From contig CAJQJL010000048.1 of NCBI GenBank assembly GCA_905478665.1, positions 1-64,000 on the forward strand: a stretch of 64,000 nt of DNA, read 5' to 3'. Source of the DNA: an uncultured Flavobacteriales bacterium (GTDB taxonomy: Bacteria; Bacteroidota; Bacteroidia; Flavobacteriales_D; Crocinitomicaceae). The notes under the pieces are model-generated. The model was given only the letters and a program-made list of their open reading frames with translations, had not been told where the DNA came from and searched no databases. The position numbers and the translations under genes were made by a program. Below are positions 1 to 64,000 of this stretch, piece after piece (within the stretch, counting starts at the first letter, position 1; the number at the start of each line of letters is the position of its first letter).

Positions 1-1250
1 TTCCATTTCCGCTCCATGTTCCACCTCCGTCAACAGCATTTAATTGCAGTGCAGGATCTGTCTCGCAGAAAGGACCAACGGCTATAATCGTTGCGTCAAA
101 ATTTGGATTGATAGTAATGGTTGTTGTTTGTAAATCACCACAAGCTCCGGGAATAGAATACGTAATGGTATGTATTCCGACACCAGCAGTTGATGGATCG
201 AATGTTCCAAGCGCAGGATCGGTAATTCCATTTCCACTCCATGCTCCACCTCCGTCAACAGCGTTCAGTTGTAGAGACGGGTCTGTCACACAATAGGGTC
301 CAACGGGTGCAATTGTGGCATCAAAATTTTGGTTAATAGTTATTGTCGTTGTTTGCAGATCGCCACAAGCCCCAGAGATTGAATAGGTAATGGTATGGGT
401 TCCAACCCCAGCAGTTGATGGATCGAATGTTCCAAGTGCAGGATCGGTAATTCCAGTTCCACTCCATGTTCCACCTCCGTCAACAGCATTCAATAGTAGT
501 GAAGGGTCAACTACACAGAATGGCCCAGCAGCTGTAATTGTCGCGTCGAAATTGGCATTGATGGTTATTGTTGTCGTCTGTACATCGCCGCATGTTCCTG
601 TAATTGAATAGGTAATGGTATGCGTTCCAACACCTGCTGTTGCAGGGTCGAAAGTTCCAAGTGCTGGATCCGTAATTCCAGTTCCACTCCAAGTTCCTCC
701 ACCGTCTACGGCATTCAATTGCAATGCAGGGTCAGCCGTACAGAAAGGTCCAACAGGTGTAATTGTTGCGTCAAAATTCGGGTTAATGGTAATCGTCGCT
801 GTCTGTATATCGCCACAAGATCCTGGAATTGAATAGGTAATGGTATGTGTTCCAACGCCCGCTGTTGCAGGGTCAAAAGTTCCAAGTGCTGGATCCGTAA
901 TTCCAGTTCCACTCCAAGTTCCTCCAACGTCTACGGCGTTTAATTGCAAGGCTGGATCAGTTTCACAGAATGGTCCAGCAGCTGTAATTGTCGCGTCGAA
1001 ATTGGCATTGATGGTTATTGTTGTCGTCTGTACATCGCCGCATGTTCCTGTAATTGAATAGGTAATGGTATGCGTTCCAACACCTGCTGTTGCAGGGTCG
1101 AAAGTTCCAAGTGCTGGATCCGTAATTCCAGTTCCACTCCAAGTCCCACCACCGTCTACGGCATTTAATTGCAATGCTGGGTCAGTCGCGCAAAACGGTC
1201 CAACGGGTGAAATCGTCGCATCAAAATTATTGATGAGCGTTACCACAACA
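1..1250 (-). repeat. 225-bp tandem coding repeat (about 5.5 units)
   Basis: Homologous blocks recur every 225 bp; antisense ORFs start at 390, 615, 840 and 1065. Confidence 0.9.
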
Positions 1251-2239
1251 TCAGCACTTGCAGATCCTCCTCCAACAGCACATGGACCAGAACCACCGGC
1301 TACGGAATAGGTATAAGTTCCAGCTGGATTTACTGCTGGATCAAAAGTTCCCAAATAGCCGCCACCGAGGGCAGAAGGTCCAGACCATGTTCCTGTCATA
1401 TCCGGTGTCCCGCCAAGTGAATTGAATAAATCAACAGCCGGATCGCCTGCACAAAGTGATATTGCTCCTGGCGTTCCTGCATCTCCGTTTCCTGTTGTAA
1501 TTGCCTCGATTCGGACATCGTCTACGAAATAACGAATAGTGTTACCTGAGGTTACTCCTCCAGCGGCTTGCGTTGCTGTTGCTCCATCGTTGTAGAAATT
1601 ACCAATGATGAAATTATCAAGCCCTGCAGTGGTTGGGGTGTAACAGAAAATAATTTGTACCCAATTTTGTTTGTCGATGATAATAGGACCCGTATAATTC
1701 AAATCGGGCGTCGTATAATAAGGGCAATTGCTTCCCTGCGTATATGGGTTTGTGTCAAACTTCACCCCAATATTGTTGGTCCCGACAGACATTTTATCTG
1801 CCAGGGTCACCCACATTTCTACTTCGTAGGTAGTTCCAACGACTAAAGGCGTAGTAAGTTGTCCTTGGATATATTCTCGCCATGGTGTACATCCACCATT
1901 TCCATAAGTCACAATATTGACGTATCCATTTCCTGTGCGAGGAGCTTGTGTTCCTGGGCTGCTGGCGTTAGTAGAAAATGGACTACAATAACATGTAGTG
2001 GCTAGAGCCGTATTGAATATGTCTGTTGAACCACCTGTTGGCAGTGTCCAATTGTTGATCGCATTGTTGAATTGAGCAACCGATGTATACCACGAACAGT
2101 TCAAACTTCCAAGATTCACATCTTCAAAACTTGGGTTAAGAACCAAATTTTGTGCAAAAAGCGAAGAGTTGAACAGGAAGAAACTGGTTATCAATACCTT
2201 CCAGCTCCGTTGCTTCTTAAAGGATAATAAATGTGTCAT
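1..2239 (-). CDS. Large secreted repeat protein (N-terminal part; runs off the left edge), with ~75-aa repeats of the CGDIQTATITINPNFDATITPVGPFCTADPALQLNAVDGGGTWSGTGITDPALGTFDPATAGVGTHTITYSIPG type
   Basis: Reverse-strand translation from ATG at 2239 gives MTHLLSFKKQRSWKVLITSFFLFNSSLFAQNLVLNPSFEDVNLG... with a signal peptide, and stays open to position 1. Absent from the ORF track because its stop is outside the window. Confidence 0.85.
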   Translation of the reverse strand, partial: MTHLLSFKKQRSWKVLITSFFLFNSSLFAQNLVLNPSFEDVNLGSLNCSWYTSVAQFNNAINNWTLPTGGSTDIFNTALATTCYCSPFSTNASSPGTQAPRTGNGYVNIVTYGNGGCTPWREYIQGQLTTPLVVGTTYEVEMWVTLADKMSVGTNNIGVKFDTNPYTQGSNCPYYTTPDLNYTGPIIIDKQNWVQIIFCYTPTTAGLDNFIIGNFYNDGATATQAAGGVTSGNTIRYFVDDVRIEAITTGNGDAGTPGAISLCAGDPAVDLFNSLGGTPDMTGTWSGPSALGGGYLGTFDPAVNPAGTYTYSVAGGSGPCAVGGGSASADVVVTLINNFDATISPVGPFCATDPALQLNAVDGGGTWSGTGITDPALGTFDPATAGVGTHTITYSITGTCGDVQTTTITINANFDATITAAGPFCETDPALQLNAVDVGGTWSGTGITDPALGTFDPATAGVGTHTITYSIPGSCGDIQTATITINPNFDATITPVGPFCTADPALQLNAVDGGGTWSGTGITDPALGTFDPATAGVGTHTITYSITGTCGDVQTTTITINANFDATITAAGPFCVVDPSLLLNAVDGGGTWSGTGITDPALGTFDPSTAGVGTHTITYSISGACGDLQTTTITINQNFDATIAPVGPYCVTDPSLQLNAVDGGGAWSGNGITDPALGTFDPSTAGVGIHTITYSIPGACGDLQTTTITINPNFDATIIAVGPFCETDPALQLNAVDGGGTWSGNG

Positions 2240-2774
2240 CGCTGATAGATAGTTTAGTGTTGTCTACAAATGTTCGAAACGACTGCTCAAGGTTATTCAC
2301 TGTATTTTCATCCCAGTTTCCTAGGGCAAAAAAGTAAATCAACTCAGCGTTTGAATTGATGATACAAACCAGTTGTTGATCACCGTTTAGTTCTCCGTGA
2401 GTTGTGTGTAAAAATGATCTTAATTTGTCAGCAGCAATAGGGTAGGATGTCCATTCCATAGGATCCTCCCATTCCACAGCACCATTGCTATGAATAAGAG
2501 GGTAATATTGCTTTACAAGTGTGTTGTTCGTGTATTCTTCCATTAGAATTTGCTGACCATGGATATCTTGATAAAACCATTTGCCTTGTTTGGCGCCGTC
2601 CATGTCAATGATGTTCGTTAAGGGATCACCAGATTCATTAAATGTTGGAGGTACCGCTGCTTCGGGAATTAGACTTTGGGCAAATACAGAACTTGCAAAA
2701 GTAAGTAGAAAAAATGCCGTAGTAAGAATGGGTTTCATAGTGTTAACTGCTAGTAGAGAGGTCCTAAAGTACAA
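2217..2774 (-). CDS. Hypothetical secreted protein
   Basis: Signal peptide MKPILTTAFFLLTFASSVFAQ; likely start is the internal Met. Overlaps the next gene by 23 bp. Confidence 0.7.
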   Translation of the reverse strand: MYFRTSLLAVNTMKPILTTAFFLLTFASSVFAQSLIPEAAVPPTFNESGDPLTNIIDMDGAKQGKWFYQDIHGQQILMEEYTNNTLVKQYYPLIHSNGAVEWEDPMEWTSYPIAADKLRSFLHTTHGELNGDQQLVCIINSNAELIYFFALGNWDENTVNNLEQSFRTFVDNTKLSISDDTFIIL

Positions 2775-2832
2775 AAAAGGGAGGTCATTTCCACGGAATA
2801 ATGGATCTCAGGTAGTTTTTCCTAGCAACTTA

Positions 2833-3528
2833 CTATGCTTTTACGTACAAGGCGTATCCACTAGAATGCACATTTTCGATTTGAACCGAACTGTCTTTTT
2901 GCAGGTATTTCCGCAGTTTGGTGATGTATACATCCATGCTTCGCGTTGTGAAATAATTGTCTTCAGTCCATATTTGATGCAATGCTTTTTCACGTGGCAT
3001 CACATCGTTCATATGTTGACAGAGCAAGTGTAACAGTTCACCTTCTTTCGGCGACAACTTCTTGGTTTCTTGCGTATGATTTAATGTCCGCGTTTTGACC
3101 TCGTAAGTGAATTGACCAATGACATAACTATCTTTTGTTGAAAGGCTAACCTCACTGTTTCGACGGTTGAACAGAACCTCCAATTTTAGCAAGAGAACTT
3201 CAATGTCAAAAGGCTTGTTGAGATAGTCATCTGCACCGACATTGTAGCCACGAATCATGTCTTCTTTCATGTTGCGGGCGGTAAGGAAAATAATGGGTGT
3301 TTCGTTACCACGCGCTCGGATCTTTTCTGTCAGGGTAAATCCATCCATCTTAGGCATCATCACGTCAAAAATACAAAGATCGTACTCGCCATTTAGAAAA
3401 GCTGAATAACCACGTGTTCCGTCTTTCTCCCAATCTACGTCATATTTTGAAAGGCGTAAATAATTTTGAAGGAGTGAACCAAAATTCTCTTCATCTTCAA
3501 CGAGCAATATGCGTTTTTTCGTGCTCAC
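2833..3528 (-). CDS. OmpR/PhoB-family response regulator
   Basis: Receiver domain (LLVEDEENFG, DVMMPKMDG, FLTAR, NKPFD) plus winged-helix C-terminus. Confidence 0.95.
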   Translation of the reverse strand: MSTKKRILLVEDEENFGSLLQNYLRLSKYDVDWEKDGTRGYSAFLNGEYDLCIFDVMMPKMDGFTLTEKIRARGNETPIIFLTARNMKEDMIRGYNVGADDYLNKPFDIEVLLLKLEVLFNRRNSEVSLSTKDSYVIGQFTYEVKTRTLNHTQETKKLSPKEGELLHLLCQHMNDVMPREKALHQIWTEDNYFTTRSMDVYITKLRKYLQKDSSVQIENVHSSGYALYVKA

Positions 3529-5138
3529 CTTTTTGCAGGTAAGTTAATGATTACGGTAGTTCCCTGATCTATTTCTCCAGACAATTCAACTGTTCCACTG
3601 TGCGCTACTACGATACTCTTTACGTAACTAAGTCCCAATCCAAATCCTTTTATGTTGTGAATGTTTCCAGTTTCGGCTCTAAAAAATTTGTCAAACGCCA
3701 GTTTTTGAGTTTTACCGTTCATTCCAATTCCGTTGTCGCGAATAGTGATCGTATAATTTCCATCTTTTACTTCCAACAACACGTTGATCTGAAGATTCTC
3801 TTTACGATACTTAATGCTATTGTCAAGGATGTTGGAGAATACATTGGTCAAATGAAATACATCCCCATTAAAGGGAGCCTCTGTTACTGAATGCTCAAAA
3901 GTGCTTGTTCCATTTGATTCGGACAGACTCAAATTCACATTTTTCATGCTTGCCTTCAATATGTCGATGAGGTCTGTTTCAACAAAATTTAACTGAATTT
4001 CACCTTTGTCCAAGGCCGCAATGTCAAGAACTTGTTCGATATGGGTATTTATTCTTCGCTCCTCATTTTCAATAATATCAACAAAATAGTTGATTTCATC
4101 AGGTTTGTTTATCACCTCAGGATGTTTAATGGAAGACGCGGCAAGTGAAATAGAAGCCAGTGGTGTTTTCAACTCATGCGTCATGTTGTTGATGAAATCG
4201 TTCTTGACCTGACTGATTTTTTTCTGCTTGAAAATAAAGTAGAGTGAATAACCGAAACAAAGTAAAATGAGTGCAGAAAAAAGAACAGACAACAGAACCA
4301 TTGAACTAACCTTGCTCCAAATGTATCCGCTGGAATTTGCAAATTGTACATTGAGTTCGAAGTTACTTTCTGTAACCCGATCATTCTGGAAGAGAAGCTT
4401 CTTAAATGGATCACCGCCGTAATTTTTGTCAAATGCTGCTGTCGCGAAACTATCTTCGTATTTTTCAGTTTCCTTGTTGAATACCGCAAACTCAAACTCT
4501 GTATCAACTCCTTCTTTTTTGAGTGCAGTTTTTAATTTTTCCTGCAAGCCATCTTTTGATATACGGTCTTCAAGTTCTCCCGATAACATCTTCTCAAAGG
4601 TAAAGTGTTCAACGATGGACGTAATGTGCTCCAACTTATGATCTTTTGCATGCTCTAAATGAATGGTCGTTTCTAAAACGGAATCGACTTGTTCCATTTT
4701 AAGCTCTAGCTTTTCACTCCATTCATTAAAATTTTCGTGAAGTTCTTCGAACTCTGACATATCAGCTTCTAAATTCTCCAATGACTCCCCGAGAGAGTCC
4801 ATAGTTGTATGATACTTTATTTTTACACGATTGTGAGGTTGGGAATTGTCGTTAACTACAATAAAATCTTGTTGCGCTTCGCTGGAATCACCATCTTCTA
4901 TAATTACAATATCATGTAGAAGAGAATCTACGCCACCAAATTTATTTTCCAAAAAGAAAACAGCTTCATCATCGTCAATGGCGTCGTTTACCCTATTCAA
5001 GGCATCGTTTACATGTGCAGAGAAATCGCGTTCACGTTCATTAATAGCATCTGTGATCCAAACACCTTGCAACGTAATGATCCCAATGATTGCGACAACC
5101 ATTAAGCTAATTAATAAATATATGAGACGATTCTTCAT
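3525..5138 (-). CDS. Sensor histidine kinase
   Basis: Two TM segments, HisKA NNMTHELKTPLASI, HATPase DNSIKY / DNGIGM / GFGLGLSYV; 4-bp overlap with the regulator. Confidence 0.95.
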   Translation of the reverse strand: MKNRLIYLLISLMVVAIIGIITLQGVWITDAINERERDFSAHVNDALNRVNDAIDDDEAVFFLENKFGGVDSLLHDIVIIEDGDSSEAQQDFIVVNDNSQPHNRVKIKYHTTMDSLGESLENLEADMSEFEELHENFNEWSEKLELKMEQVDSVLETTIHLEHAKDHKLEHITSIVEHFTFEKMLSGELEDRISKDGLQEKLKTALKKEGVDTEFEFAVFNKETEKYEDSFATAAFDKNYGGDPFKKLLFQNDRVTESNFELNVQFANSSGYIWSKVSSMVLLSVLFSALILLCFGYSLYFIFKQKKISQVKNDFINNMTHELKTPLASISLAASSIKHPEVINKPDEINYFVDIIENEERRINTHIEQVLDIAALDKGEIQLNFVETDLIDILKASMKNVNLSLSESNGTSTFEHSVTEAPFNGDVFHLTNVFSNILDNSIKYRKENLQINVLLEVKDGNYTITIRDNGIGMNGKTQKLAFDKFFRAETGNIHNIKGFGLGLSYVKSIVVAHSGTVELSGEIDQGTTVIINLPAKR

Positions 5139-5349
5139 GTGTCTTTAAACGTTCGAAAGCCCTCGGGCTACACTCCAAAAGTAAGGTAGATAGTTCGAAT
5201 TCAACTACGCTTTAACCTAACTTTAACCTATGTTAGATTTTCTTTAACCCTTTTGACTAGACAGTTGCGGTAATTTAGCCAAAGAATTAAATCAAACTGA
5301 TGTGCAGGCATCAATAATCGGAACATCGGTTCCACAATAAAGATAAGTT

Positions 5350-6978
5350 ATGAAACACGGAAGAAAAATGATGGGCATCGGAATTGGAGCTGTTGCTCTT
5401 GCCGCTATGCTCGTATCCTTTACAGGAAACAATGACGATGAAAAGAAGAAGCGTTATCAGATCATTCATCAAGAAAATGGTGAAGTGGTTGAATACGACA
5501 CGCTAATTCCAATGAGTTCTATATATACCGTAAATGATTTTTTGGCTGATAAAGGAATTGATGCTGAAAATGTTGAGATCATTGATGTGCCTTCAATGGC
5601 TGGTCATAAAATGATGTTTGCTGAAGAGCACTCAAGGTTCATACAGGATATGGAGATGAATGGAGAGGGTGAAAACGTGATGATCACGATCGAAATGGAC
5701 GATGAAGGGAACATGACAACGAAGAAGGTTGTGAATGGTGAGGAAGTAGAAATGACCGAAGAGGAGTTGGAAGAATTGAAGATGCATAAAGAGGAGCATA
5801 TGCATGGGAAGCACGGTGAGCATATTATGATCAAAGAATTCAGTCATGACTTCGAAGTTGAAGTTGGTGAGGGTGAAGAAGTGAAGATCATTGTTGAAAT
5901 GGACGATGATGGAAACATGACCACAAAGAAGTTTGTTGATGGCGAGGAAGTAGAAATGACGGACGAGGAGTTGAAAGAGTTAAAAATGCACAATGAAGAG
6001 CATATGCTTGAACATGGAAAGCATGGAGAACATGTGATAATAAAAGAGTTTAGTCATGACTTCGAAGTTGAAGTTGATGGTGGTGAGGGTGAAGAAGTGA
6101 AGATCATTGTTGAAATGGACGATGATGGAAACATGACCACAAAGAAGTTTGTTGATGGCGAGGAAGTAGAAATGACGGACGAGGAGTTGAAAGAGTTAAA
6201 AATGCACAAGGAAGAGCATATGCTTGAACATGGAAAGCATGGAGAACATGTGATAATCAAAGAGTTTAGTCATGACGTTGAAGTCGATGGTGAGGGTGAA
6301 GAAGTGAAGATCATTGTTGAAATGGACGATGATGGAAACATGACTACGAAGAAATTTGTGAACGGAGAAGAGGTTGAAGTAACCGAAGAGGAGATGGAGA
6401 AAATGAAGATTCACAAAGAAATGTCAGGTGACCATATGATGATTCGAATTGACAGTGAAGAATTGGGAGAAGAAGAGCTTGAGAAAGTCATGAAGGAATT
6501 GAAAATTGAGCTGAAGGATCTTGAAGGAGAGATGGAAGAAATGCAAATTGAGATTAACGAAATTTTCGGTGAAGGAGAGAATGTTTTCATTATCAAAAAT
6601 GGAGATCATCAATCGTGGACTTCAAAAGGAGAAGGAGAAGATTTTACGCTAGTTATCGTAACAAAAGACATTGACCCATCAGAGATCAGTAAGCGTTCTG
6701 ACGTAAAAGTTGATCATGTGGTGGAGTCGAAAGAAGTTTCTATCTATCCAAATCCAAGCGATGGGGTATTTACGATTCAGTTGAACCAAACAGAGAAAGT
6801 GAAGACCTTGATAAAAATTTCGGATGCTCAAGGAAAACTTGTCTTCAAGGATAATTTAGGAAAGTTCTCGGGTGAGTACCGCGAAGAAGTGGACTTGAAG
6901 AAATATGGAGCGGGCACCTATATCATTAACATAGAACAGGGAGACAAAGTCATCACTGAGAAGGTTGTTGTTAAATAA
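5350..6978 (+). CDS. Acidic internally repeated secreted protein with C-terminal T9SS type A sorting domain
   Basis: Repeats of IIVEMDDDGNMTTKKFVDGEEVEMTDEELKELKMH..EHMLEHGKHGEHVIIKEFSHD; C-terminus SIYPNPSDGVFTIQL...GTYIINIEQGDKVITEKVVVK. Confidence 0.85.
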   Translation: MKHGRKMMGIGIGAVALAAMLVSFTGNNDDEKKKRYQIIHQENGEVVEYDTLIPMSSIYTVNDFLADKGIDAENVEIIDVPSMAGHKMMFAEEHSRFIQDMEMNGEGENVMITIEMDDEGNMTTKKVVNGEEVEMTEEELEELKMHKEEHMHGKHGEHIMIKEFSHDFEVEVGEGEEVKIIVEMDDDGNMTTKKFVDGEEVEMTDEELKELKMHNEEHMLEHGKHGEHVIIKEFSHDFEVEVDGGEGEEVKIIVEMDDDGNMTTKKFVDGEEVEMTDEELKELKMHKEEHMLEHGKHGEHVIIKEFSHDVEVDGEGEEVKIIVEMDDDGNMTTKKFVNGEEVEVTEEEMEKMKIHKEMSGDHMMIRIDSEELGEEELEKVMKELKIELKDLEGEMEEMQIEINEIFGEGENVFIIKNGDHQSWTSKGEGEDFTLVIVTKDIDPSEISKRSDVKVDHVVESKEVSIYPNPSDGVFTIQLNQTEKVKTLIKISDAQGKLVFKDNLGKFSGEYREEVDLKKYGAGTYIINIEQGDKVITEKVVVK

Positions 6979-7070
6979 GTTAGGTTAGGATAACACTTAT
7001 TAAATGCAGTAAGTTTTGTTCTTTTTCATAAAAGGGCGCAAGCGTTCTTAAGTTTTAGTAGCAGTAATGC

Positions 7071-7104
7071 AAAAAACCGATGTCAGTAATGGCATCGGTT
7101 TTTG
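7071..7104 (+). terminator. Intrinsic terminator
   Basis: aaaaccgatg-tcagtaatgg-catcggttttt hairpin. Confidence 0.7.
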
Positions 7105-7214
7105 ATTGTTCAAAGAAGTGGTTTGATAATCAGTATACCTTTTATATGTCTAAAACATATCTTTTATATATCTTGAGGCGGCAAATTGATTAACCAACTT
7201 AAAATTAACCAAAA

Positions 7215-7838
7215 ATGAAGAAATTTTTATTAGCTATCCCAATGGCAGCGATGTTTTTAGCGTCATGTGGATCGAATGACACTGCGCTAGAAGAGAATCT
7301 TGATGACATAGAGTCCTTTGATGCTGCTGTAAACAGTTTTGCAGATGGAAACGCAAAAGATCCACTAGGATATTTTAATGGCCTTTTGGCAGAAGTAATT
7401 GAAGTAGATGTTAAATTCCACGAGGTAGACCGTCTTGATGAAATGAATGCTTCTGTAGAAGAAATCAACAATACATTGGATTCTTGTCTAGAGCGTATGA
7501 GTCAAGCCAGAGTTGCATTGGAATTATACAGAGGTAAAAATTGGCCACGACGTGCAGAATTTCACGATTTAACGCTAGAATGGTTTGATGTTGTAGAGGA
7601 GATCGTTACTGATTACCTTCGTCCACTTGCAACTGCAATGTCGAAGCCAGATGAGGATTTAACGGATGAAGACTATGATCTTTACGAAGAATATGGCTAC
7701 GCAAACGAAGACTATGTAGAGGTTGATGGACGTTGGGTTGCATTCCAACACACATTTGCAGATGCAAATGATTTCAAACTAGGTACCAATACAGTTGATG
7801 TTGAAGCATTAATTGAAGAGGAGCTAGCAAGCGAATAG
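7215..7838 (+). CDS. Hypothetical lipoprotein
   Basis: Lipobox MFLASCGSND; about 200 aa. Confidence 0.8.
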   Translation: MKKFLLAIPMAAMFLASCGSNDTALEENLDDIESFDAAVNSFADGNAKDPLGYFNGLLAEVIEVDVKFHEVDRLDEMNASVEEINNTLDSCLERMSQARVALELYRGKNWPRRAEFHDLTLEWFDVVEEIVTDYLRPLATAMSKPDEDLTDEDYDLYEEYGYANEDYVEVDGRWVAFQHTFADANDFKLGTNTVDVEALIEEELASE

Positions 7839-7862
7839 TCTCTTTAAAAAATACACATATTT

Positions 7863-7893
7863 AAAACCGATGCTTTTAAAGTATCGGGTTTTT
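7863..7893 (+). terminator. Intrinsic terminator
   Basis: aaaaccgat...atcgggtttttt hairpin after the lipoprotein gene. Confidence 0.6.
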
Positions 7894-7898
7894 TATGG

Positions 7899-9065
7899 CT
7901 AAAATTCCAGGTTTTCACTGTCCACCATTGTCACCCATTTTTTCATTTTCTTTTGTATGACTCTGAAATGATTCTTATCTTCTGGAGTGATAAGTGAAAT
8001 AGCCTCTCCGGGAGACTCAGCACGTCCAGTTCGTCCTATTCGGTGGATGTAATCTTTCGGTGATCTGGGTAGCTCATAATTGATCACGTGTGGAAGGAAT
8101 TCAATGTCTATACCACGTGCTAGAAGATCAGTTGCAACTAACACGCGTAGCGCACCCGATATGAAATCTTCCAAAGCTTTGCGACGTGCACCTTGACTTT
8201 TTTTACTGTGAATCGCTGTGGCATCAATTCCGTTTTTCCGCAGTTTATCAGCAACATTGTCGGCCTTGTATGTCGAAGATGTAAACACCAATACTTGCTG
8301 TAGCTCGTTATGTTGGATGAGGTATCGCAACAAGGGCCCTTTTTTCTCCTCAGCCACAAAATAGCCAAGCTGCTTAATTAGATCAAGGTTTTCACTTTTT
8401 GCCTCTATTTTAATCACTACGGGCTCATGCAATACTAACTGCGTTATTGCATCGATATCTTCACTCAATGTAGCCGAAAACAGCAGGTTTTGTCTTCGTT
8501 TAGGTAATAGTGATAAAATACGATTCACTTCTTCCTTAAACCCAAGATTCAGCATTTTGTCAGCTTCGTCCAAAACCAAGGTGCGCACCGCTGATAAATG
8601 TACCGCCTTTGCATCGACCAATTCCAACAAACGTCCAGGAGTGGCCACCAATACATTCACGTTTTGAAGGTTAATCATTTGCGGGTTGATTGATACACCA
8701 CCGTAAACAGGCAAGACCTTTATTTTTTCTTGCAGGTACGAAGTGAACAATTGGAACACTTCTCCTACCTGCATGGCAAGTTCTCGGGTCGGAACCAATA
8801 CCAAAACGTTGACGTGTCTGTTTTTTGTCTCAGTGTTTCCTTCAAGGTTTGAGAGGATGGGTAAGACATAACTCGCTGTCTTTCCGGAGCCTGTTTGTGC
8901 AATTCCGAGCACATCCGACTTTTCTAAAATCGCTGGAATTGCCTTTTGTTGAATTGGGTACGGCTCTTTGTAATTTTGATCCGTCAGTGCCCTAAGCAGA
9001 GATGCGGAAATTCCGAGTTCATTAAATGAAATATTGGTGGGTAAATTATCGGTCAAGGGATTCAA
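7899..9065 (-). CDS. DEAD-box RNA helicase (RhlE-like)
   Basis: AQTGSGKT, PTRELA, DEAD, SAT, ARGIDIE, HRIGRTGRA motifs. Confidence 0.95.
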   Translation of the reverse strand: MNPLTDNLPTNISFNELGISASLLRALTDQNYKEPYPIQQKAIPAILEKSDVLGIAQTGSGKTASYVLPILSNLEGNTETKNRHVNVLVLVPTRELAMQVGEVFQLFTSYLQEKIKVLPVYGGVSINPQMINLQNVNVLVATPGRLLELVDAKAVHLSAVRTLVLDEADKMLNLGFKEEVNRILSLLPKRRQNLLFSATLSEDIDAITQLVLHEPVVIKIEAKSENLDLIKQLGYFVAEEKKGPLLRYLIQHNELQQVLVFTSSTYKADNVADKLRKNGIDATAIHSKKSQGARRKALEDFISGALRVLVATDLLARGIDIEFLPHVINYELPRSPKDYIHRIGRTGRAESPGEAISLITPEDKNHFRVIQKKMKKWVTMVDSENLEF

Positions 9066-9411
9066 TTGTATTTAACTCCTGAAGTAAATCTTCGAAGAGA
9101 ATGGGTTTGTTGAGAACTACAGAATTGTCAATATCAAGTGTTTGTCGAAGCATATCTTTTTTAGTGTTCGCAGTTGTGAAAATAACAGGAATAGTTGGAT
9201 TATGTTTCCTCAATTTTTTTGCAAGCTTAACTCCATTCTCCTTAGCTTTTAGTTGAATATCTAATAAGATGACATCAGGGTCTGATTCCATGAATTTCCA
9301 AAATGTAGATTCGTTTGGTGAAATACCTATCACTTTATGACCATAAGCTTCTAGATTTATTTTCATGGACATTGCCACGAGCATTTCATCTTCAACGATT
9401 AAAATTCTCAC
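9046..9411 (-). CDS. Stand-alone response-regulator receiver domain
   Basis: RILIVEDEMLVAMSMK, DVILLDIQLK, FTTANTKKDM, LNKPI; no output domain. Confidence 0.9.
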   Translation of the reverse strand: MRILIVEDEMLVAMSMKINLEAYGHKVIGISPNESTFWKFMESDPDVILLDIQLKAKENGVKLAKKLRKHNPTIPVIFTTANTKKDMLRQTLDIDNSVVLNKPILFEDLLQELNTIESLDR

Positions 9412-9650
9412 TTCAATTCAGATTTTAGTTTAAACGTTGCACCACTTTCCAAAGACGTGTTTATATCTCCGTTATTTTGGTCAACTACCGCGTGGATAAC
9501 GATTACTCCTTTCGAGTTACAGTTTTTAGATCCATAGATCATAAGGGCAGCAAAGTTCGCATAGACGTTGAAGCCATCAAGGCTTGCAAAGACAATTGAG
9601 TACCAATTGTTTTCAGCGAATTGCTTAAATGGGGTAAAATTTAAGCTCAT
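9408..9650 (-). pseudogene. Possible remnant of a histidine-kinase C-terminus
   Basis: C-terminal HAVVDQNNGDINTSLESGATFKLKSEL resembles the end of HATPase_c; no N/G1 boxes; 4-bp overlap with the receiver gene. Confidence 0.4.
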
Positions 9651-9763
9651 GAAGTTTCATAGTTTCCACCACAAACATACTAATTCAAAATTGGATTGGA
9701 TACGCACCAATTATACTAGCTAAGAAAACTTTGTTGTTCTTTCGACTATGAACTAATCTTTGA

Positions 9764-10018
9764 TTATGATTTAACCCGCTGCCAGTTCGATTTTATTTTT
9801 GAAATTTTCTTTTCATTTCTAAGATCTTTGTTCGAAATGTATTCTTCAAAGTAGCCACACTCCAAACACGTGTATACTTCTATAAATAATCTGGTACTAA
9901 TGGAACCTCCAGGTCCAGCCATAACTGCTCGTTCTCCTCTTGGGCCTTCAGGACGATTACTATAAACTTCTTCGCTAGTGCACTTTGTGCATTTACCTGT
10001 TAATTTCATGATTAACAC
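9764..10018 (-). CDS. Small zinc-ribbon-like protein
   Basis: CTKC...CLEC pair. Confidence 0.6.
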   Translation of the reverse strand: MLIMKLTGKCTKCTSEEVYSNRPEGPRGERAVMAGPGGSISTRLFIEVYTCLECGYFEEYISNKDLRNEKKISKIKSNWQRVKS

Positions 10019-10105
10019 CTTATTAAAATGATGATGACAAGTTAATAAATTGTTTGTTAGTCGTTTCTGACAAGCATTTTTGTCTTGATCTATTGAACAT
10101 ATTCA

Positions 10106-10669
10106 CTAATCCTCGAACTGAATCTTCCATGCCCCTCTAAAATCTCCAAGATGATAGCCTGTTGCATTGTCTTTTGGATAACGCAGTTGTACAACATCTA
10201 ACGTTTCTTCGCTAATATCTGTTCCAGGTATTCCGTGACATTTAAGACAGGTCGGCATTCCCAATCTAATGGTTTTATAATATGTCACTTGCTTGTCGTG
10301 AGTGACCACAGTATCCATTAAGTCTGATGATTCCAGTGATTTGAGTAGTTCAAGCTCGAAATTTGTCGCTGTATTTGAAGAATTCCTAGGTTTAGACGTA
10401 ACACGAGAAATCTTGACATTATGCGCTTTCGAAAGCGAATCCATCAACACTGAAGCATTGAGGTTGCAAAAATCAATTGCCTGCACTGGTCCACCTGATT
10501 TGATTTCTCTGCCGACGTTCATTAGCAATGTCTGTTGCGAAATAGTACTAATGGAGTCACCGATTTCCTGATAGTTTGTAGTTGGTTCAATGTTTTCTTC
10601 TGTGTTTGGATTGGTATCACATGAGTAGAAGAAAAAAGTAAGGGCAATGAGCGTAAATATTGACTTCAT
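10106..10669 (-). CDS. Lipoprotein with heme-binding CxxCH motif (DUF3365/Tll0287-like)
   Basis: CLKCHG motif, lipobox FFFYSCD, ends YHLGDFRGAWKIQF. Confidence 0.65.
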   Translation of the reverse strand: MKSIFTLIALTFFFYSCDTNPNTEENIEPTTNYQEIGDSISTISQQTLLMNVGREIKSGGPVQAIDFCNLNASVLMDSLSKAHNVKISRVTSKPRNSSNTATNFELELLKSLESSDLMDTVVTHDKQVTYYKTIRLGMPTCLKCHGIPGTDISEETLDVVQLRYPKDNATGYHLGDFRGAWKIQFED

Positions 10670-10787
10670 GATGGAAGAGTTTGTCTGGTTAGAATACTAA
10701 GTTGGTTAAAATTGACAGTAAAGAGTGACATTTTCGCGTAAAATTTTAAAATTTGGATTTAACGTTAGTGATTACTAACTTTGTTTC

Positions 10788-11372
10788 ATGGATTTATCAA
10801 AAAGACAAATCGAAATTATTGAAGCTGCAACCAAATTAATTGGAAAAGGTGGTGTTCAAAGTCTTACTACAAAGACCTTGGCGGCTGAGATGGGTTTTTC
10901 TGAACCAGCGCTTTATAGACACTTTGTAGATAAAAATGAAATATTAAAATCAGTACTCATCTACTATAAAGAAGTTCTTCGGCAAGGATTAACCAATGTA
11001 ATGCATTCTGATTTTACAGGAAAGGAGAAGATTAAAGCCATGATTGATTTTCAATTCAAACACTTCACGAAATTTCCCGCTGTGATCATGGTTATCTTTT
11101 CAGAAACTAGTTTTCAGTATGATAGTCAGTTGTCTCAGACTGTATCAGGAATAATGCTTCAAAAGAGTAAAATGGTGAGTAGCATTATCGAATCAGGACA
11201 ACAAGAAGGGACAATTAGAAAAGACATTGCTCCTGAGCAACTTGCCACTGTCATCATGGGGAGTATGAGATTCACGATCCTAAAATGGAGATTGTCCAAA
11301 TTCAATTTTGATTTGATTCAGGAGGGAGAAACATTATGGAGCACAATTGATTTGTTGCTTAAAGAAGAATAA
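10788..11372 (+). CDS. TetR/AcrR family transcriptional regulator
   Basis: N-terminal HTH TKTLAAEMGFSEPALYRHFVDKNEILKSV. Confidence 0.9.
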   Translation: MDLSKRQIEIIEAATKLIGKGGVQSLTTKTLAAEMGFSEPALYRHFVDKNEILKSVLIYYKEVLRQGLTNVMHSDFTGKEKIKAMIDFQFKHFTKFPAVIMVIFSETSFQYDSQLSQTVSGIMLQKSKMVSSIIESGQQEGTIRKDIAPEQLATVIMGSMRFTILKWRLSKFNFDLIQEGETLWSTIDLLLKEE

Positions 11373-11404
11373 TTTTTTTGACACAATAGTTAATAAACAT
11401 TAAC

Positions 11405-11866
11405 ATGATAAAAATGAAAAAATACAGTTACGCACTTGTTGTAGGGATGACATTCGTTCTTGTAAGCTGCGGAAATAGCCCAGAAAACGAGATCTCAAAT
11501 TCAGATCCGATTCATGAAGGACATAATCATGAGGATGAATCTATTGAGTTGGACAATGGAAAAAAGTGGATCGTGGTAGATGAAATGATGGGACATATCA
11601 GAAACATGGAAACTGACATCTCTCTTTTCGAAAGTCTAGAGGAAAAAGATTATCACGCTTTGGCGGTTAAGTTAGAGGACAACATTGGTTTATTAACCTC
11701 GAATTGTACAATGACAGGTCAGGCGCATGATGAATTGCATAAATGGTTACTTCCATATATCGATATGGTGGGTGAACTTTCCAATGCTAAAAACGATGAA
11801 GAAGCAAGTGCGGCTTACCATAAAATTCAAGTATCGTTCAAAACATTTAATACCTATTTCGAATGA
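11405..11866 (+). CDS. Hypothetical lipoprotein
   Basis: Lipobox VLVSCGNS; His/Glu-rich N-terminus. Confidence 0.75.
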   Translation: MIKMKKYSYALVVGMTFVLVSCGNSPENEISNSDPIHEGHNHEDESIELDNGKKWIVVDEMMGHIRNMETDISLFESLEEKDYHALAVKLEDNIGLLTSNCTMTGQAHDELHKWLLPYIDMVGELSNAKNDEEASAAYHKIQVSFKTFNTYFE

Positions 11867-12069
11867 ATTTGACAAACGTACATACAAATGATTATGTCGT
11901 ATCGGTTGTTCCGATTTTATTGACTTGTCTAAATGACAATGCGGTATTTGGAAATGAGAAAGGAATAGAGGCTCCGCTAAGCGTTGGCGAAATCATAGAA
12001 ATTGAACCAACGGTGAAACACTGGATCAATGCCATCAAAGAGCATAATTTTTCACTGATTAAATCCTAA
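11863..12069 (+). CDS. Small hypothetical protein
   Basis: 68 aa, 4-bp overlap with the upstream gene, within the efflux operon. Confidence 0.5.
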   Translation: MNLTNVHTNDYVVSVVPILLTCLNDNAVFGNEKGIEAPLSVGEIIEIEPTVKHWINAIKEHNFSLIKS

Positions 12070-12080
12070 AATTTGAAGAT

Positions 12081-13406
12081 ATGAAACAGTTTTTTTCTAC
12101 GAATTCAAAGTTAGTAATTACTAACGTTGTTCTTCTGTTAATCGTTAATTATGCCCAATCTCAAACTTGGGAATTGGAGCAGTGCATTGATACTGCATTA
12201 GTCAATAATAAAAAACTAGAAATCGCTAAGAATGAGATTACAATAAGTGAACAGAGAAATAGGGAAGCCAAGGCCAATTTAATTCCCAAAGTTGTGCTCA
12301 ACGGAGAATACAAATATTACACAGACCTTCCGTACCAGTTAATGCCCTTGTCCGTTTTTGGCGGACCAGAAGGACAATTTAAGGAAGCACAATTTGGCGT
12401 TCCACATAATATTAATGCAAATGTGCAATTGAACATTCCATTGTATAACCCGCAAGCTTACGGTGCGATTAAAGCCACACAGATTGCATCTGAAATCAAA
12501 GAGATTCAATATCAAAAAACGGAAGAAACGATATATCTGGAGGTTTCAAATTTGTACTACAACGCACAAATAGTAGGAAGTCAGCTTAAATTCATTGATA
12601 GCAACATCAATAATGTTTCATCGCTCTTGCTTAATGTAGAACTCTTGTACCAGCAGCTGCTTGCACAAAAAACAGATGTTGACAGAATTGCTTTGCAATT
12701 GGAGATCATAAAATCTCAAAGAGAAATACTATTGAATAAGTATGAGCAAATTCTCAATGGATTGAAATTTATCATGGGCATTTCAATTGATCGTGAATTG
12801 GAAGTGAATCCAAACATTGAGTATGCCAATACAAATACACCTGTTGTTCATTCGTCGCTCGACTTGTTGATGGGGCAATCCTATAGCAGCTTATTAAAAA
12901 GTGAGTTGAGCACATTGAAAAGAAGTCGACTTCCCTCCGTTTCTGTATTTGGTTCTTATGGGACACTCGGATACGGCTACGACGAAAAGCCCAACGATTT
13001 CTTAAATTTTTATCCAGTTGGACTTGCTGGCCTCCAAGTGAAGTATCCACTATTTAACGGAACTGTTACGCACAGAAAAATCGAACAAAAGAAAATTGAA
13101 ATTACCAACAGTGAATTGAAAGTCGCATTAATTGATGAACAAAGCGAGCTATTGATTGAAAATGCGAAGATGAAAAAAGCCACTGCAATTCTTACTGTTG
13201 AAACCAGCTTGTTGCAGATCGATATGGCGAAATCAATTTACGAGAACACAGAGCTACAAAGGCAAAATGAAGTGTCTACCCTCAATGATGTTCTAATGGC
13301 GGATACGGCATTGCGAGAGGCACAGCAAAATTATTTATCTGCCATTATCGATTACTTGAAGGCAGATCTTGAATTGAAAAACTTAACAGGAAACACCTTA
13401 AAATAA
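12081..13406 (+). CDS. TolC-family outer membrane efflux protein
   Basis: Signal peptide, WELEQCIDTALVNN..., coiled-coil TolC-like sequence, operon context. Confidence 0.9.
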   Translation: MKQFFSTNSKLVITNVVLLLIVNYAQSQTWELEQCIDTALVNNKKLEIAKNEITISEQRNREAKANLIPKVVLNGEYKYYTDLPYQLMPLSVFGGPEGQFKEAQFGVPHNINANVQLNIPLYNPQAYGAIKATQIASEIKEIQYQKTEETIYLEVSNLYYNAQIVGSQLKFIDSNINNVSSLLLNVELLYQQLLAQKTDVDRIALQLEIIKSQREILLNKYEQILNGLKFIMGISIDRELEVNPNIEYANTNTPVVHSSLDLLMGQSYSSLLKSELSTLKRSRLPSVSVFGSYGTLGYGYDEKPNDFLNFYPVGLAGLQVKYPLFNGTVTHRKIEQKKIEITNSELKVALIDEQSELLIENAKMKKATAILTVETSLLQIDMAKSIYENTELQRQNEVSTLNDVLMADTALREAQQNYLSAIIDYLKADLELKNLTGNTLK

Positions 13407-13410
13407 AATC

Positions 13411-14466
13411 ATGAAAAAGTTAACAGGAATATTGATACTCATTGCTTTAGCAGTTTTGATCGTCGTTCAACTTAAGGGAAACAAAGAAATCTCTGAAAAC
13501 AGAATTTATCAGTACGATAAAGAACAAGAAATTATAGTTCACACAGAGAAAGTTCAACTTTCATACGGTAAAGGAAATTATTCATTTACAGGAACTTTTG
13601 AAGCATTTAAAGAAGTGAAGATAAACGCAGACGTACAGGGTAAAATCGTGAAAATGTATGTTGATGAAGGTGCTTCCGTCAAGAAAGGTCAAAACTTAAT
13701 AAAGCTAGATGACCAATTGTTAAAACTTCAACTTCAATCGGTAGAAGCGCAGATCGAAGGACTTGAAGCTGATGTAAAAAGATACACTGTTCTTTCAGAA
13801 GCTGATGCGATTCAAGGCGTGAAGTTAGAGAAGACATTATTGGGATTGAAAACAGCGAAGATTCAACGACAAACACTGCTCGAAACAATCGCTAAAACAA
13901 CAATCAAAGCTCCATTTAGTGGGATTGTAACGATGAAAATGACGGAAATTGGTGCATTTGCTGCTCCAGGAATGCCGTTGGTTATGTTGACAGACATTTC
14001 CAATTTAAAATTCACTGTCAATGTATCTGAGAATGATTTGAGCTTATTTGAGATGAATAAATCCTATAATCTTAAAGCAGATTTGTTCTCGGATTTGGAG
14101 CTCAAAGGTGAGGTAATCCTGATTGGGAGCAAAGGGAATATGGGAAATAGTTTTCCTGTACATTTCAAAGTAGAAAACACTGCTAAAACTGCCATCAAGT
14201 CCAAGATGTTTGGAGAAGTATCCGTGGATGTAACAGGTGATGATAAGTCTATTCTAATTCCTTCTTCTGCAATTATTGGTTCGAATATTCAACCGCAAGT
14301 TTACATGGTAAAAGAGGGTAAGGCAGTACTTCATAACGTTTCTATTTCACGACGAATTGGAAACAAAGCGGTAATTGAAAATGGGGTGGCAGAAGGTGAT
14401 GAGATCGTTACTTCGGGGTTCATCAACCTCTTTGATGGAGCGAATGTGATAAACAGTAAAAACTAG
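13411..14466 (+). CDS. RND efflux periplasmic adaptor subunit
   Basis: GKIVKMYVDEGASVKKGQNLIKLD ... TIKAPFSGIV. Confidence 0.93.
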   Translation: MKKLTGILILIALAVLIVVQLKGNKEISENRIYQYDKEQEIIVHTEKVQLSYGKGNYSFTGTFEAFKEVKINADVQGKIVKMYVDEGASVKKGQNLIKLDDQLLKLQLQSVEAQIEGLEADVKRYTVLSEADAIQGVKLEKTLLGLKTAKIQRQTLLETIAKTTIKAPFSGIVTMKMTEIGAFAAPGMPLVMLTDISNLKFTVNVSENDLSLFEMNKSYNLKADLFSDLELKGEVILIGSKGNMGNSFPVHFKVENTAKTAIKSKMFGEVSVDVTGDDKSILIPSSAIIGSNIQPQVYMVKEGKAVLHNVSISRRIGNKAVIENGVAEGDEIVTSGFINLFDGANVINSKN

Positions 14467-14470
14467 AAAC

Positions 14471-17400
14471 ATGAATATTACAGAAATTTCAATAAAACGT
14501 CCTTCGCTGATAATTGTAATTTTCAGTGTGTTTGCACTATTGGGGTTCATTGGCTACAAGAGTTTGAGTTATGAATTGATGCCTGATTTTAATCAACCCG
14601 TAGTTGTAATTAAAACTGTATATCCTGGTGCTGATCCACAGGAAGTGGAAACCTCAGTATCCCGAAAAATTGAAGATGCGCTTTCAAACTTGGAAGGCGT
14701 AGAATTTCTTATTACGAAGTCATTGCCGAATGCATCCGTCGTTATTGTCAACCTAAATTATGGTACCGACTTAGATCAAACAATGCAGGATGCTCAACGG
14801 TATATTGATAACATCCGAAAAGATTTACCAGAAGACATCCTCAGTCCAGAAATGAGTAAAGTTTCACCGAACGATCTGCCGATAATGTCTATCAGTGCGA
14901 CAAGTGATCTGCCTTCAACAGAATTTTATCAAAAAATGAAGGATGAGTTTCTGCCGCAGATCCAACAGATTAATGGTGTCGCTGAACTGACGCTGCTCGG
15001 CGGAGAAGAGCGAGAGATTCAGGTAAAAGTGAATCAAGACAAATTAAGGTTGAATGGACTTTCACTCATCCAAGTCGTTGAGGCAATTAATCGATCTGGG
15101 ATTGATCTTCCAACAGGAAAGATTGAGTCTTCTACTGAAAGTAATTCTGTTCGGTTAACGGGTAAATTTACGAAGATTGAAGATGTTAAAAACGTTCAGG
15201 TTGCTATGCCTGCTCCAGAAAGCCCTATCTACGTTAAGGATGTTGCTGAAGTCACCGATGAGATAAAGAAAATCACATCCATAAGCAGGTATAATGGGAA
15301 GAATGGAATTGGAATTCTACTGAAAAAACAGGGAGATGCCAATGCTGTTGATGTATCAAAAGCGATCCGTGATAAATTCGAGGTCATCGAAAAGCAGAAT
15401 GTTGGAGACAATGTGAAGTTCATTATTGCGGATGACAGTACGGACAATACCATAGCTGCGGTGGATTCCGTTGTAGCAGATCTTATCCTTGCCGTGATTC
15501 TTGTATCGCTGGTGATGCTCCTGTTTTTAAGAAGTTTCAGAAATGCATTGATTGTTTTAGTTGCTATACCAACGTCATTGATAACGGCATTCGCGGTAAT
15601 GTGGATGTTAGGCTACACACTTAATCTGATGACGCTTCTAGCAATGTCATTGATCATCGGGATTTTAGTGGATGATGCCACTGTAGTTCTGGAAAACATC
15701 CAGCGTCATTTGGACATGGGGAAAGGGAAACGTGAAGCGGCTATGGATGGACGTATGGAAATTGGCTTTTCCGCAGTCTCAATTACCCTGGTCGATATCG
15801 TCGTGTTTTTGCCAATCCTCTTCATTCAAGTTTTCGTTGCAGACATGTTACAGCAATTTGCAGTCGTTGTTATTACTTCGACATTGACAAGTTTATTGGT
15901 CGGCTTTACATTGACGCCTTGGATGGCATCCAGAATGGGTAAGTCTGAAGACATTCAACCCACAAATTTCTTCAACAAGTTCTTACTGTGGTTCGAGAAA
16001 CAACTCGACAAATTCACAAACTGGTATGGTAAGCAATTGGAATGGGTGCTAAGTCACAAGCTTGCATTTATGGGGATAATCGTCGCCTTGTTTGCTTTAA
16101 CGGCTGTAATGATGAAACAAAACATTATTGGTTCCGAATTAATTTCTACTGGTGATCAGGGAAAATTCAAGTTGAATCTGGAATACGATAAGTCTACGTC
16201 CATTCAGCAAAACAATATCACTTCTCAGCAAGTAGAAGATTTCATATTGCATCAAAAAGATGTTGAGTCCGTGTTTAGTAATATTGGCGGTCCAAGTACT
16301 GGAATTGGAAGTTTGGGTGTCGGTTCTGCTAACAAAACGGAATTTACGATTCAACTTAAACCCGCAGATGAACGAAACGGTCAAGCCACAGAGCGATTCA
16401 TGCGCGATCTCAGATCAGCATTGAAAGAAAAGTATTCGGGCATTAATTACTCAATGGCAGCACTTGGCTTAATTCCACGATCGGCTCCAGTTGAATTGAC
16501 TTTAAGTGGTAACGATTTGGATGAAGTGATGCAGGTGGGGAATGATTTAAAGTCTGTCATCGAAAAGATCCCCGGAGCAGATAATGTTCAGCTGTCTGTA
16601 GAGGAAGGAAGTCCAGAGTACAAAATCATTCCAGATCAGGACAAAATGCAACGTTTAGGGTTAAATACCGCATATGTTGGAATGAATCTTAGAACTGCAT
16701 TGACTGGCAATGAAGATGCAACGCTCACAGAAGATGGTACTGAATATCCAATACGTGTCTGGTTTGATGATCTCAATCGAGAGAACTATGAAGATCTTGA
16801 AAATCTCACAATTGTGAATCCAAAAGGAATTCCAATTATGGTCTCTCAGTTCGCTGAAGTTGTAAAGGACAATTCACCGTCATTACTGGAACGAAAAGAT
16901 CGTCAATCAGCGGTAACTCTAACTTCTGATGCACTGGGTCGACCTTCGGGTACTGTTGCAGATGATGTTGTTGCCTACTTAAAAGAAAATCCTTTACCTG
17001 AAGGCATCGAAATGACTTGGGGAAGTGATATTAAAAGACAGAATGATAGTTTTGGAGCACTAGGATCAGTTTTGTTGATTTCATTCTTGTTGATCTATTT
17101 GATTATGGTTGCACTTTATGACAGTTTTGTGTATCCATTTGTAGTGTTGTTCTCTATTCCAGTTGCTGTAATTGGTGCATTCTTGGCATTGAACTTATCA
17201 ATTAGTCACTTGAGCTTATTTGCCTTGCTTGGTATGATTATGCTTATGGGACTGGTAGTGAAAAATGCCATACTTATTGTGGATTTCACCAATCAACTCA
17301 AGGCCCAAGGGATGCATTACAAAGAAGCGCTAATTGTTGCGGGTAAAGGAAGAATGCGACCAATTTTAATGACAAGTATCTCGATGATTGTGGGAATGTT

Positions 17401-17587
17401 ACCAATCGCTTTAGCGACAGGAACAGCTAGTGAATGGAAGAATGGACTTGCTTGGGTTATAATTGGAGGGGTCACATCGTCGTTGATTCTAACGGTATAC
17501 TTGGTTCCCGTAGTCTACTATGTTGTTGATAGCATCAAAGAACGTTTTTCGAGAAAGAAAGTGGAGATAATGAGTATTGAAGAATAA
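14471..17587 (+). CDS. RND efflux permease (AcrB/HAE1-like)
   Basis: 1038 aa, N-terminal ISIKRPSLIIVIF, YPGADPQEVE, GILVDDATVVLENIQRH. Confidence 0.95.
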   Translation: MNITEISIKRPSLIIVIFSVFALLGFIGYKSLSYELMPDFNQPVVVIKTVYPGADPQEVETSVSRKIEDALSNLEGVEFLITKSLPNASVVIVNLNYGTDLDQTMQDAQRYIDNIRKDLPEDILSPEMSKVSPNDLPIMSISATSDLPSTEFYQKMKDEFLPQIQQINGVAELTLLGGEEREIQVKVNQDKLRLNGLSLIQVVEAINRSGIDLPTGKIESSTESNSVRLTGKFTKIEDVKNVQVAMPAPESPIYVKDVAEVTDEIKKITSISRYNGKNGIGILLKKQGDANAVDVSKAIRDKFEVIEKQNVGDNVKFIIADDSTDNTIAAVDSVVADLILAVILVSLVMLLFLRSFRNALIVLVAIPTSLITAFAVMWMLGYTLNLMTLLAMSLIIGILVDDATVVLENIQRHLDMGKGKREAAMDGRMEIGFSAVSITLVDIVVFLPILFIQVFVADMLQQFAVVVITSTLTSLLVGFTLTPWMASRMGKSEDIQPTNFFNKFLLWFEKQLDKFTNWYGKQLEWVLSHKLAFMGIIVALFALTAVMMKQNIIGSELISTGDQGKFKLNLEYDKSTSIQQNNITSQQVEDFILHQKDVESVFSNIGGPSTGIGSLGVGSANKTEFTIQLKPADERNGQATERFMRDLRSALKEKYSGINYSMAALGLIPRSAPVELTLSGNDLDEVMQVGNDLKSVIEKIPGADNVQLSVEEGSPEYKIIPDQDKMQRLGLNTAYVGMNLRTALTGNEDATLTEDGTEYPIRVWFDDLNRENYEDLENLTIVNPKGIPIMVSQFAEVVKDNSPSLLERKDRQSAVTLTSDALGRPSGTVADDVVAYLKENPLPEGIEMTWGSDIKRQNDSFGALGSVLLISFLLIYLIMVALYDSFVYPFVVLFSIPVAVIGAFLALNLSISHLSLFALLGMIMLMGLVVKNAILIVDFTNQLKAQGMHYKEALIVAGKGRMRPILMTSISMIVGMLPIALATGTASEWKNGLAWVIIGGVTSSLILTVYLVPVVYYVVDSIKERFSRKKVEIMSIEE

Positions 17588-17630
17588 GTGTGCTTAAACC
17601 TCAAATGAACAAATTTCACAAACCAAAAAA

Positions 17631-18083
17631 ATGAAGAAAATCATTGGATCGTTATTCCTAGTGACGGTAGTATTTGTTTTGCTGTCTGCAAGAACGGCTG
17701 AACCTCCAGCGACATATTCCTTGACCGTAAAAGTCTTTCATCTGCGCAATTCTACAGGAACACTTCAGTTCACGCTTTACAACAAAGACGGGACTATTCC
17801 AGATGAAAAATTCAAGAAATACTATCGGCAACAAACAGCTGAAATAAATAGCCACAGTTCGTATGTAACCTTCAAAAATCTACCAAAAGGCAAATACGCG
17901 GTCAACATTTTACATGATGAAAATGAGAATGGTAAAATAGATAAAGGATGGATTATGCCTGTAGAAGGAATCGGATTCACAAATTTTACCTCCATTGGAT
18001 TCTCCAACCGTCCGAATTTCAAAAAGGCCAGTTTCTACCTCGGGTCAAATACTACAAAAACAGTGAAGGTAATTTATATGTAA
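17631..18083 (+). CDS. DUF2141-like secreted protein
   Basis: NSTGTLQFTLYNKDG...KGKYAVNILHDENENGKIDKGW...PVEGIGF pattern. Confidence 0.8.
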   Translation: MKKIIGSLFLVTVVFVLLSARTAEPPATYSLTVKVFHLRNSTGTLQFTLYNKDGTIPDEKFKKYYRQQTAEINSHSSYVTFKNLPKGKYAVNILHDENENGKIDKGWIMPVEGIGFTNFTSIGFSNRPNFKKASFYLGSNTTKTVKVIYM

Positions 18084-18093
18084 ACAAGAATTC

Positions 18094-18918
18094 ATGAGTA
18101 AAATTGAAAAAGTATTTAAGAGTTTATCGGCATATCACCATTTCTTAGTCTTTCTTATAATTCTGACTGTACTTAAGATTGTTAATGTGTTTATTACACA
18201 AGGGCAGGATGAAGGATTGCATTTTGCACTGCTAGGTGTAGGTTTAATCGTCATCTCAACAGGATTCCATTTTGGATTTAGTTATCTGTTTGATCGGAGC
18301 AAGAAATATCTTCATTCGCTGATAAGTACCTTCTTGATTCTATTGATGCTCTCGTACGCTGATCCAGAACCTGTTCGGGGAATAATGGTGATTTTACTTC
18401 TTTACGTGGCAAAATTTTTCATCAAATATAAAGGACAGAATATTTTCAATCCTGTCGTATTTACGATTGGAGCGGTCACCTTATTGGCTCTCGTCATTCC
18501 TTCTTTAGGCGTTCCGCCAATGGATTTTACAGGAATTGATATCCGCTTTCCAATTATGGGAATGAATGTACCTTTGACACTACTCCCGATAACATTGGCT
18601 TTACTATTCAACGTAGCAAGAGTTAAGCGACATCCTCTAGCTTTAAGTTTTATTCTCACTTCATTGTTATTGGGTTTTTATCTAGAAGCTTATCAGAATG
18701 ATCCTTTCTCCTATTTAATCATCTTCTCATTTATTGGCGCAGCAGTCATTGTTGAACCAAAGACTTCACCTCTAAAGTGGAAAAATCAGGTAATTTATGG
18801 GGTTGTGATGGCTCTTTTTATAGCTGTCTTAACAAAGTTGAATGTGCCAAATCCGATTGTTATAGGGCTCTTATTTGCTAATATCATCTACTTCATTTCA
18901 AAGCGTGATAAAAACTAG
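18094..18918 (+). CDS. RnfD/NqrB-like membrane protein
   Basis: Multi-TM, FNPVVFTIG and EPKTSPLKWKNQVIYG motifs. Confidence 0.75.
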   Translation: MSKIEKVFKSLSAYHHFLVFLIILTVLKIVNVFITQGQDEGLHFALLGVGLIVISTGFHFGFSYLFDRSKKYLHSLISTFLILLMLSYADPEPVRGIMVILLLYVAKFFIKYKGQNIFNPVVFTIGAVTLLALVIPSLGVPPMDFTGIDIRFPIMGMNVPLTLLPITLALLFNVARVKRHPLALSFILTSLLLGFYLEAYQNDPFSYLIIFSFIGAAVIVEPKTSPLKWKNQVIYGVVMALFIAVLTKLNVPNPIVIGLLFANIIYFISKRDKN

Positions 18919-18970
18919 AGATGACCGTTAGAATTCTTTTCCTAGAGAGCGAGATACTAAAAAAAGAAAA

Positions 18971-19003
18971 CGGGACAAGTTCTAATATTTTGAACTTGTC
19001 CCG
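18971..19003 (-). terminator. Intrinsic terminator on the minus strand; candidate displaced tRNA-Leu terminator
   Basis: 12-bp perfect stem CGGGACAAGTTC/GAACTTGTCCCG with T-rich tract on the minus strand. Confidence 0.7.
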
Positions 19004-19097
19004 CTTCGTACACCGCCCGCAACAACGTTCGAACCACAATAGGAGATAAAAGGTTTTTTTTTAACAGAAATCCATTGATTTGTTGCCTTTCGCTGTT

Positions 19098-19874
19098 TTA
19101 TGTGTTTTCAGATATTTTCTCCACGAGTAACTTTCCATAGTTAGTAGCGGCTTTAATGAGTTTTTGATTTTCCTTTTTTGATCCCCAAATGAAGAGTTTA
19201 GAAATTGTTGCTTTTGCCCAGTTTTTGCGAGTAAGATTTGGGATCGTTTGTTTAAATGTCTCGAATTCTTTTTTTAGTTCTCTAAGTTCAACTTTTAGTT
19301 GCTCTTTGTCTTGGATAGATTCCTTTAATTCTTGGGCAAATTGTTCTTGAATGCTTTCGAGTTTTTGCTTAATATCTTCAGTTTCTTCTTTTGTGTAATA
19401 TTCATTTCCCTTTTCAATATTGTCAAAATGAAATTGCTTTAAAAAGTCATCCATTTCTTTATATTGCTGGTTAATACTTCTAACAATTGGGTCAGCTGAA
19501 ATATCCTCCCATAAATTTATAATCCAACTCTCAGTTTGTCTAGCTATTGTGTTTATACCATAAATTGTGAAATCTTCTTGATTCGTAAGTTTACCAGGAG
19601 CCATGGCTCCGTTGATTATGTAGTCTCGTTCGGTATGTTCTATAGTGGTGGAATTCATAATATTTGTTGTACGACTTTTTTCCTTACTAACAACATAATC
19701 TTGTTCCTTGTTGGTGTAATTGAACTCAATATAAGTACCTTCCTTGAAATTGTATTTTATCGTTAGTTTACCATCCAATTGTGTTAACGTAAAATCCAGT
19801 GCATTAATGTGTGTACGAGTATTGTTCAGGGTCTTATTGATCTCATTTAGAATATTTGGTCTCAGTGTTTTCAT
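19098..19874 (-). CDS. Hypothetical coiled-coil protein
   Basis: 258 aa, coiled-coil rich (KQKLESIQEQFAQELKESIQDKEQLKVELRELKKEFETF). Confidence 0.7.
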   Translation of the reverse strand: MKTLRPNILNEINKTLNNTRTHINALDFTLTQLDGKLTIKYNFKEGTYIEFNYTNKEQDYVVSKEKSRTTNIMNSTTIEHTERDYIINGAMAPGKLTNQEDFTIYGINTIARQTESWIINLWEDISADPIVRSINQQYKEMDDFLKQFHFDNIEKGNEYYTKEETEDIKQKLESIQEQFAQELKESIQDKEQLKVELRELKKEFETFKQTIPNLTRKNWAKATISKLFIWGSKKENQKLIKAATNYGKLLVEKISENT

Positions 19875-20191
19875 AATAGTTTGGGAATGGTGTAATTATT
19901 ACAATAATACCTCTTCAACATTGGAACATCAAGTAAAATGAATGTATTTTAGAAGGATTCATTTTTTGTTCTTAATACTTATTGATGAGGAAATTGATCC
20001 TTTTTGAGGTAAAAGTTGTTATTGATAACCTAACTCGGATTCAATTAAGAGAAATAGATTATTCAATCTATAAATTATTCATATCTAAGCACTCGAATAA
20101 ATTATCAGTTCTAAAAAAACATACTATAAAAAAGAATTTTAGGGGGGGCTTTCAATTTAGTATTCAATCAATTCGCATACTATTTTTTGAA

Positions 20192-20842
20192 TCAATTATA
20201 TTCAAATATAAACTTATCATCTGGTTCAGAAACGTGTTCAATTTCAACAATTAAATTTTGAGGTAAATCAAAATTATAAACAACCGATGCCTCGAAATCA
20301 TATTCCAATAAATAACCATATATATTCTCAAGCCATAAATTATCAATTTTGTTTATTGGAATATGCGCTGTAATTATTGTCGGTTTTCCTGCACTAATCA
20401 TTCTTGACCTAAAATTAATTCCATATTTCGTTCTTAAATCGGATGCTAAAACAATTAATGATTCACTTCCAAACATCAAATACTGGTAACATTCTTCAAT
20501 TAAATAATCCTTGACCAAACCAAAATTAATTTCATTATCACTCCAATAAAAAGACTCACTACCAAGTGCAGAATTGATCTTTTTTAAAATACTTGATTGC
20601 AATTCATCACTATCAGAAGGGTGTATGAATCTGGATATTGCTTTTTCTAAATAGAGGTCTCTATTACCAATTTTCAAACCATAAGATTCGATAGAGTTCA
20701 ATTCAATATCATTCAGTTTTGTAGTATGATAACCTAGAATATGTGTATAGTTCTCTTTAATGGCTTGGATGAAAATGGACTTAGATTGGAATTGTTCAAC
20801 AAATTCTGCGCATTCTTTGTTTTCAAGGTCAAATATTCTCAT
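20192..20842 (-). CDS. Hypothetical protein, possibly ADP-ribosyltransferase-like
   Basis: YHTTKLNDIELNSIESYGLKI near the N-terminus and FEASVVYNFDLPQNLIVEIEHV at the C-terminus; 4-bp overlap with the upstream gene. Confidence 0.65.
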   Translation of the reverse strand: MRIFDLENKECAEFVEQFQSKSIFIQAIKENYTHILGYHTTKLNDIELNSIESYGLKIGNRDLYLEKAISRFIHPSDSDELQSSILKKINSALGSESFYWSDNEINFGLVKDYLIEECYQYLMFGSESLIVLASDLRTKYGINFRSRMISAGKPTIITAHIPINKIDNLWLENIYGYLLEYDFEASVVYNFDLPQNLIVEIEHVSEPDDKFIFEYN

Positions 20843-21501
20843 TCTTCATGATTCGATTTGAATATACTTATTTCCTTTTTTGTGTCTTCATCATTATTTA
20901 CAATGAAGTCAGTCAAATTATTAGCAATTGCAACATGAACAGGATCGTCTGTATATATTTTTATAAAAACATCTTGCGTGATAGAACAAAGTCGATTGAC
21001 ATTTAAAATAACATGATCACTCTCAAGGTAAAATAGTTTTGTCTGAGAGTCAAGACTTGAATCATAGGTGATCCCAATCTTCTGTCCCTTTGGAAAAAAT
21101 CCATGCATTAATCCATTTCTATAAATAGACCGAAGAAGTTTTAGTTCATTGTCACTTATAGGGTATGAAGCATAGTCAAAAAATAGTTTGGCACTACAAT
21201 AAAAATCCCTTCGATAGCCTTTAGGATTAATTAATGACCCTAAAGTTTCAATACTGGACAAGCACGTTATTGCTAAGGGAATACTACATCGCGATGGCTG
21301 TTCTTCATATGTATGAAAAACTGTAGTTTCTGGATTTAATGTCGTTATTAATTGGTTTCTGTCATATAAGCCATTTCTAACACCCTCAAGATATTCCTTC
21401 TCTCCATTATTGGCTACCACTAAAAGACTCGAGATATCCTTTTGTACAGTTTCAATAAAAAAGGCGAGATACCGCCTTACATCTTGATTTATAAATGTCA
21501 T
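20839..21501 (-). CDS. Hypothetical protein with HEPN-like Rx4H motif
   Basis: LLRSIYRNGLMHGFFPKG; translationally coupled to 20192..20842. Confidence 0.65.
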   Translation of the reverse strand: MTFINQDVRRYLAFFIETVQKDISSLLVVANNGEKEYLEGVRNGLYDRNQLITTLNPETTVFHTYEEQPSRCSIPLAITCLSSIETLGSLINPKGYRRDFYCSAKLFFDYASYPISDNELKLLRSIYRNGLMHGFFPKGQKIGITYDSSLDSQTKLFYLESDHVILNVNRLCSITQDVFIKIYTDDPVHVAIANNLTDFIVNNDEDTKKEISIFKSNHEE

Positions 21502-21574
21502 GTTCTTTCATTTTTGAAGGGTTGTTGTTTTCTACGCAGCAAATTTCACAATTGTATTTAGTGAACCTCGAAGG

Positions 21575-22390
21575 CTAATCGAGTAGACCGCTAAGGGAAT
21601 TACTCGTTTTGTTCTCTAAATTTCGAAGCTTATCGAGTTTTCCTGCTATTTCCATACTACTTTCCATAGCGGATTCACCAGACAGAATCAAATTACATTC
21701 AATCAGAATTTTTGATTCAATTAAATTCACAATATGATTATAGGAACCAAATTTCATAGATTTTGCAGCGTTTATTTCGTCCTCAGTTAAAGACCCGCTA
21801 AGAGTTTCATGAATCATAGTGTCATTTTTCCAAAGAGTTGTTTTCTTGTCCTGTTTATCCTTAGTCAGTAACACTGTCGATCTTCCAATGAATAACCCAT
21901 GAAGTTTATATAACTCCCACAATCGGCTACTAATAAATGGTCTCAATGCTCCAGCTTCAATCACTGAGCTTGCTGTTTTCTCAACGAATTTCTCTAAACT
22001 GAGCTTCTTGAAATTTTCAAGAACAGTTGGGTTACCAATCTTCGGGTCTTTGTAAACATTCATTATTTCGTTGTCCGTCATATAGCTGTAAACCAATGAT
22101 GTGGAAGCGCTGAACGCACCATTTTTCTGAACACCTTTCCACAATACTTCAATTGTCTCAATTCGTTTCTGTTGAGCAAAATTATGTCCTGTGGAATATA
22201 CTTTTAGCAAGTTCTCTGACAAACTTTGATTTTTGTTGATTTCACCCTTCAACAATTCAATTTGTTCAGCTCCTTCCTGTTGCCATTTTGTGGTCAAACG
22301 ATTTAAAATGGCTCTTGGAAAAAACCATAAGATCGCAGCATTTATGCCCGTGTAAACTCCTAGAACGGCAATAGTGTCATTTATGGTCAT
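21575..22390 (-). CDS. Hypothetical membrane-anchored protein
   Basis: Start taken at the internal ATG (MTINDTIAVLGVYTGINAAILWFFPRAIL); the track ORF begins at 22507 over the integrase remnant. Confidence 0.6.
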   Translation of the reverse strand: MTINDTIAVLGVYTGINAAILWFFPRAILNRLTTKWQQEGAEQIELLKGEINKNQSLSENLLKVYSTGHNFAQQKRIETIEVLWKGVQKNGAFSASTSLVYSYMTDNEIMNVYKDPKIGNPTVLENFKKLSLEKFVEKTASSVIEAGALRPFISSRLWELYKLHGLFIGRSTVLLTKDKQDKKTTLWKNDTMIHETLSGSLTEDEINAAKSMKFGSYNHIVNLIESKILIECNLILSGESAMESSMEIAGKLDKLRNLENKTSNSLSGLLD

Positions 22391-22481
22391 ATTATTCAAT
22401 GTATTTAACCAAACGTACAAATTAGCCTCGAATATCGCAACAAGTATAAATCTGAATATTAACCTAAAAGCCCAAAACAAC

Positions 22482-22790
22482 ATGAGTCTAAAAGGACAAC
22501 GCACCACTGCGGACTATCTGCCGTAGAATGAAATACTCGTGCTTACACAGAAGTCACTACGCGACAAAGACTACCAATTCGCAACACTGATTGCAACGGG
22601 TAGATACACAGGACTGAGAATTTCTGACCTCCGCACATTGAGGTGGCAAGACATGACCAATCCTTTAGTGCTGACTGAGAAGAAAACAGGCAAAGGTCGA
22701 ACCATCCATTTACACGATGACCTGTTACAATTTCTGGATCAAGTCAAAGCGGAGATTAAACCCAAACCGAATGCCCTGATGTTTACCTGA
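22482..22790 (+). pseudogene. Tyrosine recombinase/phage integrase fragment with in-frame TAG and C-terminal loss
   Basis: MSLKGQRTTADYLP*NEILVLTQKSLRDKDYQFATLIATGRYTGLRISDLRTLRWQDM; TAG at 22524-22526; no HxxR or Tyr box. Confidence 0.8.
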
Positions 22791-22822
22791 GTCTTTAAAG
22801 GCCAATGATCCGATTTTAGAAT

Positions 22823-23131
22823 TTAGCGATTAAGATATGATACAACACTAAGATTTGTGATGTCCTTTGCATTTAGTACTACACTATATTTGGGGTCAGC
22901 TTTGGCATTAGGGTCGGATTCTCTTCTTTTATTTTTATCCTTATTGAATTCACCCCAATTCGCATTGGTTATGAACCTAACTCGTCCTTGTTCTTTCAAT
23001 TCAACAGCATCGTCGAAGTCAACAAAGTATCCGTGCCGAACCAGTGAAGAAGTTTCAACTTTGCTAATGTTAGGCACATACAATAGTTTATGCTGTTCTT
23101 CTATGGTTTTTAAAATTTGAGTTGAGTTCAT
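22823..23131 (-). CDS. Hypothetical protein
   Basis: 102-aa ORF. Confidence 0.5.
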   Translation of the reverse strand: MNSTQILKTIEEQHKLLYVPNISKVETSSLVRHGYFVDFDDAVELKEQGRVRFITNANWGEFNKDKNKRRESDPNAKADPKYSVVLNAKDITNLSVVSYLNR

Positions 23132-23511
23132 GGTCTTGTCTTTTGATTAGTATTTAGTCAAAAATACGATTAATAAATAATCATTCAAAATAGATTTATT
23201 AACGCTTAAAAACAGAATTGGTGTTTTGTAGTTAAACAATTATGAAAGAACTAAACAAATACACCCAGACTGATCGAATCAAAACAATTACCACATGGAT
23301 TCGGTGCTTTATCCAAGGATTGAAAGTGATATTGTTAATGAAGGATTGTACCCTGTGAATGCGGAGGCTTTGGAAGCTTGCAGGATTCACCGCAATGGTG
23401 ACATATTGTACATTAAAAGCAACAATTATTGAAGGCGTCAGTTTCAAATCTCGAAGATGGAAAATTATTTGTAATTCAGAAGCATTTTTTAGATGAACAA
23501 ACTGTATCTTC

Positions 23512-24444
23512 ATGGGTATGAACGAAGGACTAGGAAAGTTTATTGAGGAGGCTATAATGTACAATCCCAGAAATGTGTTTTCAATACACACATCATTCTA
23601 TAATCGAATAATCACTCCGTACGATTTTGACGGACTCACCTTTGACTACAATTGTGCAAGTGAAGATAAATACACATCATTTAAACTGGATTTATCGAAT
23701 AGGGCAGAGATCGACACTCAATTTGAAATGATCGCGTATGGTGTGCCTGAAACTTGTGTAAAGAAGGGTAAATTAGATTTTACTTTTCATCTTGTTGGCA
23801 AGTGCCAATCTTGTAATGATTACCATGTAGACTTTTTGATTAACGTTTTCACCGTAGACAGCATACCTAAGGAATGGGTAAATATTCACGCATCTATATA
23901 TCGCTCTGATAAAGATCCGAAGTTATCAGTTCCTATTTCAATTCAAAAAGTGGGAGTTAACCCTGAGCCGAAAGTTGATTTCAACAAGATCGCGATGAAA
24001 TTTTTTGATAGAGAGTCAGGAAATTGGTACCATAAAGGATTAAATGCCATTGCAAATAACTATGGGATTGGGTCACTGGCTTATTTTCGTAGAATTATTG
24101 AGAAAGAACTCATGCATATCATTAAAGAGATAAAAGAACTCCCTGACAGTCATGGTTTAGAAATTCAGATTTTGCTTGATGAGCACGATAAACATTCTAG
24201 TGTAAGTACTATTTATGAAAACATATATCAGCATCTTCCTAAATCTCTAAAATCTTTAGGGAAGAACCCAATAAAGCTTCTTTACAATCAGACCTCTGAA
24301 GCGTTACATTCAATGACAGAGCAAGAGGCTATGGAGAAGTCAAAAATTATTCTACAATTGCTTGAGTTCGTAATTATCAAAATTAATGAAGAGAAATCAG
24401 ATATTAAGGACTTGAAAGAAGCTATCAAGGGCTTGGGAAATTAG
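23512..24444 (+). CDS. Hypothetical protein with a cysteine pair
   Basis: 310 aa; KCQSCNDYH; helical C-terminus with AYFRRIIEKELMHIIKEI. Confidence 0.7.
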   Translation: MGMNEGLGKFIEEAIMYNPRNVFSIHTSFYNRIITPYDFDGLTFDYNCASEDKYTSFKLDLSNRAEIDTQFEMIAYGVPETCVKKGKLDFTFHLVGKCQSCNDYHVDFLINVFTVDSIPKEWVNIHASIYRSDKDPKLSVPISIQKVGVNPEPKVDFNKIAMKFFDRESGNWYHKGLNAIANNYGIGSLAYFRRIIEKELMHIIKEIKELPDSHGLEIQILLDEHDKHSSVSTIYENIYQHLPKSLKSLGKNPIKLLYNQTSEALHSMTEQEAMEKSKIILQLLEFVIIKINEEKSDIKDLKEAIKGLGN

Positions 24445-24565
24445 ATTTTCGTCCTAAATCTCGCCCTATTTTCTGTTTTCAATAATCACTAAACCACTAA
24501 GAAGAATTCTACCTTGTGACAACGAAATATTCGTTGCGCACTAGTTATTTATTACATTACAATAT

Positions 24566-25060
24566 ATGTTGCCACTTACAGAATATAGACACAAAGATTC
24601 CAAAGGAAGGATTCTAAGTAAGACTGTTAACGTGCCAGACATAATAGGTAGAGACGGTAAAAAACGAACCTTTACTTTTTGGGTTTCAGAATTGATTCAG
24701 CGAGACACCTCAGGTGGTGAATTTGAAAGCTATGAATTTAAGGCTAAGGATTTAAATAATACCAAGGGAGAATGTATCGTAGTGGTTGTGACAAATTTCT
24801 CTGGAATTTATCAAATCACAAATATTATGTCTACTGGAAAAACACTTAGAGAGAAGGGAATCCCTGAAGTGCTTATCGGTTATGCCTGCCAGTACTTAAA
24901 TAAAGGCATTGAATCAAGTTCAAATATTAAGTCAGAAATGAGATACTTCGGGGAAAAGAGATATTCGGATGGAGAAAAGGTCTGGTTAAGGTTGAAAAAA
25001 TTAGAGCCAACTAGAATTAGTTTCGATAATACAGTTGATCGGTTTACATTGTCTTACTAG
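24566..25060 (+). CDS. Hypothetical protein (weak GNAT-like look)
   Basis: 164 aa; GIPEVLIGYACQYLNKGIESSSN...GEKVWLRL. Confidence 0.55.
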   Translation: MLPLTEYRHKDSKGRILSKTVNVPDIIGRDGKKRTFTFWVSELIQRDTSGGEFESYEFKAKDLNNTKGECIVVVVTNFSGIYQITNIMSTGKTLREKGIPEVLIGYACQYLNKGIESSSNIKSEMRYFGEKRYSDGEKVWLRLKKLEPTRISFDNTVDRFTLSY

Positions 25061-25160
25061 CTTTTCTGTCCCAAATCCCGTCCCCTTTCAATTTTCTCCT
25101 ACTAAACAAACCATCAGATTCCCATATAAAACAGAAACCTGGACTTGCAACAAGACGACT

Positions 25161-25997
25161 CTACCTTCCAAACTTATAAGATAGTCCTGTCTCGAAATAT
25201 AAGTAATGATCCCTCATTCCAAACTTAGGATCAAAATCCCCTTGAAGCCCTTCAAATGTCTGTGTCTCTGAAGGGATAGTTGAACCGTTGTAATAGTAAT
25301 TGATCTCGTAGGAGTAGTCATAGAAAAATACATTGTTTCTGGAATAACTCACACCTAGATTCAAATACATGTTTGTGCTTAATTCTAACATTAGAGTTGC
25401 GCTAAAATCAAGGTTCAAATACATATATGCCTTGCTCTCAACAACACCATCATTTTCATAGTACTTGCCGTGATAGGTAGTTAGGTCATACTTATATTCT
25501 ATCCAATCCTCATTATTATAATGAAACCCCGTTGCGTAACTCTTCGTCTTGTTTAGGGCATATCGGTCTACTATGTGACAGCCTAAATCAAGAATCACTT
25601 TGGAGTCATAAAATTCAAACTGTTTGTTCAGTCCTAGATGAAATGCAATCCTATTGCTTGTTAATCTGATATTCTCTAAATGCCTTTCATAAGGGTCAAT
25701 CAGTTCTTGGTAATGCTTGGAAGATGAAAGCTCAACACCAGCCGTAGCAAACAGCTTGAGTTTTTTGAAAATACTTCTTTTGTAAAGAATCGTCGCCCCA
25801 TGATCGTACTGGGATTTAGCTTTCATGTGAGAGTATTGGTTCTCAAACGTATTATTCTCAAATGTTGGGTCAACTATTCTGAGTTTGTTTATAGCGATAC
25901 CGATTCCATAATTAAAACTTATCTCATTATTCTGAGTGTTTCCTAAGTGGGGTAGACTACAAATCAATATCGCTATAAACAACTTCATTCTGTACAA
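25161..25997 (-). CDS. Outer membrane beta-barrel protein
   Basis: Signal peptide; alternating aromatic strands; C-terminal YFETGLSYKFGR. Confidence 0.7.
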   Translation of the reverse strand: MYRMKLFIAILICSLPHLGNTQNNEISFNYGIGIAINKLRIVDPTFENNTFENQYSHMKAKSQYDHGATILYKRSIFKKLKLFATAGVELSSSKHYQELIDPYERHLENIRLTSNRIAFHLGLNKQFEFYDSKVILDLGCHIVDRYALNKTKSYATGFHYNNEDWIEYKYDLTTYHGKYYENDGVVESKAYMYLNLDFSATLMLELSTNMYLNLGVSYSRNNVFFYDYSYEINYYYNGSTIPSETQTFEGLQGDFDPKFGMRDHYLYFETGLSYKFGR

Positions 25998-26000
25998 TGT

Positions 26001-27572
26001 TTAACAGGGGTTAAGTATAAGACTTTCTTGCAAATGAATACCATCTTTTACTAGTTTATGTAGAGAGTTAACGTCTCCATTACCAATATCATAATGTTTG
26101 AAGAGTTTAGTCTTTGTTTTCTGGATTTTTTTGTCATTATAGTGATGTTTGTTTCCTTCCTTGGTTGATTCATAACTACAGTCTTGATCGCGGAAGACTC
26201 CAATAACACCTGTGTATATGTCCGCTTTTCTGCTTTTATAACTGCCGTTAGCTTGCTTTTTCCATGCATGTGTATATGATCCAATTTTATTGCCGAAAAA
26301 GTTGTCCTGATGCCATAGCTTAGTGGTCATTTTCCAGTTACCACCACTCTGTACTCCCCATCTTGATAGTTCAGCCTGCGTACAAGCATTTGACACGGCG
26401 AACAGTAGCGATGACCCTGCCATACCAGATCCATCTTCTAAGATAACATTGTTCCCTTGCCCATCCGAAAATGTTAGTATAGTCGTGACGTAAAAAGTTC
26501 CCAGAGAAGCATAGGTATGACCTACCCATGTATTCTCAGTATAATTATTATATACACTCGTCTGGCCGTCACCCCAATTAACCGTTAACGTCATGGTTGC
26601 CAAAAACCATGCGTTACAGTCCCAAGTATCGTAAACAGCATCAAATTCACATTTTTTCACACCTACTTTAAGCATCTTTTCATAAACATTGCAACTTATA
26701 TTCTGTATCATCGGAGTAGATGTAAACTTGAATCCACCTCCCAAATCAAACTCTCCTTTTGGCGATGGCTCAATATTACTATCTATGAGTGGGGTAATAA
26801 TTTTAAACCTATTCTTATCTCCCAACCCGTTAGATGGATCATACAAATCAGTGTAGTCCTCAAGAGCCATGAGCGCGTTGATTGCTTGTTGATCATTTTT
26901 ATCCACTTTCACCCACTGATTTTCGCTATGGAAATAGATTACTTCATCCGCAATCCCTACTAAACGATATTCATTCAAAATTGTTTTGTTTATGTCATCT
27001 GCAAGGAAGTCCTCATTTTCTATGCTTTCAATTTCTTCAGAGGTAAACTCTCCATTTATGAGATCATACTTTTCAATGAAGTGAGTTCTGAATGATTTGA
27101 AACCAGAATAGTTTTCTTCAAATAAATCTAAATATTCATCCATCGTTGTATTCTCAGACTGATCAATATACGCGTCCATTTCCTCCCGGCTATCTAATAG
27201 GTGTTCCTCACTGTTAAAGAATAAGATATTGTTTTCAAAGTAGGGCATGGTACTCATAGGCTCAACATATTGCCCAGATTCATTTAATCCAATTTCAACG
27301 GCAAATAATGATGAGGTAAGAGATTCCGCTATGACCTCAACTATGCCTTGATCCTCATCAACTAAATCAAGCGTGACAGCTTGGTTAACAGAAAGCTCTC
27401 CTCGCGTGAAGGGTGATGTTTTGTAGTATATGCTTGTTCCATCTTCATTGATTATGGAGTAGTCTTGCGTCCCTAACGAAATGATGGACATTACCTTTCC
27501 AACTGTTTGCGTATTTCCAAAGTACGATACTGATAGAAGTAGAATACTCAGGATTATTTTTTTTGTTTTCAT
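26001..27572 (-). CDS. Secreted protein with PKD-like segment
   Basis: Signal peptide; TVNWGDGQTSVYNNYTENTWVGHTYASLGTFYVTTILTFSDGQG. Confidence 0.7.
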   Translation of the reverse strand: MKTKKIILSILLLSVSYFGNTQTVGKVMSIISLGTQDYSIINEDGTSIYYKTSPFTRGELSVNQAVTLDLVDEDQGIVEVIAESLTSSLFAVEIGLNESGQYVEPMSTMPYFENNILFFNSEEHLLDSREEMDAYIDQSENTTMDEYLDLFEENYSGFKSFRTHFIEKYDLINGEFTSEEIESIENEDFLADDINKTILNEYRLVGIADEVIYFHSENQWVKVDKNDQQAINALMALEDYTDLYDPSNGLGDKNRFKIITPLIDSNIEPSPKGEFDLGGGFKFTSTPMIQNISCNVYEKMLKVGVKKCEFDAVYDTWDCNAWFLATMTLTVNWGDGQTSVYNNYTENTWVGHTYASLGTFYVTTILTFSDGQGNNVILEDGSGMAGSSLLFAVSNACTQAELSRWGVQSGGNWKMTTKLWHQDNFFGNKIGSYTHAWKKQANGSYKSRKADIYTGVIGVFRDQDCSYESTKEGNKHHYNDKKIQKTKTKLFKHYDIGNGDVNSLHKLVKDGIHLQESLILNPC

Positions 27573-27693
27573 ATTGATTTGTTTTGATTACTATTTATTG
27601 AAATAACTTCGCCCGCTATCCCCTGTTTATTTAAACTTGGTTCTAGGCAATGCCTTTATGAGGAATCATTGAATAATATCATTGTTTATTAAG

Positions 27694-28275
27694 TTACGTT
27701 AGCCTTAAATGCTCTATTACACGTTTTATGTAGAATGCACAGGCACTTTCTATATTGCCATATTCGAAAGCGTCAGCGTTCAGTAATCCGAAGTCCGTGC
27801 CGACTAGATAATTACCATTTTCAATTTTGGATATATACCAACCAGAAGTATCTACATGGTCAGACAGTTCAATCCAGTAGTGTATATGTTTAGGGCATCT
27901 TAAAAGTTCAAACTTGATATTAAATTCATCAATAATTGATGCCACCTTTGAATAATTTGTTTTATTTAATAGCTCTTGGATACTGCCAGATTTTGCCTTC
28001 CTCAATTCATTAGGAATAGAAACTATTTTACTAATAACGGATTGTAATTGTGGCTGCACCCCTGAAGCAGAAGATTGGGGGTCAATGCCACGGCGACAGG
28101 CTTCAACACCTAACTCTATTATGGAGTTAATCATCCACTTTTTTTTAATTCGATCAATTGCGCCGCTAACAGACCTGAGATTAACATCAAGTTTCTTTGC
28201 TATTTGAAGCTGATTAATTCCTTTTAGAAGTAAACTGAGAACTTCAAGTTCTCTCTTTGATAAATTTTTCTCCAT
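27694..28275 (-). CDS. LuxR-type HTH protein
   Basis: LSKRELEVLSLLLKGINQLQIAKKLDVNLRSVSGAIDRIKKKW. Confidence 0.8.
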   Translation of the reverse strand: MEKNLSKRELEVLSLLLKGINQLQIAKKLDVNLRSVSGAIDRIKKKWMINSIIELGVEACRRGIDPQSSASGVQPQLQSVISKIVSIPNELRKAKSGSIQELLNKTNYSKVASIIDEFNIKFELLRCPKHIHYWIELSDHVDTSGWYISKIENGNYLVGTDFGLLNADAFEYGNIESACAFYIKRVIEHLRLT

Positions 28276-28476
28276 GTGTTGCTTACTAAAAAAAAAGGGG
28301 GCATGTCATTCTATGATGCAACAGAGAATTAGCCCCCTTTTCCATTCACCTGACAAATGAATGAACCTTAACATTTAACCACTTATTATAAAATCGGAAC
28401 CCAAAAAAATGGCAATCCTCTTTCAAGCCAAATGTGAGTATAAAATGTTGGAATTCTAGGGGGGTGGTCTGGATTC

Positions 28477-28490
28477 AGGTATAAATACCT
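28477..28490. promoter_or_regulatory. Palindromic operator candidate AGGTATAAATACCT
   Basis: Near-identical palindrome at 32628-32641, shared TTC...A flanks. Confidence 0.5.
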
Positions 28491-28572
28491 ACCATAAATA
28501 GGGGTTCTACGCTATTTTATATCCTAGATATTGGGGAGAATAATTCTAAGAAGGAAAATACGCCAATGAAAG

Positions 28573-28704
28573 CTAAGAATGCTTATCATCTCTTTTCTCC
28601 GTTCCATTTTTCTTTTTGATTTGTATCATTAGAAACAGCAATGCTAAAGTCAACATGACCATAGTAATAGTTCCATAGATTATAAGCGTATCCTTCCCTT
28701 CCAT
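28573..28704 (-). CDS. 43-aa single-TM microprotein (copy A)
   Basis: MEGKDTLIIYGTITMVMLTLALLFLMIQIKKKNGTEKRDDKHS; overlaps the 3' end of 28680..29309 by 25 nt; paralogous copy at 29311..29421. Confidence 0.6.
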   Translation of the reverse strand: MEGKDTLIIYGTITMVMLTLALLFLMIQIKKKNGTEKRDDKHS

Positions 28705-29309
28705 AATACAACAGTATATGTAATATTCAGAAAAATATTGAAAATTCCATGTATGATCCAGTAAGAAGTTTTATCACCGTTTAGAAGTTCTTTGCTAAAA
28801 ACAAAGAGATACATCGTTCCACCAAAGTAAATTAGGAATCCACCTGTTAATATGAAAAAGGGATTTTGAAAAAAGTTGACATTTCTATCTTCATGAATTA
28901 ATTTGTAGCAGTAGATCACAAGTATTATTGCAAGCCCTATTAATTCAACGTGCCTTTGAATGGAATTAAATTCTGTTATTTTTTCGAGAAATAAAATGTT
29001 GACTATCGAAAAAGTTCCAAAGAGAACACTTAGAGTTAAAATAAGTTTTCTCCAATGTGGGTTCGTAGAGACTTGATAATAAATTAGTGCAATGAATCCG
29101 AACTCAATAAACGAGTATAAATGAAAGATGAACATATTGTTGATCCCATATTCGAAAAGTACTCTCGCAGCGACCTCGATCAACAGAGTTAATCCAACTA
29201 AAATGGATAACACCCGAACAGAACGAATAAGTTTGGAATAAAAAATAGCTCCAACTAAGGCAGGAACCAATATTGAGATCATTGAAACGAACGTTATTGT
29301 TTGTACCAA
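28680..29309 (-). CDS. 7-TM hypothetical membrane protein (copy A)
   Basis: About seven hydrophobic segments; apparent TTG start or nearby ATG; paralog of 29397..30026. Confidence 0.8.
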   Translation of the reverse strand: MVQTITFVSMISILVPALVGAIFYSKLIRSVRVLSILVGLTLLIEVAARVLFEYGINNMFIFHLYSFIEFGFIALIYYQVSTNPHWRKLILTLSVLFGTFSIVNILFLEKITEFNSIQRHVELIGLAIILVIYCYKLIHEDRNVNFFQNPFFILTGGFLIYFGGTMYLFVFSKELLNGDKTSYWIIHGIFNIFLNITYTVVLWKGRIRL

Positions 29310-29310
29310 A

Positions 29311-29421
29311 CTACTTATTTGAGTGATCTTTCTTGGATCGGATCATTAGAAATAGAATTACCAAAATCAGGACAACAATACTGATGATTCCATAGATTAT
29401 AAGCGTATCCTTCCCTTCCAT
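29311..29421 (-). CDS. 36-aa single-TM microprotein (copy B)
   Basis: MEGKDTLIIYGIISIVVLILVILFLMIRSKKDHSNK; overlaps the 3' end of 29397..30026; its TAG is immediately upstream of the copy A TTG start. Confidence 0.6.
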   Translation of the reverse strand: MEGKDTLIIYGIISIVVLILVILFLMIRSKKDHSNK

Positions 29422-30026
29422 ATTACAATGGTGTATGTAATATTCAGAAAAATATTGAAAATTCCATGTATGATCCAGTAAGAAGTTTTATCACCGTTTA
29501 GAAGTTCTTTGCTAAAAACAAAGAGGTACATCGTTCCGCCAAAGTAAATTAGGAATCCGCCTGTTAATATGAAAAAGGGATTTTGAAAAAAATTGGCATT
29601 TCTGTCTTCATGAATTAATTTGTAACAATAGATCACAAGTATGATTGCAATCCCTATCAATTCAACATGTCTTTGTATAGAGTTGAAATCCGTGATTTTT
29701 TCAAGAAAGAAGATGTTAAATACTGAAAATATGCCAAAGAGTATACCTAGCGTAATAATAAGTTTTCTCCAATATGGGTTAGTCGAGATTTGGTAATAAA
29801 TTAAGGCAATAAATCCAAATTCAATAAACGAGTACAAGTGAAAGATGAACATATTGTTCATTCCATATTCGAAGAGAACTCTTGCACCGATCTCGATCAA
29901 TAGAGTTAATCCAACTAAAATGGATAACACTCGAATAGAACGAATAAGTTTTGAATAAAAAATAGCCCCAACCAAGGTTGGAGCCAATATTGAGATCATC
30001 GAAATGAACGTTATTGTTTGTACCAA
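29397..30026 (-). CDS. 7-TM hypothetical membrane protein (copy B)
   Basis: About 21 substitutions in 209 aa relative to copy A. Confidence 0.8.
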   Translation of the reverse strand: MVQTITFISMISILAPTLVGAIFYSKLIRSIRVLSILVGLTLLIEIGARVLFEYGMNNMFIFHLYSFIEFGFIALIYYQISTNPYWRKLIITLGILFGIFSVFNIFFLEKITDFNSIQRHVELIGIAIILVIYCYKLIHEDRNANFFQNPFFILTGGFLIYFGGTMYLFVFSKELLNGDKTSYWIIHGIFNIFLNITYTIVIWKGRIRL

Positions 30027-30027
30027 A

Positions 30028-30336
30028 CTATTTATTTAACGGACTGTTCTTATCACAAAGATTTGGACAAGGAGAAGAAATGTCAACTACCAATTCGGTC
30101 ATATCATTCTCGTTGGCATCTGCACCTACCAACACTAGTTCTTTGTTTCCATCTGAGTCAATTCCGTAATATATTCGAATTCCCATGCATCCTTCTTGGT
30201 CAAGAAGGTCATTCAAAATGTCTTTGCCATAAAAATGGGCTTTTCTTTCGTTCGGGTTCAAGTCTCGATATTCAGCAGTCATATCTGCTCCTAATTCTAA
30301 TGTGATTTCGCCTCCTTCTGTTCCGTTAAATGCCAT
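30028..30336 (-). CDS. Small soluble conserved-looking hypothetical protein
   Basis: MAFNGTEGGEITLELGADMTAEYR...GCMGIRIYYGIDSDGNKELVLVGADANENDMTE...CPNLC; immediately upstream of the 7-TM pair. Confidence 0.8.
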   Translation of the reverse strand: MAFNGTEGGEITLELGADMTAEYRDLNPNERKAHFYGKDILNDLLDQEGCMGIRIYYGIDSDGNKELVLVGADANENDMTELVVDISSPCPNLCDKNSPLNK

Positions 30337-30431
30337 AGTTTTCTTTTTTTAGGTTATACCCTACAAGAAAGTAATTTTGCCTGAACAATCCAATCAACAT
30401 TCCAATGAATATCGAACAGCAAAGTTCATCG

Positions 30432-31445
30432 CTATTCCGAAATCATATCCAAACTTATTTCTCCACGATTTAAGGCTTCTACAATTAAACCTTCGATTGT
30501 TTTTGTATTCCATTCAGACTTTAATTTGGTAACTACCTGAAGAACAACATAGGTATTCGTTTTTTGCACGTCTGAAATTTGCTTGTATGAAAGAGATTCT
30601 GCTAACAACAATAGGATTGAGAGTTCAAATTGGGTAAGTGTTTTTATTGTTTGTTTAGGTCTAGGAAGTATTGTGATGATACCTAAGGCTAATGATTTTA
30701 TAATGAGATCACTAATAGTTCTGACTTCCAGTTTTTTCTTTGCTTTAGTCATGTATCGTTGAACAGTGAACAGTTGAACCCCAATTTGTTCGCTAATTTC
30801 AGTGTTTGACACACCAGAAAGTCGCAATTTTAGAACTTTACGTAATTGTTTGCTTAGCGTAAGCCCTGTGTAGTTGGGGTGAGAAAAGGATATTTTGTAA
30901 ACTGGATGGTATTTATTGCTTTTCACAAGTTTGAGTGATTTTTTAAATGCAGCCCACACTTGATCTTGATCATGTATATTTAAGTCTTCATTATAGCTTG
31001 CAAGTGATAAATAACCTTTTTGAACTGCTTTGAGTACCAAATCCACTTTGGAGTCAACCCCCCATTTTTCATTAACCTTTTGCCTATGTCCTTCGATGGT
31101 TCTTACGGTAAGTGAAAGCTCCCGTCCAATCTGTCTACTTGTTCTTCCATTCAACACTGCATGTATCACAACTACTTCGTTCAATGTGAGGTAATCAGAT
31201 TCACGGATGTAATCATATTCACTCTTAAATAACTCTATGCTCTCGCTCATAAAGCCGTATTTAAGGGCTTGAACGATCATTCCTATTGTAGTTTTGGATT
31301 TGAATTTTTTTAATAGGCATGTTCTAATTGATTGCACAGTTGCTTCACCAATCCCCATCTTCTTTTTAATCTCTGGAGTTTCAAAACCTCTTAGAATAAG
31401 ATTGAGAATTTCACTTTCTCTTGTTGTTATTTGCTCCATCATCAT
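30432..31445 (-). CDS. Protein with four tandem LuxR/GerE-like HTH domains
   Basis: Four approx. 80-aa blocks: TTRESEILNLILRGFETPEI..., LTLNEVVVIHAVLNGRTSRQI..., LSKQLRKVLKLRLSGVSNTEI..., LTQFELSILLLLAESLSYKQI... Confidence 0.8.
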   Translation of the reverse strand: MMMEQITTRESEILNLILRGFETPEIKKKMGIGEATVQSIRTCLLKKFKSKTTIGMIVQALKYGFMSESIELFKSEYDYIRESDYLTLNEVVVIHAVLNGRTSRQIGRELSLTVRTIEGHRQKVNEKWGVDSKVDLVLKAVQKGYLSLASYNEDLNIHDQDQVWAAFKKSLKLVKSNKYHPVYKISFSHPNYTGLTLSKQLRKVLKLRLSGVSNTEISEQIGVQLFTVQRYMTKAKKKLEVRTISDLIIKSLALGIITILPRPKQTIKTLTQFELSILLLLAESLSYKQISDVQKTNTYVVLQVVTKLKSEWNTKTIEGLIVEALNRGEISLDMISE

Positions 31446-31545
31446 TTATGCATTAAGATTCATATTCCACATACATTTATGGCTTACAAATTCAGACTGT
31501 AACTACAATGGTGACAAAAGATTTACACTCCTCCAATTATTTGGC

Positions 31546-31583
31546 GTACGCTAAAGTGAATATGAAAAGTACACTAAAGTGTA
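31546..31583. promoter_or_regulatory. Two direct repeats GTACRCTAAAGTG upstream of the multi-HTH gene
   Basis: gtacgctaaagtgaa (31546) and gtacactaaagtgta (31569), spacing 23 bp; the second is palindromic. Confidence 0.45.
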
Positions 31584-31632
31584 GTGCGGTTAATAGGATT
31601 TTAATCAGTACGTTAGGCTTGAAGGAGAGGGG

Positions 31633-32505
31633 CTAGGTGGTAAACTTGATAATGAATCCATGCCGATTATCACTGTTTGTTTTACCGAAAATATTCGACG
31701 CATGTTTGTTAACAGTACTCAGCTTAATGCCCGAATTGTCAGCTATGGTCTGATAGGAATCTCCGCGTAAGATCTGCAAAGCCACTTTCATTTCTTTCTC
31801 AGAGAGACCATGTTTTTTTAGTCGTTCTGAGACATCTACAAATCTATCCAAAAGTGTAATTTTCTCGATAAGAACGAAATCACTTTTTGGCTTATTGATC
31901 GTTCCAAATGTATAATCATGAAGGGCAATCAAAAAGAAAATATTCACGGTAGAAGTGTATAAGAGTCCACTGTTACCTATGATGAATGAAGTCGTTGAAA
32001 TAATAAGATATAGGAATGCCGAAAGTCCAGTGTAGAGAATGATTTTATTTCCTTTTCCAGATGTCCATTTTCCATAAACGGAGCCTATAGCTCCAAAACT
32101 AAAATAGGTTATCATCAGAACTGGGTAAAAGTTGGTAAGGCTCTCTTCTATTTTTACTGCATCACTAATCCACAGATTGAGACTTAATAAAGTCGTTACG
32201 ACAAAACTGGCAGAAATAACTAGTAGTTTCGTTGACCTAGTTCGAATATTTAATATTTGACTACAAATGAAATAGAAGTAATAGGATGTAAGCGCAACTC
32301 CAATCAATTGGGTGAGAACCACATTAATGCTTTGACTTAATCCAATGGAAAGATTATACAGAACAAACAGGAAAGTAAGGATAGCGTACTTCAGTAATTT
32401 TGTATCACGAGCTTTAAGGAAATAACGCAGAACCTGTGAGATGCCAACAAGAAATTGTATTCCTGCCATTACAATTGCAGATATTGTTAGATCAATTCCG
32501 TTCAT
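31633..32505 (-). CDS. Multi-TM protein with C-terminal LuxR-type HTH
   Basis: About seven hydrophobic segments, then GLSEKEMKVALQILRGDSYQTIADNSGIKLSTVNKHASNIFGK. Confidence 0.85.
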   Translation of the reverse strand: MNGIDLTISAIVMAGIQFLVGISQVLRYFLKARDTKLLKYAILTFLFVLYNLSIGLSQSINVVLTQLIGVALTSYYFYFICSQILNIRTRSTKLLVISASFVVTTLLSLNLWISDAVKIEESLTNFYPVLMITYFSFGAIGSVYGKWTSGKGNKIILYTGLSAFLYLIISTTSFIIGNSGLLYTSTVNIFFLIALHDYTFGTINKPKSDFVLIEKITLLDRFVDVSERLKKHGLSEKEMKVALQILRGDSYQTIADNSGIKLSTVNKHASNIFGKTNSDNRHGFIIKFTT

Positions 32506-32627
32506 CCGTCATTTCCCAATTCTTCACCGATCAACTTTATTAGTAGTTTGATAATTAGGTTGATAGTCCTTAGTTAATTGAAAATTAAGAAAACGCCTTG
32601 ACATTGTATCTTCGGGAAATTGTTTTC

Positions 32628-32641
32628 AGGTATTTATACCT
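32628..32641. promoter_or_regulatory. Palindromic operator candidate AGGTATTTATACCT
   Basis: About 125 bp upstream of the 31633..32505 start; matches 28477-28490. Confidence 0.5.
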
Positions 32642-32706
32642 AGTAGTTTTAGTACAAATTTGACAAGAGTCTATGATTTATCGAGATATAAAGATATATT
32701 CAGAAG

Positions 32707-32895
32707 TTCATTAATTAACTGCCCACCTTTAGATGGTCACCTATCATTCAAACCCATACAGTTCGGAGGTTCATTCACTAACCGCCCACCTTTTGGTGGG
32801 CGGTTAGCAGTAAAACACTAGCAATTCAAGGGTTCATTCATTAACTGCCCATCAAAAGGTGGGCAGTTAGCAACCAAACCCCGTTGAAATTCTAT
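32707..32895. repeat. 63-bp tandem repeat x3, each unit with a hairpin
   Basis: TTCATT starts at 32707, 32770 and 32833; CTAACCGCCCACC-TTTT-GGTGGGCGGTTAG at 32778-32807 and TAACTGCCCATC-AAAA-GGTGGGCAGTTA at 32842-32869. Confidence 0.9.
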
Positions 32896-32938
32896 CTTTG
32901 GATCAAGAATTTTACAACATCAAATTTCTTAGATCAGT

Positions 32939-33154
32939 ATGATTACATTTATTGGTTGGGTAGACTGTTATAGCACACGGATTATGGTGAGCAAAGAGGA
33001 CGATCACTTTCTCTGTATAAAGTATGTAGGCAGTAACAAGGTTGTAGGAGCGGAGCATACTTGTGGCACGATAAGGGAACTAAAAGATTTCCTAATGTCT
33101 CTTCCGAGTGGAGAGCAAGCAGATATTGATGAAGTTCTAAATAAGTTGGCATAA
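32939..33154 (+). CDS. Small hypothetical protein
   Basis: 71-aa ORF followed by a clear terminator. Confidence 0.6.
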   Translation: MITFIGWVDCYSTRIMVSKEDDHFLCIKYVGSNKVVGAEHTCGTIRELKDFLMSLPSGEQADIDEVLNKLA

Positions 33155-33156
33155 AA

Positions 33157-33174
33157 AAAGGGCTTTCGCCCTTT
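33157..33174 (+). terminator. Intrinsic terminator
   Basis: AAAGGGC-TTTC-GCCCTTT. Confidence 0.75.
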
Positions 33175-33198
33175 AATATTATTCTCGTCAGTTTCATA

Positions 33199-34542
33199 TT
33201 AGCCGTCTTTTCGTTTACTTCTTCCCTCATAGGATACTTTCCCGACAGCAGAGATTCTAAAGCCATGTCTTTTTACCTTTGCGTCCCTTTTAGGGGTAAA
33301 AACTAAACCTTGTCTATGTTTATTGATCCAATCAATATCACGCTGTTGAACCCCAACTTTAACATGAGCTTGAACTAGGCTAACGTTTCCAACTTCAAAA
33401 TCAGGAATTTCATCGTTTATGCGGTCTTTCCAATCTAGGGGTTTATCTATCATGTTGTGCGCCCCAATTGACTGATTTTTTTTAGACTCAGGACTTGGTA
33501 TCTCATTGTCAATTTGTTCCTCCTGCCGTTCAAAGACAATACGCTTAAATTCTTCTTGCTGTATACGCTCTCTTTGTTCAATTTCAATTCTTTGTCGTTC
33601 TTCCTGTTCTTCAATTTTTCGCTCAATTTGAGTTTGTTTATTTACCACGCCAGAAATGATTTCATTCAGATCTTCTAATTTTAATTTTTCGTCAGCAGTT
33701 TCGGGTTCAATTGGCACAAATTCTTGGTCGTCGGATTGATTTAATCCCATTATTCTTAGGTAGATGCCATCTTGTGAGTTTGGATCATCTTGCCAAGTGA
33801 ATTCGTGCTTATATTGGATGAGACTTCTGAGCCAATCAGACAATAGGCGGTTTTGAATTTTTTGCTCTTCAATATCAACCAATTCCCGTTTATAATTGTC
33901 TTTTTTATGGTAGACCCTTCGGTAGCCGTCACGATTATTAAAAACTAAAGGCTCCACTGTCATCTTGATTAGATTAAGACGAAGTGCTATCATTGTTTCC
34001 TCTCTGTAAGTTGCTCCCTCTTCAATATGGTGTATTAAGTGCAGAATACTTTGTTTTTTGTCATTATGGATGGATTTTACTTGAACTACTCCATGATAGC
34101 CAATTAGGTTTGAAAGACCTTCAATGATTTTATCATCGAGAATGCGCTGTTCTAAGTCTGGAATTAATGTTGTCAGTAGTCCATAGTTTTTCTGATAGAC
34201 ATTTTGTCTAGGTCTAGCTTTCTTACTTTGAGGCTTAAATTTTGGTTTTACCAATTCCGCTTGAATCGGAACTGATTTTATTTCATCAGGTTTACTTCTC
34301 CACCATTGATTCGGGTTTGAACGAACGCGATCAATGTATTCATCAGCGGTTTTGTTTTCCAAAAGCTGAATTGCTTTTGCACGTGATGGATACCAAGTGT
34401 TCTTTTGATTTGAATTTTGTTCGTCACCATATTCGTACAGGCGAATTAATGATGCTAGTTTTGACCAATTACTTTTTAGCTCTTCATTTGAGAGCGTTAA
34501 GATTTCTTCTAATGTGTAATCACTTTTTTTTCGTTTTGCCAT
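33199..34542 (-). CDS. Hypothetical protein, possibly DUF6908-like middle domain, coiled coil and basic C-terminus
   Basis: 447 aa; GLLTTLIPDLEQ...ILHLIHHIEEG...EPLVFNNRDGYRRVY...LLSDWLRSLI; Glu/Arg-rich coiled coil. Confidence 0.7.
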   Translation of the reverse strand: MAKRKKSDYTLEEILTLSNEELKSNWSKLASLIRLYEYGDEQNSNQKNTWYPSRAKAIQLLENKTADEYIDRVRSNPNQWWRSKPDEIKSVPIQAELVKPKFKPQSKKARPRQNVYQKNYGLLTTLIPDLEQRILDDKIIEGLSNLIGYHGVVQVKSIHNDKKQSILHLIHHIEEGATYREETMIALRLNLIKMTVEPLVFNNRDGYRRVYHKKDNYKRELVDIEEQKIQNRLLSDWLRSLIQYKHEFTWQDDPNSQDGIYLRIMGLNQSDDQEFVPIEPETADEKLKLEDLNEIISGVVNKQTQIERKIEEQEERQRIEIEQRERIQQEEFKRIVFERQEEQIDNEIPSPESKKNQSIGAHNMIDKPLDWKDRINDEIPDFEVGNVSLVQAHVKVGVQQRDIDWINKHRQGLVFTPKRDAKVKRHGFRISAVGKVSYEGRSKRKDG

Positions 34543-34743
34543 TGTGTAACATTTAAGTTAATAACCAATGGATCGCAAAACTGGCAGCGAAAACTGCCAA
34601 AGAGAATATTAAACTATTTCGGATAGTTACTTAATGTAACGTTCAAATTAGTGTGTTTGTTACATCTTGTTGAATTAATATTCAATGAGTTGAGTGGAAT
34701 TGGTTCGCGCACCGACCCAAATAGATTGACAAAAAAATGTGTC

Positions 34744-34920
34744 GAGTCGGATTTTAAAGTCTGTCGAGTCGGATCAATCTTTTCGACGATAAAAATAGTC
34801 GCTTTATCGAATATTAGCTCGACTCGGCTCCGAGTCGATACCGAGTCGGTCTTGAGTCGAAATCCGAGTCGGATTCGAGTCGGATTCGAGTCAAATAAAA
34901 ATGCCAAAAGAAATTGAGTC
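34744..34920. repeat. Array of ten GAGTC/GACTC sites, mostly CGAGTCGG, phased at about 11 bp
   Basis: Sites at 34744, 34766, 34821(inverted), 34832, 34843, 34854, 34866, 34877, 34888, 34916. Confidence 0.85.
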
Positions 34921-34981
34921 AATCATTTACTTTTCTAGTTCGGAGATTGAACTAAAAAGGGAAAAATAGTCTCCCAAATAT

Positions 34982-35075
34982 TTAACTGCCCACTTTAGCC
35001 TATTTATATAAGTCAATGGTAGCGATCGTTTCGTGAATTTTGCACACTAAAATTGAGCCAAAAGGGGCAGTTAAT
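34982..35075. repeat. Inverted-repeat arms related to the 63-bp hairpin repeat
   Basis: TTAACTGCCCACTTT near 34982 and AAAAGGGGCAGTTAA near 35060. Confidence 0.65.
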
Positions 35076-35284
35076 TATTTAAACAGATCAAAAAAATAGC
35101 GTTAAGTGTAATAAGGATCGTAATAAAGAGAATTAAGCGATTATTCGGAATAGTAAATATTGGAGCGTGAAAATTATCACGCGTGCTGGACTTCAAATAA
35201 GGAGTTCAGCATTTCCAATAAAGAAAAATTCAAAAAGTAAGGGTCGGAGTATTAAAAAATTACTTCATTACGAAATTCAATTTA

Positions 35285-35428
35285 ATGTTATCAATTAAAG
35301 AGTGTAGGAAAGTACTCGGAAAGAAGTACAAAAACTATACTGATAAACAGATCAAAATGATTCGTGATTGGTTATATAAGATCACGGAAATGGAGCGAGG
35401 GAGATTAACGAATAACGAGAAGAAATGA
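35285..35428 (+). CDS. 47-aa ORF preceding the recombinase
   Basis: MLSIKECRKVLGKKYKNYTDKQIKMIRDWLYKITEMERGRLTNNEKK, 4-bp ATGA overlap with the recombinase. Confidence 0.65.
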   Translation: MLSIKECRKVLGKKYKNYTDKQIKMIRDWLYKITEMERGRLTNNEKK

Positions 35429-37212
35429 AAAGAGCAGTTTTATACATTCGAGTTAGTACAGATGAACAAGCAGATAGAGGATATAGTTTGGGAGTTCAAA
35501 AGGAACAACTTGAAAAGTACTGCGAAGCACAAGGAATAGAAATCGCAATTCTATTTAAGGAAGATCACAGCGCAAAAAACTTTGATCGACCAGAATTTGC
35601 GAAATTTCTATCCTATGCGAAAGCAAATCATAGAAGTATAGATTACTTCCTGTTTGTATCATGGGATAGATTTTCTAGGAATGCACCAGATGCGTACAAT
35701 ATGATACGAAAGATGAAAGCTTGGGATATTGAACCGCAAGCGATCACACAACCCATAGATTTTGATGTTCCACAAAGCAAAATCATGCTTTCCATTTATT
35801 TAACGCTTCCAGAAGTGGATAACGATATTCGTTCGGGTAAAGTGAAAATGGGGTTACGTGGAGCGAACAAATTGGGTAGATGGACTACAACTGCACCAAT
35901 TGGGTATAAGAATCGCAGGGATGAACAAAACAAACCTATCATTGTTCCAAAGGAAACAGCACCACATATCGAATGGGCTTTTAAGGAGGTGATAAAGAAC
36001 GAACGCTCACTAAATGAAATTCGCATTGAGTTAAATAGAAAAGGTGTAAAGATTTCGCGGAGTTCGTTTAGTAGAATGGTGCGTAATCCTGTTTACATGG
36101 GGAAGATTCGCGTAGCAGAATACAAGGATGAACCTGAACAGTTCGTAGATGGGTTGCATGAAGGAATTGTAAGCGAATCAGTTTTTAATGAAGTTCAACT
36201 AATATTAAGTGGTAGAGTAAAGAAGCAAAACAAAAATTCTTCATATAGAGATCGTGTTGAATTACCGCTTAGAGGAATCTTAAACTGTTCCAAGTGCGGT
36301 AATCACATAACAGGAAGTGCTTCAAAGAGTAGAACTGGAGATAAACATTACTACTATCATTGTATGCATTGCAAAAAAGAACGTTTCCGAGCAGATGTAG
36401 CAAACAAGGAAATGGAGGAACTATTGAGTATAATTCAGATCACAGAAGAAGTAGAAAAACTCCATGATGTAATATTGGATTCGGAATTAAAGGGAAATCC
36501 AAAACAACGCGCTCAACAGAAATCAACGTTTGTGCAGCAATTGAACAAACTCGAAGCAAGAAAGGAACAATTGCAAAACACATTCTTGGATGGAGATTTA
36601 GACCCCAAGGATTACACAGAACTAAAGAAGCGTTTAGAGAGTAAAATATTTGAAGTTAAAGCACAATTGGAGAGCATAAAACAAGGGAAATCGAAGTTTC
36701 AAGAGCAATTGAGCAAATCGTTTAAGATGCTACCAAATATCATTGAATGGTACAGAAACAGTACAGTTCAGGAGAAGAAAAAATTAATTGGTTCGATCTT
36801 TCCTGAAAAGTTCACATTTGAAAATAATAGAGTTCGAACCACTTCTATTGATGAAGTGATTGCGTTGATACTAAAGTATACTGGGAGGTTTGATGAAAAC
36901 AAAAAAGGGACAAATGAGAATAAATCTCATTTGTCCCATCTGGTACCTCGGGCGGGAATCGAACCCGCACGCCCGAAGGCACTGGATTTTGAATCCAGCG
37001 CGTCTACCAGTTCCGCCACCGAGGCATATTTTCTGATATGCGGATGCAAAGCTATGGATTTTATTGGATTTGGAAACAATGAAATTAATATTTCATCAAT
37101 TTTATTACATTTTTTTCTCCTGCAATCCGTACTTCCAGTGTATACATGCCCATTTCCAATTGATCAAGACCTTCTAATTGAACGATTTTCCCAGACCATT
37201 CATCAGCTCTGA
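35425..37212 (+). CDS. Serine recombinase (resolvase/recombinase/zinc-ribbon type); C-terminus reads through antisense tRNA-Leu
   Basis: AVLYIRVSTDEQADRGYSLGVQ, SWDRFSRN, CSKCGNHITG zinc ribbon; tail VPRAGIEPARPKALDFESSASTSSATEA is the tRNA complement. Confidence 0.9.
   Translation: MKRAVLYIRVSTDEQADRGYSLGVQKEQLEKYCEAQGIEIAILFKEDHSAKNFDRPEFAKFLSYAKANHRSIDYFLFVSWDRFSRNAPDAYNMIRKMKAWDIEPQAITQPIDFDVPQSKIMLSIYLTLPEVDNDIRSGKVKMGLRGANKLGRWTTTAPIGYKNRRDEQNKPIIVPKETAPHIEWAFKEVIKNERSLNEIRIELNRKGVKISRSSFSRMVRNPVYMGKIRVAEYKDEPEQFVDGLHEGIVSESVFNEVQLILSGRVKKQNKNSSYRDRVELPLRGILNCSKCGNHITGSASKSRTGDKHYYYHCMHCKKERFRADVANKEMEELLSIIQITEEVEKLHDVILDSELKGNPKQRAQQKSTFVQQLNKLEARKEQLQNTFLDGDLDPKDYTELKKRLESKIFEVKAQLESIKQGKSKFQEQLSKSFKMLPNIIEWYRNSTVQEKKKLIGSIFPEKFTFENNRVRTTSIDEVIALILKYTGRFDENKKGTNENKSHLSHLVPRAGIEPARPKALDFESSASTSSATEAYFLICGCKAMDFIGFGNNEINISSILLHFFLLQSVLPVYTCPFPIDQDLLIERFSQTIHQL
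36907..36937 (-). terminator. tRNA-Leu intrinsic terminator
   Basis: 13-bp perfect stem GGGACAAATGAGA/TCTCATTTGTCCC followed on the minus strand by T6. Confidence 0.85.
36941..37025 (-). tRNA. tRNA-Leu (anticodon CAA), CCA encoded
   Basis: GCCTCGG...CTGGATTCAAAATCCAG...GGGTTCGATTCCCGCCCGAGGTACCA. Confidence 0.95.
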
Positions 37213-39184
37213 ACTCCAGTTGTTTCACCGCCCTACCAGCCTGATCATAAACTGAAATCTTACACGCTTCATTGAGCATTGAGCTGATTTGAATAGAGAT
37301 GGAAGAATTAAACGGGTTTGGATAGCCAGTCAATTGAATGCCATCATTCAGCGTAACTTCATCCAGTCCTGTCATGCTACAACCGTTGAGGGTTCCTGGC
37401 ATATTTGCGTCCAACCAAAGTAAACGGCGGTCAATCCAATCTTTAAGGCGTTGAATTTCTTCCGCGTATGTTTGTGCTGGAGCTGGTACTTCGGGTGTTC
37501 CCGTTGCAACACCCATATTCCCCCAAGTTGCATAATGCCACTCTTGACTCTCGTTAACGACAAGTGCAACAGAGTCAACCAGAGCATGGAGATAATCCTC
37601 GCTCAACAGATTCCGTCGAAGGTCTTCATAACGACACCGCATCGCATCTGCAAAAACGGGATCCTGAAACATGCGGATAAACCACCCCGGAGAATTTACA
37701 TCGGGATTACAATCGTTCACTTCGTGTGCCCAGTTGGATCCATCCGTTTGGTCGTACATACAATCCCACATGTCTTTCCATGCCCAATCGAAATCCCAAA
37801 CGGGACCTGCCTTCAATTTTCCAATAACACCTGTTGTTGGGTCTTTCTCTTTGTAGAAAAAGCGACTTTTTTTGAACCCATCTCCGTTTCGTGCTACCTC
37901 GTTCACTATGAAATAATCCAACCATGAACGCTCACTGATGTACTTTCGAAATCCATTTTGTTGGTCAGCGAAACTCGGCGAGTAGAGTGCTGTTTCAAAA
38001 TCATCAATGAAGGTTTGAATATAGGTCTGTTGTGCTGGAGCAATGCTGTCAACCTTCGGCGTATGGTACACCATGTGAACATCAAAGGTTGGGTGATCGA
38101 TAGGACTGTTATTGAGGAGCCATGAATTTGCCCCATTCCAATAATCAATTTTTAAAATATAACCACCCGTAATTTCAGGGTAAAGAATATCTCCCGTATT
38201 GACTGTTGCTATGTCTACGCGGTTATTGTCGCGCTTAATTTTTTCAGCCAACAAATAGATCCCCTTGTATTCACCGTTCAGAACGACATCCACTAGACGA
38301 TGACGAGGAGCCCAATGTCCCATTTCATCAAAAAGATGGTAGGGAATCACATTTCGGGCAAAGGATTTATCATTGTAATTGGCAATGAGAACCCAATCGT
38401 GTTCTGCGGGCATTCCGATAAGGGAAGAGTCTATCTGTATCCCAAAATCATCAATTAGTTTGAGACTATATGGTTTTTGTGGCAAGGATGCCGAATAATT
38501 TCCACGTCGCTCAATTCCAATTTTTCCGTTGTACTCGTTCATTGGGTCGGTCATGTAATTCCGAACACCAACACCGTTATAAATAATCCCCATGTCAGCA
38601 ACGATCTTTGGATCATCCACAATTGCTTGGCCATTTGTATTGATTACTACAATTGGTAAATCAGATTCACCAAAGGCAAAATATCCTGCAGGATTATTAC
38701 CAAAAGTAATGGACCACGTATTTAGCGTTCCTTGATCAGCGTTGTAACTATCATAAATTCGCAGAAACCATTGTCCATTTGGGTTTTGAGTATTGTTGAC
38801 CAGCCCCATTTGTCCCATTGGTTGATAGGTTCCGATAAATGGTGTGCTGCCAGATGAAATGACAGTTGCTGCGTCTTCTTGTAAACAGGTGTTTTGCATA
38901 TCGTCACCTCCTCCTCCAATGCTTGAAAAAAGTTCAATGATAGTTCCATCTGGAGCAATCAATGAAACGGTAAGGTCTGAAACATAGGTATGAGTAATGT
39001 CCATGCAGACTTCCTCTAGACCAAAGTTTACGGTATCAATGGAATTTGGTGAAAGACCTGAAACATTTAAAGGGATATCAATGGTCTGTAAATCGAGAAT
39101 TGCGCCAGATCCTCCAGTAAACGTTTGTGCAGAAACCTGAAATAAACAAGTAATAAATAAAAGACTGAGCGTTTTATGTAGCAT
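37085..39184 (-). CDS. CotH-type protein with N-terminal P-domain-like region and T9SS sorting domain
   Basis: KPYSLKLID...HDWVLIANYNDKSFARN...GEYKGIYLLAEKIKRDNNRVDI; C-terminal GYPNPFNSSISIQI... Confidence 0.9.
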   Translation of the reverse strand: MLHKTLSLLFITCLFQVSAQTFTGGSGAILDLQTIDIPLNVSGLSPNSIDTVNFGLEEVCMDITHTYVSDLTVSLIAPDGTIIELFSSIGGGGDDMQNTCLQEDAATVISSGSTPFIGTYQPMGQMGLVNNTQNPNGQWFLRIYDSYNADQGTLNTWSITFGNNPAGYFAFGESDLPIVVINTNGQAIVDDPKIVADMGIIYNGVGVRNYMTDPMNEYNGKIGIERRGNYSASLPQKPYSLKLIDDFGIQIDSSLIGMPAEHDWVLIANYNDKSFARNVIPYHLFDEMGHWAPRHRLVDVVLNGEYKGIYLLAEKIKRDNNRVDIATVNTGDILYPEITGGYILKIDYWNGANSWLLNNSPIDHPTFDVHMVYHTPKVDSIAPAQQTYIQTFIDDFETALYSPSFADQQNGFRKYISERSWLDYFIVNEVARNGDGFKKSRFFYKEKDPTTGVIGKLKAGPVWDFDWAWKDMWDCMYDQTDGSNWAHEVNDCNPDVNSPGWFIRMFQDPVFADAMRCRYEDLRRNLLSEDYLHALVDSVALVVNESQEWHYATWGNMGVATGTPEVPAPAQTYAEEIQRLKDWIDRRLLWLDANMPGTLNGCSMTGLDEVTLNDGIQLTGYPNPFNSSISIQISSMLNEACKISVYDQAGRAVKQLEFRADEWSGKIVQLEGLDQLEMGMYTLEVRIAGEKNVIKLMKY

Positions 39185-39288
39185 AGTTTAATGGTTTGTA
39201 TACCGAGTGTATAGGCAGTCAAAATAGCGATAATATTCCAATTGATAGGGAACGGCGATAGCGTTAATAATCTTAGATTTGTAGAGCT

Positions 39289-40521
39289 ATGAAAAAGGTG
39301 TTGATCAAAAATATAAAGGGGCTTGTTCAGTATGGAGAAGACCTTCCCAAGGTTCGAAAAGGAGCTCAAATGAAAGAACTGCCTATTCTTGAAAATGCGT
39401 ATTTGGCATTGGAGGATGGTGTAATCGTTGCGTACGGCGCAATGGAAGATTGGGGTGGAATTACGGATTGGCGGGACTTGGAGGTCATTGATGCCGAAGG
39501 AAAATTTGTTTTGCCAGCCTTTTGCGATTCACATACACATACTGTTTTTGCGAAGTCACGAGAAGAAGAATTTGTGGATCGAATCAACGGATTGTCCTAT
39601 GAGGAAATTGCACTTCGTGGCGGTGGAATCTTAAATTCTGCACGGCGACTGCAAGAAATGTCTGAGGATGAATTGTTCGAACATGCCATGGTGCGAATAG
39701 AGCGATTAATGTCCTATGGAACGGGAGCATTGGAGATTAAATCAGGATACGGACTCACAGTAGACGCTGAACTTAAGATGTTGCGTGTTGTAAAACGGCT
39801 GAAGGAAGCTTGTTCAATTGAAATTAAGGCAACTTTTTTAGGAGCGCATGCATTTCCTCCAGAATACAAAGAGAATCATCAGGGATATATTGATTTAATT
39901 ATCAATGAAATGCTCCCCAAAATTGCAGAGGAGAAATTGGCAAATTATATTGATGTTTTTTGTGAACGAAATTATTTCAGCGTGGACGAAATGGCTGAAA
40001 TTTTGCAAGCTGGAATTGGATATGGACTGAAGCCAAAAGTGCACGTCAATCAATTTTCAACGATGGGTGGTGTTCGGAAAGCTGTGGAATTGAAAGCACT
40101 CTCTGTTGATCATATGGAGGAACTATCGGATGACGATATTGATGCATTAAAAGGGTCAGATACAATGCCAACGATTTTACCAAGTTGTTCGCACTTTTTG
40201 TCCATTCCATTTGGTGACGCGCGTAGGTTGATGGAAAATGATCTTCCTGTTGCGTTGGCAAGTGATTTTAATCCAGGATCGACACCAAGCGGAAATCTGT
40301 GTTTTGTATGGTCTTTGGCTTGTGTGAAGATGAAAATGACACCCGAAGAGGCATTGAATGCGTTGACGGTAAATGCAGCGTATGCAATGGATTTGTCTGA
40401 AACACATGGAACAATATCATTGGGAAAAAGAACCCCAATTCTCATTACAAAAGAGATTCCGAACATCGCATATATTCCCTATTCTTTCGGAGATCAGCAC
40501 ATCGATCGAATCCTTGTTTAA
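39289..40521 (+). CDS. hutI: Imidazolonepropionase
   Basis: FCDSHTHTVFAKSREEEFVDRINGLSYEEIALRGGGI, ASDFNPGSTPSGNL. Confidence 0.93.
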   Translation: MKKVLIKNIKGLVQYGEDLPKVRKGAQMKELPILENAYLALEDGVIVAYGAMEDWGGITDWRDLEVIDAEGKFVLPAFCDSHTHTVFAKSREEEFVDRINGLSYEEIALRGGGILNSARRLQEMSEDELFEHAMVRIERLMSYGTGALEIKSGYGLTVDAELKMLRVVKRLKEACSIEIKATFLGAHAFPPEYKENHQGYIDLIINEMLPKIAEEKLANYIDVFCERNYFSVDEMAEILQAGIGYGLKPKVHVNQFSTMGGVRKAVELKALSVDHMEELSDDDIDALKGSDTMPTILPSCSHFLSIPFGDARRLMENDLPVALASDFNPGSTPSGNLCFVWSLACVKMKMTPEEALNALTVNAAYAMDLSETHGTISLGKRTPILITKEIPNIAYIPYSFGDQHIDRILV

Positions 40522-40551
40522 GTGGATCGATTTTTGTAATTTGATGCTTCA

Positions 40552-41772
40552 ATGTTCAAACAACTTCTATTTATTCTTTTGCCATTAGCATCTGTCGCTC
40601 AGACAGTAAATGGAGATCATGAACTCTTGTGGGAGATATCGGGAAATGGATTAGAAAGCAGTTCTTACTTGTTTGGAAGTTTTCACTCCAATGATAAACG
40701 CCTATTCAATTTAAGTGACTCAACATTTCTTGCGTTAGATCAAGCGGAGATGATTGTGTTGGAAACGGACATTTTTTCTTTGTTCGATGAATGGGATACA
40801 CGTGTGTCATCTGTACAAATGAAATATGACAATGAAGGACAGCCGTATGTTTCCGATTCTGAAGCTTCGGTAACTCATTACGGAGACGAGGATGGAATGC
40901 CGCAGTTTTTGGATGCCTTTTTTGAACAATATTGCTTTAATGCGGATAAGAAATTTTTCCCGCTGGAGTCTGTAGATTTTCAGTTAAATCTTTTTTCAGA
41001 CATGGAATTCCCAGACTTTCGAAGGGTTCGCTTTGAGTCTTTTCTCTTGGATCAAGACGATATGCTGAACATGTATTTGAAAGGAGATATCTATCAATTG
41101 GATGATATGTTACGGTCTTCGCTTGCAATCTACCCTAAGGGGTATGACGTGCTGATCACTGATCGAAATTTGGACATGGCATCCGGAATAGATTCACTTC
41201 TTCAGGCGGGCAACATGGTGTTTTGTGCAGTTGGAGCTGGACATTTAGCAAGTGGCGCTGGGCTTATTAATTTATTAAGAAGTAAAGGGTATACGATGCG
41301 CAAGGTAACGGCAACATTCTCTGAAAATCCAACAGAAGCGCGGACAGAAGTTTTCTCCAAACGTAAATATCAATATGATAACGATAGCCTTGGACTCCAT
41401 GTTCGTTTCTTTGGAAAACCTAAAGTGGTCATGGATGAATATAGCGAAGCTGAACTTAAGTTAGTCTACAGAGATTTTGGACAGGGGAATAGTTTCGAAG
41501 TAGAAGTCTACCCGAGATTGGAAGACATCGGTTTGGAGGAATTGGCGTCGACTTACATTGCTAGTCCAGAACAAAGTCCAGCCCGAAAAGTTATACTCGA
41601 CAATGGAGGAGAGGCTTATGAAGGATTGGCCGACTCGTATCCAGAAGGCTTGTATTGGGCAAGGGTAATTATGAATGAAGAATCCTTTGTTGTTATAAAA
41701 GCATACGGAGGAAATAAGTTCATGAATTCCAATCGTGCTCAACGCTTCTTTGAGGAAGTTTGGTTTGATTAG
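40552..41772 (+). CDS. TraB/GumN-like protein
   Basis: LLWEISGNGLESSSYLFGSFHSND...FCAVGAGHLASGAGLINLLRSKGYTMRKV. Confidence 0.85.
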   Translation: MFKQLLFILLPLASVAQTVNGDHELLWEISGNGLESSSYLFGSFHSNDKRLFNLSDSTFLALDQAEMIVLETDIFSLFDEWDTRVSSVQMKYDNEGQPYVSDSEASVTHYGDEDGMPQFLDAFFEQYCFNADKKFFPLESVDFQLNLFSDMEFPDFRRVRFESFLLDQDDMLNMYLKGDIYQLDDMLRSSLAIYPKGYDVLITDRNLDMASGIDSLLQAGNMVFCAVGAGHLASGAGLINLLRSKGYTMRKVTATFSENPTEARTEVFSKRKYQYDNDSLGLHVRFFGKPKVVMDEYSEAELKLVYRDFGQGNSFEVEVYPRLEDIGLEELASTYIASPEQSPARKVILDNGGEAYEGLADSYPEGLYWARVIMNEESFVVIKAYGGNKFMNSNRAQRFFEEVWFD

Positions 41773-41835
41773 TTGATCTTAGGCTTAAGTTGTTGGATCG
41801 CTTCACTATTGGATGGTGAATTAATTTTCGAACTT

Positions 41836-41910
41836 CCAATATCCAATATCCAATATCCAATATCCAATATCCAATATCCAATATCCAATATCCAATATCC
41901 AACATCCAAT
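41836..41910. repeat. Heptanucleotide tandem repeat (CCAATAT)n
   Basis: About ten 7-bp units. Confidence 0.95.
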
Positions 41911-42009
41911 ACTACTCTTTCAACCGCAAATTTCAACATTATCTAGCGATTAATCATGTAAAAACGTATTTTTGAGACCACTAAGTAGCACCAAAGGTAA
42001 AACGCTTGT

Positions 42010-43134
42010 ATGATCCCACGCATCCAAAAACAAACAATTCAGGATAAGCTTCAGACAAACAAATTGTTGTTTATTCAAGGGCCAAGAAAGGTCGGAAAAA
42101 GAAGCTTGATTGAGGAAATATTTCAAGAGATAAATGAAGAATATTCCTTGCTAGATTGTTCCGTAAAACGAACAAAAAAGTCACTTGAAAACGAACCAGA
42201 TCAGTTAGAGAATGTGGGTAAATATGTCGTGCTTTATGAAGCGCAGTATTTGAAAAATCTAAACCAACTTCTCGAAAATGTCCTCATGGGAAAAATTACA
42301 TCAACAGTAATCGTTGTCTGTTCTTTTGTTCCAAATGTTGAACCCGAATTAGTTGAGGCCATGCGAATGGAAGGTCTGGAAATAAATTTGTTCGCCCCGT
42401 CATTTTATGAATCGGCGCAGCATTTCGGACTTCCTGAAGAAGAACGATTGTTGGAAGAACGACTCATTTACGGGAATTACCCCGAAGTACTAGCGGATCT
42501 TCCTATGGCAGAAGTAACGCTTCGCGAGATTATTCAGGATGCCGTTTTTACCAATCTCAGTAGCAAAGAACGAATTAATAAAGGTGATAAGTTATTGCGA
42601 ATGCTTCAACTATTGGCATTTAACATAGGAGATACTGTTTCATACAATGATATCTCCGAGCGTTGCGGGCTAGACAATGAAACTGTAGAACGTTATATCA
42701 AATTGTTGGAAGATGCATTTCTGTTGTTTAGATTGCCTTCTTATTCCACGGATCAACGCTATGAGTTGAAAAAATCAAACATGGTGTACTTCGCTGATAA
42801 TGGCGTGCGGAATGTCTTGATCAGCAACTTTAATCCAACCTTTCTCCGAAATGACATGAATGAACTTTGGAGGAATTATGTCTTGGCCGAGCGGATCAAA
42901 TGGATGCGTATGCATCAGAGCAAAACGAAGGTTTATTTCTGGAAGACACATACACGACAGCAAATGGATTTTGTTGAACTGGACAATGATAAAATGCGGG
43001 CTTACAAAACGGACTGGGAAAAACGAAAAAAAGTGAAGTTCCCCAAGAGTTTTCAGGAGGCCTATCCACATGCTAAAATGTCAATACTGAACCGTTCAAC
43101 ATATTGGACTTTTCTAAGCCAAAAGAACGTATAA
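42010..43134 (+). CDS. P-loop ATPase with DUF4143-like C-terminus
   Basis: FIQGPRKVGKRSLIEEI Walker A; VYFWKTHTRQQMDFVE near the C-terminus. Confidence 0.85.
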   Translation: MIPRIQKQTIQDKLQTNKLLFIQGPRKVGKRSLIEEIFQEINEEYSLLDCSVKRTKKSLENEPDQLENVGKYVVLYEAQYLKNLNQLLENVLMGKITSTVIVVCSFVPNVEPELVEAMRMEGLEINLFAPSFYESAQHFGLPEEERLLEERLIYGNYPEVLADLPMAEVTLREIIQDAVFTNLSSKERINKGDKLLRMLQLLAFNIGDTVSYNDISERCGLDNETVERYIKLLEDAFLLFRLPSYSTDQRYELKKSNMVYFADNGVRNVLISNFNPTFLRNDMNELWRNYVLAERIKWMRMHQSKTKVYFWKTHTRQQMDFVELDNDKMRAYKTDWEKRKKVKFPKSFQEAYPHAKMSILNRSTYWTFLSQKNV

Positions 43135-45947
43135 TGACATTTATTAATCAAGTAGCGAAGCACATTCATGATCAGGATCTTTCATTGGAAGACCTGACGG
43201 TTATCTTGCCTTCAGAACGGGCTAAGAAATATTTGACAGCTGCGCTTTATCGCGCGTATAAAAGACCAATTCTGGCGCCTGAGATTACGACAATGGATCG
43301 TTGGGTAAAAGGGCACAGTCCTTTGGCGGTAATTGATAAGACCCGTGCACTAGTTCGTCTGTTTGAAGTCCAATTGAAAAATGCAAAAACGGAAGAGGAT
43401 CGATCGTTTGATGAATTTTTAAGTTGGGGTAATATCTTACTTTCTGACTTTGACGAAATCGATCGCTATTTTCTTGATCCCGTGAAAATATTTCGAAACC
43501 TGGCTTCCATTAAGGAAATAGAACAATGGAGTTTTGGTGAGGAAGAATTGACAGAAAGCCAGAAGCGGTTTATGGAATTTTGGGATCGACTTCCAGGATA
43601 TTACGGAGAATTAAACCTCTTGCTGGATAAATCTGGGAGTTGCTACGCTGGAAAAGCATTTCGTCATTTAGCAGCCAATATAAATGTGTTATTTGAAGAG
43701 AATAAAGAGAGACGATTTCTCTTCGCAGGATTTAATGCCTTATCGGCATCTGAAATACAGATCATTCGGCAATTAGAGCAAATGGGACGCGCAGAGACTT
43801 TCATTGATGCCGACTCCTATTACCTGAAAAATAAACAGCACGAAGCAGGTCGTTTTTTACGTGATTTATCAACCGCATTAGATGGAAAGCAATTGTCTTT
43901 TGTGCAGGACAAAATGCTTACAAAGCCTTTGTATGTCGAGATGATCGAATGTGCCCAAAATACAGGACAGGTAAAAACTGCATCTACCATCTTGGAAACT
44001 TCGACTCCCGAGCAAATTAACTCAACCTTATTGTTGCTCGCGGATGAATCCTTGATCGGTTCAATTATTAAAAATTTACCCAAAAAAATTGGGAAGGCGA
44101 ACATCACACTTGGACTGCCAATTCGAAATACCGCCATTCGAACATGGGTAGAATTGCTCTTTTCAATTCAGGAGAACAAGCGTCGCTTTAAAACGAAATC
44201 GATTTATTTTAATGATTTGCAAAGTTTCTGGAATCATCCTTTGCTGTTAGCGATTATTAATGAGGAGGAAAAGAAATCGTTGAGTCAAGTTGAACGCAAT
44301 ATAATCGCACAGAACAAGATTTTCCTAAATCCCAAGAACCTAGTTCTTGGTGACACAACTGATAAATTGCTCAAGATTTTAACTGAAGATTGGCAAAATG
44401 ACTGGTCTTTGGCGCTCAAAGGAATTCGCAAGATGAACAGAATCATTTTTGGTTTTCTTGGATCAGAATTCGACTTTGAAAAAGCCATCCTCGAATGCTT
44501 CGATAGAGCCTTGGTAGACTTTGAGAATATAGTGAACGAAGGACTTCCAGAAATGAGTTTAAAATCATTCAAGCAATTGTTCAATCAACATTGGGGAATG
44601 AAGAGCATTGCATATCATGGAAACCCAACAGATGGTTTGCAAATCATGGGATTGCTGGAAACGCGTGCACTCGATTTCAAGCGAATTATTTGTGTTGGAA
44701 TGAATGAGGGGCAACTTCCACCCACCAATCAAATGCAAACAATAATCCCCATGGATTTACGACGTGCATTTGGGTTACCTACTCCACGAGAGAAGCAGGG
44801 CTTGTTCGCACATCACTTCTATCGGCTCCTTCATGCTTGCGAGGAGTTGTACGTAACGTATAACAGTGCTGATGAGTCAATAGGTAGCAATGAACCAAGT
44901 CGGTACTTGATGCAACTAGAACTGGAATTGAGTAGAATCAATCCAAATGTTATCGTCAAGAAGAGGATTTACTCGCTTGTTGAGGTAAGGGACACCGTCC
45001 AACATGAAATTTTGAAGACTCCTGAAATTCAACAACGGCTCGATGAATTGCTCGAGAAGTCCACGTCCGCGTCCATGTTAAAGAAATATTTGGCCTGCCC
45101 GCTCGATTTTTATTTCAGGTATGTGATGGATTTTGGGGAAGAAGACAGTGTAGAGGAAGAAATTGAGAACAGCACTTTTGGGACATTCATTCACGATACC
45201 CTGGAAGAACTTTATACACCATTTGCACAAACAGACGCTGAAGGAGTTAAGAAGAGTCCAAGTCCTCCTGCAATAACTTCGATAGATGTTGAGCAGATGC
45301 TAAAGCGTTTTAAGTTGATTTTGCGGAAACAATTCATGCAGCATTTCCACAATGATGAAGAAGCATTCACGAAGGGGAAGAATTTACTTTCTTATCAAAT
45401 GGCTATTGAATTAACCGAACGCTTCTTAAAAACGGAAGTCGAATTTCTTTCTCAGCAAACGGAACCTGTTTTTATCGAAGCACTTGAACAAGAGTATTCG
45501 GCACTTGTTCCTATCGAAGTGAATGGAATGACCAAGCAAGTAAATTTGCGCGGCTTCATTGATCGAGTTGATCGAATAGGAGACAAAATTCGCATCATCG
45601 ATTACAAATCAGGAAAAGTCAATGACAATGATGTACAGTTCCGTTCGAAGGATCTGGATGAAGAAACAATTGTAGAGTCGCTGGGGGTGCGAAAACACCT
45701 TTTACAGTTAATTCAATATGGATTTCTTTATCATCAAAAGCATGGTGCTGTGCCAGAATCAAGCATTATTTCGTTTATCTCTGGAAAGAATAAGCCATTC
45801 ACCCTCGACACGAAAAAAATGGAGTTGGATGAAGTGATTCTAAACTACCCGAATTATGTAGGGATGATTTTATCGGAGATGTTTGATGCCGAAATTCCAT
45901 TCACACATACAACCCAGCACTTTTCTTATTGTCAGTATTGCGAGTAA
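43135..45947 (+). CDS. PD-(D/E)XK nuclease/helicase-like protein (AddB-like)
   Basis: C-terminal LRGFIDRVDRIGDKIRIIDYKSGK nuclease motif; start set at ATG right after the previous stop. Confidence 0.85.
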
Positions 45948-45959
45948 TTAGCTAAGGGA

Positions 45960-47837
45960 TTATCTGCTTTTGTAATCCTCGTAGAGCACATTCAATAAGG
46001 CGTGACATTTTTTAATTTCCAGCTTTTCGCTCTTGGAATCGAAGGTGTTTTGAAGCGTTTGTTTTAATTCGACTGCATGAGTGGTTCTTCCTTTGGGCGT
46101 TATCCAACCATAGCCATTTGTTAGAATAGTAAACAAGGCGAATTCGGGGCATTTTGGATTAAGTAAATCTTTACTCCAAGGATATTTGCTGATATCTCTA
46201 TTCATTTGATTCATCACCGTTGCAGCAATATCTGCTTGAGAACCAATTTTATCTATTCGTACGCCTTTGTATTCATCTTTGAGAGGTTCGCCCCAAAGAA
46301 GTAAGGGAATTCGATAGAAGTCACTGTCATACATGTTTTGTGTTTTTGGTGTATGGTGACTGTGGTCTGCGACGAATATAAACAAGGTATTTTCATACCA
46401 ATCTTCTTTCTTGCACTGTTCAATAAACTTACCTAGAGATTCATCGGCGTAAATCAATGAGTTCATAAAGGGTGCTTCAATGCCTGTCCATGTTTGGTTT
46501 TTCGTTTTTGGTTGATCGAAAGGAGAATGCGTGCTTCCAGTGAAGCCACAATGCATAAATTTGCCCTGCGTTGCGTTAATTCGTATGAGCAGCTGTCGAT
46601 ATAAATCTTCATCATAGAAATTAAGTTTACCTCTTTCAATATTACTTGGGAAGCCATTTTCATCCGTTACGTCATCAAAGCCATGATCCATGAAATAACC
46701 TCCAATATTGCCGTATTTGAGATCCCCACTAAAAATATAGTGCGAGGAATAGCCAGAGGTAGCGAGGTCCTGATTCAGTGTAGGCAACTTCCTATGTTTT
46801 TCTGGACGTGCAGATATTGAAAGCCCTGGAATGGCCAACATCCCACCAAAAATACTGGAATTCCCAATTTCTGAACGTGTTCCAGTTGCATAAATGTTTG
46901 TAAACAAAACCCCCTCGGAAGCAAGTTTGTCAAAGTGATTCGTAGCGCCTTTTGTTTCACTTAAACAACCAATTGCTTCGGCGCTCCAGCTTTCCATAAT
47001 GATCATGACAATGTTTGGACTTTTGTTGTCTAATATGCGAACATCATGTTCACGCGGATAGTCGTATAATTGAGTAACCAACTCATTCGCTTCATCCATG
47101 TCAATTTTCGGAAGAGACGCCGCAATGTCGATCTTGTTGTATAGTGCGTAGCTATTCCCAAAGAAGTAGGTTGAATTAACTGCCAGATCATTGGCCAGGT
47201 GATTATTAGAGAAATAGGCTGAATCTATATTGATAGGGATTTGCTGAAACCCACCTCTTCCGAGAATGATAAAGGGAATCATGAAAACGCTCATTCCAAC
47301 AATAGCAACGGGCACACGATATCCTATTTTCAAGCGTGTTTGAGGCGCTTGAGCTTTAAATAGCCAGCGTAACATTCTCCACCCGAAAACAACTTCGAGA
47401 ATAGAGTATATAAAGAACCAGATTGTCATACTGTAATCTGCCGAACGGAACATTTCATCTGGATTAGACAAATGCATGAATACACGTGAAGTCAATTTGT
47501 GCTTCCATTCAGTATATGCATTGATTTCACCAGAGTGAATAAATGAGACTAATACCACTTCTGTCATCATAGTGACGACAAATATTCGATAGGTCCATTT
47601 TGCTGGTTTGACAAAGCAGAGAGCCAATGTTATCAATGGAAGGATACTGAGAAAAGCGCCTGTTGCCAAGTCAAGACGAAATGAATAAACGAAGGTTAGA
47701 AACCAATCGCCCCAAGAGACGGTATTGAAACTCTCCCAGTGGTGAATGGAAAAAAGGATGCGTTGAAAATCGAATACAAGTATCCAAAAAAGGAGAAGTT
47801 TTAGCGCTTGTAAAAAAGAGTGTTTCAGCGAATTCAT
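45960..47837 (-). CDS. LTA synthase family sulfatase-like protein
   Basis: N-terminal TMs, NIVMIIMESWSAEAIG, FVADHSHHTP. Confidence 0.9.
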   Translation of the reverse strand: MNSLKHSFLQALKLLLFWILVFDFQRILFSIHHWESFNTVSWGDWFLTFVYSFRLDLATGAFLSILPLITLALCFVKPAKWTYRIFVVTMMTEVVLVSFIHSGEINAYTEWKHKLTSRVFMHLSNPDEMFRSADYSMTIWFFIYSILEVVFGWRMLRWLFKAQAPQTRLKIGYRVPVAIVGMSVFMIPFIILGRGGFQQIPINIDSAYFSNNHLANDLAVNSTYFFGNSYALYNKIDIAASLPKIDMDEANELVTQLYDYPREHDVRILDNKSPNIVMIIMESWSAEAIGCLSETKGATNHFDKLASEGVLFTNIYATGTRSEIGNSSIFGGMLAIPGLSISARPEKHRKLPTLNQDLATSGYSSHYIFSGDLKYGNIGGYFMDHGFDDVTDENGFPSNIERGKLNFYDEDLYRQLLIRINATQGKFMHCGFTGSTHSPFDQPKTKNQTWTGIEAPFMNSLIYADESLGKFIEQCKKEDWYENTLFIFVADHSHHTPKTQNMYDSDFYRIPLLLWGEPLKDEYKGVRIDKIGSQADIAATVMNQMNRDISKYPWSKDLLNPKCPEFALFTILTNGYGWITPKGRTTHAVELKQTLQNTFDSKSEKLEIKKCHALLNVLYEDYKSR

Positions 47838-48234
47838 ACGATATGCTTTGGTAAAAAGTACATAAAAGTATGGTGATCGTACTTTCTAGGGCGAAGAACG
47901 ACAAATTTTCTAAAATAGTTTAATGGAAACAAATGTTTTTGTTGTTTCACTTGTTCAAGGCGGGAAATGCGAGTAATTTCTGGTTGACACATGACAAATA
48001 AAGAGTTCTCTTATCTGTAGAAATGATTTAGGCTAGATTTTGGAAGAAAAAAATCAATGCATAAAAAAACCTGAAAAGAGATCCAAAGATTGTCGTTAAA
48101 CAACCAAGAGGTAAGAACTCTTTTCAGGCACCTGCAAGGAAAATAAAACCAAAATATTGAACAAACCAGAATGTCAATATTTACCTACAAGACGCGTAAG
48201 TATTAAAAAAGGTTGGGTGAATTTGAAAAAAAAC

Positions 48235-48268
48235 AAAAACCCATTCCAAAATGGAACAGGTTTTTAAG
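48235..48268 (-). terminator. Terminator-like hairpin
   Basis: aaaaacccattccaaaatggaacaggttttt. Confidence 0.55.
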
Positions 48269-48286
48269 AGACAAAAGCTCTATATC

Positions 48287-48700
48287 CTAGTACAACTCTT
48301 GCTTAAGAGCTGATCGGTAATCTTTAATTTCTTCACGATTAACTTTGTGATCTGCACGTACTAAAAGATTCAATAAGTACAAAAAGTTGTCGTTGTCCTC
48401 TATTTCGATAGGGTATTCGTTCTCTTCTTCGTCCTCCTCATATTGAGCTTGAACGTTGAACGCATTGTTCTCCGTAATAAACTCATATGAAAGTCTCAAA
48501 ACTTTGGTAACAAGAGGATCTTGCTCCTTTAGCGCGTATTCTCTCAATTCCTTGAGATCTTCAACTAAGTTTTTTGCTTTTAAACCGTCCTTTTCGACGT
48601 TTTTTATAATATCCTCTAACTTCTTGTTTGCTGCTGCAAGTTTCATACGTAGCTTAAAATTTTCTTTCCCCTGCTTGCAAATGTAAACAACTTCAATCAA
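48287..48700 (-). CDS. Hypothetical coiled-coil protein
   Basis: Likely true start MKLAAANKKLEDIIKNVEK at about 48646. Confidence 0.65.
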   Translation of the reverse strand: MIEVVYICKQGKENFKLRMKLAAANKKLEDIIKNVEKDGLKAKNLVEDLKELREYALKEQDPLVTKVLRLSYEFITENNAFNVQAQYEEDEEENEYPIEIEDNDNFLYLLNLLVRADHKVNREEIKDYRSALKQELY

Positions 48701-48802
48701 TATTCGCCCAACTCAGAAAAAACAATGGAGAAAATTACTAACACTCGTCATTTTTTAAAGCGAGATGAAACATTACTTTTGTGCAAACAACATTCCGAAT
48801 AG

Positions 48803-49450
48803 ATGGATTTGATTTTAAAAGGTATCGTAACTGGGTTTATATTAAGTATAATGGTGGGCCCAGTTTTTTTCGTCCTTTTAGAGACAAGTATCCGAAAAGG
48901 AATTAAGGCAGCAATCGCATTCGATATTGGAGTTCTTGTCAACGATGCTGCGTACATCGCCGTTGCCTTTCTTTTTTACAATCAAGTTGAACAGCTGTCC
49001 GTTGGACAAGACAATTCAATATTGAGGCTTATCGGAGGGACATTGTTCGTCGGGTATGGCGTTTATAATTATTTCAAGAAAGTAGAAGGAATTAGGATTG
49101 AGACGGACGGCGCGAAAGCAGAGAGCATGAGGGGATATTTCTTGCTCGCACTAAAAGGCTTCCTCCTAAATCTTGCAAATCCAATGGTGGTTTTCTATTG
49201 GTTCAGTGTTATGACGTTAGGAGCTAAGGATGCTGCGGAGGGCGGTACAAGTTCTTCTATGTTCGTTTTTATCGCTTCGATTTTAATCACCTTCTTTTCC
49301 ATTGATTTGTTGAAAATTGTTGGAGCGAAGAGCTTGAGACCACTTGTTACAAAACGCTTATTGAAAATATTGAATAGGTTTATCGGAATTATTTTTGTTG
49401 TCTTCGGTGTGGTTTTGATCACTCAGGGAATACTTGGTTTTATGAAGTAA
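48803..49450 (+). CDS. LysE family transporter
   Basis: GIVTGFILSIMVGPVFFVLLETSIRKGIKAAIAFDIGV. Confidence 0.9.
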   Translation: MDLILKGIVTGFILSIMVGPVFFVLLETSIRKGIKAAIAFDIGVLVNDAAYIAVAFLFYNQVEQLSVGQDNSILRLIGGTLFVGYGVYNYFKKVEGIRIETDGAKAESMRGYFLLALKGFLLNLANPMVVFYWFSVMTLGAKDAAEGGTSSSMFVFIASILITFFSIDLLKIVGAKSLRPLVTKRLLKILNRFIGIIFVVFGVVLITQGILGFMK

Positions 49451-49487
49451 CCTAGTAGAATTTTTTAGTTATAGATAGAAATACTCA

Positions 49488-51203
49488 ATGATAAAGACGC
49501 TTTCATTCATCGCCTTAATGCTCGTTTCATTCGCTTTCCATGCGCAAGAAATTGTAAAGGAAGAACTCTCTAAACAGAAGCAAACGTATTGGGATTTTAA
49601 TAAAACGCAGATCCAGTCACGTGGTAAGTGTTATGTTGATCCGCTCGTTGGAGAAACCGAAGATGAGCATGGAAAATGGATCTACTATGATCGCCTTGGA
49701 GAAATAGAAGAGGTGCGCCATTACTACAAAGGAATGTTATCTGGTAAGGTAACGATGTTCTATCCAAATGGAAAAAAACGGCAAGAAGGATTTTTTAAAT
49801 GGGACCTTCAGGATAGCATTTATATGGAATGGTTTGAAACTGGTCACGTGAAGGTTGAAGGCGAATATGCCATGGGTGAAGCAGTGAGCCATTGGAAATA
49901 CTATTACCGAGATGGAAGATTGAAATCAGTCGAAGAAACGAAAGGTGAGGACAACTATTTGTGGGAATTTTATCTGCCAGATTCATTGCATACGCAGACA
50001 ATCAACGAAGGAGAAGGAGAGCTTACAACGTTCTATACGACTGGTGCAGTTAAGGAGTGGTACAATTATAAAAGTGGGTTGAAGGATGGTCAGTTTGAAG
50101 AATTGAGTATTTACGGATATCCGACGCTTAAAGGATCATTTAAAGAGGGAGAGAAAGACGGAGAATGGGAGTATGCATATTACACGGGAGACAAGGAAAA
50201 GATCAGTAATTATAAAGATGGAGTGCTGGACGGGAAGTACCAATATTTTTATGATAACGGAGAGCTTAATGTAAACGGACAGTACAAGAACGGAAACAAA
50301 GAAGGTGAATGGGTTTGGTATACGAACAAAGGAACCCGAGATATGCAAGGATCTTTTACGGAAGGCGCTCAGCATGGAGATTGGACTTATTGGTTTCCGA
50401 CAGGAGAGATCTCGTATTATGCAAAATATGATGCTGACAAGCGAACAGGACAGTGGACGTACTTCTACCTCAACGGGAAGAAATTTAAAGAAGGGACTTT
50501 TGATAATGACCTTAAAAATGGTGAATGGAAAACATGGTATGAGGACGAAACATTGTTGATGGAAGGATCATACCTGAATGGAAAAGAAGATGGTGAATGG
50601 AATAACTACTGGGAAAGTGGTGATCTGAAAAACAAAGCAACTTTCAAATCGGGTAAATTGGATGGTGAGTGGCAATCACATTTTCCAAATGGAAAACCCC
50701 ACGTTATAGGTGAGTATTCGGATGATCTTAAGATTGGTGAATGGCAAACATTTTTTGACAACGGAAAGCCAAAGGACATTGTGACCTACAAGGTGTTTAA
50801 GAAAAAGTCTAAGGTGGAGTCATTGATGAAAGGACACGTTACCATGGAAAGCAAATTACATGGTCACTCCATCTCTTATTCTGACAAAGATTTCCGCATG
50901 ACCGAAGAAGGGAATTACAAAGAAGGGTTGAAAGATGGCGAGTGGACCGCCTATCATCCAGGAGGGAAAATGGCCGCTGTTGTTTCCAATTATAAGGATG
51001 GAAAATTGGACGGAACGATGAAACAATACAGCCGTAGAGGTAAATTGATGTCATCGATTGATTACAAGGATGGTCTTAAGCACGGAAGCTTCAAGGTCTA
51101 TGACAAGCGTGGCAAAGTAGTTAATGAGCGTAAGTATGAATTCGGGATGCAAATAATTGAAGGACGCACAAACTCATCAGGGTCGTTTACTCCAGGAGGG
51201 TGA
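49488..51203 (+). CDS. MORN/YwqK-like repeat protein
   Basis: Many YxxGxxxGxWxxYYxxGxL repeats; signal peptide. Confidence 0.9.
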   Translation: MIKTLSFIALMLVSFAFHAQEIVKEELSKQKQTYWDFNKTQIQSRGKCYVDPLVGETEDEHGKWIYYDRLGEIEEVRHYYKGMLSGKVTMFYPNGKKRQEGFFKWDLQDSIYMEWFETGHVKVEGEYAMGEAVSHWKYYYRDGRLKSVEETKGEDNYLWEFYLPDSLHTQTINEGEGELTTFYTTGAVKEWYNYKSGLKDGQFEELSIYGYPTLKGSFKEGEKDGEWEYAYYTGDKEKISNYKDGVLDGKYQYFYDNGELNVNGQYKNGNKEGEWVWYTNKGTRDMQGSFTEGAQHGDWTYWFPTGEISYYAKYDADKRTGQWTYFYLNGKKFKEGTFDNDLKNGEWKTWYEDETLLMEGSYLNGKEDGEWNNYWESGDLKNKATFKSGKLDGEWQSHFPNGKPHVIGEYSDDLKIGEWQTFFDNGKPKDIVTYKVFKKKSKVESLMKGHVTMESKLHGHSISYSDKDFRMTEEGNYKEGLKDGEWTAYHPGGKMAAVVSNYKDGKLDGTMKQYSRRGKLMSSIDYKDGLKHGSFKVYDKRGKVVNERKYEFGMQIIEGRTNSSGSFTPGG

Positions 51204-51797
51204 TTACCCGAACAGCACCTTAACATTTGTAGTAAACAGCTTAATCGCAATAGCGAGCAGAATAATACCAAACACCTTTTTAAGAATCGCAATTCCGCCT
51301 TCACCGAGTAATTTTTCAATTACTTTGGTCAGCTTCAATACTAGAAAGACGATTAGGATATTTATAAAAATGGCGATCAGAATATTGATCTGAGAATATT
51401 CCGCACGAAGTGAAATAATAGATGTCATTGAGCCAGCCCCAGCTATTATTGGAAATGCCAATGGCACAACGCTTGCGGTCTTTCCACTAACTTCATCACG
51501 GAATAAGTGCAATCCCATAATCATCTCTAGCGACATCGCAAACAGGATTAACGAACCCGCAACTGCAAAGGCTTCCACCTCAACACCAAAAAGGCCGAGA
51601 ATGCTTTCTCCCAAAATGAGAAACAAAACCATGATTACGAGCGAAACAACACTTGCACGCAAGGCATGAATTTCACCTGCTTGCTCCTTAAGTTTGATAA
51701 TTATTGGAATTGAACCAACAATGTCAACTACAGCAAACAATACCATTGTTGCCTTGAATATTTCTATCCATCTAAACTCTGAAAAAAAAGTTCCCAT
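51204..51797 (-). CDS. MarC family membrane protein
   Basis: VDIVGSIPIIIKL...VPLAFPIIAGAGSMTSIISL. Confidence 0.92.
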   Translation of the reverse strand: MGTFFSEFRWIEIFKATMVLFAVVDIVGSIPIIIKLKEQAGEIHALRASVVSLVIMVLFLILGESILGLFGVEVEAFAVAGSLILFAMSLEMIMGLHLFRDEVSGKTASVVPLAFPIIAGAGSMTSIISLRAEYSQINILIAIFINILIVFLVLKLTKVIEKLLGEGGIAILKKVFGIILLAIAIKLFTTNVKVLFG

Positions 51798-51799
51798 AA

Positions 51800-52372
51800 C
51801 TAACTTAAAATGGTGTTCTGAATGACGATAGGCAAATAGCTCTGCTCCAGATACCTGATTTTTGATTCTAAGGATTCAATTGTGTCCGTTTGATCAAGTG
51901 CACAATGGAACTGTGCAATGATTCGACCTTTATCAAATTCGCGATTTACAAAATGAATCGTAATTCCAGATTCACTCTCTTGGTTGGCAATGACTGCCTT
52001 ATGCACATTGCGCCCATACATTCCTTTGCCACCATAATTTGGTAATAAGGCTGGATGAAGATTTATTATTTTATCTGCGTAGTTGTCAATTAAAGAACCT
52101 GGCACTAAGCGTAAATATCCTGCTAGTACAATCCAATCAACTTGCTGTTCCTCACATATACTAACCAAGAAGTGACCTTTGGCAACCACATCATTTGGAT
52201 AATATAGAACTGGAACGTCTAATTTTTTCGCAGAGGAAAGCACTGGAGCATCTTCGTTATTACTCAGAACAAAGGCCACATCAATGGAAGGATGACCCTT
52301 GAAAAAATGGATCAAATTAACAGCGTTACTTCCTGTTCCAGAGGCAAATATGGCGATGCGTTGTTTTTGCAT
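51800..52372 (-). CDS. purN: Phosphoribosylglycinamide formyltransferase
   Basis: IAIFASGTGSNAVNLI, VLAGYLRLVPGSLI, NLHPALLPNYGGKGMYG. Confidence 0.95.
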   Translation of the reverse strand: MQKQRIAIFASGTGSNAVNLIHFFKGHPSIDVAFVLSNNEDAPVLSSAKKLDVPVLYYPNDVVAKGHFLVSICEEQQVDWIVLAGYLRLVPGSLIDNYADKIINLHPALLPNYGGKGMYGRNVHKAVIANQESESGITIHFVNREFDKGRIIAQFHCALDQTDTIESLESKIRYLEQSYLPIVIQNTILS

Positions 52373-52598
52373 ACGGCAAAGTTAGAAAGAAGGATTTGAT
52401 TAATCGATACGCATCGCTTTAGATTAAGTATTTTTCTTAGTATTCAACTTTCTCACTTCGACAGGTTCAGCACGAGTCGCTCAGTGTTCAGGTCTACTAT
52501 CTAAATTCTATACTTGCGCCAATGCTGAAGCTATAGCGCAAGCATTCTAAGGCGCTGGCACGAACTGTTACGTTTTAACCGATCTCCATTATATACCT

Positions 52599-54218
52599 AT
52601 GATAAAACTGTTAACGACTCTTCTACTTGTACTTTTTGGTGTATACGTATATGCACAAAATACCAGTCGTATTGAAAAATTGGTCTCTTTGAAACGAACA
52701 CAAACCGAGTTTGTAAGTGCAGAAAACACGGCAACAACTACTGCCATATCATCAATTTTTGCTCAAGAACAAGTGGCGAAATCCAAGGAGGGCCTTAAAG
52801 AATTAACGATTATTAAAGTATACTATGTCTACACGAAATACAAACGAAGTAGTGGCTTCAATCAAAAAGAACTTGACAGAAAGCGTTTCAGATCACTTGA
52901 AGAAGTATTTCCAGAAATAATTGATGATCCATATGTAGAGTGGGAATTAATTGAACAAACGGGGTGCAAAGATTACACCGAAGGAACCGATTATTTTCAT
53001 GGGTTTGTATTGGTCCACCGACCAATGATGAGCGAAGCGCAAAGGCTGGATGAAATCAATAGACTTTCTCAATTTTTTAAAGATCCTAAGGATGAATTCT
53101 CAGAACCTGTCATAGACATCATCCAGCAAAAAATTAAAAAGAAAGAAGGAACCTCATCTGAAGTATTACCAAGTAAGCCAGACCTCCCTGCAAAGTTTAT
53201 AGATGGAGAATATGCCTTATTCAACTACTTTCAGAATAACCTAAAGGTGACAAAAGAAGTTTCCACGAAGCGCGATGATCTGTGGGTAGATGTAAGGTTT
53301 GAAGTGGATGAAAATGGGGTGGTTTCGCAAATCACTTTTGAAGGAGAGTATGCCAGCTATATTCAAGACGCTGTTCGCGAGGTAATTAGTACTATGCCAG
53401 AATGGCAACCAGCTTCATTGAACGACGAAAGTGTTAGTTCTGAGGTGAACTTGCAAGTGCGTGTTTCGTATTCGAGATCAGTCAACGGGATGTACAAAAG
53501 AGATGGCTCCAAACCAACATTTAGTGACGACGTTGGCGCACCTGGATTAGTAATTGAATCTTCTGAAAGTGAGAAGAATGAAAATGAAAAAATAACAGCA
53601 ATTAAGTCCACTGCGGTGTATTTAGGAATGTCCATTGCTGATCCTTCTGAAAAAATTGCACTGGTTATGGATGTAACAGGAAGTATGACGGTTAACGTCG
53701 CGGCAATGAAAAGGTGGATTTCGAATAATCCTGAATCATTAACCATCACCAGTTATACTTTTTTCAATGATGGAGATGGAAAACGAACTCGGAAGAAGTC
53801 GATTGGTGGAACGGGAGGACAGTATCTAACTCGATCAATGTCGGAAGTAGAAGAAACGATCAAGACGGCAATGTCTGCTGGAAGTGGAGGTGAACGCTCT
53901 GAAAGTGATGTAGAATCATTGCTTTATGCCGCGGAACATGATTCGCTCTGTGATGCACTTTTCCTAATTGGTGACAACTATTCTGAAGTACGCGATTTGT
54001 CCTTGTTGAAGGAACTAAATAAGAAAGTGCATGTTTTAGTGTGTTCAGCGCGCAATGCTGTCCGTGTAGATTATTTGAACATCGTTCGGAGTACGGGAGG
54101 AACGCTAATTCTCAATGGCAAGAAGGTCGATCTAATGAATATTGAGAAAGGAGGTAGTATCCAAATAGGGAAAACCTTGTACGACTACAACGGAAAAATC
54201 TTCCGAATCAAGAACTAA
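52599..54218 (+). CDS. Secreted protein with TonB-C-like region and vWA-like domain
   Basis: VDVRFEVDENGVVSQITFEGEYASYIQDAVREVISTMPEWQPA; ALVMDVTGSM. Confidence 0.75.
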   Translation: MIKLLTTLLLVLFGVYVYAQNTSRIEKLVSLKRTQTEFVSAENTATTTAISSIFAQEQVAKSKEGLKELTIIKVYYVYTKYKRSSGFNQKELDRKRFRSLEEVFPEIIDDPYVEWELIEQTGCKDYTEGTDYFHGFVLVHRPMMSEAQRLDEINRLSQFFKDPKDEFSEPVIDIIQQKIKKKEGTSSEVLPSKPDLPAKFIDGEYALFNYFQNNLKVTKEVSTKRDDLWVDVRFEVDENGVVSQITFEGEYASYIQDAVREVISTMPEWQPASLNDESVSSEVNLQVRVSYSRSVNGMYKRDGSKPTFSDDVGAPGLVIESSESEKNENEKITAIKSTAVYLGMSIADPSEKIALVMDVTGSMTVNVAAMKRWISNNPESLTITSYTFFNDGDGKRTRKKSIGGTGGQYLTRSMSEVEETIKTAMSAGSGGERSESDVESLLYAAEHDSLCDALFLIGDNYSEVRDLSLLKELNKKVHVLVCSARNAVRVDYLNIVRSTGGTLILNGKKVDLMNIEKGGSIQIGKTLYDYNGKIFRIKN

Positions 54219-54313
54219 ATGATTCAAGAGTCAAACTAAATTCTAAAATAAAGGGTCGGTAGTATGACTGACGAAGTATCCCTATATTTAGGCTGTAAAA
54301 TTTACTAAGAGCT

Positions 54314-54988
54314 ATGTCAGCAAAGAAACATCCTTTCATTCCTTTTAAGCAGGAGGAAGTATCAGAAGAGAAAATGATTGAGAATTCACGTTCGTTTTAT
54401 GCGTGGGCAGACAAACGGAGGTCAGTAAGAGATTTTTCTTCGAAGCCAGTACCTAAGGAAGTCATGGAAAATTGCATAATGACGGCCTCAACTGCTCCAT
54501 CGGGTGCGCATAAACAACCTTGGACATTTTGCTTGATCTCCAATGCAGAATTGAAATCGCGTCTGCGTGAATTGGCGGAAGAGGAAGAAAGAAAATCGTA
54601 CGAAGGCAGGATGAGTGATGTCTGGCTTAAAGATCTCGAACCATTGGGGACAAATTCGGTGAAGGAGTTTATTGATATTGCACCTTGGATCGTGATAATT
54701 CTGAAACGGCCTTATGAATTAGAAGAAGACGGAACGAAACATCAGAATTATTATGTAAATGAATCTGTTGGGCTTGCGTCTGGCTTTTTTTTAATGGCAG
54801 TTCACAACGCTGGATTGGTTGCATTAACTCACACACCGAGCCCGATGAATTTTATCGCAAAAGCACTAGAGCGACCAGATAACGAACGTCCTTTTCTTCT
54901 AATCCCCGTCGGTTACCCTGCTGAAAACGCCGAAGTCCCCGATTTATCAAGAAAATCAAAAGATGAGGTCATTGAATATTATGACTAA
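54314..54988 (+). CDS. Nitroreductase family protein (iodotyrosine-deiodinase-like)
   Basis: ADKRRSVRDFSSKPVPKEVMENCIMTASTAPSGAHKQPWTF...ALTHTPSPMNFI. Confidence 0.85.
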   Translation: MSAKKHPFIPFKQEEVSEEKMIENSRSFYAWADKRRSVRDFSSKPVPKEVMENCIMTASTAPSGAHKQPWTFCLISNAELKSRLRELAEEEERKSYEGRMSDVWLKDLEPLGTNSVKEFIDIAPWIVIILKRPYELEEDGTKHQNYYVNESVGLASGFFLMAVHNAGLVALTHTPSPMNFIAKALERPDNERPFLLIPVGYPAENAEVPDLSRKSKDEVIEYYD

Positions 54989-55054
54989 ATAATTTTGTTT
55001 TTTGATAGTTTGTGGTTTTCTTTGCGGCTGAATTAACCCTTAAAAAAATAAGAA

Positions 55055-55291
55055 ATGTCTGATGTTAAATCAAAAGTAGTATCTATTATCGTAGATAAGT
55101 TGGGTGTTGAAGAAAGCGAAGTATCTAACGAAGCGAGCTTCACGAACGATCTAGGAGCAGATTCTCTTGACACTGTTGAGTTAATCATGGAATTTGAGAA
55201 GGAGTTCAATATCGCTATTCCAGATGACCAAGCGGAAAACATTCAAACAGTTGGCGACGCTATTTCGTATATCGAAGAGAACGCTAACTAA
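55055..55291 (+). CDS. acpP: Acyl carrier protein
   Basis: [30 protein letters not shown]. Confidence 0.97.
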
Positions 55292-55329
55292 ATTAAGCCA
55301 ATAATCTTTATTGAATTAACGATTCACGT

Positions 55330-56583
55330 ATGGAATTGAAGAGAGTTGTGGTCACTGGACTAGGTGCGCTCACCCCTATTGGAAATACTATTTCCGAGTA
55401 TTGGGAAGGCCTAAAAAAAGGAACAAGTGGTGCTGCTCCAATAACTCAATTCAATGCGGAGTTATTCAAAACAAAATTTGCTTGTGAGATCAAGAACTTC
55501 GATGTTCACGATCACATGGACCGTAAGGAAGCAAGAAAATTAGATCAATTTTCACAGTATGCCATGGTTTCTGCTAAAGAAGCTGTGGCAGACTCTGGAA
55601 TTATCGAATCTGATCCGAACTTTGATCGCATTGGCGTTATTTGGGGATCGGGAATTGGTGGATTAAAAACATTCCAAGATGAAGTAACAAACTTCACAAA
55701 TGGTGATGGTACTCCACGATTCAATCCATTCTTTATTCCGAAAATGATTGCTGATATCGCTGCTGGTCTTATTTCAATTGAATACGGATTCCGCGGTCCG
55801 AACTACGTAACTGTTTCTGCTTGTGCTTCTTCTACCAATGCAATTATTGATGCATTCAATTACATTCGTTTAGGAAAAGTGGATGCGGTTGTCACTGGTG
55901 GTTCTGAAGCAGCTGTGAATGAATCAGGAGTAGGTGGTTTCAATGCATTAAGAGCTTTGTCAACGCGAAATGATTCTCCTGAAACGGCATCGCGCCCTTT
56001 CGATGTAGATCGCGATGGATTTGTTCTTGGTGAAGGTAGTGGAGCTTTAATTCTTGAAGAATACGAACACGCGAAGAAACGTGGAGCAAAGATTTATGCT
56101 GAAGTTATTGGTGGTGGAATGTCAGGAGATGCTTACCACATGACTGCTCCTCATCCTGATGGAATTGGTGCAAGAAACACAATGATAGCTGCTTTAGAGG
56201 ACGCTGAAATTGATCCTTCTGATGTAGACTACGTAAATGTTCATGGGACTTCAACGCCACTTGGAGATATTGCTGAAGTAAAAGCAATTCGACAGGTGTT
56301 TGGAGATCACGCGAGCAATCTGAATATTAGTTCGACAAAATCAATGACTGGACACCTGTTGGGTGCAGCAGGTGCTATCGAAGCAATCGCATGTATCATG
56401 GCTGTTCAAGACAACATTGTTCCTCCGACGATTAATCACTTTACTGATGATCCGGAATTGGGCGATGACCTGAATTTTACATTCAATCAAGCGCAAGAAA
56501 GAACGGTGAATGTCGCTATGTCCAACACATTTGGTTTTGGTGGTCATAACACGACGATCATCGTCAAAAAATATGTTGAATAG
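55330..56583 (+). CDS. fabF: Beta-ketoacyl-ACP synthase II
   Basis: VVVTGLGALTPIGN, VSACASSTNAI, NTFGFGGHN. Confidence 0.97.
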   Translation: MELKRVVVTGLGALTPIGNTISEYWEGLKKGTSGAAPITQFNAELFKTKFACEIKNFDVHDHMDRKEARKLDQFSQYAMVSAKEAVADSGIIESDPNFDRIGVIWGSGIGGLKTFQDEVTNFTNGDGTPRFNPFFIPKMIADIAAGLISIEYGFRGPNYVTVSACASSTNAIIDAFNYIRLGKVDAVVTGGSEAAVNESGVGGFNALRALSTRNDSPETASRPFDVDRDGFVLGEGSGALILEEYEHAKKRGAKIYAEVIGGGMSGDAYHMTAPHPDGIGARNTMIAALEDAEIDPSDVDYVNVHGTSTPLGDIAEVKAIRQVFGDHASNLNISSTKSMTGHLLGAAGAIEAIACIMAVQDNIVPPTINHFTDDPELGDDLNFTFNQAQERTVNVAMSNTFGFGGHNTTIIVKKYVE

Positions 56584-57303
56584 TTGTTGGCGCTATTCCA
56601 TTTATTTTCAAAGAAAAAATCTAAGGAAGAATTAGAAATAATTCGTTTTAGCATAAAATGTTTTGGTTACAGACCTACAAACATTGAGCTATTCAAGCGT
56701 GCACTTACTCACAAATCGATTTCCAATAACAGTGATGAGCTCTCAAATGAACGCCTGGAATTTTTAGGTGACGCAATTTTGGACTCTGTAATTGCTGAGT
56801 TTTTGTTTATCAAGTTCCCAAATGAAAATGAAGGTTATCTAACCAAGATCAAATCGAAGATCGTAAGCCGACGAACGCTTGGAATGATAGGACGAGAAAT
56901 GGAAATTAGTTCTGTTTTGCGTTACAATAAGGGAAGAGCAATAAAGTTAGAAACAATAGAAGGGAATGCTTTTGAAGCCCTAATTGGAGCAATTTACATT
57001 GATGGAGGATACGCCAGTGCACAAAAGAGCATCAATCATCATATTTTCCGAAAGTATGTGGATTTGAATCATATTTTGGAAGAGGAAATTGACTTTAAAT
57101 CCAAGCTCTTTATTTGGAGTCAGAAAAATAGATTGCCGATTGAATTTGAAATCATTGAAGAAGAAAATGATGGTTCAACATGGAATTATGTGGTCTGCGT
57201 GATTATCAATGAACAGGAATACGGAAGAGGGGCTGGCTCATCGAAAAAGAAAGCAGAACAAGCTGCTGCAAAGGAGACGCTGGAGCTTGTAGGAGAGGTT
57301 TAA
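56584..57303 (+). CDS. rnc: Ribonuclease III (TTG start)
   Basis: NERLEFLGDAILDSVIAEFLF; C-terminal dsRBD GRGAGSSKKKAEQAAAKETLE. Confidence 0.95.
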   Translation: MLALFHLFSKKKSKEELEIIRFSIKCFGYRPTNIELFKRALTHKSISNNSDELSNERLEFLGDAILDSVIAEFLFIKFPNENEGYLTKIKSKIVSRRTLGMIGREMEISSVLRYNKGRAIKLETIEGNAFEALIGAIYIDGGYASAQKSINHHIFRKYVDLNHILEEEIDFKSKLFIWSQKNRLPIEFEIIEEENDGSTWNYVVCVIINEQEYGRGAGSSKKKAEQAAAKETLELVGEV

Positions 57304-57418
57304 CGGGGTGTGGTAAGGAAGTTTCCAAAAAGACATTAATTTTATGAGTTTGGAAGAGCACATAAAGCATAAATAAGCGAATCTACGATTTCCTTTTTTA
57401 GATACTTAATAAGTAATT

Positions 57419-59599
57419 ATGATTGATTTTAGTACAACGATTGGGGTGATTTCAGCTCTGTTGATTTCTATGTCCTCCTTTTTTGGAGTTTCCCAAGGGG
57501 GTGCAGATAATTATACGCCGCTAGAATCTGTGGGAAAAATGCCAGCAGTGTTTGTTCAGTCCACAGAAAGTAAAATCGAAGCTGAGCTTAGTGGAGATAG
57601 AGGCTCAATGACAGAGAAACAAAAAATTGCCTATCTGGAGCATATTCATTACAATATTGATGAGTTATTACATTCTGGGCTTGTATTATATGGCGACCCA
57701 GCAACAAAATATGTCCAAAAAGTAGCTGATAATCTATTAAATGGAGCCCCTAAACTAAAGAAAGAGCTACAGTTTTATGTGATTAGATCCAATGTCACTA
57801 ACGCACTTTCGACAGATCAGGGAATTATTTTCGTAACACTCGGTCTTCTCGCTCAAGTGGAAAACGAAGCACAATTAGCGTATGTCATTTCGCATGAGAT
57901 CGCTCACTACCAAGAAAATCACGTGGAGGAATCTTATGAAGAACGGATCGGTGTAGATTTACGTTCGTCGTATGACAGCCGCATTCGAACGTTGAGTAAT
58001 CACTCCAAAAAGAATGAATTGGCAGCCGATAAGCTGGGAATTAAATTGTATCATGAAGCCGGGTATGCGAAGAGCGAATTGTTGAGCGCATTTGATGTTT
58101 TGATGTATTCGTATTTACCTTTTGATGAGGTGGCAGTTCCCAAAACATATTTCAATACCGAACGCCTGTTTATCCCTGAAATGTATTTCCCTGAAGAAAT
58201 TAATGCCATTTTAGCAGAAGAAGACTACGACGATGAAAAGAGTAGTCACCCAAATATTCGTAAACGAAAGGATGCCATTTTTGACGAAGTAGGATCCTAT
58301 TCTGACTGGGGGGAGAGCAAGTTTTCTTTAAGTCAAGATGAATTTCAAGCAGTACGAAATGTTGCACGGTATGAAGGTGTGCGTTTGGATTTATTGGATT
58401 GCAACTACGCGGATGCACTGTACAGTATTTTTTTATTGGAAGACGAGCATCCCAATGACTTGTATTTAGCGAAATGTAAAGCACAGGCATGGTTGGGATT
58501 GGCTTCTTTTAAATTGAACGGAGGTTTTGCGAAAACAGTGACAAAGCCGAGTAAAGTTGAAGGGGAGAGTCATGCAATGCACTTCTTTTTGAGAAAATTG
58601 TCAAAGCTCCAAATGATTACTGTAGCCATGCGCGAAGTTGAAGATGTACGGAAGAGCTTTCCAAACGACACAGAGGTTAAAGCAATTTTTGATCGAATGG
58701 TTGGGGAGTTGGCAAAATATTCCAGATTTAAATTGACAGATTTCCGTAGGATTAATTACGAGACTGCGCTTGACCGCTTTGAGAAAAGCAAGGAGGCCCT
58801 GATCGCTGATACGATCGTAGTCGAAGATACTGTTGCCGTTGAAAGTGACGAGGAGTTGAGTAAATACGATAAGATAAAAAAGAAGCGCAATGTTGAGGAG
58901 GCCGTGAGTGTTGATGAAGAGTTTGATATCGAACAGTTTCATATTTATGCCTTAACAGATTTATTAGAGAGTGAGGATTTCAAGCGAATCTTCCGTACAA
59001 AAAAGGATGAAATCGAGGAAGAGGAGGCAAAAGAAGATGCATTGAATGCGCTGTCGTATCGCGAACGAGAAAAAGCTGAAAGAGAGACGAATAAAATAAC
59101 GGTGGATGAAATTGTTTTATTGGAACCGATGTTCACGTCCTATTATTACAGTGAAGATAAACCAAAGGAATCGGCGCTAGTTAGTGACCTAATCATCGTT
59201 CAGTTAAAAAAGTACTTGGAAAAGTTTGACATTGGAGTGTACGATGCAACTGTTGCTGATTACGCAAAACAGAATACAGATAAGCACAATGAGCGAATGA
59301 TCTTGATGAATTATCTTCGTCAACGGAGCCAATATGAAGATAATCAAATGTTCCCCGTAGATTATGGTCAGATTCAAGAGATCATAGGGAATATAAGTGA
59401 CACGAAAGTTTTATTCTCATTTGGGAGTCACACTCAGACCAGAGCCACAAGCAAGGCAAAACTCACTTTTATACTCTTTGATTTGAAAACAGGTGAGGCA
59501 AAAGAACTGGATACAGCGACATTCCGAAAGCCAAAGAAAATGATTATTGAAGGCTATGTGTATGACATCCTTTCTAAACTTAACACTCAAAAGAAGTGA
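57419..59599 (+). CDS. M48 family metallopeptidase
   Basis: VISHEIAHYQENH zinc-binding HExxH. Confidence 0.9.
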   Translation: MIDFSTTIGVISALLISMSSFFGVSQGGADNYTPLESVGKMPAVFVQSTESKIEAELSGDRGSMTEKQKIAYLEHIHYNIDELLHSGLVLYGDPATKYVQKVADNLLNGAPKLKKELQFYVIRSNVTNALSTDQGIIFVTLGLLAQVENEAQLAYVISHEIAHYQENHVEESYEERIGVDLRSSYDSRIRTLSNHSKKNELAADKLGIKLYHEAGYAKSELLSAFDVLMYSYLPFDEVAVPKTYFNTERLFIPEMYFPEEINAILAEEDYDDEKSSHPNIRKRKDAIFDEVGSYSDWGESKFSLSQDEFQAVRNVARYEGVRLDLLDCNYADALYSIFLLEDEHPNDLYLAKCKAQAWLGLASFKLNGGFAKTVTKPSKVEGESHAMHFFLRKLSKLQMITVAMREVEDVRKSFPNDTEVKAIFDRMVGELAKYSRFKLTDFRRINYETALDRFEKSKEALIADTIVVEDTVAVESDEELSKYDKIKKKRNVEEAVSVDEEFDIEQFHIYALTDLLESEDFKRIFRTKKDEIEEEEAKEDALNALSYREREKAERETNKITVDEIVLLEPMFTSYYYSEDKPKESALVSDLIIVQLKKYLEKFDIGVYDATVADYAKQNTDKHNERMILMNYLRQRSQYEDNQMFPVDYGQIQEIIGNISDTKVLFSFGSHTQTRATSKAKLTFILFDLKTGEAKELDTATFRKPKKMIIEGYVYDILSKLNTQKK

Positions 59600-60429
59600 A
59601 TAATATGCAGTTAAAAACAGGGTGTATTGTCGTCTTGATGATATTTATGCAATTGGGTGTAAGGGCTCAGGACTTCGGTTATCTGGGGAAGAAAAATTTA
59701 ATTTCAATCTTTTCAACGGCAAATGTACGCGTGTTCCCCGCTATCCAGTCTCCAATCGTAAATTTTGGAGGAGATCAAGGTTATAATACAGTAACGTATA
59801 ATGATAACAATTCAGTTAATACTGGAACCAGAGTATTTCGCTATGACTTTCGGGCGTCATACATGCGTGTATTAACACGAAGACTTACCATAGGGGCTGA
59901 GTTCGGTTATGAGAAGATCAAGATGACACATGACTATCAATCCAAATTGATTTCATCACCCGTTTTTAAAGCAACAAGCTATATGCTTACGATTGGAACC
60001 ACCAAGAAGTCGGGACTCGCTCCGGTCGGAATGTCTTCCACTTTTGGAATAGGACCGAAAATTTACTATTTCGATAATACTCAGAATTACCGACGTTCTC
60101 AGCAGGACGAAATAGAGTATGCCATGCCTAGCTATAAGAAAAACATGGTAGGGGTAAATTTTTTCTGGCAGTATTCTTATCGCCATTTACTGACCAATTT
60201 TCTGGTGCTTGATGTTGGCTTTCGAGTCCATACAGGGATTGTTTTTCAAAATGGAATTATCCTGGATAATGGAACCATTAATTCCGGCGTAGATGAGTAT
60301 GATTTATACGATGAATTTCAAAACACGGAAGCTCCGCAGTGGTCAAAATCAGAACTCAAGAGGGGGTTGACATTTGAGAATGCCGCAAATCTACTCTCAT
60401 TACGTTTTGGGATTGGCTTTTTGCTATAG
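59596..60429 (+). CDS. Outer membrane beta-barrel protein
   Basis: Signal peptide, beta-barrel-like pattern, 4-bp overlap with M48 gene. Confidence 0.7.
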   Translation: MNNMQLKTGCIVVLMIFMQLGVRAQDFGYLGKKNLISIFSTANVRVFPAIQSPIVNFGGDQGYNTVTYNDNNSVNTGTRVFRYDFRASYMRVLTRRLTIGAEFGYEKIKMTHDYQSKLISSPVFKATSYMLTIGTTKKSGLAPVGMSSTFGIGPKIYYFDNTQNYRRSQQDEIEYAMPSYKKNMVGVNFFWQYSYRHLLTNFLVLDVGFRVHTGIVFQNGIILDNGTINSGVDEYDLYDEFQNTEAPQWSKSELKRGLTFENAANLLSLRFGIGFLL

Positions 60430-60430
60430 C

Positions 60431-60847
60431 TTATTTTGCTGCGACTAATTCGTCAATGACCCCTGTACGTAGCTCGTAGTCCAATCCCGATATTTTGCTG
60501 TCAATTTCACCGATAATTGATTCAATCTCCAATACGGTTTTCCCCAATTGCTTGTAATAATAAAGGAGTTTTGAATCTTTGGGATCTCATCCATTTTGTG
60601 AACACCATCTTAGGAAATCAGATTCACTTTGGTAGATTTCCAACTCGCGTAATACGAGAAAAAAGCACATTAGCTGGCGTTCCTGTATCAAGTCGTCGTA
60701 TTCATCGTCGACAAGAATCACCCAAGATTTTTCACCAATCTGAATTTCAGCACATTTCAAACCTTCCGGTTCAGCAGCCTGTAAAACGGAAATTTGGACA
60801 TCATGCATCCTTCTCAAGTCATGAAGTGATTCAAGCGGTTCGATCAT
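60431..60847 (-). pseudogene. Hypothetical protein interrupted by in-frame TGA
   Basis: MIEPLESLHDL...DFLRWCSQNG[TGA]DPKDSKLLYYYKQLGKTVLEIESIIGEIDSKISGLDYELRTGVIDELVAAK*; same frame on both sides of the TGA at 60587-60589. Confidence 0.75.
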
Positions 60848-60891
60848 GTGGTTATGGTCATGTTTCGTTAACCCAAGTTACGCTTTTTGGC

Positions 60892-61497
60892 TTATTTTCC
60901 GCGAAGAAAAAGAAGAAATTCATGAAATAAAACATCCGTAATTTCATTGCGTTGATCACAATAAAAGCGTGAATAACCTCCATCGATGATAATCCGTCCT
61001 TTTTCGATATTGCCTGACAAAATGAGTGGTTGATCATCAATCCATGCCTCTACTTTTAAACGGTGGTCCATGGGGAAGGCAACGGTCGTGCTTCCAGCAG
61101 GTATTTCTGCGATGCCATCGAATTTTAAATTTCCTCTATTTTGGCTTGCTTCTGCTTCCAATTGCTCAAACTGACCAAAGCTTTCTTTTTTATATAAGCG
61201 ATGCGTGACTTGATTCGATTCGGCTTGTAGAGGCCAGTTTTCTGATCCCGAGTATAAGCCGCCACCTAATTCAACAAAATTGACTATACGATCGATATCA
61301 CTCTCTGTGAGTGAACTAGTTGAGCCGGAAAAAAGCATAATTGCGTCATAATTTTCCAGTGAGTCGGGCAAAGTATCTCGTATGATGAAAGTGTCATTCT
61401 CATCAATACACAGGGAAGAATGATTGCCCAAAATGAGCACTTCACGTTGTGAAAATGAGGTAAACGAAAAAAAGAAGATGACAACTGCAAGACGCAT
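60892..61497 (-). CDS. Secreted protein, glutamine-amidotransferase-like/DUF4159-like look
   Basis: YDAIMLFSGSTSSLTESDIDRIVNFVELGGGLYSGSENWP. Confidence 0.6.
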   Translation of the reverse strand: MRLAVVIFFFSFTSFSQREVLILGNHSSLCIDENDTFIIRDTLPDSLENYDAIMLFSGSTSSLTESDIDRIVNFVELGGGLYSGSENWPLQAESNQVTHRLYKKESFGQFEQLEAEASQNRGNLKFDGIAEIPAGSTTVAFPMDHRLKVEAWIDDQPLILSGNIEKGRIIIDGGYSRFYCDQRNEITDVLFHEFLLFLRGK

Positions 61498-61711
61498 ACT
61501 CTGGATACACGTTAGCGGGCGATAGGTTCATTTGTAGTCAAGTACATGTTGATCCCCGATTCTTCTTTCTCAGAATCTAGAAGATAAAATTCATGTCAGC
61601 AATTAGCATAAAAAAGACCTTGGACATACATTCTAGAAAAGGCGATATTACATCCGCAAAGTAAAGAGATAATTGGATTATTTCATTAACTTAAAGTAAA
61701 AATCAACCACT

Positions 61712-62071
61712 ATGAATCACATTGAACTCGGAACTTCAGGGGAAAACCTCGCCGTTAATCACCTTACAACAAAGGGGTACGAGATTGTGGAGCGAAATTT
61801 TAGATGGAAACATTCGGAAATTGATATTATCTGCGAAAAGGATGGGTTACTGGTTGTTGTTGAAGTGAAAACACGAAACTCCAATGCACTTGGAAAACCC
61901 TATCAATCTGTCACAATTGCTAAGCAACGCAGGGTGATAAAAGTAGCGAATCACTACATCCAACTTTATAAGAGAGAAGAGGAAGTTCGTTTTGATATTG
62001 TTTCGATTATTTTGAATCAAAATCGAATGGAATTAGAGCACATTGAGAATGCATTCTACCCCTTAGTGTAA
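61712..62071 (+). CDS. YraN family (UPF0102) nuclease-like protein
   Basis: GENLAVNHLTTKGYEIVERNFRWKHSEIDIICEKDGLLVVVEVKTR. Confidence 0.95.
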   Translation: MNHIELGTSGENLAVNHLTTKGYEIVERNFRWKHSEIDIICEKDGLLVVVEVKTRNSNALGKPYQSVTIAKQRRVIKVANHYIQLYKREEEVRFDIVSIILNQNRMELEHIENAFYPLV

Positions 62072-62142
62072 ATTTAGACTGATCGCCTTGCTCAGTATTT
62101 GACTGTACAACTGGTCGAAATAACGTATCTTTGCGTCAAATT

Positions 62143-63102
62143 ATGCTCGAGATGAACACAAGAAAATCAGGAAGTCGTGGTAACGATTCAAATAAAAAGA
62201 CGTTTAAAGGGAAAAAGGGTGCTCCAGGAAAGCCAGTTGGCAACAAAGACACTAACAAAAAAACGTTTAAAGGAAGGAAAGGTGCAGAAGGGAAGCCAGT
62301 TGGCGATAAAGAGGTGAAAGCCCGCGATAAACGAAAGTACATTGATTATAAGGAAAAGGTAAAAAAGGGAGATCCCTTGCCATCATTCAATGATGATGCT
62401 ATTCGTTTGAACAAATACTTATCAAATGCAGGAGTGAGCTCGCGTAGAGAAGCGGACTTACTGATTAAAACGGGATTGGTTTCTGTTAATGGAGAAATAA
62501 TCACTGAAATGGGTTACAAAATTAAACCCGGTGATGAAGTTAAATACGACGGTGGATCAATTAAGGCCGAGCGGAAACAATACGTCTTGTTAAACAAGCC
62601 AAAGGGATTCATCACAACAATGGATGACCCAATGGGAAGAAAAACGGTTATGAGTCTTGTGAAGAAGGCATGTAAAGAACGCGTTTATCCTGTGGGAAGA
62701 CTTGATCGGGATACAACTGGTTTGTTATTGTTCACAAATGACGGCGATCTTGCGAAGAAATTGACGCACCCAAAGCACAAAGCAAGTAAACTCTATCATG
62801 TAGAATTGAACAAGAAGGTAAACCCGGGGGATTTGCAAAAAATGTTGAGTGGAGTCGAATTGGAAGATGGAACAACGCGTTTTGATAAAGCAGAATACGC
62901 CTCGGAAGATGATGCGAAACAAGTAGGAGTAGAGTTGCATTCAGGAAAGAATCGAATTGTGCGTAGAACCTTTGAGGCGCTGGGTTATACAGTTGTGAAA
63001 TTGGATCGCGTTATGTTCGCTGGGTTAACGAAACGTGATTTACCACGTGGAATGTATCGTTTGCTGAGCGAGAAGGAGGTTTCTTTTTTAAGAATGAAAT
63101 AG
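62143..63102 (+). CDS. RsuA/RluB-family pseudouridine synthase with basic N-terminal extension
   Basis: S4 domain RLNKYLSNAGVSSRREADLLI; YPVGRLDRDTTGLLLFTNDG. Start set at the first ATG; the track ORF uses an upstream TTG. Confidence 0.93.
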   Translation: MLEMNTRKSGSRGNDSNKKTFKGKKGAPGKPVGNKDTNKKTFKGRKGAEGKPVGDKEVKARDKRKYIDYKEKVKKGDPLPSFNDDAIRLNKYLSNAGVSSRREADLLIKTGLVSVNGEIITEMGYKIKPGDEVKYDGGSIKAERKQYVLLNKPKGFITTMDDPMGRKTVMSLVKKACKERVYPVGRLDRDTTGLLLFTNDGDLAKKLTHPKHKASKLYHVELNKKVNPGDLQKMLSGVELEDGTTRFDKAEYASEDDAKQVGVELHSGKNRIVRRTFEALGYTVVKLDRVMFAGLTKRDLPRGMYRLLSEKEVSFLRMK

Positions 63103-63105
63103 AAT

Positions 63106-63984
63106 ATGAAAAATTGTGTAATCATTTTATTATTATTTGCTACACCGCTAGTAGCGAATGCACAGAAAAAATATAAACGAAAGAAATCGAAAGTTTCATA
63201 CGCACAAGGAACGCTGTTCGGTTATTGGGGATACAACCGCAGTGGCTATACTAAGAGCAATCTTCGGTTTGTTGGTCCTGGATATGATTTCACTTTGCAA
63301 GGTGCCATTGCGAATGATAATCCCGAAAAATTTAATGCTTCCGTATACTTTAATCCCAACAAAATAACGATCCCTCAATTTAATGCCCGAATAGGATATT
63401 ATTTCAAGGATCATTGGGCAATTTCATTGGGATATGATCACATGAAGTACATTCTTGCTGATAACAATCAAGTTAACCTTAGCGGAACGATTGATGCTTC
63501 AGTGGGTGCTCAATGGGAAGGAACTTATAGTGCTGAACCAATAACTACGAATAAAAAGTTATTTCATTACGAAAATTCGGATGGACTTAATTATCTACGA
63601 TTTGAGCTTACACGTACCGATATGCTTTTCAATGTAGGAGGCAATGAGTGGTTTGCGGTTTCCTCAAACTTGGGTGTTGGGACAGGAGGTTTACTTTCAT
63701 TTAATGATTTTAAATTTGCTGGTGAAGAAGACATTCGTACAGTTTCATTGTCAGGGTATGCGCTATCAGCGCATGTAGGCGTCCGATTGGAATTTTTCAG
63801 ACACTTCTTCATTCAACCTACATTTAGTGGAGGGATGAATCATCAAGTAAAAGTTCGAACGCGACTCAATGATCCGAGTTCATACGCACGTCACGCCTAC
63901 GGTTACATCATGTTTGATACGGCAATTGGGTTCTTGCTATATGTGCGCCCTACCAATGCATGTGACAGTTGCCCAGTCTGGTAG
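63106..63984 (+). CDS. Hypothetical outer membrane beta-barrel protein
   Basis: Signal peptide, alternating aromatic pattern; YDFTLQGAIANDNPEKF. Confidence 0.75.
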   Translation: MKNCVIILLLFATPLVANAQKKYKRKKSKVSYAQGTLFGYWGYNRSGYTKSNLRFVGPGYDFTLQGAIANDNPEKFNASVYFNPNKITIPQFNARIGYYFKDHWAISLGYDHMKYILADNNQVNLSGTIDASVGAQWEGTYSAEPITTNKKLFHYENSDGLNYLRFELTRTDMLFNVGGNEWFAVSSNLGVGTGGLLSFNDFKFAGEEDIRTVSLSGYALSAHVGVRLEFFRHFFIQPTFSGGMNHQVKVRTRLNDPSSYARHAYGYIMFDTAIGFLLYVRPTNACDSCPVW

Positions 63985-64000
63985 AAGGTTCCTACGCAGA

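Follow-up and report, generated by a model that had tools for sequence, protein, structure and literature searches.

At the conjugation origins of F-like systems, the TraM-sbm sites consist of GANTC-containing words about one helical turn apart, and the iterons of plasmid replication origins are usually spaced by more than 11 bp. For R388, the stbDRs were shown to comprise ten 9-bp repeats in two groups of five, with 2 nt between neighbouring repeats; StbA binds them, and they are required for stability (PMC3098194). For R1, ParR was shown to require two or more 11-bp repeats; in other ParR families, each protein is specific to its cognate parC, and the repeats differ (PMC9426499). This paper describes an array of 11-bp period from an uncultured Flavobacteriales bacterium, located in a stretch of 64,000 nucleotides which is referred to as the window. 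Comparison of the locus with its relatives suggests that the array probably serves the product of the adjoining 447-aa gene as a docking site.

The array and the probable mobile element in the window

The array extends from 34744 to 34920, without assigned strand, and contains ten GAGTC/GACTC sites, mostly in the context CGAGTCGG, at positions 34744, 34766, 34821 (GACTC), 34832, 34843, 34854, 34866, 34877, 34888 and 34916. An exact recount agreed with the sites and the successive spacings of 22, 55, 11, 11, 11, 12, 11, 11 and 28 bp listed in a preliminary description of this DNA. Seven of the nine spacings are exact multiples of 11 bp, and at least seven were reached in 0 of 200,000 random placements of ten sites over the same span; eight are within 1 bp of such a multiple (P = 1e-4 by random placement, same span). 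Among the periods printed, phase concentration peaks at 11.0 bp, with P = 0.004 for the maximum over 10-12 bp. No other 176-bp piece of the window comes near the site density of the array. Octamers with at most one mismatch to CGAGTCGG number 11 in 240 bp at the array versus 0.04 expected per 240 bp from the rest of the window, and 5-mer matches at lags 11 and 22 number 35, whereas none of about 650 other pieces of the window exceeds 18. Of the copies of GASTC-N6-GASTC in the 3.9-Mb assembly, five are in the array and a single one lies outside it. The array is the sole one of its kind in the genome, and its pattern is essentially unique.

The sites had been described as lying on one face of the DNA. 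Locally this holds, but across the array it is only approximate, because 11.0 bp per word is slightly more than one turn of relaxed B-DNA and because the last site, at 34916 with its spacing of 28, is out of register; the 67 bp from 34821 to 34888 correspond to about 6.4 turns at 10.5 bp. The absence of a convincing open reading frame was confirmed, since both ORFs overlapping the array, of 102 aa on the minus strand and 88 aa on the plus strand, start with TTG or GTG and are themselves unconvincing.

In the window, the array is preceded by the 447-aa gene (33199-34542, minus strand), which points away from it, and is followed by a 47-aa ORF (35285-35428, plus strand), a large serine recombinase (35425-36940, plus strand) and tRNA-Leu(CAA) (36941-37025, minus strand). 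The 47-aa ORF overlaps the start of the recombinase gene and gave no match in a Pfam scan; comparable small ORFs precede the recombinase in the loci L021, L022, L059 and L064. The recombinase was identified by matches to the Resolvase, Recombinase and zinc-ribbon domains, and its open frame runs on through the tRNA to 37212. It abuts the tRNA gene, the feature that defines serine-recombinase elements integrating into tRNA or tmRNA genes, and its relatives likewise adjoin tRNA-Phe, tRNA-Lys, tRNA-Leu(GAG), tRNA-Ser or tmRNA. In the congeneric genome G150, the orthologous tRNA-Leu lies by the same CotH-like gene and the recombinase is absent. On these grounds, the window most likely holds a small tRNA-integrated mobile element, with the tRNA as the presumed attachment site. 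A search to the left for a copy of the tRNA 3' end, which would mark a second attachment site, gave none, and the left end of the element was not located. The gene order past the tRNA in G150 differs from that of the window, and an empty site is not definable there.

A scan for defence families among the genes left of the array gave nothing convincing. At 28680-32505, the window shares with locus L063 (451-3698) a set of two LuxR-type HTH proteins, a 102-aa protein and a 209-aa membrane-type protein, the last being duplicated in the window (copies 89% identical). The L063 set adjoins another recombinase of the same family in genome G140, at tRNA-Ser. A AACTGCCCACC...GGTGGGCAGTTA-like repeat is present in three close copies at 32710-32870 and resembles the terminator-like repeats beside the L021-L023 arrays, and a tandem repeat of TCCAATA (7 bp, 11 copies, 97% match) lies at 41835-41911.

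The 447-aa protein, its relatives and their arrays

The 447-aa protein had no match in Pfam or NCBIfam. It consists of an N-terminal helical domain, an alpha/beta domain, a coiled coil and a conserved C-terminal tail. The alpha/beta domain aligns to the DUF6908/DUF1249 region of relatives, and identity to the L016 protein is about 36% over the N-terminal half, which includes this region; DUF6908 and DUF1249 are each matched by six of the eleven family proteins in Pfam. A fold model was of low confidence (pLDDT 56, pTM 0.35), a PDB fold search with it returned nothing below E = 0.058, and no DNA-binding fold was recognised by Pfam, the low-confidence model or the PDB. On its strand, the 447-aa gene is the last one before an unrelated 71-aa ORF, which has the opposite orientation.

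Among 240 genomes of the bacterial family, homologues were identified in six besides that of the window, and a profile search added two copies in G241, a genome from another family of the order. In total there are eleven loci including the window, with members mainly in Crocinitomicaceae. Named records with homologues are Fluviicola chungangensis (Crocinitomicaceae) and a chromosome labelled Glaciecola amylolytica THG-3.7. Homologues were absent from viral_contigs; a wider search gave one weak phage record, and plasmid matches cover the DUF1249-like domain alone, with uninformative neighbours. Type 1 proteins comprise L016-L020 and the window, type 2 proteins comprise L021-L023, and the G241 proteins stand apart. 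The L017, L018 and L020 proteins are 52-58% identical to each other, and type 2 proteins are 53-62% identical among themselves and 21-28% to type 1.

The relatives occur in virus-like elements of about 18 kb and in mini-elements of about 4 kb. The former are exemplified by G050:C1:3642115-3660471 (loci L091 and L016), with its recombinase at tRNA-Phe. Its first part codes for the serine recombinase, a patatin, DUF2272, a GH108 lysin, many proteins with a single membrane-helix-like segment and a conserved protein of about 240 aa, followed by the array, the family gene, a small membrane-type protein, a DnaA-C-like protein, a 310-aa protein and a HerA-like ATPase. Judged from its genes, this element is virus-like. 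The mini-element L022 consists of a 105-aa ORF, the array, the family gene, a small ORF and the recombinase, so that the smallest elements hold little beyond array, family gene and recombinase. The order in the window of tRNA, recombinase, array and family gene is that of G050 minus the middle and downstream genes.

With this gene content, the array might mark DNA for a membrane complex with the HerA-like ATPase, for packaging or membrane tethering, and the mini-elements would be satellites that keep the mark. The family gene, the small membrane-helix protein, the DnaA-C-like protein and the HerA-like ATPase cluster in L016, L017, L018, L020 and L057, genes for lysin, patatin and numerous small membrane-type proteins are close by, and the C-terminal tail of type 2 proteins resembles that of the separate small protein beside type 1. 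However, the window copy is without a membrane partner, and the idea that the protein of about 240 aa is a capsid found no support, its model being unusable (pLDDT 30) and no PDB fold or sequence matching. We consider a packaging or tethering role very unlikely.

A repeat array precedes the family gene in 11 of 11 loci by reading of the upstream regions, the window included. In the ten other loci, dense short repeats are found 170-820 bp before the start codon, three of them weak. The word tracks the subfamily of the protein: it is CGACTC in L017, CGACTC with GAGTTG in L018, CAACTT in L020 and GGTATCC-like in type 2 (L021-L023). L016 has GCGACTCG, L019 CCGACTA/CCGACC, L057 CCTAAA and L058 CATGCA within a 46-bp repeat. 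A repeat finder at fixed settings flagged the window and eight of the ten other family loci (L057 weakly) and missed the L020 and L021 arrays.

By lag analysis, the window, L016, L018 and L019 show lags of about 11 bp, L017 shows multiples of 11, and L022 and L023 show lags of 11, 22-23, 33 and 44 bp; the signal is weak in L020, L021 and L057, and the period of L058 is 46 bp. Conservation of the phasing, asked for in the preliminary description, is therefore found in the closest relatives, where it is strong, but is partial or absent in distant ones. Random spacing or loss of sites, named beforehand as speaking against a function, is absent in the closest relatives and present in part of the distant ones. 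The arrays of L016, L019 and L058 consist in part of long tandem duplications, as would be expected for a functionless, expanding simple repeat. This explanation is extremely improbable, as the word changes yet the spacing is kept, and as an array is present at every family locus and in a constant place before a conserved box.

This box, GTAACAA-N~13-CGTT, lies between array and gene in L016-L023. Within it, GTAACAAT is invariant across L016-L020 and again across L021-L023, in two alignments; the box of L058 is looser, and L057 keeps the CGTT part only. The window copy, GTAACAAACACACTAATTTGAACGTT, at 34638-34663 on the minus strand, is a putative promoter. It is followed by the leader of the 447-aa gene (34543-34637, minus strand), with a hairpin GGCAG-tttt-CGCTGCC at 34582-34599 and a fold z-score of -2.2. 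The leaders of relatives each fold into hairpins, with individually weak z-scores that range from -0.5 to -2.9 over the leaders. Those of L016 (7586-7866), L017 (7329-7608), L018 (6744-7018) and L020 (7085-7354) have one or two hairpins and differ in sequence, and in these four loci the family gene is preceded by an overlapping ORF of some 50 codons. An Rfam search of the leaders returned no RNA family; the leader of the relatives and the window may possibly be an unlisted regulatory RNA.

On the far side of the array, an inverted repeat TTAACTGCCC...GGGGCAGTTAA was identified at 34982-35074 (no strand assigned), in the same place as the AACTGCCC/GGGCAGTT terminator-like repeats past the L021-L023 arrays; L018 also has a terminator-like inverted repeat beyond its array. 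Typically, a locus runs from terminator through array, GTAACAA-N13-CGTT box and leader to gene. The distance from the end of the array to the conserved box is 45-80 bp; this position appears to be upstream-regulatory, and the layout fits an upstream regulatory or nucleoprotein site rather than coding DNA.

Candidate binders and possible functions

GAGTC is also a GANTC site, and sensing of methylation had been considered. This idea is unsupported, because the words of most relatives are not GANTC (CCGACTA, CAACTT, GGTATCC) and because a search with the methylase family PF01555 gave no match above the family cut-off in the 89%-complete genome. The array is thus not assigned as a methylation-sensing site, for which GANTC preserved in relatives and a methylase would be expected.

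That the family protein binds the array is suggested because the word tracks its subfamily and neither the host nor the recombinase. Two words are present in one host both in G049, with CAACTT and GGTATCC members, and in G241, with CCTAAA and CATGCA members, which makes a host factor an unlikely binder. The recombinase of the GACTC-type element of G050 (L091) is 66-69% identical to the recombinases of the GGTATCC elements and 57% to that of the window; the window has the word GACTC, as in the G050 element, despite only 57% identity of the recombinases. In L023, array and family gene are accompanied by a tyrosine-type integrase, identified by reading, and a serine recombinase is absent from the stretch read. 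The recombinase was rejected as binder, since the word is independent of recombinase relatedness and most recombinase loci are without an array: at the same finder settings, one array was identified in about thirteen recombinase upstream regions that lack the family gene.

This one array, in locus L064 of genome G012, consists of TGCATSA words with spacings of 11, 11, 9, 12, 11, 11 and 11 bp. Its neighbours are a recombinase, a small ORF and a 65-aa protein weakly similar to DUF4248, and no family gene was seen in the stretch read; the N-terminus of the family has no homology to the 65-aa protein. Because the L064 array occurs without the family gene, other proteins may read such arrays. For the window, a small HTH protein, the recombinase, the 47-aa companion or a host factor would be candidates. 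L064 is consistent with such a reader, and the two words per genome, the L023 locus and the lack of correspondence between word and recombinase relatedness argue against it; overall, it is quite unlikely. The L064 array lies at about 9886-9971, in an element at tRNA-Leu(GAG). At 6656-9133, the same locus contains a CBASS-type set with a DncV-like nucleotidyltransferase, a TIR-STING effector (both by Pfam) and another protein between them.

The preliminary description had proposed an iteron, centromere or cooperative operator array bound by the 447-aa protein. The arrays of relatives and the tracking of the protein family by the word favour this binder, and we infer that it is the family protein; the L064 array counts against it. 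Iteron, centromere and operator are not separated by the sequence.

We give about even chances to the reading that the array is a cis-acting site of the tRNA-integrated element, bound cooperatively by the family protein, with putative autoregulation and centromere-like handling. The array, placed ahead of the 447-aa gene's putative promoter, would act as a protein-binding site in cis, to which the 447-aa product would bind cooperatively, with one protein unit per word of about 11 bp. The resulting nucleoprotein complex would autoregulate the 447-aa gene and might serve as the element's own centromere-like handling site, keeping or positioning the excised circle. Counted in favour of the operator or centromere reading were the array at all family loci, the phasing in relatives, the drift of the word with the protein rather than with host or recombinase, the minimal elements, the position before the box and the precedent of the R388 and R1 arrays. 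Counted against it were the unrecognised fold, the absence of ParM, ParA and StbB, none of which were seen, the L064 array and the weak phasing in distant relatives.

The array might instead be a replication origin. Its words would then be short iterons and the family protein an initiator that escaped recognition, and the element, once excised, would be a plasmid-like replicon. The mini-elements with array, family gene and integrase would be a plausible minimal replicon, a DnaA-C-like protein is encoded two genes past the family gene in the large elements, and AT-rich DNA neighbours the window array. No replication initiator was matched in Pfam, however, the hydrophobic, membrane-helix-like stretch at the end of type 2 proteins would be odd in an initiator, and the spacing of 11 bp is below the iteron norm, so that we regard an origin as unlikely.

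On a wider scale, it is possible, though rather doubtful, that a DUF6908/DUF1249-type protein, drifting words phased at about 11 bp, an own promoter box and a structured leader form an undescribed DNA-recognition module. This would be the common core of virus-like elements and mini-elements of about 4 kb in Bacteroidota and would be the site for their maintenance, replication or packaging, and the mini-elements might be satellites. If so, the module would mark little-known virus-like and mini integrative elements in Flavobacteriales with a recognisable maintenance signature. If the family protein reads the array, the eleven natural protein-word pairs, drifting in step, would be a data set on the co-evolution of binder and repeat.

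Comparison to described systems

The iteron origins of plasmids also have directly repeated binding words next to a gene of the element. In contrast to these, the spacing is shorter here and a known initiator is absent, no recognisable replication initiator gene having been identified by Pfam and NCBIfam. The TraM-sbm sites are similar in their GANTC-type words at about helical-turn spacing; unlike there, relaxase and TraM were not found here.

The resemblance to type II partition by parC and ParR lies in the 11-bp repeats of R1 and in repeats that are cognate-specific and vary between binder families. In contrast to ParMRC, a Pfam scan of the neighbouring genes identified neither an actin-like ParM nor a ParR-like (RHH) protein. 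With stbDR and StbA of R388, the array shares the 11-bp period, the ten copies, the mobile element and the position upstream of the binder gene, which was shown there and is proposed here. However, the window sites are not arranged in two sets of five, and the word differs. StbA acts with StbB and StbC as partners on R388, whereas here the protein is of 447 aa without Pfam or NCBIfam match and the array lies on a chromosomal integrative element; a StbA homologue with StbBC was not found, as judged by Pfam and NCBIfam matches and neighbour genes. Because the partner proteins of both systems were not found, the array is filed neither under StbA nor under ParMRC. By analogy, it is best read as having the architecture of stbDR and parC, with an undescribed protein as its proposed binder.
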